Part shown: positions 1 to 64,000 of the stretch, in pieces
Position numbering within the stretch: position 1 is the first letter of the stretch
Layout: each line of letters starts with the position of its first letter
Assembly: GCF_000226095.1 (NCBI RefSeq)
Contig: NC_016473.1
Coordinates: 2,108,001-2,172,000 of the forward strand
Direction of reading: 5' to 3'
DNA: 64,000 nucleotides
DNA from: Thermothelomyces thermophilus ATCC 42464
Taxonomy: Eukaryota; Ascomycota; Sordariomycetes; Sordariales; Chaetomiaceae
Notes under the pieces: generated by a model
Seen by the model: only the letters and a program-made list of their open reading frames with translations
What the model was told of the DNA's origin: nothing
Databases searched by the model: none
Program-made: the position numbers and the translations under genes

Positions 1-3000
1 AGTCTCGGAGCACTTGGCTGTCAGGATGCCGGAGCACCTGGGACAGGAACCGGCCGTACCTCAACTCCTCAAGCTTGCCCAGGGTGAAGGCCCAGACGTC
101 TGACGGGTACTTGTTGAGGTACTTGTACAGGGGCAGGCGGAACGGGCTGTGGTGCGTCCTGCGCAGCTTCTCCTCCAGGTCGAGGACGTTGTCGATGACC
201 CGCTCCTTGAACTGCTTGGCGGCGTCAGGAAGCAGATGGAAGATGTTGAAGACGGCGGCGATAACCTTTAAGGAGTTGTGCTGCTCGAAAAAGGTGAAGG
301 AGACCTGTTGGAGGAAGTTGGGCTCGGCAATGAGCTTGACGTGCTCGAGGAGGCGCGCCCCAATCTCCACCTTGAAGTAGGTCGTCAACAGCCGCAGCAG
401 TCGGCCGAGGTTGTCCAGGCTGTGAACCGTCAAGCGTTTAGCATCCTGCAGACTGGCAAGGACGGGCCGGAGACCCGACTGAAGGAGATCCTTAGGCAAT
501 TTGCTAGTCATCTGCAGGACCGTCCTCAGTGCGTCGTTGGCCGCTTCGATTGTCGACTGAGAGTCGGAATACAGACATTTGAAGAAGACCGAGACGACCT
601 TGAGCCTCGTGGGATTGTTGGGACCGCTCCCGAATTCGTCAAAGCTCATCGCGCTGCTGAGAATCTTGATACAGGCCACGCGAAGATTGACAATGAAGTT
701 ATGTGTCCTGAACTCGAGCATCTTCCCAGCCAGAGACTCGTCGCTGGCGTCTGCCAAAGCCAACGACTCCATCAGAAGACGATTCAGGTTCTCGTCAAAG
801 GCGACAAAGCCGCGCTTCAACGACATGTAGTAGGTGACGGCGTCGATGAAGCCGATCTGGATGGCGAAGGGCAAAGCCCGCAGAGGCTTTGCGTAGATAG
901 GCTGCAGCAGATGCTTGCGATGGGGCTCGAGGAGCTCCCAGACCTCGGCCCCGGCGGCCTTCGCAATCAGCTCCAGAGACCTCCTCGCCGTGTCTCGGAC
1001 GTGCCGGTTCATGTGCGAGAGCTCCCCGTTGAGCATCATGACGATCTGGGCAATCCGGGAAGGTTTCGGAGAAGGCTGTGGCGGCTGGGTCCCCGCCGCG
1101 GGTGGAGCGAAGATGCAGTCAGCCTTCTTAACGTTTTTGGTGAGTCGAGTGAGGAGTATCTCGAGCGTGACCTGTGCCGATCGCCGTGTCTTTTCGGGCA
1201 GATCCTGGGGCATGTCCTTGATGACGTACATAAGGGCACGGACGAACTCGATCTGCTTCGCCGCTACCCATAGATCGCCAAGCTCAACTTCGGTCAGCAG
1301 AGCCTTGATCCCCAATGTCCCGCCCGTCTTGGTAAACCACTCCTCTTCATAGCAGCCGTGGCAGAACGTAGCAGCCAGGCTGTTGAAGAAGGACAGACGG
1401 GCGACGTGTGAGGGCGATCCGAATATGATGACGGCCGAGTTGTACATCTCCTTAATGAGACGTTCAGCCGCGTCGCGGATGTCGGGATTCTCGGAAGCCA
1501 GAGACTCCAATATGGCGTCGGAGAGGACCCTGTTGTCGACGAATAGAGGGCCTTCGCCCAGCTTCGTATCGAAGGGGCTGTAGGCCTTCTTCATTTCGAC
1601 CAAAGCCCGCCCCACCTCGATGATGGTGAAGTGGCGAGCGAGGTTCAGCAGCAGCGCATCCACCTCGGCCTTGAAGTCGGGGATGGACTGGGCATACAGG
1701 AGAGCCTTGAGCAGGCGCTTTAGCAGATTCTCCTCGTCGTGCTTCTTGGCCATTGACCGCTCGCGCTCCGAAGTCTCAAAGACGGAGATGTCTACATCCT
1801 TGTTGCGGTTAATCAGGTCCTGCGCCTGAAGGCGAACAAGACGCGGAAGATCGTCCGGAAGGTTCTCGTAGCCGACCCGAAGTTTGACCTGGGCGATGAT
1901 CAGATTCAGGGCCTGTCTCTTGTAATACGGGTCGTATTGCTTCGCGGGCGATGGCAGTTGCCCCTTGACTGGCTTCGGCACCTCCATCAACTTCTGGATG
2001 GCCAGCTCGATTCCGAGATGTGCCGGAAAGGCCCTGTCTCGCTTCGACCCGATGAGCCGGACATCGAAGCTGGACCGATCATCGACGTATTGCTGGAAGG
2101 TGACGGGCAGGGCGTCCGTCATGAACTTCCGATTGCGACCACCCAGCTTCCCGAGAATCCGGAGCGTGGTGTGAGCGTGGAAGTGGCTGTACGGGTGGGG
2201 CTTGAGGTGGTCAAAGAGGGCCGTCATGAGCTCGTCGATGACAGGCGCCATGATCGGATCCAGATAGTCGGCGGTGAGATTATCAACGCACAATTCGAGA
2301 GTACGCAGCCCCTGGCCGACAAGGTCTGTGCCCGCGCGTAGCGCTACGACTAGCGGGCGCATGAGGAAGCTGAGATGGGGCAGGAGGTTGCTCAGACGGG
2401 CCGGTACCGTGAGGCAGAGCTCCACGTAGAGGTCGCGCTCGGCGGGCTTGCGAGCCGCCAACAGGAGGTTGTTGAGGACGTCGAGGAGCATCTCGAGAAG
2501 CGGCAGTATCTGCTTGTAGAGGTGCTCGAACTTGCCGCCGCCAATGCTCCGGAACAGCGACCTCAGCAGCAGGAAGTAATTCATCGGCTCCTCTGCCTTG
2601 GTCGACAGCTCGATGGACTTGGTCACAATGTCGACGACGTGGGGGAGCAGCACCTGCTCGTTCTGAGAAGCAAAGAGGGTGACCGCCATGAACGCCAATT
2701 TGAAGAGTCGGAGCAGGATGGAGGACTTCTTGATGTCGGCCGAGCCGACGTCCTCGATGCGCTCCATCAAGAAGCGCAGCAGCATGCCGCAGAAGCTGGG
2801 GCTGGTAGCCTCACTAGCAAGGAAAAACTGGGGTATGTGAAGGAGGGCGGTATGCTCATGAATCATGTCGTAAAGTCGTGGGATCTCCTGCTGGAACACC
2901 TCGTGAAACGTGGCAGGGTCGATGCAGTGGAAGACGGTGGCAAACGTCTCGAGGAGCTCCTTTTCTTCTTTGCTGCTCGAGATCATGTAGAAATTGGCCA

Positions 3001-4949
3001 TGTATTCGACCGGCGAGCTATACGGCGACTCGGCGGCCGGCTTCTCGATCTCGTAGTACCGGAACACGTAGGCACCTTCGCGAAACAGCTTGATGATGAC
3101 CTTGACCTCCTCCGCCGTGAAGCCGTAGGCGACATCCTTCCAGTGGGCGGGCGCGTGGGTCAGGTCCACAACACCCTCCTGATTGCAGCTCTTTAGCTGG
3201 TAGAAGGTGTTCTTCAGGCCGGTCATCAGGTTCCGGAAGAGGAACTTGTTGTCGACAACGGGGTCGCCGGCGCGGTCGCGGGACGCCTTGATCGGCATCG
3301 CGTTGAAGATGTCGATCTCGTCCCACTCCGGCGGGTGCTCCTTGTCAGGAAGGTACGTCTCGGGAGCGCCCTCGGCCGCCTGCTGAGCGTATTGCTTGGA
3401 GAGCTTGACGGCGTTCGGATATTGCCTGTTCATGGCGGCAAACTTGTCCGCGATCGCGTTGAGGATCATGATGAGGTAGTGCCGCGCATCAACTTTGTTG
3501 GGCATCCGGGCGATGAACTCGGCCATGTTGAGGAGGAGCTTCGCGCTCATGGTCTGGAAGCTTGTTCCCGGAAAGTTGTCCTGGAGGTTTCGCGTGTAGA
3601 CCTCGACCGTCTTGCGGATCTGCTCGGGCGAGAGATGGTCGCGAACGTGGTGGATAAGGTCGGCCAGCATGCTGTACGCAAGCGGCCGCATGGTCTCGTG
3701 CACCGTCAAGCCGTCGCCGATGAGCGTCCGCTCGTCCAACAGGTCGTCAATCTTGGGAATGAAGATCTTCCGGAAATTGAAGTTGATGATGTGCCGAATG
3801 GCCACCAGCAACTCCTTGCGGGCTCCCGACTTTTCCCGGGGACAGTCTTTCAAGAGGCGGACGATGATCTCCGGGAGGGAGGGCAGGAAGTCCGTGAGCT
3901 GGCCAGAGTATTGCCGGAGCAGGTACGCCAAGAAGCTCATAGTCTTGACTTGGGCGGTGATGAACTCCCCAAACGCAGCCCGGTTCTTGATATTGGGGCT
4001 GACGCCGGTATGAATGGTGCCGCGGGCAGCGGCGTCCTTGTGCGCCTGGTCCTGGGCCCGCGCCTGGCAGAGGAGAGCCTGCTTGATCAGGGGCACGAAG
4101 GCCTTGACGTTCTGCGCGACGCTCGAGCGGTAGACCTGGAATATGGAGACGACAATGATGGGACACTCTGCCAGCACCTTGAATGACTGCATACCCTTCA
4201 GTAGGGTGCGGTTCGACTGCTGGCTGGCGTCGGCGCTGAAATCGGGGGCTCCCGTCGCAACGGGCGAGGCCGCCCTCGGAGACTGCTGGTGCGGCATGAA
4301 GGTGGTCTGGGTGCTGCCAGGCGTCGAAGGCGGCCCCGGCGCGGTGGGCGCGGCGGTGTTGTCCAGTTGTTCGCGGACGACCTTGTCGAGCTGCTCAAAC
4401 AGCTCCTGGATCAGGGATAGGAAGGCCTGTACCTTGTTGCCCATGATCTTATGTTGGTGCCGCATGATGTCCGAGATGACCTTGACGGACAGCACAGCAT
4501 TGTCCTCGTTGTCATTGCGCACCAGCTGCATCAACAGATCCACCACCTCCTCCGCGTACGGTTCGAAAGGTTCGGGCGGGGACGGCGCCGTGGGTAACCG
4601 GTGGAAGATCTCGAGAACGCAGTTTCGCAGTTTCTGTGCATTGGCCTGGTCGGGCGTGGATGTCTGGAGCACGCATGGCTGGCGGAGGATGCTGATGAAT
4701 GTGGGCATTACCCGCTTGAGGAAGATCGGGTAACCCGGGCCGGTGGTGTAGTGGTCGAGGCTGTCGCGCAGCGCCGATGCTGCCTCGACCTTGACCCGAG
4801 GCTCTGCAGAAATTGCATCATGATTAGTCTCAGAGAGCGCGTTTCCGGCTGGCGGAGCCGGGGACGCAGACGGGGGCGGACTGGGGAAACCTACCGGTCT
4901 CCGGGGCACTAAGCTTCCTCACCACATCCTCTATGAGACTGCTCGCCAT
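1..4949 (-). CDS. TRA1: TRA1, SAGA/NuA4 histone acetyltransferase scaffold (5' part, runs off left edge)
   Basis: Tra1/TRRAP is the very large HEAT/FAT pseudo-PI3-kinase that docks activators onto the SAGA and NuA4 acetyltransferase complexes in the nucleus. Translation starts at 4949 with [19 protein letters not shown] 91-nt intron (4804-4894, GTAGGT...CTGCAG) splits the next Glu codon, and the frame then reads [19 protein letters not shown] and stays open to the window edge, giving about 1,600 residues. The stretch around residues 45-130 ([17 protein letters not shown], then [13 protein letters not shown]) is the conserved N-terminal Tra1 helical repeat region. A low-complexity Pro/Thr/Ala linker lies near 4260-4370. 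The FAT and pseudokinase parts would lie beyond position 1. Full-length family members are about 3,800 residues, so roughly 40 percent is present. I translated both ends and sampled the middle, so a further short intron cannot be excluded. Confidence 0.9.
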
Positions 4950-6127
4950 GGTTGCGACATCCACCCTCGCGGGCGGTATGGCGACAGCTTAAACCACCCC
5001 TGCCCGTACGGAGGAAGTGCAAGTACTCGTACCCGGTTGCAGCAGATTCAAAGTTCGTCGATGGCGGGCGGCTGGGAATGCTGCGACGCAGTGCATCCAG
5101 GTGGTAGTCGACTCCGATGCGAACTACTTTTGCTTCTCTGTCCCTACACTCAACGGCACTTGCTTGAATATCGGCAATAGGCGACGAGGCTTGATAGTCC
5201 GAGGTAGTTCTCGTCAGAAAAGACCGGAATTTTTTTTATTCTCTCCGCCGCCGATGAGATGGGGAGAACCGCATTGATGGTTTATTTCAAGGTGGGCGGG
5301 AGGGGGTGGTGAGTGGTGCCCACGACATTTATTCTCGAGGAGCTCCAAGATAAGGCTGCGCTTCGCGCTGCGCGCTTGCCCGAGAAAAATCCCAGGAACA
5401 TGAAAGCTGGGGGATGCTGCCGCGAAATCAAAATGCGCTAGGCATGCAACATTTATATTCCGACGCTAGCACGCCGCAGGGTGAAATCCTATTCGTTGGA
5501 AGGTCTGAAGTGGGTCCATGCTTTTCCATCTAAACACCGCCGTGTGCGTAGCAGAGCAAGCACCTCCCCACCTGTTGGCAACGTCTTCTCATCTTATCAG
5601 TCAGGGCCCCGCGTTGAACTTTCTTCCAGTGCGTGCAAGCCAAAACCTACGTTAGGTTCCCGAGGCCTGGGAGTTTTCGACTCACGCGGCATCCACAAAG
5701 GGGTGCTCACAGAGCAATTGCATAGCAGCAAGTGAGAACCATCAACAGGTGGGTGCGTGACTGTTTTTAGAAGGAGAGTGACACTGGTATTCTTGAGGAA
5801 ATAGCCATGCTCAACGACCACCCATTCCCGTCTCTACCCAAACTCTTGGAAAGAATCTGACAGCCAAAAAGAGCGTCTAGACACCTTAAGAAAGAAAGTC
5901 CCCATGTCCCCATCAAAGCATATGTCCACCACGAATGACCAGTTTTCTACCCAAACGAGTGTGTTCTGTCCCTCGAGCTCAATGGACTACCCAGCCAAGC
6001 TGAACGAGTGGCGCGGACGGGCGTTTCTGGTTCTGTGTACTTCCTAAAGTACAGTACCTAGGTAATCCGTACAGCGCAAAAGAAAGGGATCCCCCAGCCA
6101 TCTAGCCTGCCCGCAGCCTGTGAGGTC
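4950..6127. other. Intergenic: TRA1 promoter side and 3' flank of the AA11 gene
   Basis: About 1.2 kb without a supportable gene. It lies upstream of TRA1 and downstream of the monooxygenase gene, both on the minus strand. It has a T-run near 5231 and one GTAATCCGTAC motif at 6062-6072, a motif that recurs in other intergenic parts of the window. Confidence 0.6.
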
Positions 6128-6964
6128 TTAGGCGTTCCAGGTGGGACGGCGGCCGCGGACAGCAGGAGTCGGGGCGGCCCCTGCGGCAGGGGTAGCACTG
6201 CTGGCGTTTCCGCCGGAGCCCGAGACACCGGAGGCAGCACCGCATTCGCCTTGCAGGGGAACCAAATCGGTCCAGCCCGGGATGGTTTCGACCGACTTAC
6301 CGGGGTTGGGATATTCGTAGTACTTCCCCTCCTCGGTCGCGCAGGTTCCTCCGATGGACGGGATGTTGGCAATGACCATGTCGGGCAGCGCAGCCAGAGC
6401 CGACTCGCTACCGCCGTCGCCGGTGATCTCAACCGGGGCGCATGCCATATAAAACTCGCGGTTGCCGATAGTGTTGATCCATGTCCAGGCGAGGGTGGCC
6501 TTGCCACTGGGGAGATCCTCCGGGATCGTGAACTCATACTTATCCGGGGTGTCCATCTGGGCATTATCGGGCTTTATATTGCAGGCGTTGATATTTTGTG
6601 CGCTGCAATCCGGGATCGTCTCGGCCCTGGCGGGGCAGCCACCTTGAATCGAGTGAATGACCTTGAAGGAGCTCTGAGCGGTCGGGTTTTCGTCGTAGGT
6701 GATGGACACTTGGCAGGAGCCACCCCCATGAACGGCAGACCCCTGGAAGGCTAGCTGCTGCTTAGAACCCTTTGCCATCTGGGTTGGCGTTCCCTGATAA
6801 CCGCCCCCATTGCCGTTGTGGCAGGGATAGTCGCTGCCAGCCTCTAGGAGTGGGCTGGGGCCCTGGTCAGGGTTGGTAAAAGGGGCGGGCGACACTAGTC
6901 TTATGTGAGCCTCGGTGAGGACAGCAAGCCCACCGGCCAAGATAAAGAACTTGAGAGAAAACAT
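6128..6964 (-). CDS. Secreted lytic polysaccharide monooxygenase, family AA11
   Basis: A single-exon 278-residue secreted copper enzyme. Residues 1-19 (MFSLKFFILAGGLAVLTEA) are a signal peptide; cleavage leaves His20 as the new N-terminus, the first arm of the copper histidine brace. The second His is His79 in SAVHGGGSCQVSITYD and the axial Tyr is Tyr172 in REFYMACAPVEIT. This spacing and the VHGGGSCQ signature fit AA11, whose characterised members oxidatively cleave chitin. Cysteines at 48, 84, 110, 120 and 128 suit the disulfide-rich fold. After about residue 240 there is only a short Ser/Gly/Ala/Pro tail ending in PTWNA, with no recognisable carbohydrate-binding module; some AA11 proteins have a longer C-terminal region. 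The nearest neighbours are 1.2 kb and 2.7 kb away. AA11 is a stronger call than AA9; the substrate is inferred from the family. Confidence 0.88.
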   Translation of the reverse strand: MFSLKFFILAGGLAVLTEAHIRLVSPAPFTNPDQGPSPLLEAGSDYPCHNGNGGGYQGTPTQMAKGSKQQLAFQGSAVHGGGSCQVSITYDENPTAQSSFKVIHSIQGGCPARAETIPDCSAQNINACNIKPDNAQMDTPDKYEFTIPEDLPSGKATLAWTWINTIGNREFYMACAPVEITGDGGSESALAALPDMVIANIPSIGGTCATEEGKYYEYPNPGKSVETIPGWTDLVPLQGECGAASGVSGSGGNASSATPAAGAAPTPAVRGRRPTWNA

Positions 6965-7068
6965 GTTGGCACAGTGTGTGGAGGGAGACCTGGAGCTGGA
7001 TTCAGATTAGAGATACCGGAAAGGAGTGTGGTGCTGGCTCGATCAACGAGGTCCGCAATCAAAAAAGA

Positions 7069-7075
7069 CTTTATA
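7069..7075 (-). promoter_or_regulatory. Possible TATA box of the AA11 gene
   Basis: On the minus strand TATAAAG lies about 105 nt upstream of the monooxygenase ATG, a usual fungal distance for secreted-enzyme genes. This is a motif match only. Confidence 0.35.
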
Positions 7076-8941
7076 AAATGGGTGTTGCACCAGGCAATGC
7101 CGAAGAAAGAAATCTTGGAGGAAAGGAATGGTGTGAATGGATGACGAGAGAGCGTGAGGAATGGGCAATCCGCAAATGACCTCGAGGACAGGATTCAAGG
7201 CCTTTCTTAAATCTTCCGAGGGACGAACTGGCTGGTCTCCAAAAGCCGGGAGCGAGGCCCGGCGCTGGGCCGATTGGAGGCGACATAAGCCGGCGTGAAG
7301 CCATTCAGGAAACACATCTTCAGACATCAGTGGCCCTATCGGACGAAGTCCAAAACAGGGCGCGCCGCATAGTGCAACGGTGGGAGTTTGGCCAAAGTCA
7401 AAAGTCTTCTGCAGCGCTCCGTCAGACAAGGTCGCACTTGTCGCGGCTGCGGTTCTGATGGAACTCGAAGCAGCATGGGAAAGGTTTGGACCCCCTCCCC
7501 CCCCCAGGAGGCCGACCTGGAGATGTCTGGAGCGCCACAAACCACCCGGTTCAACGACCAAGGTACTGTGGGCCACATCAGCTCATGCTTGGTGAGTTTT
7601 CTGACAGCAAACTCGTTGCTAAGGGGTTCAGGAACTCCTAGCCAACTGGCCTCGAATTTTTCTTTTGGCAGGACAACCGGCCATTTCACATCTGCTTCAA
7701 CCGCGACACAGCGGCCAATACGAGAGTTATCGGCTTTGACAGCGACGAAAAAACGGGGCCAGATTTGTCACGGCAGCGCTTAAATTTTAGCAAGTCTTCC
7801 GAGTTCAGGCGATTGCTTGACAGCGACAGAAGATTAAGGTGATGTAAGATGATGGATCAGGCCAAGTTACAAGTGTGGCCGTGGGCCCCGACAGAAGACC
7901 GAATCCGCATGCCACAGCGGCGCGGCAGGGGCCACCCTCAGGAACGGCCGTCAACGGCAAGTGCCTGTGGGGACCGGGAGATCGACCTCGTTAACTCAAT
8001 CAGGTAATCTTGGCGACCGGCTAACAATGGGGCCGTGGATTGGGCCTTGAGTTCGGTTGGGCCGTTGGGGCGCCGTCGATCTGCCGCGTCAAAAGGCCAA
8101 GCCAGTGTATAATGCAGGCGTGTACTGTATGGACTATGATACATGCGTTCCTCAAGCAACCTGAAGATTGAGGGCAGATGTAACTCAAGAATGTGCCAGA
8201 GGCAATAGACCCGTCAGTTGTGGCGAACTGGTGGTGCCTTCCAGACCTCGGCTTTGGAGATGTTGAATTGTCCCATCCCTTGAATGTTCCCATGTAACCC
8301 AGGTAAATGCACCTCCGCATGAGAATGTGTACGCGGTAACATAATTAAGGGTATGAGCGAAAGAAGATTTCTGTGTGACAAAGAGACTCCTGCGCCAAAA
8401 CTTACCTCTACCTACCTAGGTGATGCACAACCATCGCAAAAACACCCAGGTAACCCAGAATCCAACCCTCTGTTCTGAAAACGCTTGAGGACAATGACTA
8501 GACTATGTGCGTCTGCCCATCAGCGTAGACTTCATTATTTTGAGTCTGTTCGATTCTTCTCAGCCATCACATTTTTCTCCCGTCCATCCTCTGCATCCCA
8601 GATCGAGTTCGCTTGACCACAAATGGCGCATTTCGACCACGCAGATGACGTGAACCCTCTCGCAAAATGTAATTAATTATGCTACAGCTCGGTGGCTGCA
8701 GATCAGTACAGCTCAGAAAGGCTGCAATGGTACGACACCACAGCGGTATTCGCGCCGTGGGCGGCACTCCTGGACCAACTGGTACGGTCTGCAGAAGTAG
8801 GTGATAAAAGCGTTGATTGTTCCAAGTGCCTCTGGCACTTGGAGATGCTGTCTAAATACATGTCAACATCCTGGCTTGTCATCCCTGTTGGTGGGTCAGC
8901 CAGATCTGACCCACTGGCAGTCAAATACTGTAACAAGGAGG

Positions 8942-9170
8942 GTCGAGGTCGGGTACAAGGGGTTCGAGGAAGCCGTGGCCTTCTACATGCGGCTCCTGTT
9001 TGGCAGCGAGGACAAGGCGGACCCGGAGGTCCGCGACGGGATGCAGCGCACCTTGTTGTATGTACTACAACCACCGTGGTCTGCTGGGCAGCTCGACGCA
9101 GCTCGAGTTTCTGATTGGTCGAAATGGGCAGACTGTGGAGGAGTGGGCAAGGTCGGTGCTTGGTTTGTGA
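8942..9170 (+). pseudogene. Relic of the C-terminal end of an NmrA-like/NAD(P)-binding family gene
   Basis: A short stretch reads as conserved protein across two frames. The first frame gives VEVGYKGFEEAVAFYMRLLF, then GSEDKADPEVRDGMQRTLL. Near 9060 the sense passes to the next frame (one extra base) and continues YYNHRGLLGSSTQLEFLIGR, then NGQTVEEWARSVLGL and a stop at 9168-9170. The texture resembles the C-terminal end of fungal NmrA-like Rossmann proteins, but I am not certain of the family. Upstream of 8940 there is no matching N-terminal region, and only about 75 codons remain, so it looks like a 5'-truncated, frameshifted remnant of a host gene. Confidence 0.5.
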
Positions 9171-9698
9171 CGAGGTCGAGGAAATGTGAAAAACAAGAGA
9201 GAGAGAAAGAAAAGAAATCAGATAATGACCGGTGTTGCAGGTTGCAAGAAGGCCGTTCTTTCCTCTTCGTTGAATATGGTTTGCCAGTGTTCCGGGTGTA
9301 GTTCGATTATTTGCCTCGCGCCAAATTGCTCTTGTAACTTATTCCTTCCTATAATAGAAGAATTGACTTTTCTTAAAAGGCTCCGAAGGGTAATTGCTTA
9401 TTAATCTTTGCAACCTTTTCTTAATTAGCCAAAACACTAGTAGAAAAAAAAAAAGGAGGGTAATATGCTTCGATTCTATACAAGTACTAAATACTTTCTT
9501 TTTAAACTCCCGACTCCTTAGAATAATCGCTACATGCACTCTCTCCAAATATTTGCCCTCCCAATTACCCTTTGCGCCTTCTCTCAACAAACGACGTATT
9601 AATTACTCACAACTTCCTGCACGACTCTAAACGCCATAGTTGCCCTTCGTCAGAGTGGAGAAGGGACAGGAAAAAAAGGGGGGGCGATTATATCCGCG

Positions 9699-10523
9699 AT
9701 GAAGCGCACGTACCTGGCATTTCAGCGAAACGGCCATCTATCGACGCTGCAGGTCGTCGTCACCGCCGTCCGGACGGTCGCGTCGCTCGAGGAGAGCAAC
9801 CGGAGCCTCTTCAAGGGGGCCAGGGACGACGACCACGTCGTCGTCACCGACTCGACCATCTTCCACCCGCAGGGAGGGGGCCAGCCCTCGGACGTGGGCG
9901 CCATGACGGCCGAGGGCGAGGGCGAGGGCGGGGCCCGGTTTGACGTGCACATGGTGCGCATGAGCGCCGTCGCCCAGGGCGAGGTGCTGCACTGCGGGCG
10001 CTTCGCCAACCCCTCGGCCGGCTTGTTCCGGCCGGGCGACCGGGTGACGCAGCGGATCGACGTGGAGAAGCGGCTGCTGTACTCGCGCTACCACACCGCC
10101 GGCCACGTGCTGGGCGCCGCGGTGCGGCACCTGCTCGAGAAGGAGGTGGAGGGGTTCGACGAGACCAAGGCGTCGCACTTTCCGGACTCGGCCGCCTGCG
10201 AGTTCCAGGGCCTGATCGAGGCCCGGTGGAAGGACGCGATCCAGAGCAAGGTGGACGAGTACATCGACAAGGACATGGCGGTCGAGATCGAGTGGTGGGA
10301 CGAGGACGACTTCCGGGCCAACGGCATGGGGAGGCAGATCCCCGACCGGGCCGCCATGGGCTTGGCCGACGACGAAAAGTTCCGCGTCGTCCGCATCGTC
10401 GGCGCCGAGACGTACCCCTGCGGCGGCACCCACGTCCAGAGCACCAAGCTCTGTGGCAGGACCATGGTCAAGAAGATCAGCCGGTCCAAGGGGACGAGCA
10501 GGGTGGGATACACGCTACCCTGA
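9699..10523 (+). CDS. AlaX-like alanyl-tRNA editing protein (trans-acting deacylase)
   Basis: A single-exon 274-residue protein. Free-standing AlaX/AARSD1 proteins hydrolyse mischarged Ser-tRNA(Ala) or Gly-tRNA(Ala) and are related to the editing domain of alanyl-tRNA synthetase. In order the sequence shows a beta-barrel-like N-terminal part with HPQGGGQPSD (56-65), the zinc site HTAGH (132-136, HxxxH) and the second zinc motif CGGTH (241-245, CxxxH). All zinc ligands are present, so it should be active. The synthetase core is absent, so it is not AlaRS itself. The start at 9699 (MKRTYLAFQRNG) follows an A/G-rich leader and is the only good start before the conserved region. It is convergent with the AIG2-like gene. 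Confidence 0.88.
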   Translation: MKRTYLAFQRNGHLSTLQVVVTAVRTVASLEESNRSLFKGARDDDHVVVTDSTIFHPQGGGQPSDVGAMTAEGEGEGGARFDVHMVRMSAVAQGEVLHCGRFANPSAGLFRPGDRVTQRIDVEKRLLYSRYHTAGHVLGAAVRHLLEKEVEGFDETKASHFPDSAACEFQGLIEARWKDAIQSKVDEYIDKDMAVEIEWWDEDDFRANGMGRQIPDRAAMGLADDEKFRVVRIVGAETYPCGGTHVQSTKLCGRTMVKKISRSKGTSRVGYTLP

Positions 10524-11058
10524 GCTCGTTCGGCTCGCCAGGTTGGCTCGAGACGATGGCGTGTATGTACTGTACATAGATGGGTACGGTGCCTATAATT
10601 AGACTCTAGACTTCGCAAGTGTATAATATTATGTTGTGCAAAGTGAGAACTGAAATCGGTGAGAATGTTGAAACTTGCTCTCCTTACGATGTGTACGGGG
10701 GGCAAAAGGCTTGACATGATGAACTATCATCAGTCCGCCTAGCTGGCTTTCGTTGTTTGTATTTCTCTACCCGGAGATTGTGACCAAGATACAACGCTTA
10801 AGATGATTCACTTCTATCCGCTCATCTGCTGGTGGGGGAAAAAAAAAAAGAAAGAAATCTATGAGATACTGCTGCATGATGGCATTGTACATTGAAGCAA
10901 TGCCTTTGGTGACACAAGTGTACAGTCAAGAAACGCTCAGAGGGTGCGTCATGAAGTTCCCTCAACCTTGGCCGTGTCGTTTGGGTCGCAGTCTAGGGAC
11001 ACGTCAGCTGTTGTCGACATCGCCAAGAAGCATCGTAACCCCTATCAGGAGGCAGCGC
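10524..11058. other. Convergent 3' intergenic
   Basis: About 530 bp between two convergent gene ends. It holds TGTATGTACTGTACATA near 10555 and an A-rich tract near 10840-10858. No gene seen. Confidence 0.6.
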
Positions 11059-11900
11059 TTAATTACCCTCAAAGACATAGCCAGCACGGGTCCAGAACCT
11101 CAACTTCTCGCGACGGAACTCCTCCAGATCCCTAGACAGGTAAGAGCGGTGTCAGTCTGCTTGCCTTTTAAATCGCTAGATGCCTCGCTCCCCTGTGGGA
11201 ACAATCAAACATAAAAGCCGAGTAAGACCGCCAACCGTGACTGTTAGGGGCTCCTCCCGGTTGGGAAAGGGTACGTCGTCACTCACCACTCCTTCTCCTC
11301 GAGATCCTGCTTGTCCTGGAAGACGTATACCTGAGCCTCCCTCTCGGCGCCCTCGACGTTGCCCTCGCCCTTGAGGTTGCCGACCTTGTCGAGCAGCCTG
11401 ACGGTGACAGTCTTGCGGACGTACTGGCTGCCCTCAAAGTAGTCGAGCTTGGCCATGTTGGCGCCGGTGAGCCCGGTGGCAAAGGTGCCGAACACGTCGT
11501 GGTCCTTGTCCTCGACGATGCCCGGGTAGTCGGCGTACCGGACCCGGCGGCGGCAGTAGCCATGCAGGATGGCCGGCTGGAACGTGTGCTGCTTGGCGAT
11601 GGCCTCGGGCACGTTCTTGCTGCCGTAGCAGACCGAATAGAAGACCTCGGGCAGCATCTGTGCCGCAACGTATGCTTGGTCAGTAACCCCCTTTCTCCAG
11701 TTGGCATAAGGATAGGGGATCATCATCGCTCTTACCAGTGTACCTAAAGGGAGTAATTGGCGACGGGAAACGGAAGGGGTTAGCAGGTGTGTCCCCGCCT
11801 GTGGATTCGGATTTAAGGCACCGGAGCGGATGTTTCGCTCACCATAGAAGAAGGCACAGTGAGTGCCATCATCGCTCTTTGCGCTGCCCTCGACGGTCAT
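11059..11900 (-). CDS. AIG2/gamma-glutamylcyclotransferase-like protein with an 8-nt microexon
   Basis: Four exons by my reading: 11843-11900, 11736-11743, 11287-11657 and 11059-11131, for 169 residues. Exon 1 ends CAFFY+G. The 8-nt exon GTACACTG supplies the rest of Gly, then Thr-Leu. Exon 3 starts MLPEVFYSVCYGS. This rebuilds FFYGTLMLPEVF, the family's substrate-loop motif (YGTL). Exon 3 ends at EKE plus TG before GTGAGT, and exon 4 gives WDLEEFRREKLRFWTRAGYV ending EGN, the usual C-terminus of fungal AIG2 homologues. The exon lengths sum to exactly 510 nt. Glu in LDYFEGSQY is the likely catalytic acid. AIG2-like proteins share the GGCT fold (gamma-glutamylamine or gamma-glutamyl amino-acid cyclisation), but the true substrate of fungal members is mostly unknown. 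The gene is divergent from YIH1. Confidence 0.85.
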
Positions 11901-12917
11901 CTTGCGTGTGGATATGGATGGCAGTGAAATCGTTCTCTTGAGATAGGGTTGCTGGATGATAAGCTTGTCCTGACTACTTGTAGTAATTATTAAGTCGAAA
12001 CTAAACGATTGAATGGAGCGGGGAACGGGTGTTTAAATTAGTTCTTGAGAAGAGAGAAAGATGGAGGTTCAAGTCGGGAGAAAGCCTCGGCTAGGTGTGC
12101 TTAGTGTAGGCCCTTCAAGCCCGGAATCAATCAGGTTGAGCAGTAACTAGTCCGGGCCGAGATATTAACCCAATCGGTCTTGTTATACGGATAGTATGAG
12201 TCTTATCGGTGCCTGGGTTTGATCTTTGTTACATAATCGCCCGTTGGTTCAGCGTGCCAAGCAACAAACGGAGAATGACTGGGGACTGCGGCGGGGTGCA
12301 GTTTCCGCATGACAGATTCCTTTGGAGCCTAGCCGTTATTCTATCCAAACATCCAACCAACACAGGCATGCGCACAAAAGAAAGCGCTGGCAATGAATGA
12401 CAATCGCAGTGGGGATTGGTAAAAGGACATGCAGATGCATGCAGTCAGATTCACTTACGAGTTGATCACAAAACACAAATGTTTCCTGAGCACGATCCTA
12501 ACATTTTGAGAACTCTCTGGGCAGCCCAGTCACCTCGGTTGCTTCACTGTCTTGGAGGCAAGAAATATGACTAAACGAGAATAGAAAGTTTCCAAAGACC
12601 GGGCATGAAAACTGCACAAGCTCTCATCATTTAGCCAATCCGGCATGGCAATGTCCACTCAACATTTGCGTCTCATTACTACTGTTAATGCCGAGCTAGC
12701 TGGCGATCTCGGCCCCCGCGATGCAATCCCCCTCTCTCTCTCTCTCTCTCTGTCTGCCCGACAAAAAAATGTAGCTCCACTTTCTTCGACCAACACTCTA
12801 CGGAGTACATCTCCACCACAACCATCATTAAACATAAACTCGAACAAACCAGCTTGGGCTGCGCATCCCAATGCGGCTCCGCCCCCCACCCCCCCTGCAA
12901 AAAGAAAGAAAAAAAAA
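11901..12917. promoter_or_regulatory. Divergent upstream region of the AIG2-like gene and YIH1
   Basis: About 1 kb between divergent starts. The part next to YIH1 (12645-12917) has a CT microsatellite at 12729-12751, the motif TACGGAGTAC at 12799-12808 and an A-rich leader just before the ATG. The YIH1 frame stays open upstream to 12645, but the low-complexity translation there does not look like protein. Confidence 0.5.
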
Positions 12918-13832
12918 ATGTCCGAAGCGCTGGTTGACGAGATAGAAGCCATCAACTCCATCTTCGGCGACGGGACGCTCGCGCGGGAGCAGGACGACGA
13001 CCTTTCCGTCTTCGTCCTGACCCTCCCCGGCGACACGGCCTCGCTGCGGCTGCAGTTCCCGCCCGAGTACCCGGACGTCCCGCCGGCCGTCCTGGGGACG
13101 CACAGTGCCGGTTCCGCGGGCAAGCGCGGCGCCGCCGCTCGCCACCTGGCCCTGTTCCGGGATGCCGTCGGCGAGGTGTACGAGCCGGGGCAGGTGTGCC
13201 TGTTTGACGCCATAGAGAAGGTGCGGGAGCTGCTCGCGGCCGCCGGGGAGGGCCGAGGGGAGAAGGGGGAGGAAGGGGGGGAGGGGGAGAGGAAGGAGGA
13301 AGAAGAAGAAGGAGAAGAAGGCGGAGGAGGAGGCGAAGGCGGCCGGGGCACCGCCGCGTCCTCCTCCGCCTCCTCCTCTCTGGCCCTCGGTCTCGGCCCG
13401 CCGCCGCCCTGGACCGTCTCGGCGCCCTTCGTGGAGAGCAAGTCGACGTTTGTCGCCCGCTGCGCGCCCGTCACCTCCCCCTCCCAGGCGGCCGACTTCC
13501 TCGCCCACCTGCTGGCCACGGACAAGCGGGTGCGGACGGCGACGCACAACATCACGGCCTGGCGCATCCGCGGCCCCAACGGGACCAGCTTCCAGGACTG
13601 CGACGACGACGGGGAGACGGCCGCCGGCGGCCGCCTGTTGCATCTCATGCAGCTTATGGACCTGTGGGACACCATGGTCGTCGTCACGCGCTGGTACGGC
13701 GGGCAGAAGCTGGGGCCGAGGCGGTTTGCTCTCATCAACCAGACCGCCAGGGACGCCTTTGTGAGGGCGGGGTTGGTGAAGGAAGAAGGCGCCGCTGGGG
13801 GTGCAGGTGGGAAGAAGAAAGGGGGGAAATGA
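12918..13832 (+). CDS. YIH1: Yih1/IMPACT homologue (RWD + UPF0029), Gcn2 regulator
   Basis: A single-exon 304-residue protein. Yih1 binds Gcn1 through its RWD domain and keeps Gcn1 from activating the eIF2-alpha kinase Gcn2, damping general amino-acid control. The N-terminal part MSEALVDEIEAINSIFGDGT to about residue 105 is an RWD domain (YPDVPP loop, then CLFDAIEKVRELL). A linker of roughly 45 residues is almost entirely Glu, Gly and Arg, followed by Ala/Ser. The C-terminal UPF0029 domain starts at FVESKSTFVARCAPV and carries the family signature DDDGE...LLHLMQLMD and VVVTRWYGGQKLGPRRF. I chose the ATG at 12918 because the RWD begins at once; the frame is open farther upstream but is not protein-like. 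The polyacidic linker is longer than in yeast Yih1 and follows a purine-rich DNA tract. Confidence 0.88.
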   Translation: MSEALVDEIEAINSIFGDGTLAREQDDDLSVFVLTLPGDTASLRLQFPPEYPDVPPAVLGTHSAGSAGKRGAAARHLALFRDAVGEVYEPGQVCLFDAIEKVRELLAAAGEGRGEKGEEGGEGERKEEEEEGEEGGGGGEGGRGTAASSSASSSLALGLGPPPPWTVSAPFVESKSTFVARCAPVTSPSQAADFLAHLLATDKRVRTATHNITAWRIRGPNGTSFQDCDDDGETAAGGRLLHLMQLMDLWDTMVVVTRWYGGQKLGPRRFALINQTARDAFVRAGLVKEEGAAGGAGGKKKGGK

Positions 13833-14116
13833 CAGTTGATGGCCCACGCAAGCCGTCTCGGAAGAGGGAAGATCTGAGGCGGGAGATGAGAAGCCGTTGG
13901 TGGTGGTATTTTATACTAAGGATACGTAAAAGAGGGGGGGGATGCGGACGGCCACAGAACGGGGTTCCTTTTTCGCACTTGCCCGATAACGACAACCCTT
14001 TTGCGAAACGCGACCTAAGGAAAAACATATACCAGCGAACGGGGAAGAAAACAAAAATAAATAACCCCCCATTTTTTCTCCAAAGTCCAGAACATCTTCA
14101 CTGGTTTTGTTTTTCC

Positions 14117-15727
14117 TCAACTAGGGCCCTCACTCCCTTCCTCCCCGGCAAGCAGAGGCTTCAACACTCCCAACGCCACAGCCGCCTGCTCCCGCCCCAA
14201 GATCACCGCGCCCGCCCTCGCCGTAGACAAATACGACAACTCGGCGCCCAGTCCGATCCCAACACCGACACCTGCGGAGCCATTCCCCCCGCTCCCTGCC
14301 GCGGCATTCAGCTCCCTCACCAGCCTCCCCGCAACGCCCGACACTATGCCGGTAGCCTCAAACGGCAGGTCGGCCAGATCCAGAAAGATGGGCACCAGCG
14401 CTCCCTCTCCTTCCTCCTCCCCCTCCTCCTCCATCCATCCCTCGCCCATGGGACCCACCAGCGCGCTCCCAAAGATCTTCAGCAGGGCCTTATCCACCAA
14501 CAACGACGGCGGGTCATCCTGCGCGAGCGTGACGCTCAGGAAGCGCGGCTGGGCAGCCAGCGCCGCGACGATGCCGGTGTATAACCTGGTGTCGACCGTG
14601 TCCACCCAGCCGGGGCCGCCGCCGCCGCACCCGCTGCTCCCGTTGCCGCCGCCGCCGCCACAGCCACCGTTGGGGGCGCCGCTGCCGCGTCGGGAGCGCC
14701 CTGGGTGAGAGGAGGGGGTCACGGCGCCGCGGATCCCGCTGCACTGGACCAGGGTGAGGCCCGGCTCGATGCGCGGCGTCACGTGGCGTCGCTTGAGGAG
14801 GTCGAAGGTGCGCTGCTGGAGGTCGCTTACGGTGTCGGCCTGAGATTCCGGGTTGGATGGTGCTCTGCCGCGGGCAGTGCCAAGGCCCAAGTGATGAGCC
14901 GTTGACGTGGGAGAAGGGTTGGCGGATACGAGACGCGACTGGTCGTCGTCGGAGAAGACAAAATTTCGGGCGAGGAGGGTCTTGACAACCGCTTCGCGGT
15001 CTTTGGTTGGCACCAGGATGAAGTCAGAGTCTGAGGCAAGGTTAGCCTAGCCATGCTGCCTACCCACTCCCCGTTACCAAGTGATATGCCGAGACGTAGA
15101 ACGGTCGAAGTGAATGGGGAAAAAAACAATGCCCAAACATGCGATAAGGGGTAAAAACACATACAATAGGTAGTAATGAAAAATATTGGGATATTAGCCA
15201 GTGCCAACGGCGACGTCAACTCCGCAACTCTCGATCCCGCGTCCATGTCCGTGCCGTACACGCTGAGAGCGACGTATGTGTCTCTAGAGATGGCAACTGT
15301 CTTGGCCTGATCCTTGGGCAGGCGATGGATGGCCGGCTCAAATACGGAGGAAGCCCAGGACGAGTTGCAAACGATGGAGCACTCGATGGGGGTAACGCTG
15401 ATGTTGAGGAAGCCATGGCTGTGGTCTTCGATGGTCCACCCCCCTGTAGCACGCTGGCTCGGGTTTTGGCTGGGCGGAAGGAGGATCTTGAGTATCGGCT
15501 GGAGGAGGCTAGAGTAAAGATCCAGGGGTATGTGGATCAGGCTAAGGGTGCCGTCCTATGTGGCGGATGTTAACCTTAGATGCAGTTTCTAAGACGCGGT
15601 GCCAGATTTATTTTGACGAGCTTGACCGGGGATCGTCGTTATATCTGAACCACCATTGACGGGCAACGGTACTGCGGGTAACAAAACCAGCGATTGGCCT
15701 TACCAGGAACGACACTTGTGCAGTCAT
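14117..15727 (-). CDS. ACT-domain protein of the GATS/CASTOR-like family
   Basis: Three exons: 15704-15727, 15165-15555 and 14117-15030, for 442 residues. Exon 1 encodes only MTAQVSFL; exon 2 continues DGTLSLIHIPLDLYSSLLQP, and across the next intron TTYY joins SDFILVPTKDREAVVKTLL. This is the tandem ACT-like arrangement of fungal proteins related to GATSL/CASTOR, arginine sensors of TORC1 in animals. WTIEDHSHGFLNISVTPIEC is the first ACT core and FFITTYYSDFILVP the second. The C-terminal half (VDTRLYTGIVAALAAQPRFL, then LDLADLPFEATGIVSGVAG) holds a third and fourth ACT-like unit, interrupted by a Gly/Ser-rich insert around residues 255-280. Frames and lengths fit (24+391+914 = 1,329 nt). A role in amino-acid sensing is inferred from the family; fungal members are little studied. 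The gene is convergent with YIH1, 284 bp away. Confidence 0.78.
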
Positions 15728-17714
15728 GATTCCAGGCTGTGTTCTTGCGGCAGTGATGATCGTGCCCCTGGGAAGAACCGTTCAATGCTCGTGCATCGGG
15801 TTATTGGCTTCTGGGTGCGGACGCCGCAAATCTAAGGAGGAATGAACCCGGTTGTCTCCGAACCCCCCTTATTATCTGTCCCGCACAGCACCAACGCCAG
15901 TTCCTTGGGAGAGTAAATTGCAGAGATGAATGCTTGAGTTAAATGCAGCGGCGTGACCATAAAAAAATCGCTGATATCAAATAGAGTTGTGATCTAGTAA
16001 CGAGAACGAGGGGTAGTGCCCACTCTGTCTCGATAACAAGTTCCGAGAGCCGAGGGTGCCGTACTTGCCAGGATCTGGCCCTTAAACGAATTGCACTGAT
16101 GAGAACGAAGCAACGCTTTGATACAGAACTGAGATGCAGGTTGACGGGTGAGATGTAGCCTGGAGATTGCCAACTTTCCAATGGAGTTCGCTAACAGCGC
16201 GGTGAGCTGTGACGCAGAGATGCCGGTCCGTGTTGTTATTTTTGGTCCGGATGACACTGGTGACGCCAGCTCACTGCCAAAACAAACAATTCGGCAACAG
16301 ATCCTCTCGGTGTTGAGCGCCCAGTGTTTTATGTTCCAGATAGTGCAGTGTGGACTCCCCGAAAAAAATGTTCAGGTTGTCGAGGAAGAGGCGGGCCACG
16401 GCCCAAGATATCGAATAGAGCGGGTAAAACGGAGAGGTAAGATGATAGATAAGAAATGGGCCCTTGATGGGCCCTCGAAAAAGCCCCATAGATAGAGGGG
16501 GTGGCCATTGCTAGGAATCGGGATCGGATCGACAACTCGTGGATGAAGCTTTTGCCACCCCATTGCGGATCGTGGACGAGGAAGAGCTGTCCTGCTGGCC
16601 CGTCATCGTGCTAGCACGTGGTCCTGAGCTCTGCGCGTACTAAGCATCGTGTAAATGGGTTCTCTTGAGACCTTGCATGAAAGCACGGGAGCTACAAAGC
16701 ACCAGATTGCAGCTGGTTGCAGATGGTGGGCCAGAGCGTGGGGGCGTAGAGGGTAGCACGGTGTCGGCAGAATATACTTTGTAGCCTCAGTTGATGCTTC
16801 CAGACTTCTGGAAAAGGGTAATCATGAAAACAACCTAAAGGAGAATAAGTATAAGCGCCAATCATATCAAAGCGGCGCATACGCTTTTGGAGAGGGAACC
16901 GGCCAGAGAGCTCAACCAATCGACGGAACCAGCACATTGCCGGTTGCCTTGCAGTGGTTCTCGGCTTTGCAGCACCCCGCATGGTGGTGCGCATCACAAA
17001 CCTCATCGCCAAACGGGTACTGGCCCCCAAGTAGAGGCGAAGGTGGGGTCGGAAACAGCTTGGGTCCGGATATTGGTTCTCCCAGCCTGTAGGAAAATCC
17101 AGGGCAGTACATGCGTCCGCCAGAGGTGCTAGGAAACAGGGGTCTCGGCAGGAGCACTCCTTGACACCATTGAGGAGGGAATTGGCCAGCGGAGAATGGG
17201 ACACTCCTTGGCCCCCATCTACGAGACTGTAAGCGTACATCCAGTCGCAGTCCTCATCCGGCTTCTTCATGGCCGGTTCGAGACGCAACCTCTAGCGGCA
17301 CGAGGGTGGTATCGGAAGTCGAGCAGGGCAACACCGTCAGAGTGAAAGGCGGGGTGCCGGACCAGGTGTTGTTGAACGCGTGGCAGCCGAGACAAGGTGG
17401 CCGTGCCAGGTTGTGTGGGTTCTAGTCCACTGGAGCACTGCTTCTTATCTCCCTCTTGCTCTGATGATCATCAAGTGGTAATGTTCAATTTGCCGGAGGC
17501 CGTACTAGGTTGCAGAAGGTGCTCGACATAAGGAGCCGCCATCGCGCGGTGCTAAGTTGTGTGTGACGGGCGCGGCGCTGTTGTGGAAGCTGATGAGGGC
17601 TGCCTCGGCCATTGGAAAAAGGGGGTCTGCCGCCACTTGCCGCCACTATCCGACTGAAAAAAAGCAAGGGGGGTCGGTGCAACTTCCGATCGCATCTAAT
17701 CCCTTGTTCTTGTG
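15728..17714. other. Intergenic region of about 2 kb
   Basis: Lies between the GATS-like promoter and the 3' end of the methyltransferase gene. The minus-strand frame 16692-17288 is open and partly Cys-rich (CDAHHHAGCC in an overlapping frame), but it lacks a recognisable family, clear introns or steady codon usage, so I do not call a gene. Confidence 0.45.
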
Positions 17715-19499
17715 TTATTTTTTGATACCGACGACAACCAGATTCCGAGGGCTCTCGCGGTAGTCGAAGACGGTCTCGACCCAGCAGTCGCGGACGATAT
17801 CGGAGTGTTCACGGAGGAACAACCAGCGGTCTATCACAATGAGCGACTCCACGACGCAAGCGCTGAAGGCCATCAGGCTCCAGACCGCGCTCAGCTCCCG
17901 CTTCCGGTCGCGGAACGCCTCCTCGTACTGTGCGATCTCCTCGTCAGTGATATTGCCCATCTTCTCCTCGATGGTCTGGCTGTATTGGCTGAAATCCGGG
18001 TTGGTTGTCAACTTGGCAATCGCTCCCCGCACATAGGCCGTAAAGGAGGTATAGCACTGTTTGCGCAACGAGCCGATGACCACGGGGTTTGTGCTCGAGT
18101 TAAAGGGGCTCTCTGTATCGGTCTCTTCACCATGAAAGACCCTGGAGATGACTCCCCTGTCAAGGAAGATCTTCTGCAGGACGGCACGGTAGAAGTGGCG
18201 CGTGAAGAAGGCATCGCTCTCTTGGTCGGTCCAGTTTTGCGGCGCCTGGCATGCCATCATGCGGGCGGTGATGTTGAGCCGGATGCCGTCACCTCCATAA
18301 GTCGATACCCGCTCGCTCATCGGGTACCCTTGAGGGTCCCTTCTCTCCGACTCCCGAACAACCCGTGCATTGAGGGGCTGCAGGGTCGGCCGGCTGAACG
18401 GGGGCTTGAACGTTGGCGGACCCAGCTTCTCGGTGAGGAGATTGTAGCAGCAGCCAACAATGGCAACGGCCCGAATGCAGGGGTTCATGATCATGGAACG
18501 GATGCCGTAGTGTGACAGGTTACCGCAAGAATGGATCGAGATGGCCATCATACGGAGGTCTTCCTGCCGGACCCCATTCTCCCGACCGCGCAGTTGGGAG
18601 AGCACGTCGGTCAGGTCGGCATGTTCCAGGCGGCCGACGACGTACTGGATAGTACCTTTGCCCTCCTCGGTGGTGTACGTTGCTTGTAGCTCCTTTCTAG
18701 ATCTGAGGTCAATGGTGTTGATATCCTCATCCGGTGCACCGAGCTCCTTTGCCGCGCGCTTCAGCGCCTCCTCGTCCTTGAGCAGCGACGGGTCGACGGT
18801 CTCGCGGACTCGGTGGTAGAGCTTCTTGTTGCGCACCCGCTTCTCCCTCTCGGCCAGCCCCGACAGGATGTCCAGGTCCTTGGCACCGGCCATGTTGGCC
18901 TCCTTGCTCTCCACGGCAACGATATGCTTGTTGTAAGGCGGACTCGCAAGCGTCCGTCCGAGGTAGTTTTGCCCGCTGCCAAAGTCTACAAAGTGAGTGA
19001 ACTCGGCGCCAGTTACCCGCGCAACATCCTCGGCCAGCCTGTCGATGTAGCCGGCAAAGTGCGTGACCTCGTGGATCTTCTTGGTCTTCATCCCGAGCGC
19101 TACATGCCTCGGGAGAACTGGCAGCTTCGGCCTGCTGGGGCGGAACGACCGCTGCAGAGAGAACCTTCTGACGTCCTTCACATACCGAACAAGCGACTCG
19201 GGTGGGGTGAGAGATCCCGGAACAGGGGCTATCGAAGACAGGTCATCTCTCATCAAAAAGTCCAACAGGTCGATTGGTTTTGTTTGCAGCAGGTAGTCCT
19301 GCCAGTCCTTGGGCACAGCTGCGGCAAATAGGCCAGGCTCGGTGGTGAAGAAATCGAGAATGTGGACGCCGCCGCAGAGAAAACGGAACAGGTCCGAGTG
19401 GGCAGCGAAGTGCAACAGGCCTTCCACGTACTCGTCTGCCGAGGAGAACTCATCCGAGTATGGGAGTGGCCGATCTGGCCTCGTCGCAAACTGGCTCAT
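17715..19499 (-). CDS. METTL25/RRNAD1-type methyltransferase-domain protein
   Basis: A single-exon 594-residue protein. The conserved core has KKIHEVTHFAGYI (about 140-152), the SAM-binding motif I VDFGSGQNYLGRTLA (171-185), the acidic end of strand 2 (IVAVESKE, 193-200), SIHSCGNLSHYG (321-332) and VGCCYNLLTE (348-357). These are hallmarks of the METTL25/METTL25B (Methyltransf_32) family. The substrate is not established for fungal members; animal METTL25 proteins have been linked to ribosome-associated modification. A charged insert (about 205-275) separates the SAM motif from the SIHSCGN block, as is usual in this family. The N-terminal 110 residues are a helical region. The start at 19499 lies only 316 bp from the divergent uS13m gene, so the two may share a promoter. 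Confidence 0.82.
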   Translation of the reverse strand: MSQFATRPDRPLPYSDEFSSADEYVEGLLHFAAHSDLFRFLCGGVHILDFFTTEPGLFAAAVPKDWQDYLLQTKPIDLLDFLMRDDLSSIAPVPGSLTPPESLVRYVKDVRRFSLQRSFRPSRPKLPVLPRHVALGMKTKKIHEVTHFAGYIDRLAEDVARVTGAEFTHFVDFGSGQNYLGRTLASPPYNKHIVAVESKEANMAGAKDLDILSGLAEREKRVRNKKLYHRVRETVDPSLLKDEEALKRAAKELGAPDEDINTIDLRSRKELQATYTTEEGKGTIQYVVGRLEHADLTDVLSQLRGRENGVRQEDLRMMAISIHSCGNLSHYGIRSMIMNPCIRAVAIVGCCYNLLTEKLGPPTFKPPFSRPTLQPLNARVVRESERRDPQGYPMSERVSTYGGDGIRLNITARMMACQAPQNWTDQESDAFFTRHFYRAVLQKIFLDRGVISRVFHGEETDTESPFNSSTNPVVIGSLRKQCYTSFTAYVRGAIAKLTTNPDFSQYSQTIEEKMGNITDEEIAQYEEAFRDRKRELSAVWSLMAFSACVVESLIVIDRWLFLREHSDIVRDCWVETVFDYRESPRNLVVVGIKK

Positions 19500-19815
19500 G
19501 ATTTGCGCGCAGCATGTGTGCTCAAGTACAGGCAGGCACAGAGTGAATGAGTGGTATTAAAGTGCGAGTTCCATTTTCATTTTCGAGTGTACACAGTACA
19601 TTGGGGATCAATATCTCGGCAGACAGGTGTCTGCCGGTCGTGGGCAACTGGCAAGCCGCTCGGCCGGATTTTCAACCGGCAACATCCGCCTTAGTATCCG
19701 TAGTCCCTGCTGCAGTTCGAGTCTCGATTCGCGTCGTCGCAAAGTCACTTGTTGCCGGTCCTGGGCGTACTACCGAGGAATTCCTGCCGAGGGTGTCTGA
19801 CTACAATTGATCAAG
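19500..19815. promoter_or_regulatory. Short divergent promoter shared by METTL25-like and uS13m genes
   Basis: Only 316 bp separate the two start codons. It has no TATA box or long repeat that I can see, as expected for compact housekeeping promoters. Confidence 0.5.
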
Positions 19816-20308
19816 ATGGTGCCGATCCCTCACCATCGAACACTCGTCCCGGAGCCGTGCTAACCGCAACCCCAGGTGTTCATCTTCGGCGTCAACTTCA
19901 ACGAGAACAAGCTCGTCAAGGTGCGCTGCTGCATCTCTCCTCCCCTCCCCGGCGGTTTCTCCCCCGCAGCACGCTGACATGGGATCATTCCTTTAGAAAG
20001 CCCTTGAATCCTTCTACGCCCTGGGGCCGCAAACATCAGCGCGCATCCTGGCCAAGTACTGCATCCACCCGCGCGCGAAGGTGGGAACCCTCCCGCCCAA
20101 GACCGTCACAGCCCTGACCGCCGAGCTGTCAACAATGACGATCGAGAATGAAGCGAGGAAGATAGTCCAAGACAACATCAAGCGGTTGCGTGACATTGGG
20201 ACATACCGCGGCAGGCGACACGCCATGGGCCTGCCAGTTCGCGGCCAACGGACGAGGAACCAAATCAATACCGCCAGAAAGCTCAACAAGGTCGAACGGA
20301 AGGGTTAG
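19816..20308 (+). CDS. SWS2: Mitochondrial small-subunit ribosomal protein uS13m
   Basis: Three exons: 19816-19818 (the ATG alone), 19876-19920 and 19997-20308, for 119 residues. It reads MVFIFGVNFNENKLVK, then KALESFYALGPQTSARILAK. The helix-two-turn-helix region (LGPQTSARI) and the basic C-terminal tail GTYRGRRHAMGLPVRGQRTR are diagnostic of bacterial-type uS13, which sits in the head of the small subunit near the P-site tRNA. The length matches mitochondrial/bacterial S13 (about 118-122). The first intron (19819-19875, 57 nt) follows the ATG directly and has a good branch site GCTAAC; its donor GTGCCG is poor. Without this intron the ATG frame hits TAA after 15 codons, and the frame of exon 2 has a stop upstream, so splicing is required. 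Intron 2 (19921-19996) has GTGCGC and a CTGAC branch. Confidence 0.88.
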
Positions 20309-20518
20309 AAGAAGGGAGGAGCGTGTCATGGGCGATGATGGTATAGATATACTGCGGGCGCAGGCGAGTTACTTGTGCTTTGCCTTGCCCCTCCTGCCGG
20401 CGGATGTTTTCGCGGGTAATCTCTTTTCGGGGCGGATAGATATGATGGGTGGTCATCCCCGGTTGAGCAAAGGCGCACACCGGCGTGTGTTTCTATGTAT
20501 GTACACTACGGCACTACG

Positions 20519-20584
20519 GAATATCACACAGGGCTAAAAGAAAGAGCTCTCGAATATCACACAGGGCTAAAAGAAAGAGCTCTC
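20519..20584. repeat. 33-bp tandem duplication across the dipeptidase stop codon
   Basis: Two perfect copies of a 33-bp unit, 20519-20551 and 20552-20584. The unit contains the minus-strand TAG that ends the dipeptidase at 20567-20569, so a second copy of the stop and its context lies directly downstream. Confidence 0.9.
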
Positions 20585-22292
20585 GGTTGACTTTTTCCCC
20601 CGTCCCCCCTCCCCTTCCCTCTGTTGGGCTGCAAACGCCGTCGCATCTTCAAAGTTCTCTCCATCTACACCGTCGAACGCTGCGATGCGCCTGGGTAAGT
20701 CGTCTTCCAGTGGAGGCTCGCCGGCCCTCTGCAACTTCTCGGCGACAGCCTCGACATCCCTCCAGACGCGAAGGACGTTACCGCCGACGATGTTGGCGGC
20801 GTCCTTGTCGCTCACTCCCTGCCTCAGCAGCTCGGCCACCAGGGCCGGGAACTTGGACACGTCCTCCAACCCTTCGGGCACCTCGGTGATCCCGTCAAAG
20901 TCGCTGCCGAGCCCGACGTGGTCGAACCCGATCCTCCGGCCGATGTGCAGGATATGCCTGACGACCTGCTGCAGCGTGGAGTTCTGGGGGTAAAAGTCCG
21001 GCAGGCCGTCGTCCCGGTGGGGCGCCTCGACGCACGAGATGAAGCCCGGGTTGAAGTTGACCATGACGACGCCGTTCCTCCGCCCGACGAGGTCGAGCAC
21101 GTCGTCGGGCACGTTGCGGGGGTGCGGGCAGAGCGCGTAGGCGCTCGAGTGGCTGAAGATGGGCGGGGCGAGGCTGCCCTCCCAGCCGTCGCGGCCGCCG
21201 CCGAGGACGTCGCGCATGGTGTCGGCGCTGGTGTGCGAGAGGTCCACGATGACGCCCAGGCGGTTCATCTCGCGCACCAGCGCCCGCCCGGCGGGGCTGA
21301 CGCCGCCCCAGACGGGGGGCGCCTTGCGCGGCGCCGGGTGCTCCCACAGCGCGGCGTCGGCGAAGCGGTTGCCGCAGTTGTGGGTCAGGGTCGCGTAGCG
21401 GACGCCCAGGGCGTGCAGCTGGCGGAGCACGCCGGCCGAGTTGCCGATCTGGTGCAAGCCCTCGATGGCGAGCGGCGAGATGAGCCGGCGGCCGTGGCTG
21501 TGGCGGAAGCGGTGGAGGGCTTGGCGACTGGTGAGAGTCGGCGGCAAGAAGAGGTCGGAGTGGGCTTGCTGCAGGCGGGTGAGGAGGTCGATCTGGTTGA
21601 GGGTTTGTTGGACAGCTTGGGATAAAACAAGTCAGTTGATGAGATAAGAGGCGAATGGTGTGTGAGAAGCCAAAAAAAAAAAAAAAAAAAAAAAGAAAAA
21701 AAAAGAAAAAAGAAAAGGGCTGGGCTTACTGCGATGGTAATTCTCATCGGTATAGTCGGATCCGTTTGCTGGACAGGGCCAGAAGGCGCTCCAGAAGGCG
21801 CCGCCGTTCAAGCCAGCCCTAAGACGGGGGATGTCGATATGACCGCCCAGGCCACCTTCCGCGAAGGGCTTGCTGAAGGTCTCATTGTAGATGTGGTTGT
21901 TGTAATACGCCCTGATCCAGATGGCCAGGTCATTGTGACCATCTGCCAGCGCAGTTTAACATGAGATTTCTCTTCTCAGGGTGAAGAGTGAAGAGGTGGT
22001 GGGGATGCGGGGCCGGTTTAATACCTATCAAGGGGTTATGGCGCAGGATACGCTTGACGCGCGCCTCGATGCTTCTGTGTTTGGTCGAGGAGAAGGGAAG
22101 CCCGTGACCGAAGCATGTGGAATAGCCAGCCGATCGGACGAACCAGGCGAACAAGAATAAGGGCAGTACCACATACAAGGCGGCTCTCGCGACCCAGGAC
22201 CTCCGGCGAGCACGAAGTTCTTGCCCGGAGGAGTGGTCCGCTTTTTGCCCCATCCTGGCGAGGGGCCCCGGGAGCTCCGTGACGCTCGTCAT
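20567..22292 (-). CDS. Membrane dipeptidase, peptidase family M19
   Basis: Three exons: 22025-22292, 21730-21942 and 20567-21615, for 509 residues. The N-terminus is cytosolic and basic, then a single signal anchor (about 36-52, RAALYVVLPLFLFAWFV) makes it a type II membrane enzyme. M19 dipeptidases are binuclear zinc enzymes that cleave a wide range of dipeptides. Ligands are visible in order: His92 and Asp94 in LIDGHNDLA, Glu212 in PLAIEGLHQIG, His239 in TLTHNCGN, His288 in VDLSHTSAD, and Asp398 in GLGSDFDGI. The splice at 22024 rebuilds the LIDGHND motif, which confirms intron 1. Intron 2 (21616-21729) holds a 23-nt A-run and ends in AAG. The C-terminus (from about residue 485) is a low-complexity tail just before the duplicated stop region. 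The gene is convergent with uS13m. Confidence 0.88.
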
Positions 22293-22482
22293 CGCCGTTG
22301 ACAGCAGGACTCCCTGCTGTTTGTGATGCTGTACAGGAATACGTCCAAGTAGACGAAGTACCTCCGTAGCTCTAGTAAATGGTCAAGTAATGGTTTAAAC
22401 TGGTGCTAGTGAATCTAGGTAATAGGTATGGCCTTAGTGTACAGGTAGGTAGGTAAACCCACTCGGTAAGAAACTAACTGGA

Positions 22483-22524
22483 GTAATCCGTACTGCACGC
22501 ATTACGCGGCCGGGTACGGAATAC
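22483..22524. repeat. Small hairpin with GTAATCCGTAC arms
   Basis: GTAATCCGTAC at 22483-22493 faces GTACGGAATAC at 22514-22524. The arms are 11 bp with one mismatch and a 20-nt loop. Confidence 0.6.
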
Positions 22525-23191
22525 TCCCCGCTCGGAATACAGAATGAGGGAACCGATGACAAGTACGAGAAAATACGGGAACAGCAAATAAATGCTCAAG
22601 CTGCCATCACTTGAGGTATTTTCCATATTTCAAACAGTTTTGTTCGAACTTTACAGATTTGTTTTCAGGCTCCCCGTGAGGATGCAATTACTTTTATCTC
22701 ACTTTCCCGCTCCTCCTTTACTAGTACTTCTCTCCCCAGGGATCCCACTCAATCCGCACCCGACGACAAGCCTCCGTAACCCTTGCATGCCCCTCTCTTT
22801 TGGATCACTCTTGGCGTGGCGATGGGGGAGCCTCCGTCGCAGGATTCTCAAGGATTCCAGGCTGTTTTTGTGACCCATTACTAACGCTGACACAGCCTTG
22901 TCCGCATTCTGTCAATTTTTGGGCAGCGCTGCTTCGCATCTGGCCCTGAGCAAAGTTGGGTGTCTACTGCGTAGCAATCTCTGCTTAATATCGAGCTTAC
23001 TGGTATTCCTTCTCCCACGACGGTGTCATTGTCCCTTAGTGTAGGGTCCTGTCCCCTTGTAACGGTCGACCCACCTAAGGGTGTAAGTTACGTCATGTTT
23101 CATATATACACTAGCCATTCGTATTCAGGCACCAATTGCATAGCACTGATAGCAGTGGTGTGGAGGTGCATGTTCTCTCAAGTGCTGTCCT

Positions 23192-23258
23192 GTAATCCGT
23201 ACTTGAAACATAACTACACTAGCATAAAAACTACACTCATGCAGTGTGTACGGATTAC
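23192..23258. repeat. Small hairpin with perfect GTAATCCGTAC/GTACGGATTAC arms
   Basis: Perfect 11-bp inverted repeats at 23192-23202 and 23248-23258 enclose 45 bp. The arm sequence is the same as in the hairpin 700 bp to the left. Confidence 0.65.
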
Positions 23259-24215
23259 TGTACGAAGTGCACGAGTCGGCGCTTGACCCATGATGCTCGC
23301 ATGTATGGTGGAAATGGCGACCAAGACATGCATCGGTTGGCGGCCGCTGCACTGCCCCCCAACACTAGACTAGCTATCGAACGCTGGTGCAGCACTGTGC
23401 ATACTGCTCGATGCAAAAAAGCCCTTCACCTGCAGTTGGTCCTGCGTTTTACGTTTTGCGTTTTGCGTTTCCAGTTGTCGGTGTGTGCTCGAGACCCTGC
23501 TTGGGTCCCCAAAAAACACTTATCGGGGGAGACCCTGGTACTTCGTCCTGCAGGGGCCAAAAGGAACACACGGCTTGGGGCCCGGGCCTAACTAGCTGGA
23601 CCAGCGTGGCCTCGCCAGGCTGGATACCTCAGGTCGTCTCTGACAACGGCAGGCTCGGTGCCCTGTGCCCCGTCCAATGGGACGTGGGGTTCCTGCTGGG
23701 CAGCTTGCATCTGGGCTTGGGCCGGGTCCGTATTCCAACAGACGAAATGTCCTTGCCAGCTTCATAGACTTGTGACAAGACACAAAACCCTTTCCCGCGG
23801 ACTTGCGGTTTCTTGCTTCAACCTCCTTTGTCGTCAGCGCAGTAGCCGGTTGCTGGCCGTCTTCTTTGCGCCTCCGAATCTCTCTGCACCGGCTGCTCAG
23901 AAAGCCTTCCAAGTTTGTTTTTTTCCACAAAGTCGTCGTCACCTTCGACCTCCGGCGCGCAAAGCCAAGACTTGACTGCCAAAGCCTCAGCTTTTAGACT
24001 TCCCGTCCCAAACCGACGCAAAACTCAGAGCCTCCCCTGCAACCGCCAGATTCGGAGCTGTGCCACGACTGGCTCGCAGAATCCCAACCTTTATTCAAAG
24101 ACGAGCGCACACACACACACACACGCATACGAACACATACACTGCTGTTTCTCTCGCTGCCTAGGTTGCAGAGCAGGAACCACGACCAGAGGCGCGTAAT
24201 CGGCACTCCGCGAAG

Positions 24216-27195
24216 ATGCCGGGTTTCGCAGAATCGTTTTGGTCAAACGACTACGCCGCAGGTAAGCCGACCCCCCCCCCCCCCAAAAAAAAAAAAAAAA
24301 AAAAAAAAAAAAGAAGAAGAAGAAGAAGAAGAAGAAGAAGGGGGTGACAGAGAAGGAATCTTTTCAGCGCTCGTATCACAACTAACTGAGTGCAAGGACT
24401 GGGCGTCCTGTTCGGCAAGCTACAGCAAGGCATCGTCGAGAACCGGCAGGTCCTGACGATTGCCCGCATGCGCGCCGAAGCCGAGGAGATCTACGGCCAG
24501 CGGCTTTCCGAGATCGCCCCTGCGGTCGACAAGATTCAAGGCGGGTTTGACCGCGACGATGGCGCCAGCGTGCGCAAGGCGTACGAGGGCGTACGAGCCG
24601 AGATGGAGGATGCGTCCAGGAACCACAAGAAGATTGCGCAAAACATCCGCGACTTGGTGGTGAATCCTTTCTCCCGCTGGTGCGAAGCCCACGAGGCCCG
24701 GATACAAGACTCGCAAGAGGAGCTGCAAGCGCGGATCAAAGCCCACGACAAGCAGGCCGAGACCGTCAAGAAGCTCAGGAGCAACTACTTCAACAAGTGC
24801 CGCCTCGTCGAGGACCTCGAGGAGGAGAACAAGCTGGCCTTCCAAGACCCCGAGTCGAGCCCAAAGCAGAACATCCCGGCCATCAAGGTCAATCAGGACC
24901 CCGCAGAAGAGGAAGAGCCGCTCGAGATTGGCGACGTGTTGTATACCCCAGAACAGGTCAAGAAGATGCTGTCGCACATGCTCGCGACCATCAAGATGGG
25001 CGAGACCAAGGTTCCCATCCTCGGGACGTACCAAAATACCTCTGCCGGCGCCGATATCGTGGAATACATCCAGCAGCACATGGGAGCCACCAGCGTGAGC
25101 CACGCCGAGAGGATCGGCCAGGACTTGGTCACTCACGGCTTCCTGCGCTTGGTCGGCAACGTGGGCAACACGTTCGCAAACAGCTCCAAGATGTTTTACC
25201 AATGGCGGCCCAAGGCCTTCGAGACGGCCGGCGTCCCGGAGAAGAAGGCGCTCGGGAGGACCTTCTCGATCCCCGTGGGCGGATCAGAGAGCGGTGACTC
25301 TCCGGTGGTTGGCACCGTGACCGAGTATTTGGCCAAGTGGGACGTCCTCAACACCTCGCGACCGAACGAGACGCCGGCCGAGCGCATGCGCCGGGAGGCC
25401 CGGGAGGCCGACGAGCGCTACAAGGTCGCGGTCCAGAAGCTGGACGAGATGCGCTGCGAGTTGGAGGAGGCGATCTACATGCACCTCAAGTTCCTCGAGC
25501 GCTGCGAGCTCGACCGGCTCAAGGCGATCAAGACGGTCATCCTGGACTTTTCCGGAACCATCAGCAATGTGATTCCGAGTCTTCAAGCCACCGTCGACAA
25601 CATGATGCTCTTCCAGGAGACGGTACAGCCGCTCGGGGACCTGCGCTACCTCCTGGAGAACTACCGCACGGGCAGCTTCATCCCCAAGGTTGTGGTCTAC
25701 GAGAACTACTACAACAAGGTTGACGACCAAACGTTTGGCGTGGACCTCGAGGCCCGCGCCAGGGCCGACCGGAAGCGGGTCCCCATCATCATCACCACCA
25801 TTCTTACCTACCTGGACCATCACTACCCTGATCTCGAGGGTGACGAAGCCCGGAGAGGGGTGTGGTTGGTGGACGTCCCGCTTTCCCAGACACACAAGCT
25901 GAGGGCCAAGGTCAACAACGGACAACCGCCCGCACTTGAAATGTTTGCCGAATTTGATATACCCACGGTCGCCAGCCTCCTGAAGCTCTACCTCCTCGAA
26001 CTTCCCGGTATGTCCCGCTGCTCGTCGGCAAGAGTGGCTAGATAGAGAGAGCATACACTAACAACAGGTGCCAGATTCCCTCGTCTCCTCGCACGTCTAC
26101 GAAATCATCCGGACCATCTACAATAGTCCGGCAACGGAGGGGGGTGATGCTGCGCGCATTCCTGTCCTGCAGCAGACCCTTTCCCAGCTACGCCTCACCA
26201 ACATCGCGACGCTTGATGCTTGCATGAACCACTTCACGCGCTTGATCGACCTCACGTCGGCAGACGAAGAATACGTTCAGAAGCTAGCGACTACCCTCGC
26301 CCCCTGCATCCTGCGTCCTCGCACCGAGACGTCGCTCACCATGGAAGAGAAGCACGCCTATCGCCTGATCCGGGATCTCTTTGCGCACAAGGACGCCATC
26401 TTCAATGAGCTGAAGCGCCTGTCGACCATGAACGCGTCTGGCTCTGGCAAGGGTAACCAGGGCCGGCCACGTGCAATCTCCACCGACGAGAGCAACCGAA
26501 AGGCGCACATGGAGGAGCGCAACCGGGCAATCCTGGAGAAGGCGAGCGGTAGCCGGAGCCGGGCGACCTCGCCGGCCCCGAGCCCCCGTGCCCACCGCCG
26601 CGACAGGAGCGTCGGCGGACCCGAGACCCGGTTCCCCATCTCGACGAGCAACATCTCCAGCCCGACCAGCGAGCACAGAAAGCGCACCAGCCTCGGCCCT
26701 AACCTCCCCAAGCGGACCAGCCTCGAGGTCCCGGGTGAGTCGGACGCCAGCATCGGCCTGAGCCACCCGTCCGACGGCAACTTCATCATGAACGGCGTCA
26801 GCGCGACCGTGGCGGCATCATCATCATCATCTGCTGCTGCCGCCGCCGCCTCTGCCGCCTCCGCAACCCCGGCAACGCCGCCGTCCACCTCGGCCGCAAC
26901 GGCGACGGACCCGCAACTGGCCAAGGTCGCCGCCGCCGCCGGGGGGCAGGAGGGCACGGTGGAGAAGCGCAACAGCCTGGGGCGGAGCGGCGCCCGCTTC
27001 GGGTCCGGCCGGCGCGTGACGCCCGCGGCCTCGGCGGCCGCGCGGACGGCCGCGCCTCCGCCGCACCACCAGCATACGGGGAGCGGATCCCAGTCGTCCT
27101 CACAGGCGCAGGACCACCAGCAGCAACAGCAAGGCGGTGCCCGCCATGCGCATCAACATAGTGTCACGCTCGTGGACGCGCCCATGGACGATTGA
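24216..27195 (+). CDS. RGD2: Rgd2-type Rho GTPase-activating protein (F-BAR, DEP, RhoGAP)
   Basis: Three exons: 24216-24261, 24397-26007 and 26075-27195, for 925 residues. It opens MPGFAESFWSNDYAAGLGVL, the start of an F-BAR domain (about 1-185) whose last helices (about 330-425) lie after an inserted DEP domain (about 218-288, LGTYQNTSAGADIVEYIQQH). This interleaved order is that of yeast Rgd2, a GAP for Cdc42 and Rho5 at the cell cortex. The RhoGAP domain spans about 460-660; the splice at 26008-26074 rebuilds LKLYLLELPDSLVSSHVYE. The nearer AG at 26067 would break the frame, and the one at 26074 keeps it. The segment that should carry the arginine finger reads GVWLVDVP. The C-terminal 250 residues are Ser/Ala/Pro-rich and probably disordered, ending near a Gln/His stretch. 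Intron 1 contains 14 C, 28 A and a run of AAG triplets. Confidence 0.88.
24271..24340. repeat. Homopolymer and AAG tract inside RGD2 intron 1
   Basis: Fourteen C (24271-24284), then 28 A (24285-24312), then nine or so AAG/GAA triplets to 24340, all within the 135-nt first intron. The branch site ACTAAC lies at 24381-24386. Confidence 0.9.
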
Positions 27196-28277
27196 TGATG
27201 ATGGTTTTCATCGGGCGGGCGGGTTCCGTCATGTCGTGATGATGGATGGATGGAGATATGCATAGACGAAATGATGCGATCGATGCGATCCTGTGACGCT
27301 CCGAGAGAGTTGTCATTCTACCAAGGAGAGGACGTGTAGTACCGGAGAAGAAGGACAAGAAGAAAAGACATGATATCATGATGGCTAGCTAGCGTGCGGG
27401 CGGGAGCGAGCGAGCTGGGGCGGTTGGGTTGCTATGTATCTCTCTGTCTGTTCCACACATATCCTGTATCGGTTTTTTTTTTTTTCTTCTCTCAGGAGAT
27501 GTTGGCCTTCCCTCTGTTCCTTTGCCAAGATGATGACGTCCTTCCCAAGTCTCCTGCCCTCTCTGTCTGAGAGTTCGTTCAGGCTGGCGCTGCGTTTGTG
27601 GTCGACTGCTGAGAAGTTCGTGGGCTAAGTTGTTTGGCTTTTTGCAAGGGCGGTAAGTCGGTATGACTCCGTCTCATTGACGGGCAACCTATTTTGACTT
27701 GGCAATTCCCTTCCGGCGTTGCGCCGCTAGGTGAAAGTTGTGCAAAGCAGGTATGTTACATAGCTCATCCCAAGCTGCGCCGAAGCTCTTGCAGATGCGC
27801 TTTCTAGCCTCGGCGAACAGAAAAACACAGATGGTTGATCCAGGGGCAATTCCTTTTTTGAGTCACGCCGTGCTGACCTTTTTGTCCGTCCTCATCCTCG
27901 TCTCCACACATCCGTCCTCGAACTCGTGCGTTTCTCCTACTCTCCTCGACTCCATCGTGTAAGCAGAGGCCGTCCTCCTCGGGCTTTGTGTTGTTCGGAA
28001 GTCACCAACCCAATGCCACGCACAATCTCAAGCGTCAATCGCCGGGTTATAAAACGGTTGCGACACCTCTCTCCTTCCAAGATGTCTGAGGAACAGAAAC
28101 AACAACACTCTTCCGCCTCACCAAGGCAGCATACCTCCCTCTGTACCCTAGACGTTTTAAGCGGTAGCGCATTCCTTTGTGACAACGCTGACACCCCACG
28201 TCTCACTCACATATCCCATTCGTTCTCCTTCACACGACTCATCTGCCCAATTGACGAGGATACACCACCACCGCACA
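27196..28277. other. Intergenic between RGD2 and rvt
   Basis: About 1.1 kb with GATG/CGATG-type simple repeats near 27195-27290 and a T-run near 27473-27484. The last few hundred bases are pyrimidine-rich and CACC-rich, ending in ACCACCACCGCACA before the rvt ATG, as in many fungal leaders. Confidence 0.55.
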
Positions 28278-30917
28278 ATGGCTTCTACCGACATCCTGTC
28301 ACAGACGCTGTCGTCCATCACAACCATCAAGCTCGAGCAGCTACAGAAGCAAAAGGAAGCGTACAAGACGAAGAAGCGCGCCCTCCATGAGGATGTCGCC
28401 GCCGAGCGCGACACGGCCAAGAGAACCAGGAAGCTGCTCAAGGGGTACGAGGAACTCCGGTCTCTCGGACTCCAAAACAGCCCGACACTGTCGAGCCTGG
28501 ACGAGTTCCTCGACCAGGCCGAGTACGATCCGTCCGTCAGCGAGCCCCTGCTGAAAGAGTACGAGGCCGAGGTGCGCCACTACATGGACGCCCTCACCAA
28601 CAGATACGAGTTCGCCTCGCTCTACGGCAAGCTCGTGGAGGAGTGGATCGCGTCGGGCAGCAGCGACGCGGACGCCGCCGATGGCTCCGACGTCGTCGTC
28701 GTCGGCCGCGAGGAGATGCACCAGCAGCGCGCCACCTGGGAGGCGTACGTGTTCGAGGCCAAGGAGACGGACGGCACGGCCATCAAGGCGTACCTCGACG
28801 ACGTGTTCTCGTCCAAGGAGGCCAAGCGGGCCCTGGACGACGTCAGAAAGAGCTTTGAGTCGTGGCAGAAAGAGTGGAAGAATCGGGTCCACTTCGACGA
28901 GAGCACGCTCGAGGCCGCCATCGCGGGCATGCTGCGGAGCGACATCCTGACGGAGGAAAAGCGGACGACCCTGAGGGACTTCAAGACGAACAAGGTGGTC
29001 CTCGCCGAGATCGCCGACGTGCTCAACATGCGCATGTCGGCCATCGCAACCTGGACCTGGGGCGCTCCTCTCGTCGTGGAGCAGCGCCGGAACCTCAACG
29101 GCCGGTACCGCTTCTACACGGACGAGGACCTACTGCACTCCATCTTTGTCTACTACGTGGGCCTGCAGTGGGCGGTGCAACTCCGCGGCGCACTCATGGG
29201 CTTTATCGAGAGAGAGGGCGTCTGGAAACCCGACACCAAGCTCATCTCCAAGGCGGATGCCCGTCGCCGCCACTTCTTTCTTGACACGACCACCCTTCTC
29301 CATCCGAAGTCCGTCCAGGCAGCGCGAGACTCTCACTTCCGCCGGATTCTCCTTGACCAACTGCCTACGTCGGTTGACGAGGTCAGGGGCTCGTACGGCA
29401 GTCTCGGAGACGAAGAGGGCGACAACAAGCCGAGCCACGTCGCCGTGGTCCAGGACCTTCTGCATCGGCTCCAGACCGAGATTATCATGCGGACGAAACT
29501 GGGGAGCGACGTTACCGTCATCCGCTCCGACTTCAAGTGGTTCGGCCCATCGCTCCCGCACTCCACCATCTTTGCCGTTGTCGAATATTTCGGCGTGCAG
29601 GCGGAGTGGATCGACTTCTTCCGGCGAGTGCTCGAGACGGACTTGAAGTTCAAGCAGGACCCGCCGGATACTGCTGCGCGGACCCGGAAGCGCGGAACGC
29701 TCATTTCGACCCCCCTGGCCGACTTCTTCTCCGAGTCCATCCTGTTCTGCCTCGACTACGCCGTCAACCAGCAGGCGTCCGGTACGCGCTTATATCGCCT
29801 GCACGATGACATGTGGCTCTGGGGCAGCTCCGACGCTTGCGGCAAGGCGTGGAGTATCGTCACAAGGTTCGCCGATATTATGGGCCTCGAGCTTAACGCG
29901 GACAAGACGGGCTCTGCGCTCATCGTGGCGAAGAAGAACACGGCCGCATCCACAGCCTCGTCGGGCTCGCTTCCCCAAGGCGACGTGAAATGGGGGTTTC
30001 TGAAGCTGGATCCTGCCACCGGCCGCTTCCTGATTGACCAGGAAGAAGTGGATAAGCACGTCAACGAATTGCGCCGGCAGCTGTCCGCCTGCCGGAGCGT
30101 GCTGGACTACATCCAGGCGTGGAACATTTACGGCCACCGCTTCTTCTCCAACAACTTTGGTAGGCCGGCCCACTGCTACGGCCGCGCCCACATCGACAGC
30201 ATGCTGGCGACCTTCAAGCGCATCCAGACCGCGCTCTTCCCCGACCACCCGGGAGGCGTCGTCGAGTATCTGAAGCGCACAATTTCCTCCCGCTTCGGCA
30301 TCCCCATATCCGACATACCCGACGGCTACCTCTACTGGCCCTCCTCGATGGGTGGTCTTGGCCTGCAGAACCCCTTCGTCTTCCTCCTCGTCAACCGCCG
30401 GGAGGTGACCGAGGATCCAGAGAAGCTCATGGATGAGTACCTCGAAGCGGAGGAGCTCGCCTACGCGCGCGCCAAGGCCCGCTTCGAAGGTGACCTCTCC
30501 TTTTCTTCTTCTGACGAAGACGACGCCGCACCCCGGAACTACACAACCTTGGACGCCGATACCTGGCGCAACAAGCCCGAGTTCGCGGACCTGCAGAGCG
30601 AACCCTTCATGTCGCTGGCCGAGTACACCCGCTACCGCGAGCGGACCGTCGGGCGTCTCGGCGACGTCTACCGCAAGCTGATCGGCGAGCCGGAGGAGAC
30701 GTTGCTCGAACCCAGTGGCGAGATCGCCGCAGTGTTTGTTGCCCAGAAGAGGTTGGTGAAGTGGGACGAACTGAGCCCCTACGAAAAGTGGGTCGTGCAG
30801 CTGTATCACAAGGACATGATCGGCCGCTTCGGAGGCATTGACGTGGTAGACCAGGGCCTGCTGCCCGCCGGACTGATTGGGATGTTGCGTCAGAGTCGCT
30901 TCCGCTGGCAGGAGTGA
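28278..30917 (+). CDS. rvt: RVT: single-copy domesticated reverse-transcriptase-related protein
   Basis: A single uninterrupted exon of 879 residues. Residues 1-60 are a charged helical coiled-coil-like region starting MASTDILSQTLSSITTIKLE. The polymerase core follows: motif A with Asp418 in IRSDFKWFG, motif B RGTLISTPLADFF (472-484), motif C LHDDM with Asp510-Asp511, motif D GLELNADKTG (536-545) and an E-like KWGFLKLD (571-578). All three catalytic Asp are present. There is no endonuclease, RNase H, gag or LTR around it, and the frame is intact with codon use like its neighbours. This matches the rvt genes of fungi and some other eukaryotes: host genes distinct from known retroelements, polymerising NTPs/dNTPs in vitro, with unknown cell role. 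The C-terminal 250 residues (YLYWPSSMGGLGLQNPF and beyond) are typical of fungal rvt. I chose ATG 28278; the frame is open 33 codons upstream but not protein-like. Confidence 0.88.
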   Translation: MASTDILSQTLSSITTIKLEQLQKQKEAYKTKKRALHEDVAAERDTAKRTRKLLKGYEELRSLGLQNSPTLSSLDEFLDQAEYDPSVSEPLLKEYEAEVRHYMDALTNRYEFASLYGKLVEEWIASGSSDADAADGSDVVVVGREEMHQQRATWEAYVFEAKETDGTAIKAYLDDVFSSKEAKRALDDVRKSFESWQKEWKNRVHFDESTLEAAIAGMLRSDILTEEKRTTLRDFKTNKVVLAEIADVLNMRMSAIATWTWGAPLVVEQRRNLNGRYRFYTDEDLLHSIFVYYVGLQWAVQLRGALMGFIEREGVWKPDTKLISKADARRRHFFLDTTTLLHPKSVQAARDSHFRRILLDQLPTSVDEVRGSYGSLGDEEGDNKPSHVAVVQDLLHRLQTEIIMRTKLGSDVTVIRSDFKWFGPSLPHSTIFAVVEYFGVQAEWIDFFRRVLETDLKFKQDPPDTAARTRKRGTLISTPLADFFSESILFCLDYAVNQQASGTRLYRLHDDMWLWGSSDACGKAWSIVTRFADIMGLELNADKTGSALIVAKKNTAASTASSGSLPQGDVKWGFLKLDPATGRFLIDQEEVDKHVNELRRQLSACRSVLDYIQAWNIYGHRFFSNNFGRPAHCYGRAHIDSMLATFKRIQTALFPDHPGGVVEYLKRTISSRFGIPISDIPDGYLYWPSSMGGLGLQNPFVFLLVNRREVTEDPEKLMDEYLEAEELAYARAKARFEGDLSFSSSDEDDAAPRNYTTLDADTWRNKPEFADLQSEPFMSLAEYTRYRERTVGRLGDVYRKLIGEPEETLLEPSGEIAAVFVAQKRLVKWDELSPYEKWVVQLYHKDMIGRFGGIDVVDQGLLPAGLIGMLRQSRFRWQE

Positions 30918-31968
30918 GTGAGGGAAGAAAAACGGACGCGGAGGATCTTTAGCTTTAGTTTGCCTTCATGTATTTGCAAAGTCTAATATTAGAGTATTAG
31001 TTCCTTCCTTGGCGTTTTGAGGAAAGAAATTCGTGTATTCAATAGATCGATACACCCCTCATATGACACCCGAGTGAGCGAACATACTAGGGATCTGAAT
31101 CCGTGCCCGAGGTTCCGTTTATGAGACTTAATTATAGTGGCGCTCCGGGGTTGTAATCGGCGCTCGTACAAGGAGCGTAGATATTAATTCTCCGCTAAGT
31201 GGCTTTGGCCGTATAAGTCGACTTTAATGCTGCTGTGGACTGCAAGCCATGCAAAGGGCGCCGACGTCAAGTTCGGTCTCGCACGACGAGAAGGCGCGAA
31301 TCCGGTGTGCGAAGAAGAAAATCGTTTCACTGTTGGGCACGTGGGTTTGACAATTGTTAACGACGGCCCAAATGCACCTTCCCATAATGTTAGATAATTA
31401 TTAATACCCACAGCACGCAAGGCAGCCAAAGTTAACCCCCGTCCCGAGTGTTAGCTACAGCGAGCTGTTTTAGCAAGAGGAAAGATTTACTCCCTCTGTT
31501 TTGGGACTCACCCGCATAGCGATACCTTTGATAGGGGCAGGAGAAGCACGAGAAATATCAGGAACGTCATCTTTCTAATAGCTTTAAGGTCTCGTTGAAT
31601 CCGGCGCCGATCGAGTCACCTGACTAGATGAATTATTTAATTAATTATTCTCAGTTCGCAAATCAAACAAAGTGCACGAAATCAAAGCCGTTTCCCGCTC
31701 TTCTGTTCCGCCCTATTCCTTCCTCTCAATTATCCTGACCAAGTCGAGTAATGTGACGTCAGACTGTAGTTGTTTCGCGTTTCTCACTAATTTCTTACCA
31801 TCACCAGCCTAGAGTAACTTGCGGCCCATTTCGTAACCCTGCCTTTTCGGTAATTAATAATACTGCGTAGCTCCCAGGCGACTGACAACCGCAGCATTTG
31901 AGCTATTAATTACCCAAATTCAAATTTGCCCACCTTACCGATTGCATTTGCTCCATCATCTGGATAGA
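30918..31968. other. AT-rich intergenic region
   Basis: About 1 kb, visibly AT-richer than the genes on both sides (ATTATTTAATTAATTATT near 31631-31650). No coding frame seen. The composition fits RIP-altered repeat remnants, but I could not recognise the source. Confidence 0.5.
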
Positions 31969-32778
31969 ATGGGACTGAAGAAGCGCAGACGTACCAGCAA
32001 CGCCAAATCCAAGTCGTTGCCAAAGGCAACAAAAGAGCCGGAGCGTAAAGGAACAAAGACGCCCTCCTCAACCCGAACGCGCGCCCGCGGGCCCACCATC
32101 AGAGCCCCCTTCACCCCTTACCCACCGTCCAAGGTCTACCGCCTCATCGAGCCGGGCCCCGTCCTGCTCGTCTCGACGGGCCCGGCGCCGTCCCCGGCCG
32201 GCAGCCCCAGCGGTGACGACAGCTCCACTCCCTCCTCCTCCTCCTCCTCCTCGGCGGCGGCGGTGGCGGCGGCGTACGACATCAACCTGATGACGATGGG
32301 CTTCCACATGATGCTGCAGCACGGGTCGCCGCCCCTGGTGGCGGCGTGCATCGGGCCCTGGGACGCGACCTACGCGCGGCTGCGGGCGACGCGGGAATGC
32401 GTGCTGGCGGTGCCGAGCGTCGAGATGGCGCAGACGGCGGTGGACATTGGCAACTGCAGCGCGGCCGAAGACGGCATGACAAACAAGTTTGAGAGGTTCG
32501 GCCTCGCCGCGCTGCCCGCGGAGAGGGTGGGCGCGCCGCTGGTGGGCGGGGAGCATGTGATTGCCAACGTGGAGTGCGTGGTCGAGGACGACGCGATGGT
32601 GGACAAGTACGGCCTGTGGGTGTTGAGGGTCGTCAAGGCGTGGGCCAATCCGGCGTTGATGCCGGGCCAGGGCGGGAGGATGTTCCATCACAGGGGGGAT
32701 GGCACGTTCAGCGTGGATGGCGAGGAGGTGTTGGACCTCAGGGAGAGGATGGTCAAGTGGAAAATGTTCCAGGATTGA
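31969..32778 (+). CDS. Flavin-reductase-like (FMN-binding split-barrel) protein
   Basis: A single-exon 269-residue protein starting MGLKKRRRTSNAKSKSLPKA. The first 50 residues are strongly basic (possible nuclear or mitochondrial-type targeting, undecided). The body begins at PYPPSKVYRLIEPGPVLLVS and has the DIM6/NTAB flavin reductase pattern: INLMTMGFHMMLQHGSPPLV, then GPWDATYARLRATRECVLAV and NKFERFGLAALPAERVGAPL. These proteins bind FMN and often reduce flavins or act with partner oxygenases; the substrate here is unknown. A Pro/Ser/Ala-rich insert (about 75-102) splits the first strands. The coding part is very GC-rich, while both flanks are AT-rich. Confidence 0.8.
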   Translation: MGLKKRRRTSNAKSKSLPKATKEPERKGTKTPSSTRTRARGPTIRAPFTPYPPSKVYRLIEPGPVLLVSTGPAPSPAGSPSGDDSSTPSSSSSSSAAAVAAAYDINLMTMGFHMMLQHGSPPLVAACIGPWDATYARLRATRECVLAVPSVEMAQTAVDIGNCSAAEDGMTNKFERFGLAALPAERVGAPLVGGEHVIANVECVVEDDAMVDKYGLWVLRVVKAWANPALMPGQGGRMFHHRGDGTFSVDGEEVLDLRERMVKWKMFQD

Positions 32779-34495
32779 ACGGCTCGTTGACCGCAAGTCG
32801 CGCGCTTGCCTCTTTCATCTTGCTAATCATTTAATTAATCACCATTCACTCTTTCCTGGCTTTTTACCCATCATCCTCTTCCACACCTCTTTTTCTTAGG
32901 CGGTCTGCGCATCTTGGACTTGATGAGAAGAGCGTTGAAGGAGCCAATAATTACCTGAATAATAGAGGAAACCTCAGGTTTTGGCAAACATCTAGATTAT
33001 GTAATTATGTCTATGGAATGTTGAGTACTCAAGTGAGAGATGGAGTCAATCCAGAACACGCAAGACAAGCAAGCCCAGACAGAAGAAGAGCAAGCATGTA
33101 GTTTGAATCCCCGATTCTGATATCGTTGAACTGGGAGAGACGACGTCGACACCGGAAACTGATGGGTTGGTTGAATTGGTCGAATAAGGCGAGTAGGGTT
33201 TAATTATAAGGTTTCATCTGACGTTTTCAGAACCAGTAATTAAGCACCTCTTTACAGAACTTTGGGTGTTTGAGAGTGCATTGATTCAGCACTGGGTTAC
33301 TCCGTACCTCAGTCAATTCTCGGGTCCGGATCACGTCGGGATTGGGCGACATGGCTGCCCGGTTCCGGGGCGGGCCGGTCATTCCACGGCCGTCCGGGCG
33401 AGACCGCCGGATAAAAAGTGGTAGCTGACCTGGCCACGCTCGGATTGCTGCTATTTTTGGCACCGGGCGTGGCAATTGTGTCGTCAGCGCCTGTGGGCCG
33501 TGGTTGCTGGGCCAGCGATCTGAGGGAGAAGAGGGGTCAACACAAGCTTGTTACGTGGATGCGCAACTTTGCACAGAGGCCGCCATACATGTTGTGTTTG
33601 CACAGTGCCTACGGATTAGAGAATGTCGAAAACATACGACGGCGTAAGTTTAACTTTGATGGTGTCGGTTTCCGACGATGGATTGTACTGCGTCTACCAG
33701 CAGTTGATTGATCTCTGGTTTCGCCTGACTGGGCCATGGGTTGTCTTGTCAATCCAAAACGGCCACGATGCTCCTTGATTGCTTCAGGTTGTTCCCAAAC
33801 TGATGCACCAAGATCAGTCCCGTCCTCTGCTTGCTTGGGAGCGAAAACAAAGCGCAAGCTGAGCCACTAACAAAATCCTTTCAACTCCGTAGTAGGCTTT
33901 TTTGATTGTATGTACTGTGTTAATACTGCGCAAGACACCAATGAAGCCGCCTTAGCTTTGCAGCTTGGCGATTTGATAGACGACGATCGAGGGGTGACAG
34001 GAATCATCAAGACTGTCTCGTGCGCGAAACCGCGGGAATGACCCATGATGGGCTTCTCGTTTCATCTTTGATTGGCACGCTGTTGCCGACGGCTGCTGTG
34101 CAAACGTCATTCAGTGTGGCTCGGCACTGTGCAACCCACTGCCAAGGCTCTCCCGTCGCCTGGGCAAAAGCCCAGCGGGCTGTGTTGGGATCCATCATCC
34201 TGTGTCGTGGAAACCTGGGTGCTGGCCCTGTTTTGGGACGCACCGCGCGGCTCTGTTCTGGTCCATCTTTCTGCACTTTGTCAAGCACCGATTTCGTCCC
34301 ATTCTGCCTTCTCTCGACAATCTACTGTGTAATCATCTGTTTCAGCGCAGCTTGCATACATCTTGTATACCCTCGCTTCCTGTGCGACTTGAGTTGTTTG
34401 CGCACTTGCGTCCCTGCCCGAGCCGACAACTGCGCATCGCCAGATCGTTCCGTTTCTGAGCCAGGAGCTATCACCGCACTACCGGCCAGGCGATA
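32779..34495. other. AT-rich then mixed intergenic region upstream of the MARVEL gene
   Basis: About 1.7 kb. The left half is AT-rich (TTAATTAATCACC, GTAATTATGTC) and carries TACTCCGTAC at 33298-33307. The right half (34000-34495) is more balanced and pyrimidine-rich, as expected of a promoter and 5' UTR. No coding frame supported. Confidence 0.5.
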
Positions 34496-35554
34496 ATGTG
34501 GGAGGACTTCGAATTCGACCCTGAACGGATCCCAACTTTCAAGTTGGTTTTCCATTCGCTCCAGATCGTCTTCGGCTTCGTGTCGTGGTGTCTCGAGATT
34601 GCCGTTTTCAGGGCCGACAAGTCAAGGATCGTGGGCGACAATGGGTGGACCTTTGGAGTGGTATGGACGGCTTCGCACCCTGTCTCGGATCTGGCTTTTG
34701 GTGGAAAGTGCTGACCTCGATATTTCCCCAGTTCTTCCTCTCGATCCCGGCCTGGATATACCTGATCATGGCCCCGCGGTTCCCACGCACGCGCAAGATC
34801 GCCGAGCCTCACGCCATGCTGGTGGTCGACACCCTTTACACCATCATCTGGCTCTCGGCCTTCTCTACCCAGGCCGCATACAACTCTAAGAATCTTTGTG
34901 GCACCGCCTGCAGCGTCAGCAAGGCCGTTGTCGCAATGGCAGTCTTTGTATTGTGCGTTCTCGAACCAAAAAACAAACCCCCACCCGCATTGTGGACATG
35001 CCGGCTCGAGGCTGACAAAACAACTTCCCCTCCCTTGGTTGTGTAACCACAGTCTCTTTTTCTGCGTGACCACCTTCTTAAGCGTCTGGACCCTCAAGTA
35101 CTACCAATGGAACCACCGCCTGCCGGGCTACGACCGCGCGCAGCTCAGCAGCCAGAACATCGACCCGGACAAGGCCGCCTTCTCGCTGGCGCCGCACGAC
35201 GAGGAGGCCTACGCGCCCGTCAACATGGACGACCACGATCACGACGACCACGTCGACGGGTCGCACTACGGCGGCGCTGGCAGCGTCGTCGGCGGGCGCT
35301 CCGACTACTCGGACCCGTACGGCCCCGGCACAGCCGGCCACGTCGGCGGTGCCAGCACGGTCAGCAGCTACCACGACAACCCGTTCCGCCGGCAGGAGGC
35401 GAACCCGTTCGACGGCCAGGATACAGAATACCATTCCGGAAGCCTGTCTGCCGCTTCGGGGCGGTATGCCGCGGCCCCTGCGGCGCCGGCGGCGGATGGG
35501 TTTGAGGATGCAAGGTTCCCTCAAGCAGACTACGATCGGATCGGAAGGCCATGA
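34496..35554 (+). CDS. MARVEL-domain four-helix membrane protein
   Basis: Three exons: 34496-34660, 34732-34952 and 35053-35554, for 295 residues. It starts MWEDFEFDPERIPTFKLVFH. The four membrane segments are LVFHSLQIVFGFVSWCLEIA, FFLSIPAWIYLIMA, MLVVDTLYTIIWLSAFSTQA and, across intron 2, AVVAMAVFVFLFFCVTTFLS. This is the MARVEL arrangement found in fungal plasma-membrane proteins, with the short NSKNLCGTAC loop before the last helix. The cytosolic C-terminal tail of about 175 residues is hydrophilic, with DDHDHDDHVDG and NPF motifs (DNPFRRQ, ANPFDGQ) that could bind EH-domain endocytic proteins. Intron 2 uses GTGCGT at 34953 (phase 2); the nearby GTATTG would break the frame. Function beyond membrane organisation is not known. 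Confidence 0.8.
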
Positions 35555-36147
35555 TGAATGCCAAGGCAGCCTTGGAACGATAAAGAACGGGCAGATGAAG
35601 TAGCTGAGCGGGAGACCGGAGGGACGGGAGACCACAGTTGTATGGCTACACGACGTTTCTGGGGGAGTGGGTTAGTTACTTTGAGCATTTTCTGACTTCC
35701 TCGCCTGGCCGGGGTATTGTGCAGGTATGAATAGCGGCGGCTTTGCTTAGCTTTGGTGTTGCTGGCGTTCATAGAGGGTAGATCACAAAAGAGATACCAA
35801 CGAAAAAATGCAAAATAATCATCATCTTCCTTATCTTTCTTCCCTCTATATCTCAAAAAGTTTGCCCCCCCCCCCCCCCCCAGGCGCTACTAAGTATTCA
35901 AAGCGTGATCATGCAAGTGTTGCCTATTTATTTGTAATTTAAACATTTGTTCCCTCGGACAACGCCTGACGCCGGTTACGGAAACATGACACTCCGGGCT
36001 TCCCTTGCCCATTGTTCTTCTTTTCTTTAGTAGCCAATGCGTAGCCGATGCACCTGATCGTCCTAAACTTTAAAAAAAACCCAATCACAAACAAAAGAAA
36101 ACGCTAGCGGCGAGTAAAAAAAAAGGCGAGTAAAAAAAAAAAAATTA
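35555..36147. other. Convergent 3' intergenic with a 17-nt C-run
   Basis: About 590 bp between the MARVEL and NOP16 gene ends. A C-run lies at 35865-35881 and A-runs at 36117-36145. No gene seen. Confidence 0.6.
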
Positions 36148-36955
36148 TCACGGGGCCTCCTCCCCCAACAGCCCGGCTTTCCTCAGCCGTTTCCTGATGT
36201 CGGCCGCGGTCTGCTGCATCGGGTTGAGCTTCATGTCCCTCGCCATCGCGGCCGTGTCCTGCCCGTGCCGCGCCACCAGCCTCCGCAGCCACTCGAGCTC
36301 GCGCTCGCTCTGGTGCCGCACCGCCTTCTCGACCGGCCGGCTGGCCTCGCGCTCCAGCGCACGCAGCACCTCGGGCTTGCCGCCGTCGTCGTTATTGTCG
36401 TCCCCGAACCCCGCCCACTCCTCGTGGCGCTTCTGCTGTTGCCCATCACCCGCCTTCTCCTTCTCCTTCTCCTCCTCCTCTGGGTCCGAGTCCAGGTCGT
36501 TGAGCGGGTCGTTGAGCGGGTTGTCGCCGCGCAGGACGCGCGTGATGCGGCCCGAGCTGTCGCGCTCGACCTTGACCTCGCGCACCTGCAGCAGGCCGTG
36601 GTCGCCCGACCGCACCGCGAGCGGGTCCGCGGCGGGGCGGAGGAGGGCCTTGTTGTTGGGCGCGGTGCCGCCCGTCGTCTTGCCCAGCTTGGCGACCAGG
36701 CCGAAGCGGCTGTAGTTCTGCGAGAGGGTCTCCTTCTTGTTCCTGGGAGGTGGAGTGGCGGGTTAGCGGCTTTGGAACCTGAGACGGAGAAAGAGAAGGG
36801 AAGGAAGGAGGGAGGGAGGGAGGGAAGGGGGAGTCGAACCAGTTCTTTGCGATAATGTCGTTGCCCAGCGGGTTGAGCGCCTTCTTGCGCCGGTTGGGCA
36901 TCTTGATCTTGGGGCGCGAGGAGCGCCGCTTGCGCTTTTGGAGTTCACGGCCCAT
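36148..36955 (-). CDS. NOP16: Nop16, 60S ribosome biogenesis protein
   Basis: Two exons: 36840-36955 and 36148-36742, for 236 residues. Nop16 is a nucleolar pre-60S assembly factor. It starts MGRELQKRKRRSSRPKIKMP, then NPLGNDIIAKN, the invariant Nop16 N-terminus. The intron (36743-36839, 97 nt) splits the Trp codon, and exon 2 continues NKKETLSQNYSRFGLVAKLG. The C-terminus ELEWLRRLVARHGQDTAAMA, then RDMKLNPMQQTAADIRKRLR is the second conserved block. Between them is an acidic Glu/Asp stretch (about 120-150). The donor reads GTTCGA, unusual for this window, but the branch GCTAAC and the CAG acceptor are good and the frame fits. Confidence 0.9.
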
Positions 36956-39740
36956 TGTGCCTAGGTTGAATCACGGGATTCCTTTTGGGTTGGACTGTTG
37001 GGGACGGCAACCTTTGGCCTTGCCTGTTGTGTTGCAGCGTGCTTGCGATTCCAAAATTTCCCCAGCAATTGAGCGATAAGGCACTCTGCAGTGGGGTTCG
37101 CTGCTTATCGGAGCCTTCGACTGACAGCTGGCAGCCGAGTGCCATGTCGAGCAACCACTGCAGGGTCATCCGTAACTCGTGCTACTAATTAGTAGTAAGT
37201 TACCTTGGTTCCAGGTCGACTTGCTTCTCAGCTCCTTTGAGCGCCATTCAAGCAGGCTTATATGATTCCTGAACCATGGGAACTGGAGAGGCATTCAATA
37301 TGAGGATCGCAGGCCGTCTCTGCTACCAAGTTACACCAATCTCTTGACCAAAGCCTCCATTGCCATTTGAATGTTACTCTCTCTCTCTCTCCTCCATATT
37401 TTTTTCTTTACACTTTTCATTTGGTTTCTTTTTTCCCCTTACTTTCTCCCTCTTGCCATTCCCCCTATTTGGCAGTAGTGCTTAACCTCCGTCCAGCGGG
37501 TGCTTTAAGTCTCTGAAATTCGGGGACAGCGAGAAAGGAGAGCGAGCGCATTTTTCCCGTTCGCTCTTGCACAAACTACGCTCTTGCGTGGAATATCTTC
37601 GTGGTTGCTGCGGCTGGCTGGCCTGACTGTGCGGAAAGCTGACCGAGAGTATGTCCTCGGTCGAGCAACGCGGGAGGCTGTTCTGCCCAAGAAGAGCCCA
37701 CAAATGTTACTGCGCGCTCAACGTCCACGGGAAGAAATAAACCAGCACGTTTGATGGCTCGCTCAATGGCCAGCAGATCACCTTTGACTTGGACTTCGCC
37801 AACACGACGATCAGCCTGCGGAAACGTCCCTTCGCGCAACAAGACCGATGAGCCGAAGCCGACGCAAACCACTGCCTCCCGCGCCTTCCAACCCCCGAAG
37901 CCAACCGATGTCAACCCCGCGTTTTCCCCTGAAGGGAAGTATGCGTGCACTACCAACCTTCGATTTTGGGGCTTCCTTCCTGAGTTTAGCACGCGCATGA
38001 TCAGGCTCGAGTCTGCCAGGCGCGAGCGCACAACGAACACTACCTCGGTCGAAGCGAGCCTGCAACCTCTTTTACATTTGGCAACTGCTTCCCCCCCCCC
38101 CCCCCCCCGGCCGCCATCAGCAATCAATCTACGCGGTAAGCAACTGCCCTCTTGAGCTGAGCGTAGTAGTACGTTGTAGCCGAGGGGAGAGGGAGAAAAG
38201 GGATCGGTCAGGAAGGAGATCACGTGTGGCGCAGACGATTGCCGGTCGACGGTCCTTGCCATTTCCACCTTTGGGTTTCCAGAAGGTCGTGTGGAAGGGA
38301 GGCGCCAAAGGTCGTCATGGTCAGATCAAGCAGACAAGAAGAGCAGAGAAAGACGGGGGAAACGGGTCGATCGGGAGATGAATTACAAGCTCGATCGATG
38401 ATGACGGCAGTGGCTTGCCGCGCCTTGTCCTAGTGTACGGTACGCCCACTTTCCTTTCGGCTTCTCCGCTCTCCTATGTGCAGCAAAGCGCTATAAGGAG
38501 CTAAGGGAGGTATGGACGGGGTAGGTGCCTGACTGGATACCTACTCATGCATGACAACTTAGTATTGCTATTGCTAGTATTGCGGTAGGAGAGAAGCTAT
38601 CCTCTCCGCGAGCGGATATCCCGCTCCTCGGTTAGTCCCGCCGATGCTGGCGCCAGGCGCTGCAGAAGCTCGATATCAACCAGGTTATCTATTCATTTGG
38701 TCCAAAGAGATTGGGCGGGGGGGAGGGGTGTGTGTCTGCTGCGGACAGGGGAGGAGATAACGGCGAAAAATCGCGTTTCGGGAAGCTCGCCATGCGTGAT
38801 GGGCGGCCTGGATTGCGCCAGCGGCGTTTTTTTGCGTCTAATGCCGATATCAGCTTGCTGCCCCCCACGAAACCTTTCCATCCCAGGCTAGATTGGCCGG
38901 ATCGCTCCCTCGGAGGACGGAATTGTTCCTGGCAGCGGTACTCGACAGGTACCTGAGCTACATCCGGGATAGAAAAGAAAAAAAAACGAGAGAAAAATAA
39001 AATAACATCAGGAGACGGCAAGATGCGATCGGTCCCACTTGGTGCTTTGTCGGTTGGGCAAGTGCATGAATTCAAGATGCGACTATAGATGCGACTAGTG
39101 TCGGTCCTCTATCACGGCGAGAGAGCAAGCGAGCAAGCAGAGCAAACAGAGCAGGCGTGGCAACTGGACTCGAAAGATGCCCCAAACCGTGGACTCTTTG
39201 TTTCACCATGTTCGCTCAAGGAGCCTTTCTACCTGGGTACCTAACTAACTGTACTTGCTATGAACTGACCAAAATCGATCACTACCTCCGCTCCGCGCCA
39301 GATGGATGCACCGTCCCAAAAATGAATAAGGGAAAAAAAAGGGTTCCGGGTATGCAGACTTGGTACAAAGTGAAAGGAAATAATCAAGACCGCCATGGAC
39401 GCTCTGCCGTAGCTTGAACGGAGCGCACACCGGGAGAGAACCTGCTCCAGCTCTTTAAAGAAGAACAGAAAAGAAAAAAGAATAGAAACCACAGACAGAC
39501 CAAGACCACCGGTAACGCGTCAAACCACCACCAGCCCGCTGCCCCAACCCATCATTATGCTCCAACGTACCTCATGTATATGCCGCCTGCCAGACTACGC
39601 CGTGTATCCCCCTCACCATCTGTATACTGGTTTATGATCCTCTTTCTCTTCATCGTGCCGTGACCTGCCCACCCTCTCTTCCTTCAAACAACCCCCCCCC
39701 CAATTCCCACCCCGTTCCATCATCATGATCATCGTCATCA
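36956..39740. other. Intergenic region of about 2.8 kb
   Basis: Upstream of NOP16 and downstream of the Zn2Cys6 gene. It has a pyrimidine-rich tract (37370-37470), an 18-nt C-run at 38091-38108 and several short tandem or AG-rich patches. Frames on both strands at 37576-38268 are open but low in protein character and match no family I know. Confidence 0.5.
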
Positions 39741-42634
39741 TCAAAACATAATCCACTCTACCTCGACCCCGGGACCGCCGATACACTTGGCCCAGTTGAA
39801 GGGCCCGCCCTTGCCCTTGCCGCACAGGCCGCCGCCTTGGTGCTGGGAGTACGGGTGCTGGTTGTGGTGGTGCGGGTTCCGCACGGCGTCCCCTTCGCCG
39901 GCCCACAGGCGCTCGAGAACCTCGAGGGCAGCCATGTTGTTCATGTAGCCGCTGCGGGCCATGATCTCTCTGCACTTGGCCCGGACGATGCCCTGCTGGA
40001 GCTCGTTGACGCACTCGCTGCCGGCGACGAAGAGCGGCCAGAGGAGGAACTTCTCGGCCGCGCTGCCGGCCTCGAGGCTGGTGGCGTAGTAGACGACCTG
40101 GCTGACCAGGTTGCGGAAGTTGTTGTGGTCCGAGGGCACGTTGGGGCTGGCCAGCCGCTCCGTGTAGAGCAGGGCGGCGTAGCGGAAGGCCTCGCTGAGC
40201 GAACCCAGGTCGCGCACCTGCCCGTTTGTTGGCGCCTGCTGCTGTAGCGTCGTCGCCGACACCGAGACGGGTCCCCCCGACGACGGGTCCGACGCCGGCG
40301 ACATGGCCGCCGCCAGTGAGGCGCGCACCCGCGCCGCGTCGAACTCCCAACTCTGGAGCGCCTGTCGGGCCTCCTTCCACTCGCGCCAGAACATGCTGCG
40401 CGGGTCGTCGTAAGGGGTGGTCGCGGCCTGGAGGTGTCCGGGGCTCAGTAGGTCGTCGTCTTCGAGGTGATTCGGCGCCCCGCCGAAGCCGTGAGGAGGA
40501 CCGTCGAACCGGACGCTGCTGTTGATCGGGTGAGGCAGCCCCCCCAACATGCCGTGAGGCTGAAGGTGGTTGTGGTGATGGTGATGGTCGGAGCCGTTGA
40601 GCTGCGGCGGAGGGGGGGGCTTGAAGGGGGCGCCGAGGGGAGACGCTGACCGAGAGCCGGCGACCCGAGGTAATGAGGAAGGACTATAAAGGGGCTGTAC
40701 TGGGCGGTGTTGAGATAGGAGGTTGAGCCGGCCGAGCTTGCTGATGGTCTTAAACAGCTCCCGGTCGCAGCCGACAAGGTTCTCGGCCCCGGGGGGCAGC
40801 AATTGCGTGTCTGGGGGGACGCCGTAGAATGTGGTGGTGAGTTGCGGTTCCCTGTCGTTGACGCTCGCGGATATCGCGTCGAAATACGTGAATAAGGCCT
40901 CCATCCAGGCCGAATCCCTCGATGCGGGATAGGGCGACATCCTCCGTAAGCTTAGGATCTTCTTGACGCCCGCAAACTGCGTGTGGAACTTGGCCACGCC
41001 CGACTCGGCCATCCGGTAGTGGCACAACAACAAGATGGTGGCGAGGACAGAGTCGTGTATCGACTTCTCGGCGTCGTTGAGCTGCTCGTTCAGCAGGCGG
41101 ACGGCCAGGTTCCGGTGCTGGTATTCCTCGGCGAGGGACTGGTCCATCGGCTGCCCGTCGGAGCTGCCGTCGATTGGGCTCGTCCTGTCTAGCTGCCTCT
41201 CCCCAACATCCCTGCCGTGGTGACCGCGACTCAGCCTCCTCTTCATCCTCAGATTGCACGCTGCGAGCGCGCAGATGGCGTGCTGCAGGCTCCGGCTGCT
41301 GGTGCCGAGCCGGAGGATCTGTTCCCTGAACGGGTTATGGGGCCCGTCAATGAATACCATGCTGGGGCACATGGTCTTCTCGTAGTAGTCCATGAAGAAG
41401 GGCATCTTGGTGATGAGATCCGGGCTGACCTGCAGGACCGGCGAGGGCGACTGCGAGGGGAATGACCCGGGCCAAGGCGCTGGCGTTCTGTCCGGGACGC
41501 TATGCGACACGGACTCCTCGTCCACGCTTGATGACGTCCAGTAAGGGCCATGCGATTGCGCGCTCGAGCTGTACGATTCCAAGTCTGGGGTTCCGGGAAC
41601 TTTGGGGAGCTGTTAAAAGACGTCGTTATACGAGAAAAAAAATGGGAGTGTTTGTGTGTGCACGGTTACTACTCACCCAAGACGTCGCAGTCCTGAGGCA
41701 TCTTGCGACTCAGCTGCGCTTCCATGCTGTCGACATGGGAGAGCTGTGAGTGCAGGCTTGAGGCGGGCTCGGACGGCGCGTAAACAAGACTGGGGCATGG
41801 AGCCGGTGCGCGCGAATGTTCGATCATCATCGCGGCAACCGGGCTTTGGGGACCGGGCGAGGCGTGGCTGGGAAAGCTCTCATAGACGATCGGGCTGTGG
41901 ATGAAGGTTGGCACCTCCTCCCTCGGGAACGAGTGGCCGAGGGGGGACATGTAGTCCACGTCACTCATCGAGTCGATTGGCGTCTGGATCAGCTCTCGCT
42001 GCATCATGTCCCCGGGCGACGAGACAGGAATGTGAATCTGCCTAGGCGGAAACCTCGACGCGTCGTTGGTCGGGATGCTCGATGAGAAGGGGATGTGCGT
42101 CCAGCCGGGCGGGGCCGTCTCGGTCGGGGACAGGTGCGACATGTCGTAAGGGGGAGGAGGGAATTGAGGCGTCGTCAGCGACGCGGAGGGGTTCCGCCTG
42201 TGGTCCATCTCCATCTTCACTTCCACCTCCTCCCGGGCTGACCGGTCATCCTGCTCCTGCGGCCACTGTCCCGTCGAGGCGACAGAGCCGGTCCGGGCTC
42301 GTGGCGCCGTCGTCGTCGTCGTCGTTGGCGACTTGACGGTCTTGGCTGAGCTCACGGGCGGCGCCTTTGCGATGGGCAGCGACAAGCCGCGCAGCTTGCC
42401 CCGGCTGGCCACGCCAACGCCCCATGTCAGTTGCGTCTTGTAGCCGGAGCAGTCGTTGCCAATCTCCAGACACTGCGAGCAGTAAGGCCTCCTCCTGTCG
42501 CACTTCACGTTCCGCTTGGCGCAGGTGAAGCAGTCGTCTGCGGCACCGCCGGCCGGGGCCCGTCTCCTTCGTTTCCTGGCCGAGGCGGCATCCTTGGCCG
42601 CCGGGGGCGCCGGCGTGTTGATCGGGGCTGTCAT
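39741..42634 (-). CDS. Zn2Cys6 transcription factor with fungal-specific regulatory domain
   Basis: Two exons: 41677-42634 and 39741-41599, for 938 residues. The N-terminal binuclear zinc cluster has Cys35, 38, 45, 52, 55 and 62 (CFTCAKRNVKC, then CSQCLEIGNDC), preceded by the basic KRRRR. A Ser/Thr/Pro-rich region with a TTTTTT run follows. After the intron (41600-41676) the second exon reads VPGTPDLESYSSSAQSHGPY and the conserved regulatory domain (from about FFMDYYEKTMCPSMVFIDGP) of the fungal_trans_2 type. A His-rich stretch (HHHHHNH) lies near the middle. Intron ends are my best choice: donor GTGAGT at 41676 and acceptor AAAG at 41600 keep the frame, while the nearer CAG would shift it. 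The target genes are unknown. Its upstream side is a 9.4-kb gene-free stretch, as is common for developmental or nutrient regulators. Confidence 0.85.
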
Positions 42635-45600
42635 GGCGAGCGCCCTCGTGGAAACCGGCGGTTGAAAAATCCTTCGTCGTCCCTCTCCTATCTTCTTCCG
42701 CAGAGTGCAAACCCTCAAATTCCTCTTCCTTTCTATACCTTCTATTAATTCTCTTTTTTCTCCTCGCTCTTTTCCCAGTACCTCCTTTCTCGCTCCGGCT
42801 TCGATGGAAGAAAGGGCAGGTCCAAGGCCACGGGGCGACAAAGCAAACACTATCCGAAACAGCTTCTGGCCTCCAAGGGACAGCTGAGAGCTCGTGTGGG
42901 TAAGGGTAAATACAGGGTGAGATGGGAAGACTCGGGGTCCATAACACGAAGAGTAAGCAACAATGGACCTGCGGGGCGAGGGGGAGTAAAGAAATGTCAG
43001 CAACAGGGTCGCTGGGTTGGAGGGCTTGTTTTTTTAATCGAAATGGCGGCGGTGGTTCCCAGGGCCCAGCAAAGCGGCAGGCGCTCTTGTGTGGGCAGGC
43101 CCATGTCTGGTCCCAGCCCAAGCCAGCCCCCCTCCCCTTTCCGCCGCCGCTGCCCTGTCAAGGTGAGGTACCTGGTGTACCTTGGGGTACATCCATCTTC
43201 TTCCTCGGCACACGACAGTACATACATACACTCCAGTAGTGTAGTTGCACGCTAGCGCGCCCCCCTCCCCCTCCAAGCGTGGAGGCAGCACTGCAGTGGT
43301 GCAACTGGCTCAGCATCGGGAATTGGACGGCGGCAGGTGATGGGGGTGTGCAGAGAGGCCAGGGATGGACAAGGGCTGTCAAGGCCCACGCCCTTTAGTG
43401 AACCCAGACCCTGGTCGCTCGACCGGGGGGCGGATGGCGCCAGGGGCGGGACGGTGCCGTTCTGCGACCGATTCCCAGCAGACAAGCACCTCCTCATTCA
43501 GGGTGATGATAGACAGACTTCAAAACTGCAGCAGGGTGGCAGCAACATATCTCGAAGTAGCGTTGAGCGCGCGGGATGAGATACCACGTAGCGTATGAGA
43601 GGCCGGATCGCTTCCAGGACGAACTGGGGAGCAACCAGCGGAGGCTGCCGGCTTCCGGGACCAGCAGCATTCCCCCCTACTTCACACTACTTGGGACGCG
43701 ATCCCACTCCGCAGTATGTACGGACGTACTCCGACTGTAATAAAGCACTAGTGTAGCTTGCTCCGTGCTGCAAGTCGTGTGCGGTGTGGTGTAGTTGCCG
43801 AAAAAAATATTAACTTGCGGTTCGTTTGAGAATATTCCATCGAGAAACAACGTTATCCTTGCCAGCAGCAGGCGAGAGACCATGAGCTGCATGTGCAAGG
43901 TTCGTGATCGCACGGGACCGGGTCCGAGAGGAGAGCAGCAACTTTCGCAGCGAAACGGATTCCATCACCCAAAGCGCTTTCGACCTGAGTTTTCCTTGTC
44001 AAGGCGATCTACACTACTCTGTATGGCTAGTGGGGGCTGCGAAACTCAGGCAGCCACACATTCGCGATTTGCGATGAGGAATCGGCAGGGTCGATTCCCT
44101 GAGTTGCTCCTACCTCGATGAGGCTGGGCGAAAACTGGGGAACAAAGATCAGGTAGCCACTCCGAGGAACCTACAGTACGGGCTACTTAACAGGTTACTT
44201 TACGCAGTATGTACGGACTACAATACATACAACCTGCGTAAGGTACTAGTAGGTTGAGGTAGATAATTGGACGAATCCTCACCGTAGGCCAATTGCGATT
44301 TCCATCGGCCCTCTCCAATCAGATCTCGGCCAGACCATTCTTTCCAGGTTTTCCTGAACCTGTAAATGTTCAGTCGGAGACGGCTGTAACATCGCTGTTC
44401 TGCCTTTTCGCTAGGCAACAGGGACGTGGTCGCGGTAAGGATTTTGATAGCTCACAGGTCCCGAGACGTCGTCTACGACAGTTATTCCACAACGCCCTCC
44501 TGCAAAAACCTCGACTACGCGCTATTTGCGATGTCGGCACGGCAGTTGATGCCCGCTGAGATTTGAGGTGGGTTAGCACCGGCCCACAGCGGGCTCCATC
44601 AAAAAGCATGGCAGTTATCAGACGGTTGCGCCCATGGGAACAACAAACAACGAGCACATGGATGGGTACCTCGTATCACTGGCGTCATTGACTTCCATCT
44701 CGAACAGATTAACACCACGAGTCTGCTTAGCACGTCGGTGATGACCGAGATTCTCGAGCACGCCTTTATGAGGCCGGTCGCGGGCCTGTTTTAGCGCCAG
44801 GACAGGCCGTGGCCGCTCCAGTGTGCGGATTTGAGACAAATGTAAGAAGCATGCTCGAACTCGTGGGCATCCTGTTCGGAGGCTCCACTTGGGACAACGC
44901 AACGGAAACACGCGAGACGGCGACATTACACTAACCTCCATGCCGTTGTTTTCCACCAGCTATTTCTTGTAAGGTGACCGTAGAGTATGTTTGAATTGCG
45001 CTACTGGATCTTGGAAGCATGCAACTGCGTGCACAGTCGGCGCGCAACACGAGGAAGCACAACTTAGAGCCAGCGAGCCGGATGACTTTGCTTCCTGACA
45101 GATCTGAGTGGGCCTGGTTTCTGCAGGGATTCACTGATTGCTCACCTTTTGACACGCACGCCACCTGGCCCCGGGGAAGGGAAGGGACTCGACGAAAATA
45201 ACCAACCTGATAAGACGAGCATGTGCGCTGCAAAGTTCATAGTGGACTCGGGGACCGCCGACGGGAATCTGTGGGCTGCCTACTATAGTCGCAGCGATTG
45301 CGGGCCGATGCTCGGTACAACAAGCTCGCGAAAAAATGCCAGGAGCGGGACTGGCTGCGGCTTTTGCCGCCAATCGGCCACTGGAACAGGTTCCCCCTTG
45401 CTTATCAATTGCCCAAGCCAGAGCGCGGGATCGTTCATCAGCGCTAGCGTATTGTAATGTAGTCAACAGATTGCCACGGCGAACACTCGCGAGATACCGC
45501 GCCGAAACCCCCGAAGCCCACCGAGGCTGCCGGGCGTTTCTACATACACAGTACATGCTCGCTAAGCTTTACCTAGGTAACGGAACACCAGGTAAATGGT

Positions 45601-48042
45601 AGTCTCCTCGAGAAGCCATACCCGAACCATCCGGTACACAAACTCATCTCACAAACGGCCAACCGCTAGGAGGGAAGTTTTAGTCAGGTCGTACCACGGT
45701 TTGCAAAACGTTTTTTGAACGTATATGTGCTTTACATCATTGCGTTCTAGGGACGAGTCCCATAGGGGCCTCTACCCTCCCCAACTGGTCATGTATGACG
45801 CACTGGACGCCTGGATGGTTTGTTCGGTGCGGCTCCATCAAGTACTTCCGGTATTTCTGGGTCTGTTTGGTGGCCAAATATGCCTTCGAACGCCTCTCCG
45901 CGAACCCAGCCGGGACCGAGTGAGCCTCTTGTCAATTGTTCCAAGATGTCAAAAGAACGTTGGGCCGCCTCTGGGTTTTCCGTCTCCACAGGAAGTTTGT
46001 TGCTCGTCGTACATACATACATGGTCTCGGAACGCCGCTGACCAATGCCTGACCAGTCAAAGAAAGCTTCTCCACGTTCGATATCCATAATGGATCCTTC
46101 GCTCGCGCGTTCGGAAAACCTTTGGCCGTTACGATTGGATGACCGCTTTAGCATAAAACCACGTTTTTAGTGTCTCTCTTTTGTCGGAATTTCACCTGGT
46201 TCGAGCTACGCTAAGTTTTTTTACGTTAGTACGCAGAATTCAGTATACTAGGGAACCATGCATTCCGTACGGAGCGAGAGATTGTGGTCACTATAGAACG
46301 CCCGACGACCGTCGTGGAGCGCACATAGAAGTTGGTAGGATTTGTTCGGTAAAGTTCCAACCAGAACCGCAGATAAGCACGGGTGGCCACTGCGCTGCAC
46401 CTGATCCCGTTTTTCCTAGGCTCGACAAACCAAGTGTGCGCTGCGGCGCTGTTATGTCCGATCCTACATAAAAACAATCGTGGGGGTCACCCTCGTTCAA
46501 CAGTCCGGGGTAACGTGAGAATAGGGTAACGTGAGAATACCCACACCTTCCGCCACCCCTTCACAAAAAGTCGGCCATTTTTTCGTATGCACCCTGCAAT
46601 AAAAAAAAAGTATGTTCAGTGCACACTCGCGGAGCACAACATCGGCATGATAGCAGCAAGCCAGGCATATCTCCTGGGGTCTCGGTAGCGTGCTGTGATC
46701 GCTTCCAGAAACACTCGTCGCTCTCCCGACTTTGTCGAATACCAACTAGCGTCCTCCGTCCAAACACGCTAGGGATCAAGGCTCCCCCACTAAGTTTAGC
46801 AGCCCCAGACAATCCACCAGCGCACGGAAGATATTTGCCGACCAGGGCCCATCGGTTTCACGTGCTTCAGTGGTGTAGAGGCAAGGATTCGGGAGACAGA
46901 TCTCAAACCGTACTCCATATTAAATAAAGAAAGCGCTTACAGCTTTCGCTTTCGACGTCGATCCCTGAGAGCCAGGCGACGAATCGCTGCCGAGAATCTC
47001 GGGGCACCAACCGCTCTTGTATATACAGTACATACAATACGTACGATCCGGTAAAGTAGGCGTAGAGTATGCCCCATTTACGGTCGTTTGGGTACCTGAC
47101 TTTTGCCGGGTACACCGCACGACACATACTTGTACACTATGTAGGGTGCATGTATGTATGTATGTATGTACATGGTAAATAAACTGAGGGACGCTAGAGT
47201 AGGCGTTTTCGGCGAGAGCAATCCAGCTGGTGGCCATCCGGTTGTGGGCAGCTACTGGCCGCTGTTGCCTTCCGAGTCCTTCCCCCCACCATTGACCCTG
47301 CAATCAGCGCTACACCGGTTCGGGCAATGGCCGAGGTGGTAGGTGCGCCTCTCATTGGCTGCGCTCGAGTCCTGAGCGCTGTGGTCCCTGGAAGTTGCTG
47401 TTGACAAGCTTCTTCGCAACCACATTGAGGGCTCCGGGGCACATTCGACCTGCGATGTGGCTGAAGAAAACGGCCCTTTTCCCTCACGCCGTCTCGCGGC
47501 ACTACGTCTTGGCTTCCGCCTAACTCACACCCCCCAAGGCCGGGGGTATTGCGTCAGACTGCCCAGCGCCAGGCGAAGTGATTTTTGCGCAGCGCTGAGA
47601 TTAACTGTTTGCCAAAGCCTCGGCATCACCTGTTTGGTTGGCCTTGTCTCGTCAGCTCCGGGCCAGCTGCAGTTTCGGCTCCGGAAACAACAAAGCCTCC
47701 CGAGCCGTGGGCGACCCTGTTCCTAAAGAAAAGGCAGGCTGTAGGTGCCGAAATCTGCCGGAAGATTCATTCATTCGTGCTGGACTCGGCCACTCCACGG
47801 GCGATGCGCGAAGCAAGTATGTACTTTCAGGAGCCTGTGTCCGTATTGAACGGATCATTTTCGTGCTTCGAGGTTTCCTGTTGTAGACAAGTGCGTCGTA
47901 CTATGTAGAGAACTTACTCGCGATACCGTGACCGCATCCTGGCGCTCGCGCTCGCTTGCATGCGCCGTTCGAGCAGGCATCCACCCGACGGGGCCCTCCT
48001 ACTACGAAGCCAGCAGGCGCGATTTGTACATAACGTTACTTT

Positions 48043-48264
48043 GTACGGATGTCGCTACCAAAAGAACGGGCTCACCGCCAAATTTGACCGGCAGAATGAA
48101 TCCGCTAAAAGCAACATAAAGTACAGTGGGGCAAAGCACTATAGCCACTAAAGCCTAGGCACTGTGGCCGATTGTTAGTAAAAATACCTTCTAAAACTTT
48201 AGCGACCTTGGATGGTTCGTGTACAAAGGCGGTGAGCCAGTTCTTTTGGTAGCGACATCCGTAC
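48043..48264. mobile_element. MITE-like foldback element with 37-bp inverted repeats
   Basis: Arms at 48043-48079 and 48228-48264 are inverted copies of each other, 37 bp with one mismatch, enclosing 148 bp. Both ends are GTACGGATG/CATCCGTAC. There is no coding capacity. The size (222 bp) and structure fit a non-autonomous DNA transposon (MITE) or a foldback element. I could not fix a target-site duplication. Confidence 0.65.
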
Positions 48265-49729
48265 TCTAGTACACTCACACTCGCTAACGATTCCAAATTA
48301 CCGCAGATATCAAGTGAAGTCTATCATCCGTACACGCATTTGGATCACCTAGGAATGTTCTTAAAAAAATCTATTTCAGATACTTCATCCTCTGAACAAC
48401 CAGAAAGTCGAGCAATCGAGGCCGACTCCACTCTTGTTAAAGCAGCGCCAGCGAGGAACATGTCCCCCTTCGTAACTTATCACTTTGTACTGTAGTATTT
48501 ACAGGAACGTTCAGTACGAAAATTGTTTAGGCAAGGGCACGTGAGAAGATAGAACTTTGTACTTACACTACACTACTCAGTACACTGCACTACCAGTTGG
48601 GTACGAATCAGTACACTATCAGCGATCAGGGAACCATTGTTCCTCCGGCTGGCTCCGACGGTTGGGGAAGGATGATGGAACGTTGCAATCTCTGGCAACG
48701 CCTTACCGTATCCGGGAAAGTTCCCATTTCTTACTTATCGTGCACGGCCTCCCCGCGTCTTGGCGTTCCCCTATGCCGCTTTCTGTCACCGAGAGCAAGC
48801 CCAAAAGCTTGGTGTCTGGGCAGTCAACTTGGGGATTACACACACCATAGAGTTACACACCCAGCTGATCTCGCAAGGCTGCCGCCCATATCGGGTCGTT
48901 CAACCAGTCAGAACGGATGATGGCGAGAGGAATCAAAGGTCATTCGCCGTACCGACTCGGCTCGTTCCTCCAAAACATCCACCATCTTTTTTTCCAGCCT
49001 CGAAGAACACTCTCCATGGGGGCTTTTGCCAGAGCGGTCGACACTGCGAAAACGAGTAACTCCCTACCTAGTGTACCTACCTGACGATGGCAGCTACTAT
49101 GTACATACAACGCTACCAGTGCCGCTTACCCGCCGAAACCTCCTTTTCTTTCATCATCATTCGCCCGACTCCGACGTTGGACGGCGCGACTCCGCGCAGG
49201 AGATTGTGTCGATCTCTCGCCACGAACTGGGGCGATGGCCCCGATGGAATTTTTGAGTGAGGAGCGCAAGCGTCGGGAAATACTTGCAAGTACGAAAGTA
49301 CCTAGGTATGTACAGTACATACATCCATGCAAGTAGATGCTGAGCCTGTGGTTGGGCGAAAGGTCGCCCATCCCAGCTGCCTGGGACCGAGTTGCGTCGA
49401 AATCCCACGTCCAATCGTCTCGGTATTGTTACCCCGTCCTGTCACTTTCGCGTTGCCGGTTCCCAGCAACCCCTCCTATACACAGTAGTAGTGCTTGCCG
49501 GGCCAGGCATCCCCTAATTTCCATGTACTGTACAGTACATACGTATCGTATATTCGTATCCTACAACACTTGATCCATCTGTACAGAGTGCATGCGCGTG
49601 GATCTGCGGCTGCGAATCACACGCCACGCCGCAGGTGCAGCTGGGTAAGTAAGACAGGGAAGCCCAAAAGCAAGCAAGAAAGCAACAAACCGGGCAAGCA
49701 AGCAAGAGCCAAAAAAGAAGTCCCGCCTC

Positions 49730-50165
49730 CCTCCTCTCTCTCTTTCCCCCCACATCAATCGCTCACTCGCTCACCTGCGCCGCCCTACAACGTCGGAATT
49801 TACCATCTACACGACACTACGTATTTGATGCGCTCGTGACCTGCAACATTTGTCTAGTATGAGCAGCACACCGAGTAGCCCTACGGAGACGTCAAGACGG
49901 AACCGTTGCACAAGGACGTGACTCGGTCTTTCTCGGGCCCGTATGTTATGCTTTGTGTGTCTCAGCCCTTCCTCGCTCCTTGTTCGTCGGGATCATGATC
50001 GTCTCCCGAAGCCAGGAAGCAAAGCAAGTACCCCCGGACAGAGAGCCAGCAGGATCTGTCGAAGGGTGATCACCCATTCCATTTTGTTCCTTTCCCTCTA
50101 TTTCTTCTCTTCCTCCCTTCTTTCCTTCTCTATCCACCCCCCTCTTCTCCCCCCCTTTCCCGCTT
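49730..50165. promoter_or_regulatory. Promoter-like pyrimidine tracts inside the desert
   Basis: CT-rich runs at about 49730-49760 and 50085-50165 resemble the leaders in front of real genes in this window. The ATG at 49859 opens MSSTPSSP but stops after about 20 codons; another frame gives YGDVKTEPLHKDVTR just before GTATGT at 49940. This may be the 5' part of an unrecognised or decayed gene, or a non-coding transcript. Confidence 0.3.
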
Positions 50166-52034
50166 CGGCGGTTCATGTGTGACGGAGAAACTCACGTGGC
50201 AGAGACATGATTTTGCACAGTGGGAAGGGTTTGGTTGGTAAAACCGGGTATGGGAACCCGACGTGCTGGCATGTGTGCGGTTCCCCGCCTCCCACGTACC
50301 CTATCCAAGAGCCGATGTTATATTGCTCCTTTATTGCTTACGTTGTGCAGGGGCGCACTGCAGCACATATCCGCTACCTACAAGCCCCCCTCTTCCGGGC
50401 GGTCTGAATTCCACATATATACGTCCGTATATATATATAATTCTTCACGCTCCCAGTCAGCGGCCACCCAGCAGGTGTGAGTGCATCACGGCGCGCGGCC
50501 GGAATGATAGTACGCGAATGATGAGGGAAAAAAGTATCTCGCGCTTCTCAGTTTTTGATCCGGGCACCTGGAGTGCGAGTCCCGACGTGGAGGGCTTTGG
50601 TATACGGCCACCGATTATATCCGCCTCAACGTTGTTAAGCATAAGTTCCCTCCCGCGATGTGTTGGGCTACGGCTTGAGCCATGACCGTATTGATCTCCA
50701 GGCGCGTGTACGGGCAGGACCATGCAGCAGGTGTGAATTATGACGATGGAAGCCAACTGCAATCTAGGCATGTTACTAGTGCAACACCATACCGTCACCT
50801 CTCAAAGCAGAGGAGATTACGGTGCCCGGGGCACGCATGGCGGCGACAGCTTACGGGACAACATGTGAGTAGATCATGACGCCCACTTTCGGTTGGCCCA
50901 TCCGAAAGAAACAAGGGTCACTCTCTGTGCAGATGTCAGGTACTGTTTCCTCCCCCTCGGAAGAGCAAAGGTCCATGAGAGGACTTCAGTGGGAGGGAGG
51001 TTACCAGGCCGTTGAGTCAACGTGTGGAGGACCACGAGACTGAAACGAGCACCGGGCTGCTGTGCGAGACCGTCTGTGAATCAAGCATTATTCATTTCAA
51101 TCATGTTTGTCCCAAACACTGGCTCCCTTCGCGGTTCTTCGGGGCCAGCTCGGTAACAGACGCGTCTTCCAGGCCGTCGAGGCCCGGTAGAAGCCATCGA
51201 AAAAGGTAGCCAGCAATGGCACACGTACGGCCAACGTTGGTATTGCATATTGAGTTGCCGCGGAGGGAAGAACTCGGTAGGTGATGTTCCGCTTTGCTGA
51301 TGCTAGGCAACCAAGTGCGGCGGCTTAATGACCTTACCGCTCGCTCTGAGCTGCATAAGGTCCTACCCTGGCGTAGCAGAGTCTCCATTTGGGCCGCTGG
51401 ATGTCTGAGCATGGTGCCTTGGAGGTCTAGCTAGTCCTTGGTTCTTTGGATTTCTTATAAGGTCGCTTGACCCTCAAGGAGAATGAGTAGATGTCGACAC
51501 ACACCAGTGTCAAGGGTTGGGAGTTATTTTTTTTTTTTTTTTTTTTGTTTGCAAGTCCGTGATGGGCAAATGAACAGACGCAAGCGGCCACAGATTGGTG
51601 TCGTGCTCCATGCTTTTGCTCAGGCCATAAAGCACACAGATCATGTTGTTAGCCATCAAACGCCTACAGTGGTGCACTCGAGAAGCATTATCCTGCGTCA
51701 GAAACCTCAAGTCAGAATATACCTTGTAATAATATTCTTGGATTATCAAGCTCCATATTGCTGCGACTCTGGTCAGGGTAGATTGGTCTAGACGTGATGA
51801 TGTTGCTCGGTTTAGAGCTGCTTCAGAGGACACTCATAGGCAGTCACTTCAGCACTCGGCCTCGAGCTCCTTGAGCAAAACAACAGACCGAGTTTCTCCG
51901 CATTCATTAATTCAGTCACAAAGATGGTTTTGCGACATTCGGGTATAATGGAAAACTTGCGTCTCCGTCAAGACGGACGTCAACGTCGTCCCCAACCCCC
52001 CCTCCCTTCCTTTTCTCCGTCTTCTTCTGCGACC

Positions 52035-52852
52035 TTACTTCGCCAACTCCTCCAGAATGGTCGCCTCCAACGACTCCGGCTTCGTGGTCGACGCCCACCG
52101 GCCCTTCACTCTGCCATCTTTGCCAACAAGGAACTTCTCAAAGTTCCACTTGACCCTCTTCAGCCCCAGCAAGCCGGGCTTCTCATTCTTGAGCCACTCG
52201 AACAGGGGGCTGGCGTTGTCACCGTTGACGTCAATCTTGGCCATGATGGGGAAGGTGACGCCGTAATTGAGCTGGCAGAACTCCTGGATCTCCTCGTTGG
52301 TGCCGGGTTCCTGCCCGCCGAATTGGTTGCACGGGAAGCCCAGGATGACGAAGTCGTCCGGGTACTTCTCGCGCACCGTCTTCCACAGCTTCTCCAAGCC
52401 GGCGTACTGCGGGGTAAAACCGCACTTGGAGGCTGTGTTGACGATGAGGACGACCTTGCCCTTGTAGTCGGCAAGGGACACCTCGGCGCCCTTCTCTGAT
52501 GATTTCGTTAGTACGTGACGTCAAGCAACATCAAGCGACATCAAGGCTGGGTTAGGATAATATATATATGCTCGGAAGAGGCAACTTCATATCACGTACT
52601 GTCTGCGACCTTGAAGTCATAAAAGGTTGTTGCGGAGGCCATGTTTGCAATTGATCTGCGGAGCGGAACCTGTTGCTTCGGGAATGCTGCAGTTGCGGGT
52701 TTGGGTGTGGCGCGAGGCAGAGGCGACGGTTGAGAGCGGCGAAGGATCGACAACGCAGTCGCTGTTGACAATCCGGCTTTCGATGTGCGAACGTACGGAC
52801 CGGAAACTGCGAGCTGGCGGCGGATGATGGATGTAGATGGAGAAGGAAACAT
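52035..52852 (-). CDS. Glutathione peroxidase (Gpx3/Hyr1 type), possible mitochondrial form
   Basis: Two exons: 52600-52852 and 52035-52495. Fungal Gpx3/Hyr1 proteins are thioredoxin-dependent peroxidases and peroxide sensors. The core form starts at 52642 (MASATTFYDFKVAD) and has 167 residues. Catalytic Cys39 lies in NTASKCGFTPQY, FPCNQFGGQE follows, and Cys88 in IQEFCQLNYG is placed like the resolving Cys of yeast Gpx3. WNFEKFLV supplies the conserved Trp and Asn. The intron (52496-52599) has a perfect TACTAAC branch. Upstream and in frame, ATG 52852 adds 70 residues (MFPSPSTSIIRRQLAVSG and on) that are rich in Arg/Ser/Ala and lack Asp and Glu, typical of a mitochondrial presequence. I give the long form; both starts may be used. 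Confidence 0.88.
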
Positions 52853-53822
52853 CAGTCGGAGAAAGCAAAGACGGTCGCACGAACGTATTAAGAAGGAACC
52901 GTGGGAAGGCGAGTCCGCGGGCCCAAGCTTTCTGAATACAGACCGATTCCGAGCAACTACCGGGCGATTCTCATTGGCTGGCCTCGCGGACTTCCTCCAA
53001 GACTCTGTGCCTCCAAAGGGGTCACTGCGTTTCGTTCCCGTCCAATTGCACATACAAAAGACACCTGGCGCTCACTCGTCATGTCTCGGAGTCTCCGTCT
53101 CGGGATTCCGGGTAATCTTTCTATTCCGAAACACCACAGTTCATGAGACGACAAAGCGGTCCGATCTCGAACCACTACGGAGTACTGTTACGCGATTCTT
53201 GAGAATCGCCAGAGCAATGGGTCCGTCGCCGAGGTTGCTGCGAGGGCAATTTGGCGAGCCCCACCGTTCCAGCCCCTCATCCCACGTCTAAAAGCGCATA
53301 AGGAGCAATGCTCGCTGAGGTTTTGCAGATGTAAGATGGGAAGCACTGGAGGGAACTCACGGGTAGAACTCGTAGGTATTTAGATCCCTCCTCTGCCTTA
53401 AAGGAACGATTCAAGCTCCAGGTTGAAATAGCTGGGCCGCAGGCAGATAGTGTAAACACCCGCGGGAGCTACCCCGCCACGTGTGGGTGCCGCGGGTGCC
53501 CCGCACCGCAGTAAGAGAAGCTTGGGCCGTTGTATGTAATCCGTAATGACGGCACCATCAGCGGGCAGCGTTGTGTGCATGGCGGATTCTCAAGCGAGTT
53601 GCGACCGGCATGCCGATTACCTACCCTTCATTGAACCGTCATCTGTGAAATCAAAAGTGTATCGCGAGAAAGCGAAGCCGGGTCTTAACCAAAGGAGCAT
53701 TAGTGGTGGAGGCTCGCCGCATCTCCGTTTTGACTGCTTGTCCGCTGCTCGATCTTCTTGCTTACGAATCATCGCTCGGTTTGGACCCGAGTTCGACTTG
53801 TTGGCGGAAGTCGGCTCGGGCC
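52853..53822. promoter_or_regulatory. Divergent upstream region of GPX and the Tda3-like gene
   Basis: About 970 bp between divergent genes. It contains TACGGAGTAC at 53176-53185 and GTAATCCGTA at 53536-53545, members of the dispersed motif family. The frame upstream of the Tda3-like start is open back to 53546 but is not conserved in texture. Confidence 0.5.
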
Positions 53823-55383
53823 ATGTCCACGTTTGCAGGTGCAAATGCAAGGATGGATGCGCAACACGAAAAGAAGAACATCGTCATTGTCGGTACGTCG
53901 ACCAAAAAAGCCCCCTTACTAGTAAACCCTGTCAGGCACAGGAATTGGGCTTATGCAGGTCGAATCGGGCAGGCGGCGGCATCATCGGATGCACCACGGC
54001 CTATTACCTGACACGCCATCCCAAATTCAATCCTGCCCTCCACACCATAACCCTTCTTGAAGCCAGCTCGATTGCCGCGGGCGCCTCTGGCAAGGCCGGA
54101 GGGCTGCTTGCATTATGGGCTTATCCGACCTGCCTCGTGCCTCTATCATACCGTCTACACAAGGAACTGGCTGCCGAGCACAATGGCGCACAACGATGGG
54201 GCTACCGCCGCCTGGGATGTGGGAGTTTAGCGGCTGTCGTCCGAACGAGTGACCTAGAGGCAAGGGCGCCCAAGCCGCCATCGCCTCCGGCAGAAAATGG
54301 CGTCGACGGTGGGCTTCCCATACAGAGCACAGCATCCGATGAGAAGTCCAAGGACTGGGAGAAGCTCCCAAAACAGGACGGCGCGGCGACCGGTTTGCTA
54401 CGGGACTCGCCTTTGCCGCCAGATCTGAACTGGATCGATGGGAAGCTGGTCCAGTACTACGAGGAAATGGGCTCCCCGGGGGCTACCGAAACGGCCCAGG
54501 TCCACCCTTTCCACTTCACCAACGCCATGGCCGACCTAGCAAAGGAGAAAGGAGTTGATATCCGCCTGCGAGCGAAGGTGACCCGCATCAGCGAAACCAA
54601 GACGGCCGGCGTGCTGCACAGCGTCGCCTACGAGGACCGCGATACGGGGGAGATACGCAACATTGACGACGTGACGGATGTCATCGTGGCCGCGGGGCCA
54701 TGGACGGGGAAGCTAGTCCCGCGAACGAGGGTGGAAGGGCTGCGTGCCCATAGCGTCGTCTTCGAAGCCGACGTCAGCCCCTATGCCGTCTTCACCGACA
54801 TTCAGCTGCCCGCGGACTACGTCCCCGAACACCGCGCGAGCCAGGGCCAGCGGAGGCGCCACAGGGGGAATGTCGACCCGGAGATCTACGCCCGCCCTTT
54901 CGGCGAGGTGTACGCATGCGGTGAGCCTCTCGAAACCCTACGGGACTTCTTCTTCTTCTTTTTTTTTCTCTCTCTCTTCTCCATCTCTTGTCGTCCCATA
55001 GACCGACCGCTAACGGTTCCCGCATCGTTCAAGGCGAACCCGACAAGACGATCCCGCTCCCCGCCACCGCGGACGAGGTTTCCGTGGACCAGTCGCAATG
55101 CGACGACCTCGTCGCCTACATCGGCACCATCTCGCCCACCCTCGCGGCCGCCCCGGTCAAGGCCCGCCAGGCCTGCTACCTGCCGCAGCACATCCGCTTC
55201 GGCGAGCAGCGCGGGCCTCTGATCGGCCCGACGTCGGTGCCCGGCTTGTGGGTCGCGGCGGGGCACACCTGTTGGGGGATACAGAACGGCCCCGGGACGG
55301 GCTATCTGATGGCCGGCATGATCTTTGGCGACGAGGTAGACGAGGAGGTGGAGAAGCTAGATCCGAGGAAATTCAAAGTGTAG
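53823..55383 (+). CDS. FAD-dependent oxidoreductase, Tda3/DAO-like
   Basis: Three exons: 53823-53892, 53973-54920 and 55034-55383, for 455 residues. The first splice rebuilds the FAD-binding Rossmann motif, KKNIVIVG joined to GGIIGCTTAYYLTRHP, where GGGIIG is the dinucleotide loop. Next come LLEASSIAAGASGKAGGLLA (about 50-70), a central substrate region and VIVAAGPWTGKLVP. The second splice joins EVYACG to EPDKTIPLPATADEVS. The C-terminal GLWVAAGHTCWGIQNGPGTG is the final FAD contact. This is the yeast Tda3 family of the DAO superfamily, linked to late-endosome trafficking in yeast; the substrate is unknown. Intron 2 has a GCTAAC branch and an AAG acceptor. An alternative ATG at 53853 (MDAQHEKKN) would shorten the protein by 10 residues. 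Confidence 0.85.
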
Positions 55384-55501
55384 ACGGGGCCAAGGACGAG
55401 GTTGGTTATCGATCGACCTGCTTAGCGGCCTTGGTGTATCCCGCGGGATTTGGTGTTTGTGAAACCATGGACCTAGCGGGCCAGCGCAGCGTTTCTTTTT
55501 T

Positions 55502-55535
<34 letters not shown>

Positions 55536-56568
55536 GGAACAGGTTACTGGTTAGAGGGTCTTATGAGAACTATAACATCTCTCTCGAATCCCTTTGTTTT
55601 TGTCATTCTGGGAGTTATGGATGCGCTTCCCAACCGACTTCTCTCGGACGGAGTGCATTTGCTGACGGCAGCGACTGATGCTGCGCTTTGCTAGAGAACA
55701 AGTATGTATGTACGTGTGTGTGTATGTATGTACGTATATAACGGCTTCTTGCGGAATTTCTTCGGTTTAAGACTCTCCTTGCTGTTGTGAACCCGCCCCC
55801 TCACGCAGATTGCCGAGATGACGAGCCGGGAAAGGTAGCCGAGGAGGCGACTTGCAGGGCATGGTGAGGCAACACAAGGTGAGTGGGTTGACTCCCGAGT
55901 AGTATTCGCATCATGAAATTGCAAAAAAAAGGAAAAAGAAAAAAAAAGAAATGTATGGGAGATATATAAACCCTCCGTGCTTGCAGGTGGAAGGGCGGTA
56001 AGTGGTGGGACATCCGGAAACCTCCCACAATTTACGGCTGGTGATCTCACGGGTTTTCCCTTTTTGTTTTTCTGCGGTTGAGAAATCGAACTATGTTCCT
56101 CAGCGCAATGCATTTTGATGATAACCCATAACTATGCCATTTCTTCCTATGTGCAATGCGATAGAGTGGCCCCGTCTAGCAAATCCCATTCGACCAAACA
56201 TGCTGCCGTGCTGCCACTCCTGCAGCTCGGACCGAAACTTCAGGGGATTCCAACCCCTTTCCACACTCCTGGTGTGTGTGTTTGTGTGTGTGTTTGTGTG
56301 TGTGTTTGTGTGTGTGCCTGTGTGTGAGCGCATGAGTGTCTGCGTGGAAGAGAGAGAGACGGAGAGAGAGAGAAAAAAAAAGAAGAGACAGGGAAATATA
56401 TACAGCCACAACTCCTTCCCAATCCCTCAAGAAAGATAAGAGACCTCTCCTCCTTTGGGAAAAAAAAAATAACCAAGACATGTTAAGGAGAAGGAGGAGA
56501 AGGTGACAAAGAAAAAAAAAAGAAAGAAGAGACAAAGACAAAAAAAAGTCTAATAATAATTCGCCTCC
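55384..56568. other. Convergent 3' intergenic with microsatellites
   Basis: About 1.2 kb between the Tda3-like and aldolase gene ends. It holds a T/(AT)n/T tract at 55497-55535, a GTAT/GTGT tract at 55702-55740, a 10-bp-period GT-rich microsatellite at 56271-56326, and A/AG-rich runs just 3' of the aldolase stop (56465-56550). No gene seen. Confidence 0.65.
56271..56326. repeat. GT-rich microsatellite with a 10-bp period
   Basis: About four copies of GTGTGTGTTT followed by degenerate GT repeats. Confidence 0.85.
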
Positions 56569-57567
56569 TCATAACGACTTCTCGATCTCCATCACCTCCC
56601 TCAGCCCTTCCTCGATGGCGGCCACCCGGGCCTTGTCGAGCCGCTTCAGCGGCCGGCGCGGGTAGCCGCCGTAGCCAAAGTAGGACTGGATGGCCGACTT
56701 GGTGCCGGCGATGGCCGACTTGGTGAGGACCCAGTCGCCGCGGGAGAGGACGCGCTGGAGGGCGATGGCGTCGTCGGTCTTGCCGGCGGCGTAGAGGTCC
56801 CAGACGCGCACGCAGACCTTGGGCATGACGTTGGCGCCGCCGGCGATGATGCCGCTGCCGCCGCTGGCGAGGGTCTGGACGGTGAAGTCGCACATGCCGC
56901 CGAAGGCCATGTAGCCGGACCCTTCGGAGGAGGGCGTCTTGGCGTCGGTGGCGAGGGCGACGCGGGTCAGCTTGCCCGTGTTGCCGCACGTGAACTTGGT
57001 GCCGACGATGTTGGGGTGCTGGGCGAGGCGGATGAGGAGGTCCGAGTCCATGTCGATGCCGGCCACGGCGCCGGGGTAGTTGTACAGGATGAGCGGGAGC
57101 GGGCTCTCGTCGGCCACGGCGACGAAGTAGTCGTGCACGGCCTCCTCGTCCATCAGGAAGCGGAAGTAGGACGGCGGCAGCAGGAGGGCGTAGTCGGCCC
57201 CCGCGTCCCGGGCGAGCTTGCACAGCTCGACGGTGCCCCGGACGCTGCCTTCGGTGGCGCCGATGATGATGGGCGTCTGCGTGAAGCCGGCGGCGTCGAG
57301 CGCCTCTCTTGTCGCCCGGGTCACCGCCAGCTTCTCCTCCCGCGTGCAGTGGACCGCCTCGCCGTTGGAGCCCATGGTGACGAGGCCCACGAGGCCGTCC
57401 CTCACGAGGCGCTCCGCGTGCTTCTTGATGGTCGGGATGTCGAGGTCTTCGGTTTCCGGGTCGAAGAAGGTCATGGTGGGCGCGTAGATGCCGCATGGCA
57501 GGGGCCTCCGAGTGGCCTGGCTGCTGCCGCTGGCGGCGCCATTGGCAGTGCCGTTGGCGACAGTCAT
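56569..57567 (-). CDS. lga1: L-threo-3-deoxy-hexulosonate aldolase (galacturonate pathway, LGA1/GaaC)
   Basis: A single-exon 332-residue class I aldolase of the DHDPS/NAL superfamily. It splits 2-keto-3-deoxy-L-galactonate into pyruvate and L-glyceraldehyde, the third step of fungal D-galacturonate breakdown in the cytosol. The sequence is very like fungal LGA1/GaaC: GIYAPTMTFFDPETEDLDIP, then VGLVTMGSNGEAVH, LPLILYNYPGAVAGIDMDSD, VGTKFTCGNTGKLTRVA and SAIQSYFGYGGYPRRPLKRL. The Schiff-base Lys is in GTKFTC (residue 191) and the proton-relay Tyr is in LYNYPG (162). I start at 57567 (MTVANGTANGAASG), which gives the family length. The frame is open to an ATG at 57777, adding 70 Arg-rich residues that look presequence-like, but a mitochondrial form is not expected. 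The gene is divergent from the galacturonate reductase gene. HOGA-like aldolases are the main alternative. Confidence 0.85.
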   Translation of the reverse strand: MTVANGTANGAASGSSQATRRPLPCGIYAPTMTFFDPETEDLDIPTIKKHAERLVRDGLVGLVTMGSNGEAVHCTREEKLAVTRATREALDAAGFTQTPIIIGATEGSVRGTVELCKLARDAGADYALLLPPSYFRFLMDEEAVHDYFVAVADESPLPLILYNYPGAVAGIDMDSDLLIRLAQHPNIVGTKFTCGNTGKLTRVALATDAKTPSSEGSGYMAFGGMCDFTVQTLASGGSGIIAGGANVMPKVCVRVWDLYAAGKTDDAIALQRVLSRGDWVLTKSAIAGTKSAIQSYFGYGGYPRRPLKRLDKARVAAIEEGLREVMEIEKSL

Positions 57568-60132
57568 GATGGACGCGGCCGGTTGGGGAGCACGGAGGGT
57601 GGCAGGACTGGGAACCAAGAAGAGACGCCGAGCCGGTATACGGTGGAGGAGGAGATTATCAGAGACACGTGAGAGCGGAGGACGGAGATGGGTGAAAGAA
57701 GGGTACGAGACGGCAAAAGTGGAAAGACGGCGGCTTATGAAGGACGCTGGGGGTCTCGACACGATCCAGCATTCCATGACCTAAGGTCAACTAAGACCGG
57801 TGGGGCCGTGGAATGATCAATTTGGGGGGGGGGGGGGGGAGGAGGGGGGCAGAGGAGGTGTGTAGGCTGCGAGGAACCCGATTCAGCTATCGGAGGAGCC
57901 AGGGGGGAAGCGTTATAGGCCGGCTTGCGGATCTGCTAGGGCGAGACCGGGACAGCACCTCAAGTTGCAAGGGACGGGGTCAGGCCTCTGGGGAAAGATG
58001 GGGAAAGGGACGTGGGGGGAGGTTCGGGCCAGACAAGCGCCTACATAGTAAAGGAGCCGCCGTCGGTTCACGCACCTGAGAGGCGGGCCTGGCAAAGTTT
58101 GCATCTGGCCGTTAAACCGGGGTACATAATTATCTAGAGTTCAATTGGGCAGGAAATCACGCATCGAACGCACCGTGGACGGCAACCGTATCAATGTCTG
58201 GACCCGGCAGATCGGCAGAATACGTTGCGGGCGGTACTCCGTAGAATCCTCCCCCCTTCGAAAAAAAGAAAAACCAAAACCCTTCAAAGCCCCGGCCGCC
58301 GAGTCCCGCCAAGCAGCTCCTGATAAAGGTTTAAACTTTCAGAGGCAACGGCTGTGGGAGACCCAGCGCAAGGGAACCAGAGCCTTGGTACGGGGAAATC
58401 TCGTCTTGATCACCAGGCCCAGAAAGCCTCCCGCAGCCACAGGAGCGCCCGGCCAAGATCCCGGGGCCGGTCGAAGTGATCTGCGGGTCCTTCCCTGATT
58501 GGCACGGGAATCGAGTAGCCAAATTTGGTCAACTGTGTAAGTGGACATTTCGGCTGCCACGTTTTTCTTTTTCTTTTCGGGACGGGGACCCCATGGCCCC
58601 ATGAGCCCATTACTTGTTCGTGTGATGTCGAAAAGAGGCCACGAACGGACTTGGAAGCAGGCGAGCTAATAAGGGCACTTCACCGGTGCGCCTTCCTGCC
58701 TGCAGCCAGCGCCATCCGCAGGTTAGCGGCCTGCCCAAAGTAAACCCAGCGTCGCAGGGATCATGGCTGCTGTGGGCGGGAGGTATGTACAGTACTTTTG
58801 GTAGAGCGAGGGATGGCGGCAAAATGGCGGGGTGACGGGCAAGGCAATAAACTCCACATGAGCCACATGAGAGACGCACATGGATGCCGGCAATGCCATG
58901 CGGAAGTCGTCAAGGCGGAGAGCCATGGGTGAGCGACCTCGGGCTGGCGATGGGCGAGGAATGTGAGTCGATCCTCGGCTGGCTTGCCGCGAGAACACTG
59001 CGTACCGCGGCGTGTGGCGTGTGTACGGACGTACAGCGACTTCGGGCGGGCCTTCAATGGAACGAACGAGCGACCTTGCCCAGACTTTCCCCGCAGTCGT
59101 GGAGATGGCTCTGGGCGACAACTCGCTCGGTTGTTGCTTTGCGAGGTCGAGAGGACGGGCACGGGATGGGATCTTGTAGGCTCGGTGTGCGACGGAAAAA
59201 ACAGATTCCTCCAATCAGGTCGAGCGCTAGTGAGGACCCGTCGGGTTCTCGAGAGGGAACTCGCACGTCTGACGAACTGACGCCATGGGGACAAGATATT
59301 CGAAAACGGGATGAAAAAAAGTAAAATTAGTTTGCAAGACCTGAAACTCTGACTGCTGTATATTATTTACATGCGTACATACACTGAGCTACTAGATCGT
59401 GGATGTGTCATGCTGCTTGTTGAGGCGCCTTCCATCGAGAGAACAATGGTGGAAGCGCAGTTCCATTGGGCAAGAGTTACACAGTAGTGTGGCTCCAAGA
59501 GCCCAGGAAATGCTGCGGCAGAAGCATCGATGCGGGGAATCAACGTGGGGGCGGGGCGCTCTGGCGTACGAAGGTGTGGATCCCGACTTGGCTTTCCCCA
59601 AACTCCACCCAGCCATCCACCAGTAGCAGTTTAACTTCTCTCTGGACTTGGAGCAGAGTTCAACGGCTTCGCACACACAGCGCCATCACGGTCCGGAGAA
59701 AGGCCGCGCACGACCTAAGACTATAGAGATTTTACAGCACAGGCATTCCACAAATGAACGACGCTGAGGATCAGCTTGTGGTGCAAGATCGTCCTGGAAT
59801 CAGCACCTACCAGTAATTAGGTCGAGAGTGATTCGTTCCCTTCAATTGCTCCAATCGGCCCCGCCCCTCTTTCAACCCCTCCCCCTCACCCCACCATGAA
59901 TTATTCCGGAATGGACACAGCATCGGTTGATGGTGACGCGCGTGTGCACGAATCCGTACCATTTTGATGATGAGAGGCGGCCAACCAAGCTGAGATGTAC
60001 CCATCCTTCCCTGTTCGACAATAAGGTTGCACTCCCTCCTTCTCGACTCTCTTCCTCTCCCCCTGTGCTCCCCCTTTTGCCCAACGACGAGTTCGACGTG
60101 CACACACATACAGTCCCGCCGTCACAGTCACG
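57568..60132. promoter_or_regulatory. Divergent promoter region of the galacturonate gene pair
   Basis: About 2.6 kb between the aldolase and reductase starts. It holds a G-run of 16 (57824-57839), CCTCCAAT at 59208-59215, GTAC-rich palindromes near 58783 and 59022-59034 and a pyrimidine-rich leader (about 60030-60085) before the reductase. Open frames on the minus strand between 58723 and 59294 do not look like protein. Confidence 0.6.
59208..59215 (+). promoter_or_regulatory. Match to the galacturonate-responsive element CCNCCAAT
   Basis: CCTCCAAT fits the CCNCCAA(T) element described for galacturonate genes in Botrytis and Aspergillus. It lies about 920 bp from the reductase start and 1.6 kb from the aldolase start. 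One 8-mer match can arise by chance, and Sordariomycetes may use a different regulator. Confidence 0.35.
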
Positions 60133-61537
60133 ATGCAGCCCCTCAATGTGTTGATGGTAAGATGAGAATTGAATCTCACGCGCACGCGCGCTAGCTGACG
60201 AGCAAGGTCGGTACCGGCGAGTACACCACCGGCTTTGTCGGCGGTGGTGCCTCTGGGTCGGACAAGAAGGTCGGAGTCGTGGGCTTGACCTTGTTTGACC
60301 TCCGGCGACGAGGCAAAGTAGGCAAACTTTCGATGGCAGGCGTCAATGGGAAGAAGTTCCCAGCAATCCGTAAGTTGACAGACCTCGGGTCCCCCCCCCC
60401 TTTCCCCCCCCCCCCTCTCCTCCCTCCAAGTGAGGGTTGTTGTAGACGCCCCGTTGACGCGCCTTTTTCTCAGGGGAGCACCTCTACAAGAACATCTCTC
60501 TGGTTTACAACAATCTGGACACCTCGTTTGAATCTTACCCGGCCGACGATGTCGTGGACCCCGAGGCATACAAGAAGGCCATTGACGCCCTCTCCCCCGG
60601 CGATGCCATCACCATCTTCACTCCGGACACGACCCATTACCCCATCGCCCTCTACGCCATTGAGAGGGGCATCCACGTCTTGATCACCAAGCCGGCCGTG
60701 AAGCTGCTCGAGCACCATCTTGCCCTGCTCGAGGCGGCCGAGAAGCACGGCGTTTATGTGTACATTGAGCACCACAAGCGATATGACCCTGCCTACTGGG
60801 ACGCAAGGGCCCGGGCCCGGAAACTCGGCGACTTCAACTACTTCTACAGCTACATGTCGCAGCCCAAGTTCCAGCTCGAGACGTTCAAGGCGTGGGCCGG
60901 GATCGACTCGGACATCTCGTATTATCTCAACAGCCACCACGTCGACATCTGCGACTCCATGGTGTCCCAGCTGGGATACGTCCCGGTCAAGGTCTCGGCT
61001 TCGGCGTCCAAGGGCGTCGCGGTCAGCATGGGGTGCCACGAGTCGACCGAGGACACCATCTCCCTGCTGGTCCAATGGGAGAAGAAGGACGATCGGTCCA
61101 AGAAGGCCACGGGCGTGTACACGGCCTCGTGGACGGCTCCGCAGAAGGCCGGCGTGCACTCGAACCAATACTTCCACTACCTCGCCAGGGACGGCGAGAT
61201 CACCGTCAACCAGGCCAAGCGCGGCTACGACGTGGCCGAGGACGCCGCCGGCCAGCTGGTGTGGTACAACCCGTTCTACATGCGCTACGCTCCGGACGAG
61301 GACGGCAACTTCAACGGCCAGAGCGGCTACGGCTACGTCTCGTTCGAGAAGTTCGTGGACGGCTGCCGGGCCATCAACGCCGGCAAGCTGAAGCCCGCCG
61401 ACCTGGACGCCAAAGGCCTCCCCACGTTGAGGAACACCATTGCGACGACAGCTATTCTCGAGGCCGGGCGGCGGAGTATTGACGAGAACAGGGAGGTCAG
61501 GATCGAGTCCAAGGACGGGGTGTGGAAGCTGGTTTGA
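60133..61537 (+). CDS. gaaA: D-galacturonate reductase (GaaA type, Gfo/Idh/MocA family)
   Basis: Three exons: 60133-60156, 60207-60369 and 60474-61537, for 416 residues. GaaA reduces D-galacturonate to L-galactonate with NAD(P)H, the first step of fungal pectin-sugar catabolism. Exon 1 is MQPLNVLM, and exon 2 continues [20 protein letters not shown], the nucleotide-binding start of the family. The second splice gives [20 protein letters not shown]. Further conserved blocks are [35 protein letters not shown] (with the catalytic-region Lys in TKP), [20 protein letters not shown] and [17 protein letters not shown]. The 50-nt first intron ends in CAAG; using the earlier CTAG would insert residues not found in the family. 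Intron 2 contains long C-runs. It is divergent from the lga1 aldolase gene. Confidence 0.9.
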
Positions 61538-62724
61538 GAGCACAGTGCATTGTGAGAGAACAAGGCTCGGGCGATCCATCTGCCCTGTCCTGCTCCCCTT
61601 TCCTTCTCTCGGCATTACGGCTCCGCTTCCCGAAGAACCAGTTACTGAATGGTTCGAACGGCACGAGAGGACTCGGCCAAAGTGCACAGCCCACAATCTC
61701 GTTAATGAGAACTGCAAGCTGGTTCAGGTTCATTCAGGTTCATCCGATGGTTGAACGCTGGGAGCGATCGAGGCTTCTTCTGTTGATACCCTGAAGGGGA
61801 AAAAAAACACAAAGATTTTCTCTTTTCGGTCCCCGACCGTCATTATTCGGCTTGTACTTTTCGATTCGACTTCTCTCAACCGAATTCATCGCGCCTTAAT
61901 GAATATCTCGCTCAGCGTCTCCAGAGATTGTGGATGACCTAGTGACGTCCTACACAACATATGTACAAGGACCGGGATCCCAATACAGCTCAATATGCGG
62001 AAACGTTTGCCGCACCACTGAAGTACATCTAGATGTTGCACACAGGCAGCTGGTCGATCGCGGGTCTCGGTCTGAGGAAAGCCCACCGTGCTAACTGCTT
62101 GATGACTTCTTGCTTGTATGTCCACTTTAGCAACAAGAAGATACCATGAAAGGGTCTGGGTTTGGGATTGTAAGACAAGCACACTGCAGTATGTACATGC
62201 AAACCTCTCCTCCGTGCCATATTCTTAACATCTTAAACCCTTAGTTTTGTCTGTCATCCGTTCGGATTTAGAGTAGTTATCTCGGGGGCTGCTTGCCACC
62301 CCCAGGGGCTCTGCTTATCCTCGTTGCCCCAGAGACCAGTTCAGTCCGGGTAAGGGTTAACTAAGTTCGCACACACGCATGCTGCGCAGCGGTGGCGCCC
62401 GAAGTCCGGGGCCGTGCGGCCGGGGCGTCGGTGCCCATGGCTTAACTACATCGGAGTTGACCCGCAGCGCGCCGATGCCGCTAATTTAGCTGCCGAGCAC
62501 GCAACTGCAGCCGACCCTGCCCGTTTTCAAGCGCCTTTCAGTCACATCTATCTTTCAGGATTTTTTCCTCTGCAGGGGAACCACCGGCTTATTTTCTCAC
62601 TTTTACATATCCCGCCATCCATTTCTTTGCTTGCTTTTTTCTTTTTTTTTTTCATTTCGTGCCTTCCTCTTTTTTTTTTTCATTCCATTCCCTCCCATCC
62701 GACCCTCGCAGCTAAAAACGAACG
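61538..62724. other. Intergenic between gaaA and the MFS gene
   Basis: About 1.2 kb. A small repeat of TTCAGGTTCA lies near 61720-61742. The last 130 bp before the MFS ATG are T-rich (CTTTTTTCTTTTTTTTTTC near 62633-62651), a typical fungal leader. No gene seen. Confidence 0.6.
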
Positions 62725-64000
62725 ATGGGCTCCATTGGCGCTACGGATCCCCGAACGGGCCTTCCGGACAACTCGCTCTCGGCACATGTTCATGTGGACG
62801 AACGGACTCCCCTCCTCCACCAACCCGGTCACGATGCAACCCAACCGTCACCATCACCCGGAGCGGGGCCGGAGCAGGGAGGAAGAGGAGGAGGAGGAGT
62901 AGAAGAAGAAGAAGAGAGGACGGTCATCCCGACGGCGCCGCTCTCGCGCGCGCGGCTCTGGCTGACGCTCGGGGCGACCTACGTGGGCGTCTTCCTCGGC
63001 GCCGTCGACAGCTCCATCATGGCGACCCTGTCGGCGCCCATCGCGAGCGAGTTCCGCTCGCTCAGCCTGCTGTCGTGGCTGGCCACCGCCTACCTGATCG
63101 CCAACGCCACCTGCCAGCCGCTCTCGGGCCGCCTGACCGACATCTTCGGCCGCGGCCCGGGCCTCGTCTTCAGCAACGCCGCCTTCGCCCTCGGAAACCT
63201 CATCTGCGGCCTCGCCCGCGGCGGGCCCGCCATGATCCTCGGCCGCGTCGTCGCCGGCGTCGGCGGCGGCGGCCTCATGAGCATCAGCACCTTCCTCGCC
63301 TCCGACCTCGTCCCGCTCAAGAAGAGGGGGGTTGTCCAGGGCGTCGGCAACATTGCGTACGGGTGAGTGACTGAGCCGTGACTTGGGACATCATTCGACT
63401 AGGAGGGGGAAGGAAATGGTTTTTTTTCTAAAAAAAAAAAAAGAAAAAGAAAAAGAAAAGAAATCCGTATTCCCTGAATAAATGGATTGCTGATGCTTGG
63501 AGTCCGTCCCTCTTCTTCTTTTTGGGCGGAGGAGGATTACAGGTCTGGTGCGATGCTGGGCGGTGTGCTGGGCGGCTTCATCAACGACACCTCGTCGTGG
63601 GGCTGGCGCTTGGCCTTCCTCCTTCAGGTGCCCGTCATCGTGGTGTCGGGTCTCCTGGTATGGTACCTCGTGGATGTGCCCCCCAAGATCTCCAACAAGT
63701 CGCTCCTGGCCCGCATTGACTATGGCGGCTCGTTCTTGACCGTCGGCTTTCTGGTCCTGGTGCTTCTTGGCCTCAACGCCGGCGGCAACCTGGTGCCCTG
63801 GACCGATCCCCTGGTCCTGGTTACCCTCCCTCTGGGCGCCATCATGCTGCTTGCCCTCGTGTGGTGGGAGAGCCGCGCGAAGCAGCCCATCGTTCCCGTG
63901 CGCCTGCTCCTGGAACGCACAGTGCTCATGTCCTGCGTCTCCTGCTTCTCGTGGTATGTCTTTTTGTTCTTCTCGACATCAACCCCCCCTTCCTTTTTCC
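62725..64000 (+). CDS. MFS transporter of the DHA2 (14-helix) family, partial
   Basis: Exons seen: 62725-63362, 63543-63953, then a donor GTATGT at 63954; the gene runs off the right edge. The N-terminus (MGSIGATDPRTGLPDNSLSA) is hydrophilic, with ERTPLL (a possible dileucine sorting signal) and a Glu/Gly-rich patch. Transport helices start at RLWLTLGATYVGVFLGAVDS, with the DHA2 motif LGAVDSSIMATLSAPIASEF, then WLATAYLIANATCQPLSGRL and the A-like motif GRLTDIFGRG. Motif C-like residues follow in VAGVGGGGLMSISTFLASDL. The second exon adds SGAMLGGVLGGFINDTSSWG and WRLAFLLQVP. This resembles vacuolar basic amino-acid transporters (Vba/Fnx type) more than sugar porters, so I do not assign it to galacturonate uptake despite its position. 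The intron (63363-63542) has an A-rich tract. Confidence 0.82.

Follow-up and report, generated by a model that had tools for sequence, protein, structure and literature searches.

An rvt gene of Thermothelomyces thermophilus, its diverged paralog and the residue at their steric gate

By its sequence, an uninterrupted open reading frame (ORF) of Thermothelomyces thermophilus is a genuine rvt gene, an ordinary member of a poorly understood family, and not a retroelement. The ORF lies in a 64,000-nucleotide stretch of DNA (C2:2108001-2172000, hereafter the window), and the genome that was searched comprises 38,744,216 bases in 7 contigs. This kind of gene is already known. What is new is that the genome carries two diverged copies, that the residue at the steric gate differs between these fungal proteins and their bacterial relatives, that motif B of the copy in the window contains a leucine, and that a TGAGTCA site is located upstream of this copy. 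With moderate confidence, we read the gene as encoding a cellular rvt polymerase that would make short strands independently of any external primer and template, would accept ribonucleotides and would serve as a stress-response enzyme.

Family membership and the catalytic core

The initial annotation described an ORF of 879 codons in a single exon, and the reading frame bears this out. The ORF opens with an ATG at 28278, closes with a stop codon at 30915-30917 and contains neither an in-frame stop nor an intron. The start codon is backed by the paralog on contig 7 described below, as the N-termini of the two proteins align. D418 and the motifs quoted earlier, RGTLISTPL, LHDDM (508-512) and GLELNADKTG, proved correct when their codons were rechecked, and reverse transcriptase (RT) motifs A to D are intact (Table 1).

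Table 1. Locations of the two rvt genes and of features in and near the copy in the window (window positions unless a contig is given)
Feature	Location	Strand	Remarks
rvt coding sequence	28278..30917	+	879 aa + stop, one exon; UG37 match; aligned over its full length with the contig-7 protein and nine from bacteria
Motif A catalytic Asp D418	29529..29531	+	Invariant in 11/11 proteins; codon checked
Steric-gate position D418+5 = Gly423	29544..29546	+	Gly here, Ala in contig-7 copy, Tyr in 9/9 bacterial rvts; codon checked
Motif B RGTLISTPL (472-480)	29691..29717	+	L475 where contig-7 copy and nine bacteria carry Pro
Motif C RLHDDM (507-512), catalytic D510 and D511	29796..29813	+	R507, D510, D511 invariant in 11/11
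Motif D GLELNADKTG (536-545)	29883..29912	+	G536, L537, N540, K543, G545 invariant in 11/11
Tyr835, candidate C-terminal priming tyrosine	30780..30782	+	Tyr here and in 9/9 bacteria; Glu in contig-7 copy
Tyr843, C-terminal tyrosine	30804..30806	+	Invariant in 11/11
TGAGTCA, Gcn4/CPC1-type, possible regulatory site at -419	27859..27865	+	The window (64 kb) holds one further TGASTCA
Upstream ORF	28013..28390	+	Starts at -265, second in-frame ATG at 28082 (-196), ends 113 bases inside rvt, out of frame
Contig-7 rvt (L005)	G000:C7:2455464-2452505 (end coordinate includes stop codon)	-	Product of 915 aa; interrupted by two introns; full set of catalytic residues retained

Searches against profiles, including one of rvt type, place the protein clearly. 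The PADLOC model RT_UG37 matches residues 12-702 with an E value of 2.3e-62 and a score of 209.1 bits. The second-best PADLOC model, RT_UG17, reaches 16.8 bits (E 5.9e-4), and UG37 is ahead of all other RT profiles by ~190 bits. For comparison, Pfam RVT_1 scores 13.9 bits, which is under its cut-off of 29.6, and Pfam reveals no further domain. Searches of NCBIfam and PHROGs gave chance-level matches only, and no PDB entry was significantly related to the protein (best E 0.12). We take UG37 to be the bacterial rvt, since bacterial rvt is reported from Chloroflexota (Herpetosiphon, credited to Yushenova and Arkhipova 2018) and UG37 matches were found there.

At a threshold of E 1e-20, UG37 is present in 11 of 301 Chloroflexota genomes, a sample centered on an Anaerolineales record, and in 0/395, 0/292, 0/294 and 0/296 genomes from four other phyla, zeros that are no proof of absence. 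Two of the 11 genomes yielded fragments only and were dropped, leaving nine near full-length proteins (L062-L070) for alignment. Six of the nine are 83-96% alike, and the set therefore represents about four lineages. All nine can be aligned with the fungal protein along its entire length at 20.2-21.6% identity, and 44 columns, including D418, G473, E486, R507, D510, D511, N540, K543 and Y843, are invariant in all 11 proteins (the two fungal copies and the nine from bacteria). Judged from these alignments, a UG37 match of this strength together with 44 columns invariant in fungus and bacteria indicates more than a chance resemblance. The rvt/RT_UG37 proteins of Chloroflexota also have the C-terminal tyrosines in common with the fungal gene. 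They differ from it in overall sequence (about 21% identity), in the gate residue (Tyr versus Gly), in motif C (xVDD versus LHDD) and in motif B (Pro versus Leu). No rvt relatives were detected in viral contigs (queries P0001, A2 and A3; three motif-C pattern matches are not rvt), in plasmids and phages by tblastn, or in genome contigs with query A1, and 46 stretches that fit a motif-B pattern include no rvt at E 1e-3.

The profile ranking, the RVT_1 score below cut-off and the end-to-end alignment with bacterial rvts uphold the earlier identification of the gene as an rvt, as opposed to a LINE, a group II intron, a telomerase or an LTR element. We rejected a retroelement reading on the RVT_1 score, the dominance of UG37 and the lack of any further Pfam domain in the protein. 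The initial annotation calls the enzyme domesticated, and among these element classes no mobile ancestor came to light. Mobile-element parts had not been noticed near the gene before, and a Pfam scan of 20 of the 35 window ORFs of at least 260 aa likewise found no transposon domain. Among the 150 RVT_1 loci that were scored, of 1117 candidates in the genome, none falls in the window. The genome also holds no near-identical copies of the gene, as judged by a protein search and by a nucleotide search with the 5.6 kb around it; the latter stretch has one other genome match, of 57 bases at 84%. The LTR-type RTs of this genome resemble rvt in having an RT palm and an xxDD motif C, but they differ in their RVT_1 scores (up to 138.6 bits), their many copies and their Tyr gate. 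Many of the 150 scored loci have equal scores, and many carry stops. Some loci with 1264 or 1287 aa of open frame stand beside others with several stops, such that intact and decayed elements coexist. Twelve sampled copies have an identical motif A and belong to one LTR-type family.

An N-terminal coiled coil is a feature of rvt proteins, and the N-terminus of the protein in the window aligns with those of family proteins. Its first 55 residues include no Gly and no Pro, and a low-confidence single-sequence model suggests a helix at 3-62, although the structure model of the protein as a whole is unusable (mean pLDDT 36.9). The coiled-coil-like character previously ascribed to this region is not supported by two crude tests, in which its heptad periodicity is no better than that of shuffled sequences (724/2000 and 546/1000 of which reach it). 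Bacterial L062 passes one of two crude heptad tests (8/1000 shuffles). Between the aligned area around R278 and motif A, the alignment shows a long stretch of the fungal protein.

A second, diverged copy on contig 7

The initial annotation called the gene single-copy, but for the gene family this is incorrect. A search of the genome with the protein recovered, in three exon pieces, a second full-length rvt on contig 7. Its introns are of the GT-AG type and measure 103 and 109 nt, and the spliced product is 37% identical to the protein in the window over its whole length. A UG37 search of the genome at E 0.01 detected both genes and revealed no third locus. The paralog belongs to the same length class as the window copy, but differs from it in its two introns, an Ala gate, the motif B sequence RGVPMAH and a Glu at the position of Tyr835.

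Both copies retain the residues of the family equally well. The window copy shares 19 columns with the nine bacterial proteins that the contig-7 copy does not (one of them a gap in the latter), and the reverse is true of 16 columns. Selection on the gene had been proposed earlier, and constraint is backed by the 44 invariant positions and by this equal retention in the two copies. For the pair, the NG86 method gives a dN of 0.71 and a dS of 1.27 over 860 codons, and 38 of the 80 fourfold sites of conserved residues have the same third base. Because these values are near saturation, the dN/dS of the pair is not used here as an argument.

The RVT of Neurospora crassa is said to be the type case of the fungal rvt genes, credited to Gladyshev and Arkhipova 2011. 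The gene in the window is like this type in that it is an immobile cellular gene of a filamentous fungus, with an RT palm, large extra N- and C-terminal parts and no mobile parts. The rvt class is described as single-copy, typically with one gene per genome, whereas two diverged copies are present in the genome studied here. In one article, the term single-copy is applied to the rvt genes of bdelloids (PMC3520738). Copy number is a usual property of rvt genes and does not exclude membership in the class.

Steric gate, motif B and C-terminal tyrosines

The steric gate of RTs is the residue five positions past the motif-A Asp, as exemplified by D110 and Y115 of HIV-1 RT. At this position (D418+5), the window copy has Gly423 and the contig-7 copy has Ala464, in contrast to Tyr in all nine bacterial rvts. 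Tyr also occupies the gate in all 12 members sampled from an LTR-type retrotransposon family of the same genome, which count as one observation because they form one family, and two unrelated bacterial RTs have Phe. An error of register is unlikely, since the flanking residues align without gaps. Both fungal copies are without the bulky gate residue that usually restricts such enzymes to DNA building blocks. The Neurospora RVT reportedly prefers NTPs, and the bacterial RVT of Herpetosiphon is reported to prefer dNTPs. A gate of Gly or Ala versus one of Tyr could explain this difference in preference. A literature search found no publication on the steric gate of rvt; the primary papers were outside its scope, and the observation may be in print.

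The change in motif B is confined to the window copy, in which Leu475 replaces the Pro that is present in the other 10 of the 11 proteins. When three residues of a 90-aa fragment were changed toward PMSH, the UG37 score rose from 31.5 to 41.3 bits, an increase that does not isolate the effect of the Pro because the three residues were changed together. Given the loss of the Pro and the higher score obtained on this change toward the family, the activity of the window copy may be changed.

A C-terminal domain with conserved tyrosines is a characteristic of the bacterial rvt protein. In the fungal pair, the two tyrosines have different fates: Tyr843 is kept by both copies, and Tyr835 by the window copy (Table 1). 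A further article counts the work on bacterial rvt among tyrosine-primed systems (PMC12632851).

Proposed activity, alternative readings and possible regulation

In the mechanism that we favor, the protein has an N-terminus predicted to be helical, a large section ahead of motif A, a full RT palm with three catalytic Asp residues and a C-terminal domain with conserved tyrosines. In vitro, rvts are reported to polymerize nucleotides with Mn2+, in a self- or end-primed manner. The enzyme described here most likely needs no external primer and template for the short strands that it makes, and is predicted to start on its own C-terminal tyrosine or to extend free ends, with Mn2+. Acceptance of ribonucleotides is proposed because the steric gate is Gly, and polymerization of NTPs would follow. 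The gene would be kept for a response to stress, with its product plausibly switched on when translation or the supply of amino acids fails, and induction under starvation is thus predicted.

A bolder version, which we put forward only tentatively, sees fungal rvts as RNA builders by virtue of an opened gate (bacterial Tyr to Gly or Ala), with the two enzymes of this genome divided in initiation and regulation. The window copy would then be the one that retains both tyrosines and combines a changed motif B with a Gcn4/CPC1-type site, and the contig-7 copy the one that has lost a tyrosine and whose upstream 1 kb contains no site of this kind.

The TGAGTCA at -419 is a hint only, because the probability of at least one TGASTCA in the upstream 1 kb is 0.186 under a first-order model and its presence is not beyond chance. 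No TGASTCA is located within 1 kb upstream of the contig-7 rvt, where the nearest lies at -1765. The ORF that overlaps the start of the window copy is a possible means of translational control, which would require a transcript that begins ahead of it. The contig-7 rvt likewise has an upstream ATG with a frame that overlaps the start of the gene. A search of the literature for data on expression or CPC1 targets yielded nothing on rvt.

It is quite possible, although we do not favor it, that the two genes are subfunctionalized paralogs, in which the contig-7 gene keeps the ancestral rvt job and the activity of the intronless copy has changed, perhaps becoming weaker or differently initiated. Such a division would be consistent with the loss of the motif-B Pro in the window copy alone, with the Glu that the contig-7 copy has where the window copy and all nine bacteria have Tyr835, and with the restriction of TGASTCA within 1 kb upstream to the window copy. 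The near-equal numbers of family columns kept by the two copies, however, argue against it. A catalytically dead remnant or a retroelement fossil is very unlikely. The missing Pro and the lack of introns in a gene whose paralog has them would fit this reading, but the 879 codons are open, the three Asp, the motif-D Lys and the 44 family-wide invariant residues are intact, and many retroelement RTs of the genome, in contrast to rvt, carry stops. We rejected a dead copy on the retention of the catalytic and invariant residues.

The neighborhoods of the bacterial genes bear on a further reading, in which fungal rvts have bacterial candidate-defense RTs as ancestors, or a common ancestor with them, and counter viruses or mobile RNA during a block of translation. 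PADLOC lists UG37 under DRT (defense-associated RT), but this label reflects filing and not a tested function. Among four distinct bacterial contexts that were scanned, one has a TIR/beta-helix gene that matches defense models directly upstream of the rvt on the same strand (L090:8705-12780), and another has an LRR gene (L086). Against this, just 1 of 10 neighbors at the four loci matches a defense model, and the upstream neighbor in 6 of 9 bacterial loci is the housekeeping gene hisG, 28-29 nt away on the same strand (L087, L088, L089, L092, L093 and L094, all of one close clade). These neighborhoods are too little to call UG37 a defense gene, and we consider an immune-type polymerase improbable. 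The hisG neighbor is noteworthy because the Neurospora gene is said to respond to histidine starvation. At another bacterial locus (L091:888-4621), the rvt is touched on its upstream side, start to stop, by a gene whose 447-aa product matches nothing in Pfam or PADLOC.

A gate residue that separates the fungal pair cleanly from the bacteria permits a direct and cheap test of why the reported nucleotide preferences differ. Two diverged rvts in one genome, one of them with a possible starvation-control site, provide a natural contrast for finding the role of rvt enzymes in the cell.

The mention of YIH1 in the earlier description of the window is borne out by a UPF0029+RWD (YIH1/IMPACT-like) protein encoded in one open frame at 12609-13829. 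Its link to rvt amounts to proximity (14-15 kb), and the Gcn4/CPC1-type site is a slightly better hint. Just upstream of rvt, F-BAR, DEP and RhoGAP domains are distributed over two consecutive open frames (24390-27192) that are probably one gene, and downstream of it a Flavin_Reduct protein is encoded at 31861-32775.
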